DNA of 33,752 nucleotides from a virus. Under the pieces are notes generated by a model, which made no database searches, was not told where the DNA came from, and saw nothing but the letters and a program-made list of their open reading frames with translations. The stretch covers positions 1 to 33,752 of the IMG/VR virus record IMGVR_UViG_3300008266_008826. One strand, 5' to 3'. This document shows positions 1-33,752 of this stretch, in pieces. Numbering within the stretch: the stretch's first letter is position 1; each line of letters starts with the position of its first letter. The position numbers and the translations under genes were made by a program.

Positions 1-282
1 TGTATTTCTTTAATGGAAGCCATGAGTGCTGGTCTCTATTGCATAACTAACAGTTACGGAGCCTTACCCGAAACTGGCATAGGACTGACAAAGATTTATC
101 CATTCAACGTAAACTCAGAACAAGAAGCACAGGCTCTTGCAAAAGAAATTGAAAAAGCCATAGACACACTCAGGTCTGGAACTTTTGACTACCTAACTCA
201 AGCAGCCATAACCAACAAAACCTACTCCCACGAAGAAAGACTAAAAGAGTGGATTTCGTTCTCTAACGATATAAACCACTGA
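1..282 (+). CDS. Glycosyltransferase, GT-B fold, C-terminal fragment (cut by window edge)
   Basis: The reading frame is open from base 1, so the gene begins outside the window and only its last 93 residues are seen. They contain LMEAMSAGLYCITNSYGALPET, with glutamates about 17 residues apart. This is the acidic donor-sugar site (E-x7-E-like) near the C-terminus of GT4/GT1 family glycosyltransferases, where the nucleotide-sugar binds. A mixed helical tail of about 60 residues follows, as in that family. The acceptor cannot be judged from this piece. It shows that sugar-transfer genes lie to the left of the window as well as in the cassette at 25.5-31.2 kb. The family call is fairly safe; the exact function is unknown. 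Confidence 0.7.
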   Translation, partial: CISLMEAMSAGLYCITNSYGALPETGIGLTKIYPFNVNSEQEAQALAKEIEKAIDTLRSGTFDYLTQAAITNKTYSHEERLKEWISFSNDINH

Positions 283-325
283 GGCCTGAAAAATCGGTTT
301 TTGACTTCTATGAAATAATAGAACT

Positions 326-733
326 ATGTATGAATACCGCGTAAAGAAAGTCCTAAAAGTTGTAGACGGCGACACCATCGATGTTGACATTGATTTGGGG
401 TTTGATATCTCCTACACCCAGAGAGTGCGCCTAGCTGGTATTGATACCCCAGAATCCCGCACCACCGACAAAGAGGAGAAGGTGCTTGGCTTAGAGGTCA
501 AAGATCGCCTCAAGCAACTTATCTCCAGCGCCAACACAGTTGTTATCCGGACAGAGAAGCCAGACTCCTCAGAGAAGTACGGACGTATCCTTGGCTGGCT
601 ATTCCTAGACGGGGCAGAGAAGTCCGTCAATGAGGCTCTAATTGCTGATGGCTACGCTTGGGGCTACATGGGCGACACCAAAGTTAAGGATTTCGCGCTC
701 CTACGCCAGCGCCGGCTTGCATCTGGAAAATAA
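326..733 (+). CDS. Staphylococcal nuclease-like (thermonuclease) family protein
   Basis: This 135-residue protein is a single SNase (OB-fold) domain, a Ca2+-dependent phosphodiesterase that cuts DNA and RNA. The catalytic residues are all visible: D16 in VDGDT, R35 and E43 in RLAGIDTPE, D40, and R87 in KYGR, matching D21, R35, D40, E43 and R87 of the S. aureus enzyme. There is no signal peptide, so it should act inside the infected cell, perhaps degrading host DNA or helping recombination. There is no clear ribosome binding site before the ATG at 326; the AT-rich bases just upstream would fit a leaderless transcript, as is common in Actinobacteria. It stands alone, followed by a promoter-bearing gap. 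Family call is confident; biological role is inferred. Confidence 0.9.
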   Translation: MYEYRVKKVLKVVDGDTIDVDIDLGFDISYTQRVRLAGIDTPESRTTDKEEKVLGLEVKDRLKQLISSANTVVIRTEKPDSSEKYGRILGWLFLDGAEKSVNEALIADGYAWGYMGDTKVKDFALLRQRRLASGK

Positions 734-755
734 GCCAAAACACACCTTTCAAGGC

Positions 756-783
756 TTGACAGGCGCAACATAACCTGTAAAGT
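756..783 (+). promoter_or_regulatory. Sigma70-type promoter
   Basis: A perfect -35 box TTGACA (756-761) is followed after 16 bases by TAAAGT (778-783, 4 of 6 matches to TATAAT). It lies 27 bases before the start of the small gene at 810, which has its own AAAGGA ribosome binding site. This is the best vegetative promoter match in the window. Confidence 0.6.
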
Positions 784-809
784 GAGCCTAACAACGAAAG
801 GATAGAAAA

Positions 810-995
810 ATGGGAAAAAGAGTAACTGTAACTATTGAAACAGGTTTTTCAGAAAACTACTTGTGCGACGGAGTCGAAGGAGTTTTTACTGATAAAGAGT
901 TAGAGAAACTTGCAATAGATGAATTTATTATGGATCTTGATAAAGCATATGAAGAGAAAGATCTAAAAAGGTATATACAAGTATCCGTAAAATAA
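810..995 (+). CDS. Small acidic protein of unknown function
   Basis: This 61-residue protein is not recognised. It opens with a short beta-prone stretch (KRVTVTIETGF), then an acidic helical part rich in Asp, Glu and Lys, and ends in another beta-prone segment (YIQVSVK). It has no membrane segment, only one cysteine and no HTH. The start is well supported by AAAGGA seven bases before the ATG and by the good promoter at 756-783. It is therefore probably a real, separately expressed phage gene, perhaps an early host-takeover or inhibitor protein, though nothing in the sequence shows that role directly. Confidence 0.65.
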   Translation: MGKRVTVTIETGFSENYLCDGVEGVFTDKELEKLAIDEFIMDLDKAYEEKDLKRYIQVSVK

Positions 996-998
996 AAG

Positions 999-1007
999 TT
1001 ATCCACA
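999..1007 (+). promoter_or_regulatory. Perfect DnaA box
   Basis: TTATCCACA is an exact match to the consensus DnaA box. It sits just after the stop codon of the small gene ending at 995, in an AT-rich 110-bp gap that also holds a large palindrome. A single box can arise by chance or regulate transcription, so an origin role is only a suggestion. Confidence 0.45.
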
Positions 1008-1049
1008 GGCTAGATATCGGCGTTTTGCCCTCTAAAAGACATAATTATC

Positions 1050-1075
1050 GTATACACTTAAGTTTAAGTCTATAC
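1050..1075. promoter_or_regulatory. 26-bp palindrome, likely operator
   Basis: Two 13-base arms meet with no spacer: GTATACACTTAAG (1050-1062) and TTTAAGTCTATAC (1063-1075). They match at 11 of 13 positions when one is reverse-complemented. The symmetry suggests a dimeric DNA-binding protein site. It lies 30 bases before the GTG of the membrane-protein gene and overlaps TATAC sequences that could serve as a -10 box, so it may control the methyltransferase operon. Confidence 0.55.
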
Positions 1076-1105
1076 GTTTTATACCTCTAGAAAGGGCTTT
1101 AAATA

Positions 1106-1315
1106 GTGGAACTTGACTGGAAACAACCTTTTTATTTACTGGCAGAACTTTTCCTATGGGTTCTCGGCTGGGGACTAGTTCTCCTAGTTGCCCTCATTGG
1201 CGTAGTTTTCTTGTTTGAAATCTTACGAGCTTTTCGTAATGCTATTTTCAAAAAGAACAAGAATAAAGAGTCAGAAGAGACTTGTCCTGTAACAGGGTTA
1301 AAGTCCGTAGAGTAA
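1106..1315 (+). CDS. Small membrane protein with one or two membrane segments
   Basis: This 69-residue protein starts at GTG 1106 with AGAAAGGG about ten bases upstream. Residues 9-41 are strongly hydrophobic (about one long or two short membrane helices, rich in Leu, Val, Trp), followed by a very basic stretch (RAFRNAIFKKNKNK) that should stay in the cytoplasm. The function is not recognised. Its TAA overlaps the ATG of the next gene (TAATG), so it is translationally coupled to the methyltransferase and probably opens that operon. A membrane-located superinfection-exclusion or anti-defence role is possible but only a guess. Confidence 0.65.
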   Translation: MELDWKQPFYLLAELFLWVLGWGLVLLVALIGVVFLFEILRAFRNAIFKKNKNKESEETCPVTGLKSVE

Positions 1316-2550
1316 TGACACACAAAGTTATTCTTGGAAATTGCGAGGAAGAGTTAAAAAGTCTGCCTGACAACTCTGTAGACTCTGTCGTCACCGACCC
1401 ACCCTATGAACTTGGCTTTATGGGCAAGTCTTGGGACTCAAGCGGTATTGCCTATAACGTAGATATGTGGAAAGAAGTTTTTCGCGTTCTAAAGCCTGGC
1501 GGTCATTTATTATCTTTTGGCGGCTCCCGGACTTATCACCGTATGGCTTGCGCCATTGAGGATGCAGGTTTTGAGATCCGTGACCAGATTATGTGGGTAT
1601 ATGGGTCAGGGTTCCCTAAGTCTTTAGATGTTGCCAAAGCCTTAGACAAAATGGCTGGGGTTGAGTTTGAGGCTAAGCCAGCAAGTGGCGTTGGCTTCAT
1701 GAACTCAACTGACGACGGCTATAACACTACTCTTAACCAACTAGTCCAAACAGGCGAATCCACTGAGGAAGCAAAGAAGTGGAAAGGTTGGGGAACAGCC
1801 TTAAAACCAGCACACGAACCTATTGTTATGGCTCGTAAGCCTCTGTCTGAAAAGACTGTTGCCAAGAACGTTCTTGCTCACGGCACTGGTGCTATTAATA
1901 TTGACGGATCACGCATTGGTGACGAAGTAAGAACTTACGGTGGAATGAGTGCAAACCAACCAGAGGTTGGGACTTTCCGAGATGACAACTGGGTTCCAAA
2001 AGAGATTGAAGTTACTGTCTCAGGAAGATACCCTGCAAACTTCATCCACGACGGTTCAGACGAAGTTGTTGAACTATTCCCTGACACTGGTAAATCAACT
2101 GGTGGTCGTATTGGAAAGAAAGACACTAGCGGAGTGAACATTGTCCCTGCTGGTCAATACGAAGCAGGTGACCCTGGTTTTGGTGATAGCGGTTCGGCTG
2201 CCCGTTACTTCTATTGCGCCAAGACTTCCAAGCGTGATCGTAATGAAGGTTTAGATGGGTTTGAGGAAAAGCGTCCAGACGACAGAACCGAAACCGGTAT
2301 GGGAACTTTTGTTGAAAAAGGAGTTGCTAAACAAGCAAACCACCACCCAACTGTAAAGCCGACAGATTTAATGCGTTACCTAGTTCGTATGGTTACTCCA
2401 CCTAACGGAACTGTTCTTGATCCATTCACTGGCTCAGGCTCAACAGGAAAAGCAGCGACTCTTGAGGGATTTAACTTTATTGGCGTTGAGCAAAACCCTG
2501 AGTACATCAAAATTGCCGAAGCAAGGATTAAAGCAGCGGAGAGTAAATGA
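1315..2550 (+). CDS. DNA methyltransferase, N6-adenine/N4-cytosine beta-type
   Basis: This 411-residue enzyme methylates an exocyclic amino group of a DNA base using S-adenosylmethionine. The catalytic motif IV, TDPPY, is at residues 27-31. The SAM-binding motif I, DPFTGSGSTG, is at residues 369-378, preceded by HPTVKP. Catalytic motif first and SAM motif last is the beta-class order, and DPPY rather than SPPY favours adenine as target. The long middle part (about 100-330) should hold target recognition. I chose the ATG at 1315, which overlaps the preceding TAA, rather than an upstream TTG at 1282 inside the previous gene. No restriction enzyme is near, so it is an orphan enzyme, probably protecting phage DNA. 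Confidence 0.9.
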   Translation: MTHKVILGNCEEELKSLPDNSVDSVVTDPPYELGFMGKSWDSSGIAYNVDMWKEVFRVLKPGGHLLSFGGSRTYHRMACAIEDAGFEIRDQIMWVYGSGFPKSLDVAKALDKMAGVEFEAKPASGVGFMNSTDDGYNTTLNQLVQTGESTEEAKKWKGWGTALKPAHEPIVMARKPLSEKTVAKNVLAHGTGAINIDGSRIGDEVRTYGGMSANQPEVGTFRDDNWVPKEIEVTVSGRYPANFIHDGSDEVVELFPDTGKSTGGRIGKKDTSGVNIVPAGQYEAGDPGFGDSGSAARYFYCAKTSKRDRNEGLDGFEEKRPDDRTETGMGTFVEKGVAKQANHHPTVKPTDLMRYLVRMVTPPNGTVLDPFTGSGSTGKAATLEGFNFIGVEQNPEYIKIAEARIKAAESK

Positions 2551-3026
2551 CCTACGAACCAAGTACTGGTTTTTACTCTAGCTCTACTGCTATGTCATCT
2601 TTGGACGATACGTGGTCAACACCACGTGCATTTTTTGATAAGTGCGCATTGGAGTTTAATTTCACGCTTGACGCTGCTGCTCTTAAAAGTTCTGCCCTCT
2701 GCGACAAATGGTTTGGTCCTGACCACGACAACCCAGATAGACAAGATGCTTTTGAGCATGATTGGTCAAAAGAAGCCGGGAACGGGGCTGTGTGGCTTAA
2801 TCCTCCATATGGAAAAACTATTAAAGAGTGGATGGCTAAGGCTGATTTAGAGTCTAAGCGTGGCGCTACTGTTGTCTGTCTTGTTCCTTCTCGTACAGAT
2901 ACGGCTTGGTGGCATGAGAGTGTAATTCATCACGAAGTACGTTTTATACGAGGACGGCTAAAGTTTGGTCAGGCTAAAAACGCTGCTCCATTTCCAAGCG
3001 CATTAGTTGTTATGAGACCGCTATGA
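2547..3026 (+). CDS. Phage-type DNA N6-adenine methyltransferase (Dam-like, PF05869 type)
   Basis: This 159-residue protein matches the compact phage Dam-like family. Residues 20-30 read DDTWSTPRAFF, the family's N-terminal hallmark, followed by FTLDAAA, and the catalytic motif NPPYG is at residues 85-89. It would methylate adenine in DNA with S-adenosylmethionine. It begins inside the stop of the previous methyltransferase (ATGA overlap), so the two methylases are made together, probably with different target sequences. The family often lacks an obvious FxGxG motif and that is true here. The pairing of two adenine methylases without an endonuclease suggests defence against several host restriction systems. 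Confidence 0.88.
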   Translation: MTYEPSTGFYSSSTAMSSLDDTWSTPRAFFDKCALEFNFTLDAAALKSSALCDKWFGPDHDNPDRQDAFEHDWSKEAGNGAVWLNPPYGKTIKEWMAKADLESKRGATVVCLVPSRTDTAWWHESVIHHEVRFIRGRLKFGQAKNAAPFPSALVVMRPL

Positions 3027-3403
3027 ATAGACCAAGTTGGGATGATTACTACTTAAATATCGCTAAAGCAGTTTCTGCGCGAGGTGACTGCGTTCGTGCG
3101 CAACACGGAGCGGTAGTTGTTAAAGATCACAAGATTGTTTCTACTGGATACAACGGAACACCAGCAGGTGACGAACGTTCTTGCGGTTCAACTGGACAAT
3201 GCCCACGAGCTTTAGATGCAACTTCAGAACACTCAAAAGGTCAATATGACCTATGTTGGAGTACCCATGCAGAAGCAAACGCGCTTCTACGGGCTTCCTG
3301 GAGCGACCTTTTAGGAGCAACTCTTTACATAACTGGTCAACCTTGTCCCGGATGCTCAAAACTAATTTCTTCCGCAGGTATTGAAAGAACTGTATATGTC
3401 TAA
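3023..3403 (+). CDS. Deoxycytidylate (dCMP) deaminase
   Basis: This 126-residue zinc enzyme converts dCMP to dUMP, the precursor for dTMP. The zinc site is complete: THAEAN (residues 81-86, with the catalytic Glu at 84) and QPCPGC (106-111). GYNGTP (42-47) and the earlier cysteines and histidine (C23, H28, C54, C60) are typical of the ComEB/T4 Cd family. It is slightly shorter than usual (about 140-180), lacking a C-terminal extension. It overlaps the preceding methylase by ATGA and the following recombinase by eight bases. No thymidylate synthase is seen in this window, so dUMP must be used by a host or distant phage enzyme. Confidence 0.9.
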   Translation: MNRPSWDDYYLNIAKAVSARGDCVRAQHGAVVVKDHKIVSTGYNGTPAGDERSCGSTGQCPRALDATSEHSKGQYDLCWSTHAEANALLRASWSDLLGATLYITGQPCPGCSKLISSAGIERTVYV

Positions 3404-4058
3404 CGGAATTGCATATCTCTATGCCCGTGTATCTACCCAGATGCAAGCACAGGACGGAATGAGTCTTGACGCTCAGGTAAAGCAAATGGAATACGCAGCC
3501 CTTGCAGCGGACTATGAGCCAATGGTTTTAAGAGAAGAGGGTCGCTCAGGTAAAAGTATTCAGGGTCGCCCCGTGCTTCGTAATGCTCTTGATGACCTAG
3601 ATACTGGAAAGGCTAGTGCTTTATATGTTACCCGTCTTGATAGATTGGCTCGCTCAACCAAAGACTTCCTCAGTATTGTGGACCGTTCTCACAAGTACGG
3701 TTGGCGCTTGGCTTTGCTTGACCTTGGGTTGGATACTGCTACTCATCAAGGAAGGTTTGTGGTCACAATTATGGCAGCAATGGCGGAAATGGAAAGAGGA
3801 ATGATTTCTGAACGTCAAAAAGATGTTCATAGAGATCGTCGCTCAAACGGAAAAGTTTGGGGTGTAGATCTAGGACCAACTCCAGATATTGAACAAGAAA
3901 TTAGAGAACGTATTTATAGAGAAAGAAATTTAGGACTTTCGTATCAGTTAATTGCTAATGCACTTAATGCAGAAAACGTATCAACTGCACACGGTGGAGA
4001 GAAGTGGTATCCAGCTACAGTACGTAATTCTTATTTAGCGTATATAAAAACCTTGTAA
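3396..4058 (+). CDS. Small serine recombinase (resolvase/invertase family)
   Basis: This 220-residue protein has a resolvase catalytic domain (about 5-140) and a short C-terminal HTH domain (about 165-215). The nucleophile is S13 in LYARVST; R11 and the RLDRLARS motif (80-87) supply the active-site arginines, and EMERGMISER (131-140) is the conserved start of the long E-helix. The size fits resolvases and invertases rather than large serine integrases (450 or more residues). The chosen ATG has GAAAG eight bases upstream and lies inside the end of the deaminase gene (ATGTCTAA overlap); a TTG at 3381 is a less likely start. It could resolve genome multimers, invert a segment, or integrate. No crossover sites were recognised. 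Confidence 0.88.
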   Translation: MSNGIAYLYARVSTQMQAQDGMSLDAQVKQMEYAALAADYEPMVLREEGRSGKSIQGRPVLRNALDDLDTGKASALYVTRLDRLARSTKDFLSIVDRSHKYGWRLALLDLGLDTATHQGRFVVTIMAAMAEMERGMISERQKDVHRDRRSNGKVWGVDLGPTPDIEQEIRERIYRERNLGLSYQLIANALNAENVSTAHGGEKWYPATVRNSYLAYIKTL

Positions 4059-4122
4059 AATATAAAAGGAAGTTCGCTGACACACGAATTTAATTAATAC
4101 TGCCCTTGCTGGAGGGGTTAAC

Positions 4123-6861
4123 TTGTTTAAGACTCTAAGAGTCCTTGCTGCATTTTTTTATGTTGCCGTTTTTGCCTTAGTAATGCCATCCTCTCCAGCA
4201 AGCGCTGTTATTGCAGAGCAGCCTTGTAACCAATATTCTTGGGGAGAAGAAGATGACGTTGCTCACCAAATGGCGCTCCCATACAATCTTCCTCTCGGTG
4301 ACACCACATACAACACAACGTATGTAACCACTAATGGAACTCTCACTTTCGGTACACCTGATGCCACATTTAGTTCTTACCCATACACCCCATCAATCTC
4401 CCTTGCGGGTTGGGACTGGGTTACTTGGAGTGGTGGACATTTAAGTTATGGCGTTACAAACACAGGCTTCTGTGTGGAATGGAAAGTAAGACCATTTCCT
4501 CAAAGCTCCGGTGACTTTACAACAATTAAACTGACTGTTGACACTTCTCGCCTACCTACTTGGTCTGGCATCGTTGAGACAACAGGCTGGCTTCCAGCAG
4601 ATTTACGACGAGGTATCCGTTTCCAATCAAATGAAGAGGTGGTCCAAATCTCAGAGGCGTTCACCATTAACGGTGGTCGTCCAGTCGAAATGCAGACTTG
4701 TTGGGATGGAACAATCATTCCAATGTCTGGAACCTGTCCTGCAGAACCACCACCCGGTCAATGCTGGGACGGATCAACAGTTGCGTACAACGAAACTTGC
4801 CCTCCAATTCCACCTGATACACAGTGCTGGGACGGAACTTGGGTTGCTTGGAGTCAAACCTGCCCACCCCAACCACCACCAATAACTTGCTGGGATGGTT
4901 CGGTAATTCCTGGAAATCAAACCTGTCCCATAGAGCCTCAAGTAATTTGTTGGGACGGTTCTGTAGTTCACTACCAATCAGAATGTACTCCAACACCACC
5001 GCCAATTACTTGTTGGGATGGTTCTGTTATTTCTTGGAATCAAACTTGTCCTCAAATGCCACCACCAATAGAGTGCTGGGACGGATCTGAAGTTAACTGG
5101 AATGAGCAATGCCCCCCTCAACCAACAACATTGGTGGTAAATAGTCTTGCAGATGACGATTCAGAAGGAACGTTTAGATGGGCTATAACTCAAGCAAATT
5201 CTATATCTAATGGAACTTATGATCAGATAAATTTTGCTGTAGAGGGAACCATATTTCTTACGTCTAATTTACCTAGTATTGTAGGACAGCTAGTAATTAA
5301 TGGACAAGATAAAATATCTTTATCTGGTAACTACAGAATTTATGTACCTACTAATTCAAACTTGACTATTAATGATTTAGAGTTCAGTTCTACATATGTA
5401 GAAAATGAAAGAGGAACTCTTACAATCAACAGTTCTTATTTTCACGATGCTGGACGAGCATTTTTCAGCAAAAATGGTGGAACAACTGTCACATACATAA
5501 ATAATACAATCTTTAGAAATAACGGAACTGCCATTGCTTCTGATTGGGGATCAACTCCAAATATGTTTTCTACGGATGATTCTGGCTACAACAACAGAAT
5601 ATATGTAACAGGTTCAACCTTTGAAAATAACGGAACTGCTATAGGCGTAGAACGCACCGTGCTTGTAAGTAATTCAACATTTAATAATAATGGAACTGCT
5701 ATTAGCGCACGAGGAATTAACAAGCATTCTGTGCTTAACTCAACATTTAATGGAAATAGCGTTGCTATACAAACTTTTTCTTGGATTCCAACTTCGTGGT
5801 CAACATTCTTTGACAACTCATCAATTGAAAACAATAACCGTCTAATTAAAGGTAACACCTTTACAAACAACAGTTACGCAATTATTTTAGATGATTCTTA
5901 TAATAATGGACAACGTACTCAAAAAGGCGCAACCGTTAGAGACAATAGCTGGGATGAGTCTGGTGTTTGGATTGTATGGTCTCAATGGAACGAAACACAG
6001 AACGTTCAAACAAGTGAAACTACTCTTAATATAAATCAAGGTTCATTTTACTCATTGAACAATATTTCAATTGCGCCTACTCCCACCCCGACACCAGAAC
6101 CAACACCAACACCCACCCCAGAGCCAACAGTAACGCCTGAGCCGTCACCATCAGAGACACCGACACCAGAACCAACAGAACCTTCTTCTTCACCAGAACC
6201 TAGTCCGACTCCGACTCCGAGTGAGACTCCAGATCCTCCAACACCAGTAGAGCCTTCACCCACAACTGCCCCAGAAAATCTAGAACCTTCACCTGAACCA
6301 ACTCCTGAAACAACTATAGAACCTGAACCAATTATAGAGCCTATTGAAGAAGTTGTAGATAATGCTTCAGAAGATGGAGTTATTACTGAAGCAGAAACAC
6401 AGGCTGTAATTGATAACTTACTTTCTGATGGAGACCTAGACACTTCTGAAGTTACTGATCTTTTAGATAATCTACAGTCTGACGGAACACTTTCTCAGGA
6501 AGAGAAAGAATTAATCTCTGATGTTCTTGTCTCTGCTTACGAGGACACAGCCATTCCTGCTGATGTATTTGAAGCATCTGGTTTGGACTACGAAGACCTT
6601 CCAGCAGAACAGCCAATTACTTTAGATAACGGAGTTGTAATTACTGCTGAAATTGCTGATGCAATTGAGATATTTGAAGATCCATCAGAACTTCTTGCAA
6701 CAGTATTTACAGACCCAGGTAAGGCTGTTAAAGCTATAGCAAATGTTGGTGCTGACATGACAGCAGCAACTCGTAAAGAAGCACAAGCAGTAACTGTTTC
6801 GGCAGTTGTTGTAGCCCAAGTAATCGCTGGAACCTCAGCATTAACACTAGCAAGGAAATAA
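4123..6861 (+). CDS. Large secreted mosaic surface protein with CWDG repeats and beta-helix
   Basis: This 912-residue protein appears exported. Residues 1-28 form a Sec signal peptide (basic FKTLR, hydrophobic core, ASA cleavage site). Residues about 55-175 resemble a nidogen-like beta domain ([13 protein letters not shown]). Residues 193-336 hold seven cysteine repeats starting CWDG. From 337, [20 protein letters not shown] is a typical opening of right-handed parallel beta-helix surface proteins, followed by Asn-rich coils to about 645. Residues 652-740 are a Pro/Thr/Glu linker. Then comes an acidic helical part with Ca2+-loop-like [16 protein letters not shown] and DGTLSQEE, and a hydrophobic C-terminus with no LPxTG. 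TTG start with GGAGG seven bases upstream. A host-surface or virion adhesin is likely. Confidence 0.8.
4699..5130 (+). repeat. Seven tandem CWDG repeats inside the surface-protein gene
   Basis: Seven copies of a roughly 20-21-residue unit lie head to tail: CWDG[S/T], about eight variable residues, C[P/T], then a Pro-rich linker. Each unit has two cysteines about 13 apart, so each may close one disulfide in the oxidising exterior. The copies differ in codons and in middle residues, so this is not a very recent duplication, but the repeat may still expand or contract. Confidence 0.85.
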
Positions 6862-6862
6862 T

Positions 6863-7090
6863 ATGAAATCACTATTCGCATGGGTAAAAGATGCCTTTGT
6901 TGAGTCTCTAAACCAAACTTGGACTCTTTTAGGTATGTTTGTTGCCTGGTGCGTTCTTACTGGTAGTGCCAGAACAATAGTTGGCTACGCTATCATTATT
7001 GCGCTAATCATTTGGCTAGTTTCTATGAAAGCTAGAGGACCTCTAGATCTGGAAATTATCCACAGAGATGAAGATTCAGACGATAAATAG
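6863..7090 (+). CDS. Small two-helix membrane protein
   Basis: This 75-residue protein begins two bases after the stop of the surface-protein gene, with AAGGA just upstream, so the two are one transcription unit. Residues about 18-33 (TWTLLGMFVAWCVLTG) and 38-55 (TIVGYAIIIALIIWLVSM) form two membrane segments, followed by an acidic cytoplasmic-type tail ending EDSDDK. The short polar N-terminus has an amphipathic look. It could anchor or help export the large surface protein. A holin is another option for a protein of this size and topology, but it is far from the endolysin gene. The function is not established. Confidence 0.65.
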   Translation: MKSLFAWVKDAFVESLNQTWTLLGMFVAWCVLTGSARTIVGYAIIIALIIWLVSMKARGPLDLEIIHRDEDSDDK

Positions 7091-7147
7091 CCTTTACAAG
7101 GTGTATTTAATGTTTTTTTAGTTCTTAATGGGGTCTCCTATGCCCAT

Positions 7148-7176
7148 TTGCATAAAAAATACATAATAAGTAAGAT
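7148..7176 (+). promoter_or_regulatory. Candidate promoter before the terminase genes
   Basis: TTGCAT (7148-7153) and TAAGAT (7171-7176) are separated by 17 bases in an AT-rich gap, 45 bases before the start of the putative small terminase gene. The -35 half is weak (three of six matches). A six-base inverted repeat AATGGG/CCCATT (7127-7148) touches the -35 box and might be a regulatory site. Confidence 0.4.
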
Positions 7177-7220
7177 AAATCTATGACACATGCTAATGAC
7201 AAAAAACGGAGAAAAAAGAC

Positions 7221-7676
7221 ATGAATGATCTGGTAGTTGAATACACAGACAGAATTAAACCAATACTTCCATTAGCAAAAAAAGCCTACGGGTCACGCAA
7301 TCAGTTAAGTCCTGAACACCAAGCCAGTCGTAAATACACGCAATTGCTTGTTGAATTTCAAAGCAAGGGTGGAAGTTTGCCCAAATTAGCAGACTCCTTA
7401 AATGTGGCTTACCCAGGAATACGTCGCCGGATTGTTATGCAAAATGTAGATGTATCAAGTATTAAATCTAAAACACGCGCTACACACCAACAAAACTCTG
7501 AAGCCGTAGAACGAGTAAAAAAGGCTAAAGAAGTAGGAATTGATCAGTACCACGACCAATTAGCAGAGGAATACAAAATTGGTGTTTCTATGTCTTTCTT
7601 GGCGCGGGAACTAGGTTTAAGCTCTGCTGCTCCGTTATACTATGGAGTACAGAGTAGTATGAAGCGTAACGCTTAA
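7221..7676 (+). CDS. Putative terminase small subunit / HTH DNA-binding protein
   Basis: This 151-residue basic protein is directly upstream of the large terminase, the usual place of the small subunit that recognises phage DNA ends for packaging. Residues about 50-72 (GGSLPKLADSLNVAYPGIRRR) look like an HTH with a recognition helix. A second HTH-like segment is near 120-140 (GVSMSFLARELGLSSAAP). Between them is a charged helical stretch (SEAVERVKKAKEVG). The start has a GGAGAAAA ribosome binding site. The identification rests on position plus HTH features, since small subunits diverge quickly. A sequence-specific repressor is the alternative. The gene is followed by a strong terminator, so it may be made in excess over the large subunit. 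Confidence 0.55.
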   Translation: MNDLVVEYTDRIKPILPLAKKAYGSRNQLSPEHQASRKYTQLLVEFQSKGGSLPKLADSLNVAYPGIRRRIVMQNVDVSSIKSKTRATHQQNSEAVERVKKAKEVGIDQYHDQLAEEYKIGVSMSFLARELGLSSAAPLYYGVQSSMKRNA

Positions 7677-7687
7677 TAAACAGAATT

Positions 7688-7728
7688 AACTGCCCTCTCG
7701 CTACTCTGCGTGGGGGCAGTTTGTTTTT
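7688..7728 (+). terminator. Strong intrinsic terminator between small and large terminase genes
   Basis: AACTGCCC (7688-7695) pairs perfectly with GGGCAGTT (7714-7721). The inner part continues with a U-G pair, a C-G pair, one mismatch and CGC/GCG (7699-7701 with 7708-7710), leaving a six-base loop. TTTGTTTTT (7720-7728) follows directly. This is the best terminator structure in the window. It lies only 12 bases before the start codon of the large terminase gene. Confidence 0.85.
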
Positions 7729-7739
7729 GAAGAGGACAC

Positions 7740-9149
7740 ATGGCTAAAAGTTTAATGGAGCAAATTGCAATGCTCCCAGAAGAACAAAGAAATGCTGTCC
7801 TTTCCGACATGGATATGGACACCCTACTTTGGGACTGGAAAGCCTGGGGCAGACCTGAACAGCAAGCACCAGAGGGTGATTGGAATATTTGGGCATACAT
7901 CGCAGGTCGTGGTGCTGGGAAAACTAGAACAGCAGCCGAGTGGGTTCGTGAAGAAGCAAAGCACACAAACAAGGGACAACTTCGTTTTGCCTTAGTTGCT
8001 CGTACCGCTGCTGACGTGCGTGACGTTATTGTCGAAGGTGAATCAGGAATTATCAATGTTTCACCACCAAGCGAAAAACCACACTATGAACCATCTAAGC
8101 GTCGTTTAACTTGGGCTAATGGAAACACAGCAACCTGTTTTACTGCTGACGAACCTGACTCACTCCGTGGTCCGCAGTTTACTCATGCATGGGGAGATGA
8201 AGTAGCGGCTTGGCGACAGACTCCAGACGCTGCTGGTATGACTGCTTTTGACAACTTACGAGTTGGAACTCGCCTCGGTGATCGTCCAAAAATTATGGTA
8301 ACAACTACACCTAAGCGAGTAGCACTTTTATATCAACTTATAGAAGAATCAAAGAAAAGCGGAAACGTAGTTATCACACGCGGAAGCACTATGGATAACT
8401 CAGGAAACTTATCTTCTGCATATATGGAAGCAATTATGGGAGTTTATGAGGGAACACGTTTAGCCGCTCAGGAACTTTACGGCGAAATGCTTGATGACAT
8501 TGACGGCGCTCTTTGGACTATTGAAATGATTGAGCGTAACCGTCATGCAGCGTTTCCAATTGGAACTCCGCTTCGTTGTATTGGCGTAGATCCATCTGTT
8601 GCAGAAAACCCAAGAGATGAGTGCGGTATTGTTGTATGCGCTTCAACCTCTGACAGAGACTTGTATAAAAGAGAAGCCTGGATTCTTGAAGATGCTTCTA
8701 TCCACGGATCGCCTGAAATATGGGCTAATAAAGTTGTAGAGATGGCGCGTAAGTGGATGTGTCCAGTTATCGCTGAAGTAAACCAAGGTGGAGCATTAGT
8801 GCGTAATGCAATTAATGCTATTGACCCAAATGTTAAGGTTTTAGAAGTCCACTCAAAGCACGGAAAGGCTTTGCGAGCAGAGCCAACAGTTTTGGCTTAC
8901 GAGCAGGGGCGCGTTCACCACGTTGGTTTCCTTGCTGAGCTTGAGGATCAAATGACCTCATGGATTCCAGGAGAAGGGAAATCTCCCGACCGAGTCGACG
9001 CTCTAGTTCATGCACTTACAGCTCTCCTAATAAAACCGCCTCAAGGTTTTGTAGGCGGGAGAATAACAGCACACTCTAACGCCCACCGGAAAATTGATAC
9101 CGGTAGGGGCGGTAGAGGTACTGCTAGGGTTTTTAAACCTAGAAATTAA
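7740..9149 (+). CDS. terL: Terminase large subunit (packaging ATPase and nuclease)
   Basis: This 469-residue motor protein pumps DNA into the prohead and cuts it. The N-terminal ATPase has Walker A AGRGAGKT (residues 55-62), Walker B with the catalytic Glu in HAWGDEVAAW (149-158), and the coupling motif TTTPK (188-192). The C-terminal RNase H-like nuclease has its first Asp in IGVDPS (281-286) and a late acidic site in SPDRVDAL. The length is normal and there is no intein or frameshift. The start has GAAGAGGA close upstream. It lies directly behind an intrinsic terminator, so expression depends on read-through or on a start inside the gap. It converges with the endolysin gene, with two bases between the stop codons. 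Confidence 0.95.
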   Translation: MAKSLMEQIAMLPEEQRNAVLSDMDMDTLLWDWKAWGRPEQQAPEGDWNIWAYIAGRGAGKTRTAAEWVREEAKHTNKGQLRFALVARTAADVRDVIVEGESGIINVSPPSEKPHYEPSKRRLTWANGNTATCFTADEPDSLRGPQFTHAWGDEVAAWRQTPDAAGMTAFDNLRVGTRLGDRPKIMVTTTPKRVALLYQLIEESKKSGNVVITRGSTMDNSGNLSSAYMEAIMGVYEGTRLAAQELYGEMLDDIDGALWTIEMIERNRHAAFPIGTPLRCIGVDPSVAENPRDECGIVVCASTSDRDLYKREAWILEDASIHGSPEIWANKVVEMARKWMCPVIAEVNQGGALVRNAINAIDPNVKVLEVHSKHGKALRAEPTVLAYEQGRVHHVGFLAELEDQMTSWIPGEGKSPDRVDALVHALTALLIKPPQGFVGGRITAHSNAHRKIDTGRGGRGTARVFKPRN

Positions 9150-9151
9150 AT

Positions 9152-9874
9152 TTACTTAACGGAAAATCCGTACTTTTTGCCTAGTTCTCCAAGGGACTTT
9201 GCTCCAGCATTGCCGTCAGCATCTGTTCCTTTGTATCCAAGCTTTTCTTGCCAAGTCTTGTAAGCAGCCTTAGTTGCATTGTCATACTTACCATCAACTT
9301 TGCACTTTGCGCCAAGAAGATCTACAAGAGCAGACTGAACTACCTTGATGTCATCATTGGTTGCTCCAAATTTTACGTTTGCGGCAACAACAACTTTTGT
9401 AGCGGCTGGCTTTGCTGGAGTGACTGCAGCAACAGCCTTAGCAAGAAATCCAACCTTACGGTCAGCAGGTGCTTTAGGATCAATGGTTGCTGGATCTTCA
9501 ATGAATGGGCAAGATACATCGTTGCCATAACGGAATGGTGCAATACGAGTTTCTAGGTGAAGATGCGGACCCGTGGAGTTTCCAGTGTTACCAGATTTTC
9601 CAAGTTCCTGTCCAACAGAAACTTTATCGCCCTTTTTCACGCCCTTGACGGATAGATGGCAGTACCAGATTTCGTACTTGTCAGCCTTAAGAACTACAAC
9701 TTCTCCGTATGACTTATCGGTCATTACGTTGGCAATAACGCCATCAGCAACTGCAAGAACAGGAGTTCCTACTGGCATGGCGTAATCAATACCTGTGTGA
9801 CGCTTAGCTGAGTAACGAGGGTTTGGACGACCCCACGGCTGAGAAATTTTTGGTTTTGCTACTGGGTTTGGCAT
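9152..9874 (-). CDS. Endolysin: M23 metallopeptidase with C-terminal peptidoglycan-binding domain
   Basis: This 240-residue protein is a LytM/M23 zinc endopeptidase that would cut peptide cross-links of the host wall. Zinc ligands are H26 and D30 in HTGIDY and H106 in PHLHLE, with H104 the catalytic His. GTPVLAVADGVI and GNSTGPHLHL are family hallmarks. An Ala/Lys/Pro linker (about 140-163) leads to a peptidoglycan_binding_1-like domain (about 165-235: DIKVVQSALVDLLG, VDGKYDNATKAAYKTWQ). There is no signal peptide, so it needs a holin or other release. AAAGGA lies 11 bases before the start. It sits behind the prim-pol gene on the minus strand, which is unusual for a late gene. Confidence 0.9.
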   Translation of the reverse strand: MPNPVAKPKISQPWGRPNPRYSAKRHTGIDYAMPVGTPVLAVADGVIANVMTDKSYGEVVVLKADKYEIWYCHLSVKGVKKGDKVSVGQELGKSGNTGNSTGPHLHLETRIAPFRYGNDVSCPFIEDPATIDPKAPADRKVGFLAKAVAAVTPAKPAATKVVVAANVKFGATNDDIKVVQSALVDLLGAKCKVDGKYDNATKAAYKTWQEKLGYKGTDADGNAGAKSLGELGKKYGFSVK

Positions 9875-9893
9875 TGTAGTCTTAATCCTTTTT

Positions 9894-9921
9894 GTAAACG
9901 ACGGTTATTTACCCAGTTTAC
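9894..9921. promoter_or_regulatory. Inverted repeat upstream of endolysin gene
   Basis: GTAAAC (9894-9899) and GTTTAC (9916-9921) form a spaced inverted repeat in the 63-bp gap between the prim-pol and endolysin genes. The left arm extends to TAAACGAC, the same eight bases as one arm of the repeat in the divergent control region near 12900. It may be a binding site of a shared regulator. Confidence 0.35.
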
Positions 9922-9937
9922 CAAACTCTAGCAAACC

Positions 9938-12580
9938 CTATCTGGCAAACCTATTGGCTGCTCCCCAGTCAACTTCACTAGAAAGTACAGGTCTAGGCTT
10001 CAAAGATCTGCCATGAACAACTGCCTGAGAGCCCGTACCTACAAGATCAATGTTTCTTTCAAGCATCTTTTTCTGGAAAGCAGTTTGGCTCATAGGCTTT
10101 TCACCACGATCCTCAGCCCATATTCTATAAATACTGTAGAGAGATTTAATTGGTGTAGTGGCTCCCTCTGAAACATTAGTTTCTTCATCAAGAAACAGAC
10201 CAATACGATCCTCATTCTTGCGATAAATTTCAGCAGCTTCAGAGACAACCGAACACCAACCAAGAGCATCACGGGCGCTTGAATTAAGCATTTTTATAGC
10301 ACCTTCAACACACCAAGACAACACTGCAGGTAGTGCTCCTTCAGCATCAAAAATGTATTCCTTTAAGTCTGGGTCTGGATTTTCAGGTACGTGAACAAAT
10401 GGCATAGGACGAATACGTCTCCACATAGCGTCATCATTAATGATTGGACGGTGGTTAGTAGAGATCCACAACTTTGCCTGTGATTGGAATGTGAAAGGCT
10501 TTTCTCCTGGGGAACGAGCAGAAATTTCAGATGAACCAGTTAACTTTTTAACTGAGTTTTCCTTTAATCTTTCTGAGTCTGGAAGTTCATCGACCCAGAC
10601 CATACGGCGACCACGAAGTTCAGCCCAGTGGTATAAATCTGATCCCTGAGCACCGCCGTCGTTACTAGCAAGAATACTTGAATCAAATGGCCAAGAATAC
10701 TGCTTAGTACCAAGACATTTTACAATCGCTTCAACAAAAGTGTTTTTACCAGAACCAGCAGGACCGTAAACCAAGAACATTACGTCATACGTACTCAAGC
10801 CAGTAAGAGAATAACCTGCAGCTCTTTGTAGCCATTCTTGATATTCTTTGTCTCCATTTGTAGCAAACTCTAAGAATTGTTGCCAACGCACATTACGCAA
10901 TCCGGGAGTGTAAGCAACAGGGGCACGTTTTGTAATGTATAAATCTGGTCGGTTCTGTAAAAGCTCACCAGTACGTAAATCAACGACTCCGTTTTTTACA
11001 CCAAGCAAGTTTAAGTCAGAGTCCCACTTATCCACTTCCACACGTATTCTACGGTCAGAGTTAGCGTTCTCAACTGCAGACTTAAGACGAGCGTTTGATT
11101 TTGAAAGTTGAGCCCACTTAATAATTTCTGATTGCTTTTCTGTCTGACCCTCGTATTGAATAACTTCACTAGCAATAACAGGAGCAAGACTTTTTGCAAG
11201 TTCCTGCATTTCAAGACGTTCCGTGTCCGGCTTCCAATAAGTACCAGACCAGTGGAACCAGCCAATACCTTCTGTATATCTAATTGCTACACCAAAGGTA
11301 TCTACAAAGCGACGACCGTTACCTGTATCAGATAGGGTACGCTCTCCAACTTTTCCACCATCTTCTTCACTAATAGCATCTGTATCTTTTGGAACATTTA
11401 AGTTTGCAAGAGATGATGCTTCAGCAACAGACTCTCCGTTATTGACACTCTCTGAAACAGAGCCAGCAATTGTTCCTGGAAGATATTTATCGTCCTCAGC
11501 AACAGGCTGAACAACACCAGTTAAAGCAACTAACTCGGAAGGTTGCTCGGAATCCTTTGAAAACTTTTCACGAGTTTCTTCGTTTAATCTTTTAGCCCAT
11601 CCAGTTTCTTTGTCTGTAATTCCAGGCCATTTCATCTCAATCTTTGGGTTGTTTACAACAAAGTCAATAGCGTTATTTACGTGCTTTGTTAGTTCGTCTA
11701 CTTCAAGAGGAGGACTAACTTTTTCATAGTTAAACCGCAACATTAAGGTTTCTACAGACTGACGACCAAGAAGTGTTTTGACATCAAACTTGTTTGCAAC
11801 AGCACAAGTTAACTTGTAGATATCAACTGCACGGGAGCCCTCTTCAATACCTTCCTCAAGCATTTTTTCAATATCAACTCGGTCTGCGCCGAAATCAACA
11901 TCTGCAAAAGTCTCAGTCCAGTCAACAGTTCCAACAGCAGAACGAGACTTGCGCTTACGAAGAAAAGCAAGCAACTCCTCTGGTGCCTCAGCCATTTCAA
12001 TTTCCCAAGGAGCTTTGCCTTCAGCCCACTCATAGTTAACACCAGAGAAGTGACGTGACGGAGCAATAAGAACATAACCATTGTGCTTAATATCAATACC
12101 CTTGATACCAGCAGCTTTTAGGTTTCCAATAAGTTCTTCTGACTCATCACAGCGATAAAAAATGTGACGACCCCTGTGAGTACGCCCACCTAGCGTGTAC
12201 AAACCAGTAGTTGCTTCAACTGTTGGTGGTAGTGCACCTTCAACTAGTTTTTCAAATTCTTCAAAAGAATTGTGACCACCAGAACGAGGATCAATATCAA
12301 TTACAAAAAATCCTGATGGACGACAAAAGACACCAATGTTTGCTTCAGGGTCACGTTCCCACCAACGAGAAATTTCTAATACATCACTGGAAGCTCCAGT
12401 ATGCCAAGAATTTAAAGCTGGGTGCTTACCCACATCTTTAGGCTCAGCGTGTGTCTGATTGCAAGTACAACGACCACCAACAATGCCGTAGCAAGGGAGA
12501 ATTTTCCATCCTTGGGATGCGTACCAAGAAGTCGCTTTAGCGAATCTTCCGTCTAAATTTGCCTTGTCATGTTCGCTCAT
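9938..12580 (-). CDS. Primase-polymerase / SF3 helicase fusion (D5-like)
   Basis: This 880-residue protein combines primer synthesis and DNA unwinding. The N-terminal prim-pol domain (about 15-210) shows the metal-binding VIDIDPR (D95, D97), GRHIFYR (138-143) and a Cys/His group (C30, C38, C40, H44). A poorly conserved linker (about 335-425) is rich in acidic and small residues. A D5_N-like domain (about 430-570) precedes the SF3 AAA+ helicase: Walker A GPAGSGKNT (606-614), Walker B RMVWVDE (659-665) and sensor-like KLWISTNHRP. It is probably the replicative initiator of the phage. ATGA coupling joins it to the small HTH gene upstream. This architecture is well known in actinophages and satellite elements. 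Confidence 0.92.
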   Translation of the reverse strand: MSEHDKANLDGRFAKATSWYASQGWKILPCYGIVGGRCTCNQTHAEPKDVGKHPALNSWHTGASSDVLEISRWWERDPEANIGVFCRPSGFFVIDIDPRSGGHNSFEEFEKLVEGALPPTVEATTGLYTLGGRTHRGRHIFYRCDESEELIGNLKAAGIKGIDIKHNGYVLIAPSRHFSGVNYEWAEGKAPWEIEMAEAPEELLAFLRKRKSRSAVGTVDWTETFADVDFGADRVDIEKMLEEGIEEGSRAVDIYKLTCAVANKFDVKTLLGRQSVETLMLRFNYEKVSPPLEVDELTKHVNNAIDFVVNNPKIEMKWPGITDKETGWAKRLNEETREKFSKDSEQPSELVALTGVVQPVAEDDKYLPGTIAGSVSESVNNGESVAEASSLANLNVPKDTDAISEEDGGKVGERTLSDTGNGRRFVDTFGVAIRYTEGIGWFHWSGTYWKPDTERLEMQELAKSLAPVIASEVIQYEGQTEKQSEIIKWAQLSKSNARLKSAVENANSDRRIRVEVDKWDSDLNLLGVKNGVVDLRTGELLQNRPDLYITKRAPVAYTPGLRNVRWQQFLEFATNGDKEYQEWLQRAAGYSLTGLSTYDVMFLVYGPAGSGKNTFVEAIVKCLGTKQYSWPFDSSILASNDGGAQGSDLYHWAELRGRRMVWVDELPDSERLKENSVKKLTGSSEISARSPGEKPFTFQSQAKLWISTNHRPIINDDAMWRRIRPMPFVHVPENPDPDLKEYIFDAEGALPAVLSWCVEGAIKMLNSSARDALGWCSVVSEAAEIYRKNEDRIGLFLDEETNVSEGATTPIKSLYSIYRIWAEDRGEKPMSQTAFQKKMLERNIDLVGTGSQAVVHGRSLKPRPVLSSEVDWGAANRFAR

Positions 12581-12792
12581 TCAGAGCCGCCAACAAAAGA
12601 CTTTGTTGTTAAAGAGTTAAACCAAAAAACTGCATCATTCTCAGAAACGTAAGCGCGTTCACGTCCTGTTTCAGTAACCGTAAGAACGGCAGGAAGTTCG
12701 CCAGATGCAATTGCACGTGAAATTACACGTGGAGGCAGTCCGAATTTGATTGAAATACTACGAATACTTAATCGTTTTGCCGTCGTTTGCAT
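12577..12792 (-). CDS. Small HTH protein (excisionase/MerR-like fold)
   Basis: This 71-residue protein has a winged-HTH look: RLSIRSISIKFGLPPRVISR (residues 7-26) is the HTH, followed by AIASGELPAV and RAYVSENDAVFWF, as in helix_turn_helix_17/excisionase-type proteins that read one short DNA site. It overlaps the prim-pol gene by ATGA and begins next to the divergent control region, so it may bind the inverted repeats there and regulate its own operon, or help the primase find the origin. The only recombinase in view lies 8 kb away, so an excisionase role is possible but not favoured. Confidence 0.65.
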   Translation of the reverse strand: MQTTAKRLSIRSISIKFGLPPRVISRAIASGELPAVLTVTETGRERAYVSENDAVFWFNSLTTKSFVGGSE

Positions 12793-12856
12793 CGTTAACT
12801 TTCTCTAGATAGATAAATAAAATTTGCGTATTTTGGTAAATACGGCTGATGTGAAA

Positions 12857-12862
12857 ACTATA
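12857..12862 (-). promoter_or_regulatory. Candidate -10 box of the minus-strand replication operon
   Basis: Read on the minus strand this is TATAGT (5 of 6), preceded by TG, 65 bases before the HTH gene. A -35 match is weak (TGTTGT, 17 bases upstream). It faces another TATAGT on the plus strand at 12912, forming a divergent promoter pair. Confidence 0.45.
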
Positions 12863-12874
12863 CATCAACTAAGT

Positions 12875-12910
12875 CATAAACAACAGGCCCCCTTGAACGT
12901 GTCGTTTATG
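12875..12910. promoter_or_regulatory. Inverted repeat in the divergent control region (operator candidate)
   Basis: CATAAACAAC (12875-12884) and GTCGTTTATG (12901-12910) are inverted repeats matching at 9 of 10 bases with a 16-base spacer. They lie between two outward-facing -10 boxes, so a dimeric regulator bound here would control both directions. The 180-bp region 12793-12972 holds no gene and appears to be the main switch of this part of the genome. Confidence 0.55.
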
Positions 12911-12917
12911 GTATAGT
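12909..12917 (+). promoter_or_regulatory. Extended -10 promoter for the plus-strand gene at 12973
   Basis: TGG followed by TATAGT (12912-12917) is an extended -10 element. No good -35 is seen at 17 bases, as is common with extended -10 promoters. The -10 directly abuts the right arm of the inverted repeat, so bound regulator would block it. A short imperfect CCACACCG/CGGTGG hairpin (12935-12954) would be in the leader. Confidence 0.5.
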
Positions 12918-12972
12918 TATTCAACCACACCGTTGTAGCGGTGGATTTATCCTACACCAGAAAGAGACCACC

Positions 12973-13320
12973 GTGTCCTCTAGCATGTCCTTACTTTCTT
13001 CCTTAAGTTTATTTCTTGGCAGCTCGGCAACCATAATTGGGGTATTGGTAGCCGTATATAAAGTTAGTAAAAGACTTGAAGGAGCCATTGGAACTGACTC
13101 AAAAGGTAGGTCAATAGCGGAAAGACTAGATAGAGTCGAACACCAGTTGTGGGAAAACGGTGGAACATCTCTTGCTGACCGTGTCAATAAAATTGAAGCG
13201 CATAGCATAGAAACTTCGACAGAAGTCAAATTTATTAAAGATCTAATTGTCAACAATATGGCTGCCCCAGTTGTTCAAGACATCCCAAGGAAACGCAAAT
13301 CTACAAGAAAACCAGCCTAG
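12973..13320 (+). CDS. Membrane-anchored coiled-coil protein, possible holin-like
   Basis: This 115-residue protein has one hydrophobic segment (about 6-30, SLLSSLSLFLGSSATIIGVL onwards), then helical heptad-rich parts: SIAERLDRVEHQLWENGG and SLADRVNKIEAH. It ends in a very basic tail (PRKRKSTRKPA). This plan, one N-terminal membrane helix, a coiled coil with a central NGG turn and a basic C-terminus, is common among small phage membrane proteins, some annotated as holins. The GTG start follows GAAAGAG. It has its own promoter in the divergent control region. It is not next to the endolysin, so a lysis role is uncertain. Confidence 0.6.
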   Translation: MSSSMSLLSSLSLFLGSSATIIGVLVAVYKVSKRLEGAIGTDSKGRSIAERLDRVEHQLWENGGTSLADRVNKIEAHSIETSTEVKFIKDLIVNNMAAPVVQDIPRKRKSTRKPA

Positions 13321-13377
13321 TTTTCTAACAGTTTTTATAAAATAAAAGCGACACACCGACAACTCAAATCACTTAAA

Positions 13378-13395
13378 TAACAGATATTTCTGTTA
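13378..13395. promoter_or_regulatory. Perfect palindrome TAACAG/CTGTTA
   Basis: Six-base perfect arms with a six-base centre (ATATTT), in the gap before the gene at 13447. Together with the palindrome 12 bases further on, it suggests a regulator with two dimer sites. Confidence 0.4.
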
Positions 13396-13406
13396 ATGTT
13401 CTTACA

Positions 13407-13428
13407 TATCTAGTAACAAGACTAGATA
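13407..13428. promoter_or_regulatory. Perfect inverted repeat just before a ribosome binding site
   Basis: TATCTAGT (13407-13414) and ACTAGATA (13421-13428) are perfect eight-base arms around AACAAG. The repeat ends three bases before the GAAGGA ribosome binding site of the next gene. It could be a DNA operator or an RNA hairpin that affects translation start. Confidence 0.45.
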
Positions 13429-13446
13429 GTGGAAGGACTAGTGGTT

Positions 13447-13737
13447 ATGGGAAAACTAGCGCAAAAAGCTTCAGAACTATCTACTCCAAGTTTTGGGCTA
13501 CCTTGTGGTGTATCCAAGGTAGTAGAAAAAATGGATAATGAAGATAAAGAAACACTTGAACTATTGCTATTTCCTGTTAGCGAAAATGCAAAAAGATTTT
13601 CAAACAAACAAATTTATGATTTATTAATTTCAGAAAAATTTGACATTGCGCAGTCGTCTATAGCACTCCACCGTAGGAAGCAATGTAGATGCTTCACTGG
13701 CATAAATGCCAGACTAACCGCATTGAATGGATCCTAA
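13447..13737 (+). CDS. Small basic protein, possible DNA-binding
   Basis: This 96-residue protein is not recognised with certainty. The part KRFSNKQIYDLLISEKFDIA, followed by QSSIALHRRKQCRC, reads like a helical DNA-binding domain with a basic recognition helix. The N-terminus (KLAQKASELSTPSFGLPCGV) is low in structure. I prefer the ATG at 13447, nine bases after GAAGGA; GTG codons at 13429 and 13441 are alternatives. Two palindromes lie directly upstream, which would fit autoregulation. It overlaps the start of the metallophosphoesterase by 11 bases, so the two are coupled and may act together on DNA. Confidence 0.6.
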   Translation: MGKLAQKASELSTPSFGLPCGVSKVVEKMDNEDKETLELLLFPVSENAKRFSNKQIYDLLISEKFDIAQSSIALHRRKQCRCFTGINARLTALNGS

Positions 13738-14950
13738 AGTGTCAGATGAATTTGCAAAAAAAGTTTTAGAAGAACTTGCTTCCCCTGGCAAAACAGGGTC
13801 CGATAGACGGGCTCAAGAGACTCCAGAGGCATTTAGACCTCGTATGGATATAGACCACACTTCTGGTGGTTTTGTTGTCAGCACCCCAAGACCGGCTGGT
13901 AACTCTGCAGATGCTAATGAAATTTTAATTGAATTTGGTCTTGATCCAGCAGCGTGGAAAGTCACAAGTGTACGTCAAGGTAAGTGGCAAACTTTTAACG
14001 AAAACTGGCTTGAATCTTTCCGAGTATCAGTTGTTCCAGCAGACTATGCAGACAGCCTAGATTCAGACTTAGATTTAGAAAAACTTGTAGATGAAATTAA
14101 AAAATGGAAACCAACAAAAGGTTCCAAGCAAGTTACAGGAGATGGAGCTTTTGTAATTGCTCCTAGCGATCAACAAATTGGTAAAAAAGCAAATGGTCAC
14201 GGAACAGAACAATCAGTTCAAAGAATTCTTGGAGTTACTGAAGGTGCCTTTGCTCGCTACCAAGAACTAAATAAAATTGGTCGTAATCTTGGAACTGTAG
14301 CAATGCTTCTTGCAGGAGATCACGTAGAAGGAAATGTTTCTCAGGGCGGGCGACTACAAAGCCCAGCAGCCTCTGATTTAGGTCAGACAGAGCAGACACG
14401 AGTTGCCCGTCGTTTATTGATGCAACAAATTAAGGCTTTTGCACCACACTGCGAGGAACTTGTTATCGCTGTGGTAAATGGAAATCATGACGAAGTAACA
14501 CGTCAAGTTGTAGCCGATCCTTCTGACGGGTGGAACGTAGAGATTGCTTCTGCAGTCCAAGACGCTTGTGCAGAGAATCCAGAACTTGCTCACGTAAAGT
14601 TCCGTTACCCAGAAAAAGATCATCAGACTTTAACTGTAGACATTAAAGGAACTCTTGTAGGTCTATTTCACGGGCATCAAAGCGGACGCGATGTTGTTAA
14701 ATATCTATCTGGACAAGCTGCAGGACAGACTGCTCTTGGTCAGGCAGATGTCTGGGTTTCAGGACACTTCCATCATTTTAAGGCTCTAGATATTGGCTCT
14801 CGCCTATGGCTACAAGCTCCTACTACCGATCCAGGTTCTCCATGGTGGCGCGACCGTTCAGGTTTAGAAAGTAAGCCAGGTCTTTTAACTTTTACTGTGG
14901 GACAGAATCACGACGCTCGTAGAGATATAAGCATCATTCAAACAGATTAA
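13727..14950 (+). CDS. Calcineurin-like metallophosphoesterase
   Basis: This 407-residue protein has the two-metal phosphoesterase motifs in order: APSDQQIGK (146-153), AGDHVEGN (196-203), NGNHDE (251-256), FHGHQ (314-318) and SGHFHHF (345-351). The first motif is D-x-Q instead of the usual D-x-H, so one metal ligand is changed. Residues 1-135 are a separate N-terminal region, probably for DNA or partner binding. Family members cut phosphodiesters or phosphomonoesters; in phages they often act as Mre11/SbcD-like nucleases or RNA/DNA end-processing enzymes, but no SbcC-like partner is seen here. Its stop codon shares the palindrome TTAA with the stop of the convergent WhiB gene. Confidence 0.85.
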   Translation: MDPKVSDEFAKKVLEELASPGKTGSDRRAQETPEAFRPRMDIDHTSGGFVVSTPRPAGNSADANEILIEFGLDPAAWKVTSVRQGKWQTFNENWLESFRVSVVPADYADSLDSDLDLEKLVDEIKKWKPTKGSKQVTGDGAFVIAPSDQQIGKKANGHGTEQSVQRILGVTEGAFARYQELNKIGRNLGTVAMLLAGDHVEGNVSQGGRLQSPAASDLGQTEQTRVARRLLMQQIKAFAPHCEELVIAVVNGNHDEVTRQVVADPSDGWNVEIASAVQDACAENPELAHVKFRYPEKDHQTLTVDIKGTLVGLFHGHQSGRDVVKYLSGQAAGQTALGQADVWVSGHFHHFKALDIGSRLWLQAPTTDPGSPWWRDRSGLESKPGLLTFTVGQNHDARRDISIIQTD

Positions 14951-15426
14951 GACTTTTTCTTTTCTTTTTTCTTTGCTTCTTTTTCGGCTTTGTAGGCTTC
15001 TACAGCATTTGCACTGGAGCGTCCGCGCCAAGCAAAGCCACATTCGGTACAAGTAACTACCTTTGCGCGAGTCCAACGACCCCCCGGTGGGAGAGTCTCA
15101 ATAGAAGTATTTAACTTGCCTGGACGAGCAGTGCAGTAAGGGCAATTAGGCGGTCTATTACGCTTAGTTTCTTCGCCATTGTAGGCTACAGAAAGCGCCC
15201 TACGGAGTTCAATCTCATCTTTGCCACCCCAGATACCCCAAATTTCTCTGTGCTCTAGAGCCCACTGTAGGCAGTTTTTACGTACAGGACAGGAGAAACA
15301 CATGTTTTTAGCTTTGTTTTTCTCTACAGGATCCTTTGAGTAGAACCAAGTCATAGATTCTTTTTTGGATGGGTCAGCGCACAAGGCGTTTTTTTGCCAT
15401 CTTAAATTATCTGCTGGTTTCCACAC
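14947..15426 (-). CDS. WhiB-family regulator with C-terminal zinc-ribbon-like extension
   Basis: This 159-residue protein carries the four [4Fe-4S] cysteines of the WhiB family: C16, then C43-x2-C46-x5-C52, followed by the GIWGG turn (64-68). WhiB proteins bind the primary sigma factor and change promoter choice in Actinobacteria. Unusually, residues 95-129 add two CxxC pairs (CPYC and CTECGFAW), a zinc-ribbon-like module, before a very Lys/Glu-rich tail ending in KKKEKKKS. I chose the GTG at 15426 because a promoter (-35 15472-15477, -10 15448-15453) lies upstream of it; a TTG start at 15495 would add 23 hydrophobic residues unlike the family. No clear ribosome binding site. Confidence 0.85.
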   Translation of the reverse strand: MWKPADNLRWQKNALCADPSKKESMTWFYSKDPVEKNKAKNMCFSCPVRKNCLQWALEHREIWGIWGGKDEIELRRALSVAYNGEETKRNRPPNCPYCTARPGKLNTSIETLPPGGRWTRAKVVTCTECGFAWRGRSSANAVEAYKAEKEAKKKEKKKS

Positions 15427-15447
15427 AGAAGCAATTCTAATAGAAAT

Positions 15448-15477
15448 ACTATAAATTAAGGCTCTGTAACACGCCAA
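15448..15477 (-). promoter_or_regulatory. Candidate promoter for the WhiB/zinc-ribbon gene
   Basis: On the minus strand TTGGCG (15472-15477) and TATAGT (15448-15453) are 18 bases apart, and the predicted transcript starts shortly before the GTG at 15426. The -10 box is identical to the two in the divergent control region near 12.9 kb. Confidence 0.5.
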
Positions 15478-15524
15478 AAATAGACTAAAACTCAACCCAG
15501 GTTATAGGAGATACTTCAGTAAGA

Positions 15525-15833
15525 CTATCCCCTAAATCTGTAATCTGTGTAACCTAGTTCGTCACAAGACATTAGCTCTAAATCAAAATCGCTATTTCCA
15601 GCCCAACCAAAAGTTGACTTTGATTTCTCCAACTTTTTGAAGCTTTCTGATAAAGAATCAGTTATACCGTCTCTCTGAATAGCCGAGGCAAGAGCCCTGC
15701 GGACTAAATCGTTTTCCATAGAAACGTGGTCTTTTGTGTAGAAAATAAAAGTCTCAGAATCTTCTGAAAAATTTAAGTAACCAGAACCAAGCCATTCTTC
15801 CCAGAGTGACTCACCTATTCTAGAATCCTTCAT
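15525..15833 (-). CDS. Small acidic protein of unknown function
   Basis: This 102-residue protein is not recognised. It is acidic, with several Trp and Tyr residues (SLWEEWLGSGYLNF), a Ser/Lys-rich helical centre (SLSESFKKLEKSKS) and an acidic C-terminal part (SDFDLELMSCDELGYTDYRF). There is one cysteine, no membrane segment and no HTH. Its start overlaps the end of the preceding zinc-binding gene by 14 bases, so they are coupled. It lies between two WhiB genes, suggesting an early regulatory block, but its role is unknown. Confidence 0.55.
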   Translation of the reverse strand: MKDSRIGESLWEEWLGSGYLNFSEDSETFIFYTKDHVSMENDLVRRALASAIQRDGITDSLSESFKKLEKSKSTFGWAGNSDFDLELMSCDELGYTDYRFRG

Positions 15834-16119
15834 CTATGTCACCGATAGACATTTCAAAATTATTATCTATCTCATCATCTTCAAGAAAATATACTTCTGA
15901 TGGCTTTTTGACTTCAAAAATTCCAGCAATTGTTAATGCACCGCAAAGACAACAAGTTTCAACACTTTCGGTATTAACTTTATTGGGAACATCTACACCA
16001 ACAAGTTTCATTAAAATGGTGCCATTTTCGTCCATGCTTTCTGGCTCCCACCTGGTGTGATCATCTAAATAACACGACTCACAAATAGCCATGGGACGGG
16101 GGTCTTTCTTGCTAGACAT
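15820..16119 (-). CDS. Small protein with cysteine/histidine zinc-binding pattern
   Basis: This 99-residue protein has CESC followed by LDDH (residues 13-21), and later TCCLCG (56-60 region). This is a probable single treble-clef or zinc-ribbon site like those in small phage proteins that touch RNA polymerase or DNA. The C-terminal third is very acidic (FLEDDEIDNNFEM, IGDIDEGF), resembling a DNA mimic or polymerase-binding tail. The start has the strongest ribosome binding site of the region, AGGAGG, so it is probably made in quantity. The function is not recognised. Confidence 0.6.
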   Translation of the reverse strand: MSSKKDPRPMAICESCYLDDHTRWEPESMDENGTILMKLVGVDVPNKVNTESVETCCLCGALTIAGIFEVKKPSEVYFLEDDEIDNNFEMSIGDIDEGF

Positions 16120-16146
16120 ATAGACCTCCTAAAAACTTAAGTACAG

Positions 16147-16152
16147 TTTATA
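16147..16152 (-). promoter_or_regulatory. Candidate -10 box before the zinc-binding protein gene
   Basis: TATAAA on the minus strand (5 of 6 matches), about 28 bases before the ATG at 16119. No convincing -35 box at 16-18 bases. Confidence 0.3.
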
Positions 16153-16184
16153 GGAATAACTTAATGTCTATCTTGAGAAACGCT

Positions 16185-16493
16185 TTAATCAACTAAGTAC
16201 TGAATAGTTGCGAGATTAATGTTTCTTTTTCTACGAGCATCTGTAAGCTCTACAGGACTAAGACCACCCCACACACCAAACTGTTCGTGTTGTATACCCC
16301 ACTCAGCGCACTCAACTATGTGGTCACAACTTTTACATATGCTTCTTGCTAATTTAACGTTTGTAGCATTTGTATCTAGTTGACCAGGATCATCAGCATC
16401 CCCATAAAAAAACAAATCTCCACCGACTTCCCTACACAGAGGGTTTTCATATGTCGATGGAAATGGAAGTTGAGGCTTTGTTTTTTTGTACAA
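16185..16493 (-). CDS. WhiB-family transcriptional regulator
   Basis: This 102-residue protein is a standard-size WhiB-like protein. The Fe-S cysteines are C20 (NPLCRE) and C53-x2-C56-x5-C62 (ICKSCDHIVEC), followed by AEWGIQHE and the GVWGG turn (73-77), then a basic C-terminal piece (DARRKRNI) that may touch DNA. It would bind the host primary sigma factor and redirect transcription. The start is a TTG at 16493 with only a weak AGG upstream; a later start would not remove any motif. It is a second WhiB gene within 1.1 kb, distinct in sequence from the one at 14947-15426. Confidence 0.88.
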   Translation of the reverse strand: MYKKTKPQLPFPSTYENPLCREVGGDLFFYGDADDPGQLDTNATNVKLARSICKSCDHIVECAEWGIQHEQFGVWGGLSPVELTDARRKRNINLATIQYLVD

Positions 16494-16516
16494 AATTTTG
16501 CCTGTCTGTGAAGTTG

Positions 16517-16822
16517 TTAAGTCTTTTCTACACTACCAACTTCATAACCGCAACCAGCGTATCCAGCAATATCAATCCACGTGTCGGGCTGGAATCCTGA
16601 CTTAGATGCGTAGCGAGCAACTTTTAACCCAACCATCATCATTGCTACATCTTCGGGAGTTATATCTACTCCAATAATTACAGACCAAATTTTTGCAATA
16701 CGAGTAAAGTTCTCTTCTGGACCGCCATATTGAACATCACGATCCCCAGCAATAATTGTTGCTGCTTCACGAAGGGCTTGAACTCTGAGTTGTAGAACCG
16801 GTTCTTGAGTAGTCTCAGACAT
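16517..16822 (-). CDS. DUF6378-like phage protein
   Basis: This 101-residue protein matches a small phage family with the pattern YGGPEENFTRIAKIWS (residues 32-47), ITPEDVAMMMVGLKVAR (54-70) and DTWIDIAGYAGCG (80-92), which I associate with DUF6378. The family is helical and often found among nucleotide and DNA metabolism genes; the EENF and D-x-x-D pattern recalls all-alpha NTP pyrophosphatases, but that link is inference. It overlaps the gene upstream by eight bases (ATGTCTGA) and is followed by the second WhiB gene. Biological role unknown. Confidence 0.75.
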   Translation of the reverse strand: MSETTQEPVLQLRVQALREAATIIAGDRDVQYGGPEENFTRIAKIWSVIIGVDITPEDVAMMMVGLKVARYASKSGFQPDTWIDIAGYAGCGYEVGSVEKT

Positions 16823-17030
16823 CTCTATTTTTCACCACTACCTGTGCTTGATAAAAGCTTTCGCTTTCCATATCTTCTGTCTCTTTAACAAGTAATTCGT
16901 AGTTAAATTTCTTTCTTACGTCAGAGACACTTACGTTAAAGAACTCTGAAATACGCTTTTCAGCAGCTAAAGAAATTTCGTCGTAATCATCTCCGTTAAC
17001 CAAAAGATGAGCAACAGTGACTACGCTCAT
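16815..17030 (-). CDS. Small hypothetical protein
   Basis: This 71-residue acidic protein is not recognised. It reads as a beta strand (VVTVAHLLVNG), an acidic helix (DYDEISLAAEKRISEFF), a turn with a basic helix (VSVSDVRKKFNYELLVKET) and a last strand (SFYQAQVVVKN). This suggests a small alpha/beta fold. It is coupled at both ends: ATGA with the upstream gene and ATGTCTGA with the DUF6378-like gene, so it is surely in the same operon. No catalytic or metal motif is visible. Confidence 0.6.
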   Translation of the reverse strand: MSVVTVAHLLVNGDDYDEISLAAEKRISEFFNVSVSDVRKKFNYELLVKETEDMESESFYQAQVVVKNRDV

Positions 17031-17452
17031 AATGTTGCAACTAACTTTTCTACTTTGTAAGGAGAGTAGTGAGATCCATCAAGAGTAGGCTCTCTACCGT
17101 CAGTTGTTTTAACAATAATGTCACCTGAACGAACAGCAACTACACGACCCCTACGCCCGTTATGGAGTTGTCCTAACTCGCCCTCAAAAGCATCTGCCAA
17201 GACTCTTACTTCATCACCAACGCGGATAAACCCTGGCATACCGGGTTCCCAAATCTCGTTGCCTTGGTTATTAACTAAAGCAATGCCCATAGCTAGTTTT
17301 GAAAATACTTCAACTATTTGAGCATCGTTTGATGCTAGGTGGGGCAGGGTTCTCCAAAAATCAAGAAGTTTTACTACAGAAGTGCCTACATCAACAGACA
17401 CTTTAGCCATTTCTAGTTGAGACTTTGCCATCTCAATATTTAAATCTCTCAT
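17027..17452 (-). CDS. Hypothetical protein with SH3/KOW-like C-terminal domain
   Basis: This 141-residue protein has a helical N-terminal half (about 1-60, with KSQLEMAKVSVDVGTS) and a beta-rich C-terminal half. The piece VGDEVRVLADAFEGELG then GRRGRVVAVRSGDIIVKT (about 77-118) is typical of small KOW/SH3-like barrels that bind nucleic acid or ribosome/RNA-polymerase partners. It ends YSPYKVEKLVATL. It is the first of three coupled genes (17452 down to 16517). Only a weak purine-rich site precedes the ATG. The fold is suggested, the role is unknown. Confidence 0.6.
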   Translation of the reverse strand: MRDLNIEMAKSQLEMAKVSVDVGTSVVKLLDFWRTLPHLASNDAQIVEVFSKLAMGIALVNNQGNEIWEPGMPGFIRVGDEVRVLADAFEGELGQLHNGRRGRVVAVRSGDIIVKTTDGREPTLDGSHYSPYKVEKLVATL

Positions 17453-17486
17453 ATATCCACTCTCACTTTACGTAAATTGTACTGTA

Positions 17487-18503
17487 TTAAACATCAAAAA
17501 CACAGGATAAAACTCTATAAATTGACTCATTAAAATCTGGTAAAACCTTTATATAATCATTCTTTTGTTTTGTAGCAATAGAAAGCCTTTCCCCAACAGA
17601 CATATCCTCTAAGTTATGAGCCAAAAGGGACCAGGACTCTCCTAAATAAGATGTCTGCTTCCAGTCTGTGACTACGGGAGTATTTACATACAAAGACTGA
17701 GAAAGATTTACCGACCACCAAGGCTCTTCATTTTTATACACAGAAATTACAGAGCCAATAGATTTATTTATATTTGTCAATACAGAAGTATTAGTAGACC
17801 ATTTACTACTAGACATTGGGTAAATTTTATTTTTTAGTGTTTTTTCAAGATTTTTAACCCAAGGGGTCTTTTGATTAGTAGACCAATGGTCTGAATTTGA
17901 CTTCATATATAAAGCAGTTGAATCCTCTACGGCAGTCAATAGAAATGAGTCAAGACATAAAAGATCCAAATTATCTTCAGAAATATTAGGTATGTGTTTT
18001 GTTATGTGTTCTTTCTTAGACCAAGGAAAAGAAGGACACAAAGTCTGTTCCCAAGTATTTTCATACAAATCAAAAATAACTCCTTGAATACGAGAAAGAT
18101 TTGCTGAGGATGTAGCTTTACCAAACTCTGATCTTTTAGAGTAAAAATCTTTTACAAGATCCTCTGGATTATTAGCAACCGCCCTAATCCCAGCCCACAG
18201 TTTGTGGGGCTCTGGAGCATCAACTAAATATCTAACATTAGACACCTTGCGAGCTCTTTCAATGACAGACAAAGCCCCGTATAGTCGATATGAAGAAAGA
18301 CTCGTGGGTGGAGTTAGACCAACTATTACCACATCAAACTGGGATAGATACTCTTCAGACATATCTATTGATGGTGTAGTCCACACAACTTCGTGTCCAG
18401 AATAACTCAAAGCATTTCGTATAAGACCAGAAAAAGTAGGAAGCCTTGTATTTAATCCAGGGGACGACTGAGGAGCACTACATCCAGTAAGTAATACTTT
18501 CAT
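17487..18503 (-). CDS. Putative glycosyltransferase, GT-B-like
   Basis: This 338-residue protein begins with a Rossmann-like strand (MKVLLTGCSA), then GLNTRLPTFSGLIRNALSYS and GHEVVWTTP, the layout of the N-terminal half of GT-B glycosyltransferases. The C-terminal part has SVISVYKNEEPWWSVNLSQS (251-270), then LYVNTPVVTDWKQ, like the donor-site region where a conserved acid and small residues hold the sugar nucleotide. The middle is poorly conserved and Ser/Asn-rich. It is not next to the glycan cassette but among regulatory and replication genes, so DNA-base glycosylation is one possibility and surface sugar transfer another. The start ATG has only a weak ribosome binding site. No close family is recognised. 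Confidence 0.5.
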   Translation of the reverse strand: MKVLLTGCSAPQSSPGLNTRLPTFSGLIRNALSYSGHEVVWTTPSIDMSEEYLSQFDVVIVGLTPPTSLSSYRLYGALSVIERARKVSNVRYLVDAPEPHKLWAGIRAVANNPEDLVKDFYSKRSEFGKATSSANLSRIQGVIFDLYENTWEQTLCPSFPWSKKEHITKHIPNISEDNLDLLCLDSFLLTAVEDSTALYMKSNSDHWSTNQKTPWVKNLEKTLKNKIYPMSSSKWSTNTSVLTNINKSIGSVISVYKNEEPWWSVNLSQSLYVNTPVVTDWKQTSYLGESWSLLAHNLEDMSVGERLSIATKQKNDYIKVLPDFNESIYRVLSCVFDV

Positions 18504-18542
18504 AGTTTTTAATCTATCTCTTTCCTATAGTTTGTGGAGTAA

Positions 18543-18580
18543 TGAGAAAGCCTTCCAACATTTGCTGGAAGGCAATCTCA
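18543..18580 (-). terminator. Terminator of the minus-strand replication operon
   Basis: GCCTTCCA (18550-18557) and TGGAAGGC (18566-18573) are perfect arms around an eight-base loop. Outer arms TGAGA (18543-18547) and TCTCA (18576-18580) add five more pairs after a symmetric AA/AA bulge. On the minus strand a short TTTCTC run follows the main stem. It lies 14 bases after the stop of the SSB-like gene. Confidence 0.7.
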
Positions 18581-18593
18581 CTAAGCCAGTGAC

Positions 18594-19124
18594 TTAGAAG
18601 GGTGCAGACGGCGCTGGAGCCGGTGCGGGTGCAGGTGCAGGTGCTGGAGCCGGTGCAGGTGCTGGAGCAGCCTGAGCCTGTTCTTCAGCCCATGGATCTG
18701 TAGTTGGAGCTGCTGCCTGAGCAGGGTAGTAACGCTTGATTTCATTCTTCTTGTTACCCTGCCATACGCGACTACCAATTTGAGCGCGGAACTTGCGATT
18801 AGCAAGAGCTGCTTCAATCTGAGCATTAGTAGGGTCTTGGCTAAAGAAATTTTCTCTAGTCAATCCCAAAGCGGCCATCTTGCTAAAGAAAATACCCAAC
18901 GCAGTTGGATTGTCATTAGACACTACAAGGTTGTCCCATACGAGACGCTTGTTGTGTGGACCACCCTGTACTTCAGCCTTAACTGAGAACATTGTCTTGC
19001 CAGACTGAGTCTGCTTTGCCACGCCTTCAAGAACTACTAAATCGTAGTCACCGTCTGGTAGTGGTTCGTATGATGCTGTTTCTCCAGCCTCTTTGATGAG
19101 GTCGGACCAGTTTAAGGTACTCAT
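18594..19124 (-). CDS. DUF669-like single-stranded DNA-binding protein
   Basis: This 176-residue protein resembles the phage DUF669/SSB-like group: a beta-rich core with YEPLPDGDYDLVVLEGVAKQ (19-38), FSVKAEVQGGPHNKRLVWDN (46-65) and FRAQIGSRVW (111-120). The C-terminus is an Ala-Pro repeat tail (about 153-173) ending in SAPF, similar in plan to bacterial SSB proteins whose flexible tail ends in a hydrophobic tip that recruits partners. Here the tip lacks the usual acids. It directly follows the Sak4-like ATPase gene, as SSBs often do in phage recombination sets. AAGG precedes the start and a terminator follows the gene. Confidence 0.75.
   Translation of the reverse strand: MSTLNWSDLIKEAGETASYEPLPDGDYDLVVLEGVAKQTQSGKTMFSVKAEVQGGPHNKRLVWDNLVVSNDNPTALGIFFSKMAALGLTRENFFSQDPTNAQIEAALANRKFRAQIGSRVWQGNKKNEIKRYYPAQAAAPTTDPWAEEQAQAAPAPAPAPAPAPAPAPAPAPSAPF
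18607..18670 (-). repeat. Ala-Pro coding repeat in the SSB-like gene
   Basis: A GC-rich run of alternating GCx and CCx codons encodes about ten Ala-Pro pairs near the protein's C-terminus. The short near-identical units (GGTGCA/GGTGCT on the plus strand) are prone to slippage, so length may vary between relatives. Confidence 0.75.
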
Positions 19125-19127
19125 ACC

Positions 19128-19907
19128 TTAACCTTCCTTCTTTGTTGTTTTGGCAGCAGTTGCTGCAGGTTGTTTTTCTCCAAAAATCATGTCAAGCATA
19201 CGTTCAATGGAGAGGTTTTCTTGCTGAACTGCTGAGCCAAGGCGACCTTGTACACGCTCTCCAGCCTCATACTGATTATTTCGTTCCACGTACATTTTAC
19301 GAACCTTGTACGGAGGACTCAATGGATCAGGGTTTGGTACTTCCTCTGTTGTGATAGCACCAAGAATGTCGTAGAAGTACGGAGCCTGGATTGCAAGCTG
19401 ACCCTGCAAGTACGGACGCTGACGACCGTCTTGGCTAGGACGAGCCATTGCAGTCAAGACAACTGCTTCTAGTGGATTAGTTGCGTGCATTGTTAGATCG
19501 CGTAGGTCACGTAAAAGACCGCCCATGTGACGAAGTAGTTCGCCCCACTGCTGCATCTTCATCTGCTCGCTACCTGCGATGCTATCCATGCACTTAACTT
19601 GAAGTTCAGAGATTGAGTCAATGATAAGACTCTTAAACTGATGCTTACCGCTCTGAAGCCATTGATATGCCTTAAGCACATCGTCATAGCTACGAACTTG
19701 GACTACGCAAGTATCCCAAGTGCCGTCTGCTACTGGTGGCTCCTCTCGGAGTGGGTCCCAGTACTTCACGATGATAGGGAGGAAACGATGCCCACCCTCA
19801 ACGTCAAGCATGAGACGTGGATATGGAGCGGTAACCGCAAAGGTGGATTTTCCAACCTTTGACTCACCGTAGACCATAACTGTAAGAGAACGCTGAATGT
19901 CACTCAT
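19128..19907 (-). CDS. RecA-like ATPase, Sak4/AAA_24 type recombinase
   Basis: This 259-residue protein has Walker A YGESKVGKST (13-22), a Walker B-like strand FKSLIIDSISEL (about 91-102), and an MARPSQDGRQRPYLQG segment that fits the family's later RecA-core strands. Sak4-type proteins bind single-stranded DNA and promote annealing or strand exchange with phage SSB. Next to it lie an SSB-like gene (3-base gap) and a Cas4-like nuclease gene (2-base gap), a typical recombination group. AAAGGA is 11 bases before the ATG. The Lys/Ala/Thr tail (ATAAKTTKKEG) is probably disordered. Confidence 0.82.
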   Translation of the reverse strand: MSDIQRSLTVMVYGESKVGKSTFAVTAPYPRLMLDVEGGHRFLPIIVKYWDPLREEPPVADGTWDTCVVQVRSYDDVLKAYQWLQSGKHQFKSLIIDSISELQVKCMDSIAGSEQMKMQQWGELLRHMGGLLRDLRDLTMHATNPLEAVVLTAMARPSQDGRQRPYLQGQLAIQAPYFYDILGAITTEEVPNPDPLSPPYKVRKMYVERNNQYEAGERVQGRLGSAVQQENLSIERMLDMIFGEKQPAATAAKTTKKEG

Positions 19908-19909
19908 AG

Positions 19910-20794
19910 TTATTCCAGTCCTTTCTTGTCATTTTCGTTTTCGTAATATGAATAGGGGTCTCCCTCTTCAAACATTTCTGAAAGTGCTTGCTCGGCTGCG
20001 CTACCGTCATCCATTAACGTGCATACAGTAAAGAATTGACACTTCCACTTACAATCGCGTGTCGGGTGAGGATACGCAACAGAAGTATGATCAGTACCTT
20101 CGTCAAGCGCTGTACGCACTCGCATTAGGTCTGTTATTGTTCCGTGGATACGGTTCCAGAAAGAACGAAGTGTGAACACATTGTGACGCACCTCAATCTG
20201 GTCGTAGAACGGAGGTCGTGCAGAAGCAGTACGCTTTACCTTTTTTAGCATCGTAAAGATGCCACCTTCGGAGCGTTCTCCTTCTTTACTCTGGAATGTT
20301 TCCAGAAGCATATATGTAAGCACTTGCTCATTCATTGGAGCAAGCATTGCAAAGTCTGAAAGTGATCCACCTACAGTCTTAAAGTCACGGAACATAAACT
20401 CAACTTCTCCGTTGAATAATGGGGCAATAATTGTTTCTTCTGTAGAAATCATTTCTAGCTCTGAGTCAATTCCGTTTTCCTCAACCCACTGCTCATAGCC
20501 CTCAAGCATGATTCGACCTAGTTCTGCTTCGCCATCAAGGGTGTCAGTATCCCTGAAATCTGCAATAAGTAAGTTACGGTCAGCCTCTACCAAGCGAGAA
20601 TGAGCATCTAGTAGTGGAACACCTTTTGCATAGTGATCATCTAAGGCAGCATGAATACGTGATCCAAGCGCCAGGGCCCCAGTAAAGTCTTGGTTAAGAG
20701 GCTTTAGACGACGATAGTAAGTTAACCACCACCGGCGACGACAATCTTTAAATGTTTGAATCTCTGAGTTAGAGAGTCTAATTACATTAGACAT
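19910..20794 (-). CDS. Cas4/RecB-like PD-(D/E)XK nuclease with Fe-S cluster cysteines, central motif apparently missing
   Basis: This 294-residue protein has SNSEIQTFKDCRRRWWL (8-24) with C18, and C248, C252 and C258 near the end, the one-plus-three cysteine pattern of the Fe-S cluster in Cas4 and AddB nucleases. GSRIHAAL (44-51) is motif I, RDFKT (136-140) is the D-x-K part of the active site, and NEQVLTY (155-161) is the QxxxY motif. The usual GxxD metal-binding motif, expected about 15-25 residues before the D-x-K, is absent: TIIAPLFNGEVEF runs straight into MFRDFKT. An in-frame loss of roughly 20 residues near 20390-20405 is suspected. A promoter candidate precedes the gene. Family call is good; activity is doubtful. 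Confidence 0.75.
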   Translation of the reverse strand: MSNVIRLSNSEIQTFKDCRRRWWLTYYRRLKPLNQDFTGALALGSRIHAALDDHYAKGVPLLDAHSRLVEADRNLLIADFRDTDTLDGEAELGRIMLEGYEQWVEENGIDSELEMISTEETIIAPLFNGEVEFMFRDFKTVGGSLSDFAMLAPMNEQVLTYMLLETFQSKEGERSEGGIFTMLKKVKRTASARPPFYDQIEVRHNVFTLRSFWNRIHGTITDLMRVRTALDEGTDHTSVAYPHPTRDCKWKCQFFTVCTLMDDGSAAEQALSEMFEEGDPYSYYENENDKKGLE

Positions 20795-20807
20795 CTATCA
20801 TTCCGTC

Positions 20808-20836
20808 CTTATATGTCATTGTTGTATGTTTCATAA
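20808..20836 (-). promoter_or_regulatory. Candidate promoter before the recombination genes
   Basis: TTATGA (20831-20836) and TATAAG (20808-20813, 5 of 6) are 17 bases apart on the minus strand. The -35 box overlaps the stop codon of the helicase gene. It would start a transcript shortly before the Cas4-like nuclease gene. Confidence 0.4.
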
Positions 20837-22636
20837 CTTACCTGCCTTATCTTTTTTAAGCAAGTCAAGTAGTTTTTCCCTGTCGTGAACGATTTGCTCA
20901 AAGTTATCTGCTTTAGTTTCAAGAACTTGTAGAACTCGTTCTTCTATAGTTCCTTCTGTTACATAATCTGTAATCACAATCGAATCGTGAATCTCTGATC
21001 CAATGCGGTGCACACGGTCTAGTGCTTGTTTGTGATCAACCAAAGACCAAGGGCGCTGAAGCATAATCAAGCGACGAGCAGCAGTGAGAGTCACACCTAC
21101 ACCGCCAGCCTGGGCAGTAAATAAAATCCACTTCTTTGCACCAGATTGAAAATCATCAATAGCTTGCTGACGTTCATCTTCATTCTGAGCACCAGTAATT
21201 AAACCGTGAGGGATGTTGGCTTTAGTCAAAGCAGCACTTAGAAGTTCAATTAACTGACGCGACACTGCACATACAGCAACTGAGTCCTCTCCAAAGTCTC
21301 CGTTTTTAATGTCATCCATAAGAGAATCAACCTTACAAGATGGCTCTGACAAAACAGCCTTAGGTTCTCCAGTATTCTCATCAACAACAATGTTTGCATA
21401 AGAACTAGCAAACTGAAGCAAACGAATTGTCTGAGTCAGAACACTAGGGGCAGATAACGCTTCGCCAGACTCAAGTTCGGCAATCATTGTGTCGCGCATT
21501 TGTTCGTAAGCTTTTTTCTGCTTAGTAGACATCTCCAAGTCGCGGCGTTCGTTGATTACTGGTGGTAGCCAAGGCAATACGCGAGCCTTCAACATACGAC
21601 GCATGTGATGACTAATAGTACGTTGGAACTCATCTTCCATATGAGGCTTAATTCCAAGAACCATCATCCCACCAAAAGCATTAAGCATTGTGTCAACCAT
21701 ACGGTCAATCCACTTTGTCTTTGATGGCCAATCCTCAGGAGAAAGCCAATGCAAAATTGACCACATATCTACAACGTTGTTTGCCACAGGAGTACCAGTT
21801 AGTGCAAACCTAAACTCTGCATTGCCAGTTGCTGACCACAAAGCGCGAGTTTGTTTTGATTTAGGATCTTTTGACCGGTGAATTTCGTCAGCAACAACTG
21901 CTTTGAAATCAATCTTATTTAACTCTCTTTGGTGAACCTCACAACGAGTAAGACTCACTCTTTCATCGTGACCGCCGCATTCTTTACAGCGAGCCAGTGC
22001 TACAGAGCCGTACGGAGCCAGTCGTGAGTGAGTACGTAACGACTCCCAGTTAATAATGTAAACATCTGCAGGAGTCTCAAACTGCTTTTTACGCTGGGTA
22101 GAAGTTCCCTTAATAACTTGAGTAGAAACTCCTGGCCACCAACGACCAAATTCACGAGCCCAGTTTTTCTTAAGAGTGTTAGGACAGACAATAAGTGCAG
22201 GAAAAACATCTTCACCGCTGTCTTTAAGTTCTTTGATTGCTCTAATTGCTTGAGCAGTCTTACCTAGACCTGGCTCATCTGCCAACAAAGCCCTACGAGC
22301 TGTTTTAAGAAACTCAACTCCTGCTTGCTGGTGCGGGAAAAGATCTAAGTTAGTTGAGGACTCAAACTGCTCTAACTCTCTAAGAGAGTTTGCTGGACTA
22401 ATACGAGTGTTAAGAAGGTTTGTAGCCCACTCACCAAGATCTTCGGCAATAACTAAATCGTTTCTAAAGGTAGAGCGCAGCGCTAAACAAGTAGACCAAC
22501 TTAGAGGGACTCTCCAGATTTGATCAGAAGCTGACCAAGATGATCCCGGAATACTTTTACAAAGTTCTTTGTATCGGTATTCAACGTCTAAGCGAATATG
22601 CTTACCGTCTGGATCTAGTTTTGCTGTTACAGGCAT
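20831..22636 (-). CDS. SNF2-family helicase with HARP-like N-terminus
   Basis: This 601-residue SF2 protein has DEPGLGKT (120-127, Walker A), VVADEIHRSK (247-256, Walker B), FALTGTPV, and the C-terminal QALDRVHRIG arginine-finger motif (about 542-551). Residues about 20-50 (IPGSSWSASDQIWRVPLSW) resemble the HARP domain of SMARCAL1-like annealing helicases. A Cys/His knuckle (C217, C220, C232, H235) is inserted between the first helicase motifs. Such phage proteins are thought to remodel forks or recombination intermediates, which fits its position between RuvC-like and Cas4-like genes. GAAGGA precedes the ATG, and a fresh promoter and hairpin lie in the 85-bp gap upstream. Confidence 0.9.
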   Translation of the reverse strand: MPVTAKLDPDGKHIRLDVEYRYKELCKSIPGSSWSASDQIWRVPLSWSTCLALRSTFRNDLVIAEDLGEWATNLLNTRISPANSLRELEQFESSTNLDLFPHQQAGVEFLKTARRALLADEPGLGKTAQAIRAIKELKDSGEDVFPALIVCPNTLKKNWAREFGRWWPGVSTQVIKGTSTQRKKQFETPADVYIINWESLRTHSRLAPYGSVALARCKECGGHDERVSLTRCEVHQRELNKIDFKAVVADEIHRSKDPKSKQTRALWSATGNAEFRFALTGTPVANNVVDMWSILHWLSPEDWPSKTKWIDRMVDTMLNAFGGMMVLGIKPHMEDEFQRTISHHMRRMLKARVLPWLPPVINERRDLEMSTKQKKAYEQMRDTMIAELESGEALSAPSVLTQTIRLLQFASSYANIVVDENTGEPKAVLSEPSCKVDSLMDDIKNGDFGEDSVAVCAVSRQLIELLSAALTKANIPHGLITGAQNEDERQQAIDDFQSGAKKWILFTAQAGGVGVTLTAARRLIMLQRPWSLVDHKQALDRVHRIGSEIHDSIVITDYVTEGTIEERVLQVLETKADNFEQIVHDREKLLDLLKKDKAGKL

Positions 22637-22664
22637 TTACTTCCTTCTCCCATGTCTTTTTGTC

Positions 22665-22672
22665 ATTAAAAA
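22665..22672 (-). promoter_or_regulatory. Weak extended -10-like element before the helicase gene
   Basis: On the minus strand TGTGATAGTAT lies about 35 bases before the helicase start, giving a TGn-GATAGT extended -10-like sequence; no -35 match is seen. It is in the only sizeable gap (85 bp) of the 19-25 kb operon, so a promoter here is plausible. Confidence 0.3.
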
Positions 22673-22716
22673 AATACTATCACACTTTTTGTAGAAAACT
22701 ATTTATTTTGAATAGT

Positions 22717-22735
22717 AACTTCTATTCTAGAAGTT
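22717..22735. terminator. Hairpin overlapping the stop codon of the RuvC-like gene
   Basis: AACTTCTA (22717-22724) and TAGAAGTT (22728-22735) are perfect eight-base arms with a three-base loop. The stem includes the stop codon at 22722-22724. No U-run follows on the minus strand, so it may be a weak terminator, an RNA-stability element or a processing site. Confidence 0.4.
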
Positions 22736-23189
22736 TTCTAGGTATCCAGCCACCCTTTACAAGCCTCAAAAGGGCGTGTCTAAGGGCATCATTTGCATGG
22801 CCTTCCCCACCTTTATGCCACACCCCTAAAGTCTTTAGGGCCTCGTTAGGGAACATTTTTTTGGCATCTACAGGCATTTGCCAAACAATAGAGTCCCTAT
22901 CAATGCCAAAATCTTGCAAAATCTGCTTTAAAACTCCAATTTGCTCAAGGCTGTATGGCGCTTGAGAGTTACGGACTGTTTGAGCATTTATTGTAAATTT
23001 CTCACAAACCACAGTCAAAAGGCTGTAGTCCTCAGTAAAATCCTCTAAAAGGTTTCTTACAACGCCAGCAAACTCCTCTGGCTGGGACTCCCCAGAAAAT
23101 AAAATCTCAGGCTCTTTATCTTTAGCCAAACAAAGTAAAGCAACTCCAGTAGCTTTCCCTGGGTCCACCGACAAAACATATTTAGACAT
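22722..23189 (-). CDS. RuvC-like Holliday junction resolvase
   Basis: This 155-residue protein has an RNase H-type fold with SVDPGKATGVALL (7-19, catalytic D9), VVCEKF (60-65, E63) and GHANDALRHAL (130-140, H131 and D134), the acidic set of RuvC-like resolvases. It would cut branched DNA formed during recombination or clear branches before packaging. The ATG at 23189 overlaps the end of the polymerase gene by eight bases (ATGTCTAA); an upstream start at 23219 is unlikely. The length is near that of bacterial RuvC (about 170). A stable hairpin covers its stop codon, ending the polymerase operon segment. Confidence 0.85.
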   Translation of the reverse strand: MSKYVLSVDPGKATGVALLCLAKDKEPEILFSGESQPEEFAGVVRNLLEDFTEDYSLLTVVCEKFTINAQTVRNSQAPYSLEQIGVLKQILQDFGIDRDSIVWQMPVDAKKMFPNEALKTLGVWHKGGEGHANDALRHALLRLVKGGWIPRKLLE

Positions 23190-25017
23190 ACTTTTCACCC
23201 CATGTTTCCATTGGTCCATCTATACCAGAGGTAAGCGGAACTGCCCAACCCTCAGTTGTAGTCATACATTCTTTGACAGTTTGCATTACTTCTTGCACTT
23301 GGTCACGTGGCGCATTAAGCACAATTTCATCGTGTACGGGAACAATAAGAAGTTCTGTTAAATCAGCCTGATCTAATTTAATTAAGTTACTCTTAAAAAC
23401 TTCCGCTGCTCCACCCTGGATTAGATAATTAACAAGGGTGTAGGTTCTTTCATCATCGCAAGGAATACGACGACCAGTCCAGGTATAGACATAGCCTTGA
23501 CCCTCACCACGTAAGCGACGCATACCAATATCTTCAATCTGCTTCTGGAATGAAATCATTCCGGGATAGTTACGATCAAAAGAGTCAGAAACAGCCCTCA
23601 TTTGATGTTCTGGTACACCAGCAGTTAAGGCTTGCTTAGCCACACCAGCGCCGTATAGACGACCGTAAACAACACCCTTAATAAGGTTACGTCTCTTATC
23701 AGAGCGAGTCATTTCTGGTTCCTGATACACCTCACGGCCAATTTCAGTAAATGGGTCAGAACCAGTTGCGTCCGCACGGTGAAATAGTTGAATCAAGTTG
23801 GGGTCTTGAGAAAGAGAAGCGAACATACGAAACTCAACTTGGTCAAGGTCAGATGTGACAATCACGTGGTCATCATCTTTAGGCAAGAATGCAGAGCGAA
23901 CTACATCGTCACCCTTAGGGAGGGTCTGCAGTGCAGGGTCAGTAATAGACATACGACCGGTACGAGCACCCATTGTTTTTACAGATGGATGAACAAAACC
24001 CTCAACGTTCTTATCTATAAAATTAGAGAAGTAGCTACTAGCAAGTTTGTCAGCTTTTCGCTGTTTAAGAACAGTTTCGGCTAGGTTTTTAACTTCTTCA
24101 TTTCCAGTTATTGTTAACAGTTTTAGTTGGTCTTTGGTTGCTGACTTTTGCCCCGTAGGTGTTAGTTCAGTAATTTCTGCACCAAGACTCTCAAAAAGCC
24201 TGACTAACTGTATGTTGCTGGTTATAGAAGCCCCGTTGTACGTCTTTTTAGCCCAATCTTTTACGGACTCCGTGTAGTTAACCAACTCCTCATATTTTCT
24301 CTGAGAATAGTCAAGATCTATACGAGCCCCATTGATCTCCATACGAGTAACAATTTTTCTTGTAGCCATTTCAAGTTCGTATGCTGTGTTGTACACACCA
24401 CCAGGACCGCACTTTTCATAGAACTGTTCCCAGATACGCATTGTCAGCACAGTATCAAGCGCACCATAAGACCAGTAAGGCTGAAAGTTGACCGGAACAG
24501 TTCCCCAAGTCCAGCCATTAGTGGCAAGTTCTGTTCCCAAAGTTTCTTGCAGTGCAACAGCACGAGAGTCTACATAACGAGCAGCTAATTTTTTAAGCGC
24601 ACCAGAACCCAGTGGGTCGATAATCTGAGCCATAATCATTGTGTCGTGCGCACGATGCCAAGGCATTTCCCACTCAGATCGAACAGCAAACCACTTGGCT
24701 TCAAAAGCAATATTGTGGCAAACAATCTGACCTTCAAATTTATTCATTGCTTCATAGAAAACGCCAGACCAGTTTTTCCAAGGTATAGACCAACCTTGTT
24801 GCCCATCTCCAATCTGAGCAAGACGTATATCTCCGTGCCAAGGAGACAAGGCATCACCACGAACACCGCCAGCGAGTTCACCAGTTTCAATATCTACAGA
24901 TACTGCATCGTATGGACGGCGTTGACTAAGCCAAGTGAGAAACTCAGTGGCTTTTTCTACAGAATCAACTAGGTGTAGTTGTACTGCGGATAAATCTTCT
25001 GTCTGTCGTTCTGTCAT
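23182..25017 (-). CDS. polA: DNA polymerase family A with 3'-5' exonuclease
   Basis: This 611-residue replicative polymerase has an exonuclease domain with VDIETGE (D42, E44), HNIAFE and YGALD (184-188). It lacks the 5'-3' exonuclease domain of bacterial Pol I. Motif A is SDLDQVEFR (D390, E395), motif B is RRNLIKGVVYGRLYG (R443, K447, Y451, Y455) and motif C is VHDEIV (H562, D563, E564). Y451 is at the site of E. coli F762, as in T7 polymerase. The ATG at 25017 is preferred, with AAGGA nine bases upstream; the ATG at 25026 has that site touching it. It overlaps the RuvC-like gene by eight bases. Confidence 0.95.
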   Translation of the reverse strand: MTERQTEDLSAVQLHLVDSVEKATEFLTWLSQRRPYDAVSVDIETGELAGGVRGDALSPWHGDIRLAQIGDGQQGWSIPWKNWSGVFYEAMNKFEGQIVCHNIAFEAKWFAVRSEWEMPWHRAHDTMIMAQIIDPLGSGALKKLAARYVDSRAVALQETLGTELATNGWTWGTVPVNFQPYWSYGALDTVLTMRIWEQFYEKCGPGGVYNTAYELEMATRKIVTRMEINGARIDLDYSQRKYEELVNYTESVKDWAKKTYNGASITSNIQLVRLFESLGAEITELTPTGQKSATKDQLKLLTITGNEEVKNLAETVLKQRKADKLASSYFSNFIDKNVEGFVHPSVKTMGARTGRMSITDPALQTLPKGDDVVRSAFLPKDDDHVIVTSDLDQVEFRMFASLSQDPNLIQLFHRADATGSDPFTEIGREVYQEPEMTRSDKRRNLIKGVVYGRLYGAGVAKQALTAGVPEHQMRAVSDSFDRNYPGMISFQKQIEDIGMRRLRGEGQGYVYTWTGRRIPCDDERTYTLVNYLIQGGAAEVFKSNLIKLDQADLTELLIVPVHDEIVLNAPRDQVQEVMQTVKECMTTTEGWAVPLTSGIDGPMETWGEKYV

Positions 25018-25040
25018 TTTTGTCATTCCTTGGTTTTTGT

Positions 25041-25274
25041 TTAGGGAATAATTTCTACCCTATACACAGATTCAATTTTTTTATCTTGCTTAGACGCTTC
25101 TTCAAGCAATCTCTGAGCAACTTTAGTCAGGTAACGAGCCCCACCATCATCATACTTATATAATGCTTCAAGCACAGCTTCCGCATCATCGCTTACTTGC
25201 GCCCAAGTTCTATTTCTTTCAGGAAATATCGCAAGGTATAGCGTCCTTTGATAGGTTTTCAGGAACGGATTCAA
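25041..25274 (-). CDS. Small hypothetical protein
   Basis: This 77-residue protein is not recognised. It has a basic N-terminal helix (LKTYQRTLYLAIFPERNR), then an acidic helix WAQVSDDAEAVLEALYKY, GGARYLTKVAQRLLEEA and a short strand at the end (SVYRVEIIP). The likely start is TTG 25274 with AAAAAGG ten bases upstream, which makes it overlap the previous gene by 56 bases, more than usual here; a later start could be real. Its position just before the polymerase gene on the same strand suggests a replication-linked role, though nothing specific is visible. Confidence 0.5.
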   Translation of the reverse strand: MNPFLKTYQRTLYLAIFPERNRTWAQVSDDAEAVLEALYKYDDGGARYLTKVAQRLLEEASKQDKKIESVYRVEIIP

Positions 25275-25479
25275 CTAAACCATACCTTTTTACAAGAGGG
25301 CAAGAGGCTCCATGAAAGACAAGAGATACACCTACTCTAGAAAGAATGTAGGAACCGTTTTCTGTCTGGTAAAGATCAAACTCAATCCAACGAGTAGACC
25401 CTTTTCTCCACGAAGAAGAGGATCCAAGAATGCGACCATTAAACTGAAGAGTACGGGAACCATCTCTAACTTCGTACAC
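25219..25479 (-). CDS. Small hypothetical beta-rich protein
   Basis: This 86-residue protein is not recognised. Alternating hydrophobic and polar strands (TLQFNGRILGSSSSW, RWIEFDLYQTENGSYILSRV, GVSLVFHG) suggest a small beta sandwich or barrel. It contains two cysteines near the C-terminal half. The GTG at 25479 is well supported by AGGAG eight bases upstream. A TATACT box on the minus strand at about 25514-25519 could start transcription of the two small genes and the polymerase behind the glycan cassette. Its role is unknown. Confidence 0.55.
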   Translation of the reverse strand: MYEVRDGSRTLQFNGRILGSSSSWRKGSTRWIEFDLYQTENGSYILSRVGVSLVFHGASCPLVKRYGLVESVPENLSKDAIPCDIS

Positions 25480-25527
25480 TGTTCTGGCTCCTGAATGTCA
25501 TGGTGTCTATCCAACAAGTATACATTG

Positions 25528-26217
25528 TTATTTAAACTCTCTTTGGAGCCATCCACCAGGGTTTGCGGTAATTCCATAAGGAGCAAGTCGCAAACGAGTA
25601 AACTTTTTACCTGCTTCAGTCTCCATAAAATCATTTAGCGCTGGAATCACCCCTCTCGGAGCCTCTTTGTATTGACGAAGTTCTTCAATATCAACAATTC
25701 CATCTTCTACAACAAACCAACCACCAACGGGAACTAAGTCTGAATAGTTCTCCATGGCAAACATCGTGCACTGATAGGTATGAGCAGCATCTTCAATAAC
25801 CATTGCCCTACGTCCAGCAACAGCGTCATAGACAGCCTTAACTGTCTCCGGAGTAGTTAAATCTCCGTTTATAATAGTGATTCTTTTGTCATAAGAAATG
25901 TTATCTTCAGCTGCCTTAGTGTTGACATCTACGCCAATAACTTCACCGCCACCAAGTATATTGCTGAGGCGATCAGCAAACCATAGCGAAGAGCCACCTG
26001 ATTCAATTCCTAATTCAACAATAACTTCTGGTTTTGAATCTTCAATAAGACGTTCGTATGTACGTAAATCCTCTGGGAGTTTTAAAATACGAACGCCTTT
26101 ATATAAATCTACATAGTGTATTTGATTAAGAAGCCTAGCTCTATAAAAATCAAGCAAAGACATACCGAGATTTATAGGGGTTGATCTGTAAAAGTCTGCT
26201 GAAGGTTGCTCACTCAT
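25528..26217 (-). CDS. SAM-dependent methyltransferase, CmcI/cephalosporin hydroxylase-like
   Basis: This 229-residue protein has a class I methyltransferase fold: EVIVELGIESGGSSLWF (64-80) for SAM binding, GEVIGVDVN (91-99), RITIINGDLT, and VIEDAAHTYQ carrying an acidic and His pair typical of the CmcI-like group. In that group the enzyme often methylates sugar or polyketide hydroxyls, using a metal. I start at ATG 26217, which overlaps the upstream gene by eight bases (ATGAGTGA); an earlier start would lie deep inside that gene. As the last gene of the cassette it probably O-methylates the sugar made by the others. Confidence 0.8.
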   Translation of the reverse strand: MSEQPSADFYRSTPINLGMSLLDFYRARLLNQIHYVDLYKGVRILKLPEDLRTYERLIEDSKPEVIVELGIESGGSSLWFADRLSNILGGGEVIGVDVNTKAAEDNISYDKRITIINGDLTTPETVKAVYDAVAGRRAMVIEDAAHTYQCTMFAMENYSDLVPVGGWFVVEDGIVDIEELRQYKEAPRGVIPALNDFMETEAGKKFTRLRLAPYGITANPGGWLQREFK

Positions 26218-27493
26218 GGAATGCCAGCCCATTAACAGCAAGATACCCAAGGGTTGTCACTATTGCATTTGGGAAATACAGAAAACAAGGAGCATCTGGG
26301 TTAGCACCGTTTTGAACCAACTTAAGTGAAATCTCTTTCGCAAAGTTCCAAGCACTAATAATGTAAGCATCGTTATCTTTAATAGATGAAAAATCTGTAA
26401 TTTGAACATCTAAACCAGGAATCCACTTACCAATTTTTAATGGAGCCTCGTCTAATACCGCATCAACTTCCAAATCACAGGCACGTAAGAAAGTAATTCC
26501 TTTTGCAGCGGCTCCAACAGAGACAATTCTGTGACCTAGGTTTTTCCAATCCTCAGTGACTTCTACAGACACTTGCTTGGTGTAAATAGCATTTTGATAG
26601 AACTGCTCCCAATCTACAGGAGTACGAGTTGATCTAATCAAACCTGTTTCATCATCTTTCGGCTGAACCTCATTAAGACCAGCAGATATTGCTGACAACT
26701 CAATAGAGGTTTTATCTGGGTCGTAGTCCTCGTTTACAAGTACGTATAGAGATGAGTTACCGTGCATCTCCACGTAGTGGGTGTATACAAGCTTTAAGCC
26801 AACACGTTTAGCCAGTGCAGCCATAGAATCTTCACAGAAGAAAGAGCAGTGCTCGTGGTAAATGGTGTCAAATTCTCCATTAGCAATCATGTCTGCCTGA
26901 GAAGTTTGAAATATTGCATACCCATTCTTATTTAAAACTCTTTGAACTTGTTCTAAAGCAGCTAACGGATTTTGTGTATGAGCAAAGACGTTTTGTCCAA
27001 TAACAATGTCATACGAGTTAGACTCAAATTGATTTGCTACATCAGGCCAAAAACCAAGAACAGTTTTTAGTCCTTCTTGATTTGCTACAGACACAATATT
27101 TTCTGCTGGGTCTACGCCACAAAAGTTTGTTATTCCAGCAACACTGAGGCTTTTCAAAAACAAACCATCATTGGATCCAAGTTCAAGTACAGAAATATCT
27201 TTACCGCAAAGATTGGCAACAAAATATGCAAGCTTTTGCATATGGTCTTTCATGGTCTGACTTGTTGAACTAACATAAGAATAATCACTGAATAACTCTT
27301 CTGCTGAGACAAAATTAGTCAACTGACCGTGACCACAATGGAAACAAGCCTCAATCCCTAACTTATAAACAGCATAATCTTTCTCATCCCTAGAGGCTAA
27401 AAGATTGTTTGCTGGTGCTTGAAAACCTAAATCTAAAACTTCTTTAACATCGGAACCACCACAAGCCAGGCAGTATTTAGTATTGTTAGGCAC
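26210..27493 (-). CDS. Sugar C-methyltransferase (NDP-hexose 3-C-methyltransferase-like)
   Basis: This 427-residue protein has the three-part layout of TylC3-type deoxysugar C-methyltransferases. First is an N-terminal zinc site with CLAC (8-11) and CFHC (50-53) and the phrase DLGFQAPANN. Next is a SAM domain with VLELGSNDGLF (102-112), GVDPAEN and YHEHCSFF. Last is a C-terminal domain containing GAAAKG and CFLYFPNAIV. Known members add a methyl to carbon 3 of an NDP-4-keto-6-deoxy sugar, which is the product of an RmlB-type dehydratase, and one is encoded two genes upstream. GTG start, overlapping the preceding gene by eight bases (GTGCCTAA). The sugar specificity is inferred. Confidence 0.85.
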   Translation of the reverse strand: MPNNTKYCLACGGSDVKEVLDLGFQAPANNLLASRDEKDYAVYKLGIEACFHCGHGQLTNFVSAEELFSDYSYVSSTSQTMKDHMQKLAYFVANLCGKDISVLELGSNDGLFLKSLSVAGITNFCGVDPAENIVSVANQEGLKTVLGFWPDVANQFESNSYDIVIGQNVFAHTQNPLAALEQVQRVLNKNGYAIFQTSQADMIANGEFDTIYHEHCSFFCEDSMAALAKRVGLKLVYTHYVEMHGNSSLYVLVNEDYDPDKTSIELSAISAGLNEVQPKDDETGLIRSTRTPVDWEQFYQNAIYTKQVSVEVTEDWKNLGHRIVSVGAAAKGITFLRACDLEVDAVLDEAPLKIGKWIPGLDVQITDFSSIKDNDAYIISAWNFAKEISLKLVQNGANPDAPCFLYFPNAIVTTLGYLAVNGLAFHE

Positions 27494-28397
27494 TTAAAGT
27501 TTCACTCATTCCTTCTGTCGCTAATTCAACTGCTTCTTTACCGTACTCTTCTATTTTATGAATCATACGCCAACCATTCCAATGCAAAACGCGCCTTTTT
27601 ACGAAAGGTAAGCCCATATCTAGCAATCTATCCCAATTATAGGTCCCAGTATCGACACCACTGGCTACGCCAACTGCTTCAAAAGGGTAAATGACCCTAG
27701 TGGACCAACCTTCTTTTTTAATTAGACGGCTCATACCAACTTCATATGCAACAATAATATGAGCTTTTGTAGGTTGTATTTTTATACTTTCCCAAAAATC
27801 TTTCATAGGCTTTCTGCGCAAAGCCCCATTAGAAAAACCAAACCAATAAGTTTGTATATGCCAATCAATATCAGAGTTGGTTGTTAGACCCCATATGTCT
27901 TTGTCTGTTTCTTCAAAATCTCTAAGTAAGTTTGAGAATGACCAGAAAGGACCAACTACTCCACTATTTGCAAATAATATTTTTTTAATGTCATATAAAT
28001 GAGGCATAGCGTGTAAGCCCACAGACCATGACCCAAAGTCTGATCCAATATTAGGCTTACGAATAAGAGTCACATAATCTGGCCAAGGCAATTCCTCTGG
28101 GGTTGAATCAACGACTACTACAGGCCAGCCACAGTTATTCCAGTTTTCTAGTTGTTTTGCTACTGACTTAGTTATTTTACCGTCGTTAGTGTGATGAGCA
28201 TATAAAACAACTTTGTCTCTGATAACTTTTCCAGAGCGAACCAAATAGACCTGACCCTTACAAGCTTCAGTTATTAGCATTCCGGGAGGCCTTTCTACGT
28301 GGTAAATTATGTTTTTGTCTTTGTCTAACATAAGTGCATTAATGTCTTGAACTACTGTCGCACTTCGTCTTTCTGCTGTAGAGCGACTTTTTTTCAT
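27486..28397 (-). CDS. RgpF-like (rhamnan synthesis protein F family) glycan protein
   Basis: This 303-residue protein has motifs of the RgpF family: RKPNIGSDFGSWSVGL (113-128), ILFANSGVVGPF (140-151), DIWGLTTNS (167-175) and HIQTYWFGFS (180-189). The family acts in assembly of rhamnose-containing and related polysaccharides and is believed to transfer or polymerise sugars. The ATG at 28397 overlaps the stop of the dehydratase gene (ATGA), which decides the start over a GTG at 28409. Rhamnose-type sugars come from an RmlB product, so the neighbours fit. No membrane segment is seen, so it should work in the cytoplasm. Confidence 0.8.
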   Translation of the reverse strand: MKKSRSTAERRSATVVQDINALMLDKDKNIIYHVERPPGMLITEACKGQVYLVRSGKVIRDKVVLYAHHTNDGKITKSVAKQLENWNNCGWPVVVVDSTPEELPWPDYVTLIRKPNIGSDFGSWSVGLHAMPHLYDIKKILFANSGVVGPFWSFSNLLRDFEETDKDIWGLTTNSDIDWHIQTYWFGFSNGALRRKPMKDFWESIKIQPTKAHIIVAYEVGMSRLIKKEGWSTRVIYPFEAVGVASGVDTGTYNWDRLLDMGLPFVKRRVLHWNGWRMIHKIEEYGKEAVELATEGMSETLSA

Positions 28398-29422
28398 AAA
28401 GAAAGCCACTCTTTATTTTCTAGAGTCCACCTAACTGTTTTTTCTAGAGAATCTTCAAGTGAGATAGGGGCAGTCCACCCAGTTGCAGCCAACCTGGAAC
28501 CATCTAATGCGTAGCGAAGGTCGTGACCAGGGCGCTTATCGCGGTAGTCAATTACTTCATATTTAAGAGGCATATCCATAAACTTAGCAATTAATTTTGC
28601 CATTTCTAGATTGTCTAGTTCTTTTTCACCAACAACATGGAATCTTTGAGGAACTTTAACTGGATTATCTGCTGAATAGTGGTTAACTTCTTGAGTGTTT
28701 GCAATATGGAGCAAAGCATCGGCTTGATTACGAGCATGTAGGTAAAAACGACTTCCAAGTCTGCCCTCAGCGTCTCCGTGTAGGCGTACGCCATACCCAG
28801 AAAGAATACTTTTCATAACAAGGGGAACAAATTTTTCTGTGTCTTGCATTTCACCAATGATATTCATTGTGTTTGTAATGATAAGTGGAACACCATAAGT
28901 CCGCCAGTAAGCGTATGCAATATCTTCCTGAGCAGCTTTAGAGGCTGAATATGGGTTGCTTGGGAAATGTAAATCTTCCCATTCGGCGTGGTCATGCCCT
29001 ATTGGTGCCGGACCATAGACTTCATCAGTTGAGATATGAATAAACTTCTCTAAATGATCGCTAGAACGAGCCCAATCAAGTAAATGACAAATCAACTGCA
29101 CGTTATTGATAACAAATGGTGCTGGATTTTCAATGCTTCGGTCTACGTGACTTTCACTAGCAAGATTAAAAACATAGTCAATTTTTCCAAATGCATGAGC
29201 AGTTACAGAACTCAAGGGTGCTGAAAGATCAATATGAATAATTTTTACTCGGTTAAAGTATTTTGAGCTATCTTCAGTAGCTAATCGAATACGATCTTGA
29301 ACACCTTTATGTGTAAAAGTTACTGGACAAACAATATCCCAGTCTGTATTTACTAGTAAGTGGCGTAGAACATGACTTCCTACGAAACCACTTGCACCTG
29401 TTAAAAGAACTCGCTTTGTCAT
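28394..29422 (-). CDS. NAD-dependent sugar dehydratase/epimerase (RmlB-like, SDR)
   Basis: This 342-residue enzyme has the SDR nucleotide motif TGASGFVGSH (8-17), NLASESHVDRSIENP (86-100), the catalytic STDEVYG (131-137) and YSASK (158-162). The T-D-E set plus Y-x3-K is the signature of dTDP-glucose 4,6-dehydratases, which make the NDP-4-keto-6-deoxyhexose used for rhamnose and other deoxy sugars. SHVDRS and GSRFYLHARN are family phrases. The ATG at 29422 shares a base with the stop of the preceding gene (TAATG). Other dehydratase or epimerase specificities in the same family cannot be excluded. It should supply the sugar for the C-methyltransferase downstream. Confidence 0.85.
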   Translation of the reverse strand: MTKRVLLTGASGFVGSHVLRHLLVNTDWDIVCPVTFTHKGVQDRIRLATEDSSKYFNRVKIIHIDLSAPLSSVTAHAFGKIDYVFNLASESHVDRSIENPAPFVINNVQLICHLLDWARSSDHLEKFIHISTDEVYGPAPIGHDHAEWEDLHFPSNPYSASKAAQEDIAYAYWRTYGVPLIITNTMNIIGEMQDTEKFVPLVMKSILSGYGVRLHGDAEGRLGSRFYLHARNQADALLHIANTQEVNHYSADNPVKVPQRFHVVGEKELDNLEMAKLIAKFMDMPLKYEVIDYRDKRPGHDLRYALDGSRLAATGWTAPISLEDSLEKTVRWTLENKEWLSL

Positions 29423-30147
29423 TATCCAATACCTAACCACATTTTGTTGAATATTTTTGTATCACTGTCGATCATTTCTTGCTTTCTTGGGTTATAAGCA
29501 TCACTGCTAGAACCAAAGTGATCTGATCCTACCCCAACAACTCTACAAATTCGACCATTCCTCTTGTAGGCACGCCGAAACAAATCATCATCTCCATACC
29601 ACCACTGGTATTGCTCACTTACCGCATATGGCTGGTCTTTCCAGAACTCAGCGGCAATAACAAAAGCCCAAGCCACAGCATGACCAGGCGGAGTATCCAT
29701 TGGGTAGGGCTCAAAATCTTTTGGAAATAGTTCGCCAAGGGGTTTGTTCCAGACAGGGATGTGTTTTGAGTGTAGACCTGGACGAGTTGGGTCCACGGTG
29801 GCAATTTGGTACCCATGGTCTCGCATAACTTTAGACAAGTTTTTGATTGCGTTAGGTGGAAGCCTGATGTCACTATTAAGAAGAGCAAGGTTTACTTCTT
29901 CGTCAAATTCGTTTGCTTTTCTAATCATGTGGTTCCACATTTGATAGATTCCCATTCCTTTGGAATCAATCAAAAAAATACGTTTATCTAGCAACCTACG
30001 ATTACGCACCCAATCTGCAGTTACGTCTGTGCACCCATTGTCATACACCCAGACTTCGTCAACCTCATCAGCAAGAAGTAATCCCTCAATTAGTGGAGCA
30101 ATCCATTCAATTGCGTTAAGTGTAGGTATCGCTGCTATTGTTTTCAC
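29422..30147 (-). CDS. Glycosyltransferase family 2 protein
   Basis: This 241-residue protein has a GT-A fold: IAAIPTLNAIEWI (4-16), VYDNGCTD (34-41), and the metal-site-like ALLNSDIRLP (88-97), which replaces the classic D-x-D with N-S-D. The later YQWWYGDDDLFRRA part holds an acidic run likely at the active site. It would transfer a sugar from a nucleotide donor to glycan or protein. GTG 30147 overlaps the upstream gene by GTGA and is chosen over TTG 30159. No membrane segment, so it is a soluble enzyme. It is the second of two GT2 genes at the head of the cassette. Confidence 0.85.
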   Translation of the reverse strand: MKTIAAIPTLNAIEWIAPLIEGLLLADEVDEVWVYDNGCTDVTADWVRNRRLLDKRIFLIDSKGMGIYQMWNHMIRKANEFDEEVNLALLNSDIRLPPNAIKNLSKVMRDHGYQIATVDPTRPGLHSKHIPVWNKPLGELFPKDFEPYPMDTPPGHAVAWAFVIAAEFWKDQPYAVSEQYQWWYGDDDLFRRAYKRNGRICRVVGVGSDHFGSSSDAYNPRKQEMIDSDTKIFNKMWLGIG

Positions 30148-31193
30148 TGTCTGTACCAAATAAGGTTTGTCATAAGTCGACCATCTTCTGGGCTTAATTT
30201 AAGGGCTTTTTCACCGTACTCAATTGCTTTTTCTTTTTCGCCTAAACGATAAGATGCAATTGCAGCAAGATCATAAGGCTCTGGCCCCCAGGCCCACGCT
30301 TGACTTAGGTAGTTATAGTCACGCACTGTAATAGTCAGAGAGCGTTCAGCCGCTCTCAAGCATTGCTCCCACTGAGAAGTACGGTAGTAATACTGAGCCA
30401 ACTCAATCCAAGGCTCCCGGTCAGTAGGGCATTCTTGAGTCGCCATCATTAACCATGCTTCAGCATTTTCTGGCTCATCAACTTTAGCCAAAAAACGCAT
30501 GCCAGCTGCTCGCTCTGCTTTCCATACAGCAGAAGGCAAGGCTAAGTGACGTTTAAATTCTTTAGTTGCTTCTTCGTTACGGCCATAAAACATTAATTCA
30601 CGAGCATAATAAAAAGCGTTACGGTCATTGTGAGGATCTTCTTTCACTGAAAGAGCAAGAAGATCTAAGTATTGACCACGAGATTTTTGCGGATCTGCAA
30701 AGTGATGGAGTTCAAATCCATGAATATCTGCCCACTTCTCCTCAATCCGGTCTGGTTGTAAGATTTCGTGGACTGGATGCTTCCAACGGTATCCGTGACG
30801 AGAGTGGATTTTTTCATACCAAAAAGTAAGACCGTTACTTCCATCTTCTTCGTGATTCCATGTGTATAGGAAGCGACCGTGGTTAGCATCTCCCCACTGA
30901 GATTCAAGGGCTTCGCGCCAACCAGGGTAAAGAACTTCATCCATATCCACGCTGACACATACGTCTGCATCTGCAGGGATAAGCGCCATCGCAGCATTGC
31001 GGGCATCATCAAAGCGCCAAGGTTTGACGCGGATTTCGTGTACTAGGATCCCTAGTTTGCGGGCTATTTCTACTGTTTTATCTGTTGATCCAGTATCGGC
31101 AATCACTAAATAGTCAGCATCTTTATTTGCGGTGTACCAGCGTTCTACAAAACTCTCCTCATTAAGAGCAATTGTATAAACAGCAATCTTCAT
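30144..31193 (-). CDS. Glycosyltransferase family 2 with C-terminal TPR repeats
   Basis: This 349-residue protein joins a GT-A domain (about 1-190) to a TPR-like helical part (about 200-345). Catalytic features are YTIALNEE (6-13), ADTGSTDKT (32-40), the D-x-D site VDMDEVLYP (82-90) and WKHPVHEI (137-144). The repeats (EPWIELAQYYYRTSQWEQCL, AAIASYRLGEKEKAIEYGEK) often hold a protein substrate in peptide-modifying GTs, so this may attach the first sugar to a protein such as a virion part. It opens the six-gene cassette and has its own TATACT box upstream. The ribosome binding site is weak. Confidence 0.88.
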   Translation of the reverse strand: MKIAVYTIALNEESFVERWYTANKDADYLVIADTGSTDKTVEIARKLGILVHEIRVKPWRFDDARNAAMALIPADADVCVSVDMDEVLYPGWREALESQWGDANHGRFLYTWNHEEDGSNGLTFWYEKIHSRHGYRWKHPVHEILQPDRIEEKWADIHGFELHHFADPQKSRGQYLDLLALSVKEDPHNDRNAFYYARELMFYGRNEEATKEFKRHLALPSAVWKAERAAGMRFLAKVDEPENAEAWLMMATQECPTDREPWIELAQYYYRTSQWEQCLRAAERSLTITVRDYNYLSQAWAWGPEPYDLAAIASYRLGEKEKAIEYGEKALKLSPEDGRLMTNLIWYRQ

Positions 31194-31229
31194 TTTGTAC
31201 TCGTCTCTGGGGTGTATGTACTTTTAGTA

Positions 31230-31235
31230 AGTATA
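31230..31235 (-). promoter_or_regulatory. -10 box of the glycan cassette
   Basis: TATACT on the minus strand (5 of 6) lies 37 bases before the first cassette gene in the 58-bp gap after the glycine-rich tail gene. No good -35 box is seen at 17 bases (CATTTA). It could let the cassette be expressed apart from the virion genes. Confidence 0.4.
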
Positions 31236-31251
31236 ACTGAAAAATGTATTA

Positions 31252-32121
31252 TTAAATGTAGAAAGTCCCAGTTCCTGATGTAAATTTATAGACTTTATAA
31301 CCACTTCTAGTAGTTGTATCAAGTGTATAAACAAGAGTTCCAGTAACAGTTAACGACTCAACATAGCTATTTGGGTAGGCAACAACCACAACTCCAGAGC
31401 CACCTGCCCCAGCAGTTACTCCTGTGGAACCTGCTCCGCCTTCCCCACCAATTCCAGTATTTGCAGCACCTGCTACACCATTCACTCCAGAAAGGTATGA
31501 TCTACCTGCACCTCCAGCACCGTAGTTTGTATCAACTCCAGTAATTAATCTAGCGGATGAGTTTGGCGTGCCAGCTCCGCCAGCACCTCCAACAGTATTA
31601 GAAGTTGAGGTAACTCCAGCTCCACCAGCACCACCACCACCGCCAGCACTACAGATTGTTGTTCCTACAATACCAACACCAGAACCTCCATTATTACCTC
31701 CAGCACCAACCCCAGGAGAGTTTGGCGTAGATCCAGGGCAACCCCCACCCCCGCCCCCACCTGAGGCACCATTACCACCATTACGATTGTCTGAACCAGA
31801 ACCGTAGCCACCGCCACCTGCGGTCAAAGTAACCCAACCTGTTCCAGTAACTGTTGAAGCAGTACCACTTTGCCCAGCTGGACCACCAGTTCCAACACTT
31901 ATAGTTACAGGTGAGGATGATATATTTCCAAGACTGTAGTAAACACCACCGCCGCCACCGCCGCCACCGCCGACGTTTGCTCCACCTGGACCACCACCGC
32001 CGCCGCCAGCAACTAAAAGCATTTCAGCAGGAACTTGACGTCTAGCTACTTGATCCCAGAACTTGCTACTTTTCGGTGTGGCTTGAGCAACACTAGATTT
32101 ACTAAAAAACCTTACAGCCAT
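31252..32121 (-). CDS. Glycine-rich phage tail tip/fibre protein (receptor-binding candidate)
   Basis: This 289-residue protein has a conventional first 35 residues (SSKFWDQVARRQVPAEMLLV), then a long glycine-rich domain (about 38-240) with runs of six to nine Gly and repeated GGAGG-type units, ending in a beta-rich part (VTGTLVYTLDTTT, GYKVYKFTSGTGTFYI). This matches glycine-rich tail-tip proteins that fold into packed polyglycine helices, as in phage receptor-binding adhesins. The TAATG junction couples it to the virion gene upstream. It borders the glycan cassette. The Gly-rich part is likely variable in length between relatives. Identification as virion protein is good; receptor role is inferred. 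Confidence 0.8.
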   Translation of the reverse strand: MAVRFFSKSSVAQATPKSSKFWDQVARRQVPAEMLLVAGGGGGGPGGANVGGGGGGGGGVYYSLGNISSSPVTISVGTGGPAGQSGTASTVTGTGWVTLTAGGGGYGSGSDNRNGGNGASGGGGGGGCPGSTPNSPGVGAGGNNGGSGVGIVGTTICSAGGGGGAGGAGVTSTSNTVGGAGGAGTPNSSARLITGVDTNYGAGGAGRSYLSGVNGVAGAANTGIGGEGGAGSTGVTAGAGGSGVVVVAYPNSYVESLTVTGTLVYTLDTTTRSGYKVYKFTSGTGTFYI

Positions 32122-32450
32122 TAGGAAATCTCCGTACCAAATGCTCCAAAAGATAGATTTATAGAAGAAGCATAAACAGTAATTACATCCCCTGCGCCAA
32201 GGGTCAAACCTAGAGTTAAAGCAGTTGAGTCGTTAGCCGCAATAGCCACATCGTATGCAATGTAATGCAAATTAGCCAATGCAGCTCCGCCTGGGCGAAC
32301 AGCAATGCGATACGTAGCACCAGAAGCAGAACGATTAGCAATAACAATTGTAGAGATAATTGCTTCTTTTCCCGAACCTACAGTGTAAAGATTTGTATTA
32401 GTGGTAGCAGCAGGAGCTTCTTGCCCAAGGACTTTATATGTGTATGACAT
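32121..32450 (-). CDS. Small virion/tail-associated protein
   Basis: This 109-residue protein is beta-rich: KVLGQEAPAATTNTNLYTVG, then GKEAIISTIVIANRSASGAT and YRIAVRPGG, ending with LTLGAGDVITVYASS. Such short immunoglobulin-like proteins, with the NRS-type turn and a GAGDVITV strand, are common among phage tail or baseplate-decoration proteins, usually between tail fibre genes. The ATG at 32450 follows GGGGG. It is coupled to the glycine-rich gene. No enzymatic motif. Function as virion structural part is inferred from fold look and position. Confidence 0.65.
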   Translation of the reverse strand: MSYTYKVLGQEAPAATTNTNLYTVGSGKEAIISTIVIANRSASGATYRIAVRPGGAALANLHYIAYDVAIAANDSTALTLGLTLGAGDVITVYASSINLSFGAFGTEIS

Positions 32451-32453
32451 ATG

Positions 32454-32651
32454 TTAAGCCCCCATCAACAAAAATGGATGTTGTATGTTTGAATTTATTA
32501 AATCGTCTACATAGTTGACTGGCAATGTTACAGTTTCTTTTACTACCAAATTACTAGTAGTGGTTGTCTGAGCATAAAGATCTTCTGACTGCAGAACCGG
32601 AGCGATTGCTGGCTCTGAAGATACATTTTTGACTCTATCTAAGCCACTCAT
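32454..32651 (-). CDS. Small hypothetical virion-linked protein
   Basis: This 65-residue protein is not recognised. It has a polar N-terminus (GLDRVKNVSSEPAIAPV), a Thr-rich middle (YAQTTTTSNLVVKETVTLPV) and a short C-terminus (HPFLLMGA). No cysteine or membrane segment is seen. AAGGA six bases before the ATG supports the start. It lies between two virion genes with gaps of 3 and 9 bases, so it should be a minor structural or assembly protein of the same operon. Confidence 0.55.
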   Translation of the reverse strand: MSGLDRVKNVSSEPAIAPVLQSEDLYAQTTTTSNLVVKETVTLPVNYVDDLINSNIQHPFLLMGA

Positions 32652-32660
32652 AATAAATCC

Positions 32661-33752
32661 TTATGCCTGTGCTTCAGTCCAAGAAAGACGACCGAAAACA
32701 TCCTGAGAACCAGAACTAGCAAGGTTTGTCACTGAAATAGTTAAAACATCTGGACCGTCTGGGTAGATATTAGAACCAGGAGCAGAAGTTCCACCGCCAA
32801 GAATTGAGTTACCAAGGTCTCGCACGGCTTCAAGAGAAAGACTTGTAGTTGAGTTCACGAAGAAACCACCAGTTACTTCACCACCAGCAACTGTTGCTGA
32901 TCCTCCAGAATAATCTGCAATTTGAGATAAACTTGAGTTAAACTCTGTTGCTGATCCTTGAATAACGTTTTTCCACGTAACACTACTGACGTTCGTTGGG
33001 ACACCGTTAAGCACAGCAGTCACGAGAAGGTTTGAGGTAGATGCTCTAGTTGTAATGTCAAGCGCTCTAAGGACCAACTGCATACGGTTAATAAGTTCAC
33101 GGGCTCCAAACTCTGCTGGAGTTCCGTTATCTACTGATGGTGCTACTCGGATTGAGAATAGCGCTTTTGTTGCGCCAGCTGAAATATTAGTTGTAGTTCT
33201 CTGACCGTAAGTAAACAAAAGCGACTTATCATCATCAAAACGACCATCCATGATTACCGAAGTACCCCAGTGAGATAGGTTCGGGGCAAATGTAGGGAAT
33301 GCTAACTCAACGCTAGTTTGTGATGTAGCAGAGTAAGTATAAGCAAAAGCATATTCGGTACTACCGTTTACACCACCCATACGAGCGTAAGTAACTGAAG
33401 CAGAAGAGATAGCTCCAGTCAAAGCCTGGGAAAGAGTTAAGGTTGTTCCAGATATTGCTGAAATAAATGTTCCGCTAGGAATGTTAGCGTGAATGGCTCT
33501 TTGACCAACTTGCAGACCTGTAGCAGATGTAACTGTAATACCGTTAGAACCAGCAGAGCCAGTTGAAGTTACAGAAGCACCGGCTAATCCTCTAGTAACA
33601 CCAGTAAACTCTGTTGTTGTTTTTCCAGTGTAATTTACATACTCAAAAAGTTGATCTGCTTGGTTTGTCGCACTACTTGGTCTAATTACAAGAGTTCCGC
33701 TACTAGGAAACGCTGCTGTTGATTGAACAGTTATCACCGAAGCATCGTTAGT
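32661..33752 (-). CDS. Phage structural protein, N-terminus beyond window edge
   Basis: The frame is open to the last base, so the true start lies outside; 363 residues are seen. A GTG at 33737 is an internal possible start but residues before it fit the same domain. The first part reads ITVQSTAAFPSSGTLVI, then FEYVNYTGKTTTEFTGVTRG. This is a small beta module widely found in phage tail, baseplate and neck proteins. The rest is Ser/Thr/Gly-rich and beta-prone (GTFISAISGTTLTLSQALTG, WGTSVIMDGRFDDDKS), without enzyme motifs. It is probably a tail fibre, baseplate or minor tail component preceding the smaller tail genes downstream. Confidence 0.7.
   Translation of the reverse strand, partial: TNDASVITVQSTAAFPSSGTLVIRPSSATNQADQLFEYVNYTGKTTTEFTGVTRGLAGASVTSTGSAGSNGITVTSATGLQVGQRAIHANIPSGTFISAISGTTLTLSQALTGAISSASVTYARMGGVNGSTEYAFAYTYSATSQTSVELAFPTFAPNLSHWGTSVIMDGRFDDDKSLLFTYGQRTTTNISAGATKALFSIRVAPSVDNGTPAEFGARELINRMQLVLRALDITTRASTSNLLVTAVLNGVPTNVSSVTWKNVIQGSATEFNSSLSQIADYSGGSATVAGGEVTGGFFVNSTTSLSLEAVRDLGNSILGGGTSAPGSNIYPDGPDVLTISVTNLASSGSQDVFGRLSWTEAQA

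Follow-up and report, generated by a model that had tools for sequence, protein, structure and literature searches.

Freshwater surveys usually recognise actinophages by their WhiB genes, yet most of the phage WhiB proteins have no known role. Among the described systems that come close to the one treated here are cellular regulators of the WhiB-like (Wbl) family. Residues F31, F32 and W76 of WhiB3 (F17, F18 and W60 of WhiB1) are reported to be essential for binding sigma-A4, and an AT-hook of WhiB7, placed upstream of the -35 region, adds promoter specificity (available text of PMC10245118). Streptomyces WhiB works with a partner, WhiA, which is a precedent for a Wbl protein acting as one of a pair (PMC10245118). 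Among phages, the WhiB protein of TM4 acts on host transcription (PMC10202952, PMC10611076), and a survey of phage WhiB genes covers over 800 loci, zinc being unmentioned in its available text (PMC8612146). A fusion of WhiB with a zinc ribbon was described in none of the papers found by title and abstract in a search of open-licence PMC papers, and the reading of DNA by a zinc ribbon in WhiB proteins is undescribed in the literature searched.

The gene analysed here, whiB-ZnR, lies in a window of 33,752 nt (IMG/VR virus record IMGVR_UViG_3300008266_008826, positions 1 to 33,752). The window is a phage sequence with genes for a terminase, a Prim-Pol/D5 primase-helicase, DNA polymerase A, a SNF2-type helicase and exonucleases. 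The product of the gene, WhiB-ZnR, has the layout of WhiB7, in which a sigma-A4-binding WhiB domain is followed by a C-terminal part that engages DNA on the upstream side of -35 (PMC10245118), although for WhiB-ZnR such binding is only predicted. Unlike WhiB7, it is encoded by a phage, has a zinc ribbon and a Lys-rich tail instead of the AT-hook, and is accompanied by an acidic partner gene; the AT-hook motif RGRP of the WhiB7 type is absent from all 159 residues. TM4 WhiB shares with it the phage origin, and no zinc-ribbon tail is mentioned for the TM4 protein in the available text of PMC10202952 and PMC10611076, a comparison made by description only. The best PDB sequence match is Streptomyces WhiB (8dy7/8dy9, E 2.7e-12), from which WhiB-ZnR differs in that its partner is a small acidic orphan with no convincing family match in Pfam, PHROG or the PDB.

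Domain organisation of WhiB-ZnR

The features of the locus are collected in Table 1. The GTG codon at 15426 is favoured as the start of WhiB-ZnR, since the alignment with close relatives begins at residue 1 and the codon is preceded, at a distance of 7 nt, by a -10-like TAGAAT; longer frames, from TTG 15495, are unnecessary.

Table 1. Features of the whiB-ZnR locus, with positions in the window.
Feature	Position	Strand	Basis and remarks
WhiB-ZnR gene	14947..15426	-	159 aa; GTG start at 15426, stop 14947; translation and Pfam WhiB (E 6.3e-17)
WhiB [4Fe-4S] domain (predicted cluster), residues 10-76	15199..15399	-	Pfam PF02467 above cut-off; VIA-align Z 6.3 to WhiB3, 6.2 to WhiB1
Zinc-ribbon domain (predicted), residues 88-146	14989..15165	-	CPYC 15133-15144, CTEC 15040-15051; spacing invariant, AF2 strands, ribbon chains nearest
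Lys-rich C-terminal tail, residues 147-159	14950..14988	-	Translation; composition kept, sequence varies among relatives
Putative -10 element TAGAAT	15434..15439	-	7 nt before GTG; leaderless promoter candidate
GCGTGT box	15469..15474	-	Would span about -48 to -43 with a transcript beginning at the GTG; weak, and picked after inspection
Acidic partner gene	15525..15833	-	Directly upstream of whiB-ZnR; 3' end frameshifted in the window relative to near-identical contigs
Small protein with two CxxC pairs	15820..16119	-	Flanked by the WhiB genes, as in several relatives
Second, short WhiB gene	16185..16493	-	Pfam WhiB (E 8.9e-11); same gene run
KOW-like protein, 141 residues	17027..17452	-	43% identical to Pumpernickel gp107

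A preliminary description, made from the sequence alone, had proposed that the protein joins a complete WhiB Fe-S domain to a zinc-ribbon-like tail, and both halves were found. The Pfam WhiB model scores 62.3 bits against a curated cut-off of 23.6, which places the protein within the Wbl family, and the cluster cysteines (C16, C43, C46 and C52) and the GIWGG turn (residues 64-68) are all present. These four cysteines, together with W10, F28, G64, W66, G67 and G68, are invariant in 32/32 aligned sequences. The AF2 model, built with neither zinc nor cluster, has a mean pLDDT of 67.5, and block values of 52-74 across residues 1-80 give moderate confidence in the WhiB half. Residues 9-80 of the model match WhiB3 and WhiB1 in VIA-align with the Z scores of Table 1, both of these having been solved with sigma-A4. 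Judged by its sequence, WhiB-ZnR is a phage-encoded Wbl regulator with a predicted [4Fe-4S] cluster.

A basic linker leads from the WhiB domain to CPYC (residues 95-98), which is followed by CTECGFAW (126-133) and the Lys-rich end. The 31 residues originally given for the distance between the two motifs hold from start to start, with 27 residues between the pairs. In the AF2 model, strands at 105-111, 120-126 and 132-138 followed by a helix give the three-stranded topology of a zinc ribbon. The nearest folds in VIA-align were RPA12, RPB9, TFIIS and VdcD, a weak but coherent set with Z of 3 to 4.1 over about 39-47 residues. The Foldseek match of the tail to RPB9 was weak (E 0.59), and the full-length protein gave nothing in the PDB at E <= 0.001; among viral models, Foldseek clearly matched a single unnamed viral protein of 142 residues (E 9.7e-8). 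RPB9, RPA12 and TFIIS resemble the modelled fold of the tail at these weak Z scores, without a significant sequence match, and the hairpin tip of WhiB-ZnR is GGRW. Together with the invariant CxxC pairs and the nearest folds, the model supports a zinc-ribbon-type domain, as had been suggested; zinc would be bound by four cysteines that, from the topology, are expected to converge.

Among curated families, the best likeness was to VdcD (NF041205) in 15/17 members, with a best E of 6.9e-6 that is nevertheless below the 30-bit cut-off of the model (16.3 bits for the window protein and 25.8 bits for the best of five members scanned). A profile of the tail found the ShdD/VdcD chains in the PDB (E 0.0075). 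VdcD forms a three-stranded, zinc-containing ribbon that has a pair of CxxC knuckles and resembles TFIIS (available text of PMC8379154), and it shares the two CxxC pairs and three strands with the tail. It differs in being a stand-alone decarboxylase subunit without a WhiB domain.

Lar-type models match the tail too, which raises the question of an anti-restriction ribbon riding on a WhiB protein. PF14354 weakly matches 8/9 tails (best E 0.0032) and TIGR03655 weakly matches 7/17 proteins (best E 3.5e-4), but all scores are under the curated cut-offs (15.0 against 28.6 bits for the window tail with PF14354; 20.8 against 39.6 bits for the best of five proteins scanned with TIGR03655). The similarity is one that ribbons in general would show, and we consider a Lar-like function very improbable.

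Conservation and distribution of the fusion

The same two-part arrangement, for which a search in other phages had been recommended, defines a phage subfamily and is not a one-phage oddity. In IMG/VR, a scan that used the protein of the window as query found 281 relatives (best 80 fetched), a scan with an alignment found at least 500 (best 80 kept, the loci overlapping contigs of the first scan), and a scan with the homologue from Dishui Lake phage DSL-LC01 found 97 (best 80 kept). A WhiB frame followed by two further CxxC motifs was present in 237/237 fetched loci. Parsing yielded 121 distinct proteins from 235 of these loci, two having been left out by the stricter pattern, and the spacing between the CxxC pairs was exactly 27 residues in 121/121 distinct phage homologues; the tail motif is therefore more than chance. 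The invariant tail columns among 32 aligned sequences include P93, C95, P96, C98, R101, P102, L105, G116, R117, W118, V124, C126, C129, F131, W133, R134, R136, S138, N140, A141 and Y145. The conserved cysteines and hairpin tip point to a domain that is probably folded and in use.

In the phage collection, 1016 records match WhiB-ZnR, 14 of them over at least 80% of its length. The search with the tail only returned nine records, namely DSL-LC01, seven Microbacterium phage records and one match at E 1 that was taken as unrelated. A shorter ribbon occurs in Arthrobacter phages Atuin and Racecar. Mycobacterium phage Saroj gp60 (L087:3977-4378) is a WhiB protein with a different Cys-rich end, CKYC...CSMDC, and is perhaps an independent fusion of WhiB with a zinc finger.

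Such a tail is not a common feature of the WhiB proteins of cells: CxxC after the WhiB domain was found in 0/79 cellular WhiB frames from bacterial genomes (best 80 of 134 relatives). A GRP AT-hook-like motif lies within 60 residues after the domain in 48/79 of these frames, so the ribbon occupies the place of the DNA-binding tails of other Wbl proteins. A cellular origin of the tail was considered and set aside, as none was seen among the WhiB frames in the best 80 of 134 cellular loci; a rare cellular copy is possible. The domain architecture of WhiB-ZnR is real, well conserved and, among the sequences compared, specific to phages; proteins of this type, with their fixed partner gene, form a subfamily of the phage WhiB-like regulators.

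The partner gene, a putative promoter and the phage setting

Two elements of the locus are new here, having escaped the preliminary description: the paired acidic gene and a putative leaderless promoter. The partner protein has about 112 residues and a median pI of 4.1, against 9.6-9.9 for the four WhiB-ZnR proteins computed. In a profile search of 158 loci, of which four had no room for it, the partner ended no more than 250 nt upstream of whiB-ZnR in 154/154 loci with room. It was also found in DSL-LC01 and in 5/5 fetched Microbacterium phages, whose proteins match the partner profile to profile with an hhalign probability of 98.8. The reciprocal search from the partner gave 465 relatives, many of them on contigs identical to those of the WhiB-ZnR scans, and WhiB-ZnR was in the locus for 76 of the best 80. 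In the other four the contig stops at the partner or within about 250 nt after it; the partner without WhiB-ZnR was thus not seen among the best 80 of 465 wherever the contig continues. The two genes overlap at stop and start in DSL-LC01, Pumpernickel and Cece, and are 45-73 nt apart in the listed cases of the window's clade. Nothing in the PDB convincingly resembled the confident model of the partner (pLDDT 85): Foldseek reached E 1.2 at best, and the highest Z, 3.5, was to ribosomal proteins in tied rows. These missing matches do not establish a new fold.

In the window, a short direct repeat makes the partner gene seven bases longer, close to its 3' end, than in two near-identical contigs, and shifts the frame. 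The frameshift is either biological or an assembly error; intact copies exist.

The partner and WhiB-ZnR probably act as a functional pair, in which the acidic protein may bind or modulate WhiB-ZnR. This pairing bears on the question of what the ribbon contacts. The VdcD ribbon binds its enzyme subunit (available text of PMC8379154), and the best sequence likeness of the tail, being to a protein-binding ribbon, therefore speaks for protein contact and against DNA reading. The ribbon might accordingly be a protein-protein adaptor that binds not DNA but either the acidic partner or a subunit of RNA polymerase, with the partner doing the work, by analogy with the allosteric activation of VdcC by the VdcD ribbon. 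The tight pairing and the opposite charges of the two proteins would suit such an adaptor as well. On the other hand, the tail and the Lys-rich end have the strongly basic character to be expected of nucleic-acid binders (each of the four proteins computed has a pI of about 10), and the two Arthrobacter phages have the ribbon with no partner detectable by the profile search. We regard the adaptor as a possibility of some weight, though an unlikely one.

The sequence upstream of whiB-ZnR has the pattern TANNNT 3-8 nt before the start codon in 58/58 distinct upstreams of the window's clade, against 30/400 control ATG frames of the same loci; the 58 upstreams are related to each other, and some of the control frames are spurious. 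Such a short distance is compatible with a leaderless transcript in the one clade. Among the other window genes listed, none was seen with a similar -10 arrangement, and the C4 gene, to name one, is preceded by an AGGAGG leader. In most upstreams, a box of the form GTGT/GCGT/GAGCG precedes the -10 element by about 31-36 nt, and the GCGTGT box of the window, since it was defined after inspection, is a lead only. A regulon search of 10 records with the pattern GTGT-N26-33-TANNAT-N5-8-RTG recovered the whiB-ZnR promoter from most of them but gave 29 matches against 20 for the reversed control, so that a regulon is unsupported.

The second WhiB gene keeps the Cys pattern and has GVWGG; as it is conserved about 0.75-1.1 kb upstream of whiB-ZnR in clade relatives, one locus makes two different WhiB proteins. 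The product encoded between the two WhiB genes (99 residues, with CESC and CCLC) had no match in Pfam or PHROG and is possibly another small zinc protein. Pumpernickel gp107, the relative of the KOW-like protein, is encoded two genes before the WhiB-ZnR of Pumpernickel, and likeness and position together show synteny of the locus between phages whose hosts differ.

Three WhiB genes were counted in 10 of 16 large related records, two in three and one in three. This number bears on a further explanation, in which WhiB-ZnR would be a host-takeover repressor that competes for sigma-A with the WhiB2-type regulators of the host and silences host promoters, with non-specific DNA affinity as the sole contribution of the ribbon. 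The analogy is with the WhiB of mycobacteriophage TM4, for which PMC10202952 and PMC10611076 cite repression of the whiB2 gene of its host. However, most of the related phages carry other WhiB copies able to do such repression, and the invariant ribbon geometry and the hairpin residues G116, R117 and W118 suggest more than non-specific affinity; this role is improbable.

Region 2 of sigma-70 (Sigma70_r2) was found in 0/16 large related records and the beta subunit of multi-subunit RNA polymerase in 0/17 records, the window included, from which it follows that the related phages probably depend on host sigma-A. Matches to Sigma70_r4 in 8/17 records were rejected as phage sigma factors, as each extends over about 23-28 positions of the profile and region 2 was seen in none of the records. 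The frames concerned are mostly of about 200 residues; two with a weak region 4 match (G008:C1:28828-28911 and G009:C1:74276-74359) are of about 2,100 residues.

Sigma-factor binding and a proposed mechanism

At the positions of the WhiB3 residues essential for sigma-A4 binding, the window protein has, by alignment, F28, Y29 and W66. Position 29 is His in some relatives, and the position of W66 is Arg in 5/5 Microbacterium phages (GTRGG or GTRAG), in which sigma binding may differ. Capture of sigma-A by WhiB-ZnR is plausible from these residues and from the lack of Sigma70_r2 in the 16 large related records. The preliminary description had read the fusion as two-ended, with sigma factor at one end and RNA polymerase or DNA at the other. 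The ribbon-type tail and the retained aromatic residues are in line with that reading, whereas the contact of the tail with DNA or RNA polymerase is a part that we infer.

In our preferred explanation, the WhiB domain would dock on region 4 of the host principal sigma factor inside RNA polymerase, and the zinc ribbon with its basic tail would take the place of the AT-hook of WhiB7 and touch the promoter DNA immediately before its -35 region. WhiB-ZnR would be made together with the small acidic partner and would help to turn the RNA polymerase of the host towards phage promoters around replication. As a whole, from the Wbl regulator through sigma docking, ribbon-DNA contact and the partner pair to the redirection of RNA polymerase, this explanation has in our estimate a probability of roughly 0.5. 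A bolder form would make the pair a two-protein takeover module: WhiB-ZnR would capture host sigma-A, its ribbon would read a new promoter element upstream of -35, the acidic orphan would be a co-regulator or built-in antagonist, and the leaderless promoter would be the module's own feedback target. We consider this form doubtful.

Under the preferred explanation, the pair of WhiB-ZnR and its partner probably steers host RNA polymerase towards virus genes. With its fixed partner, WhiB-ZnR is a concrete and cloneable pair for testing how actinophages redirect host RNA polymerase, and named isolates carrying it are Microbacterium phages Pumpernickel, Zooman, A3Wally, Big4 and Cece. If the ribbon reads DNA, it would represent another route to promoter specificity in WhiB proteins, in addition to those that WhiB7 has in its AT-hook and WhiB3 in its Arg-rich motif.
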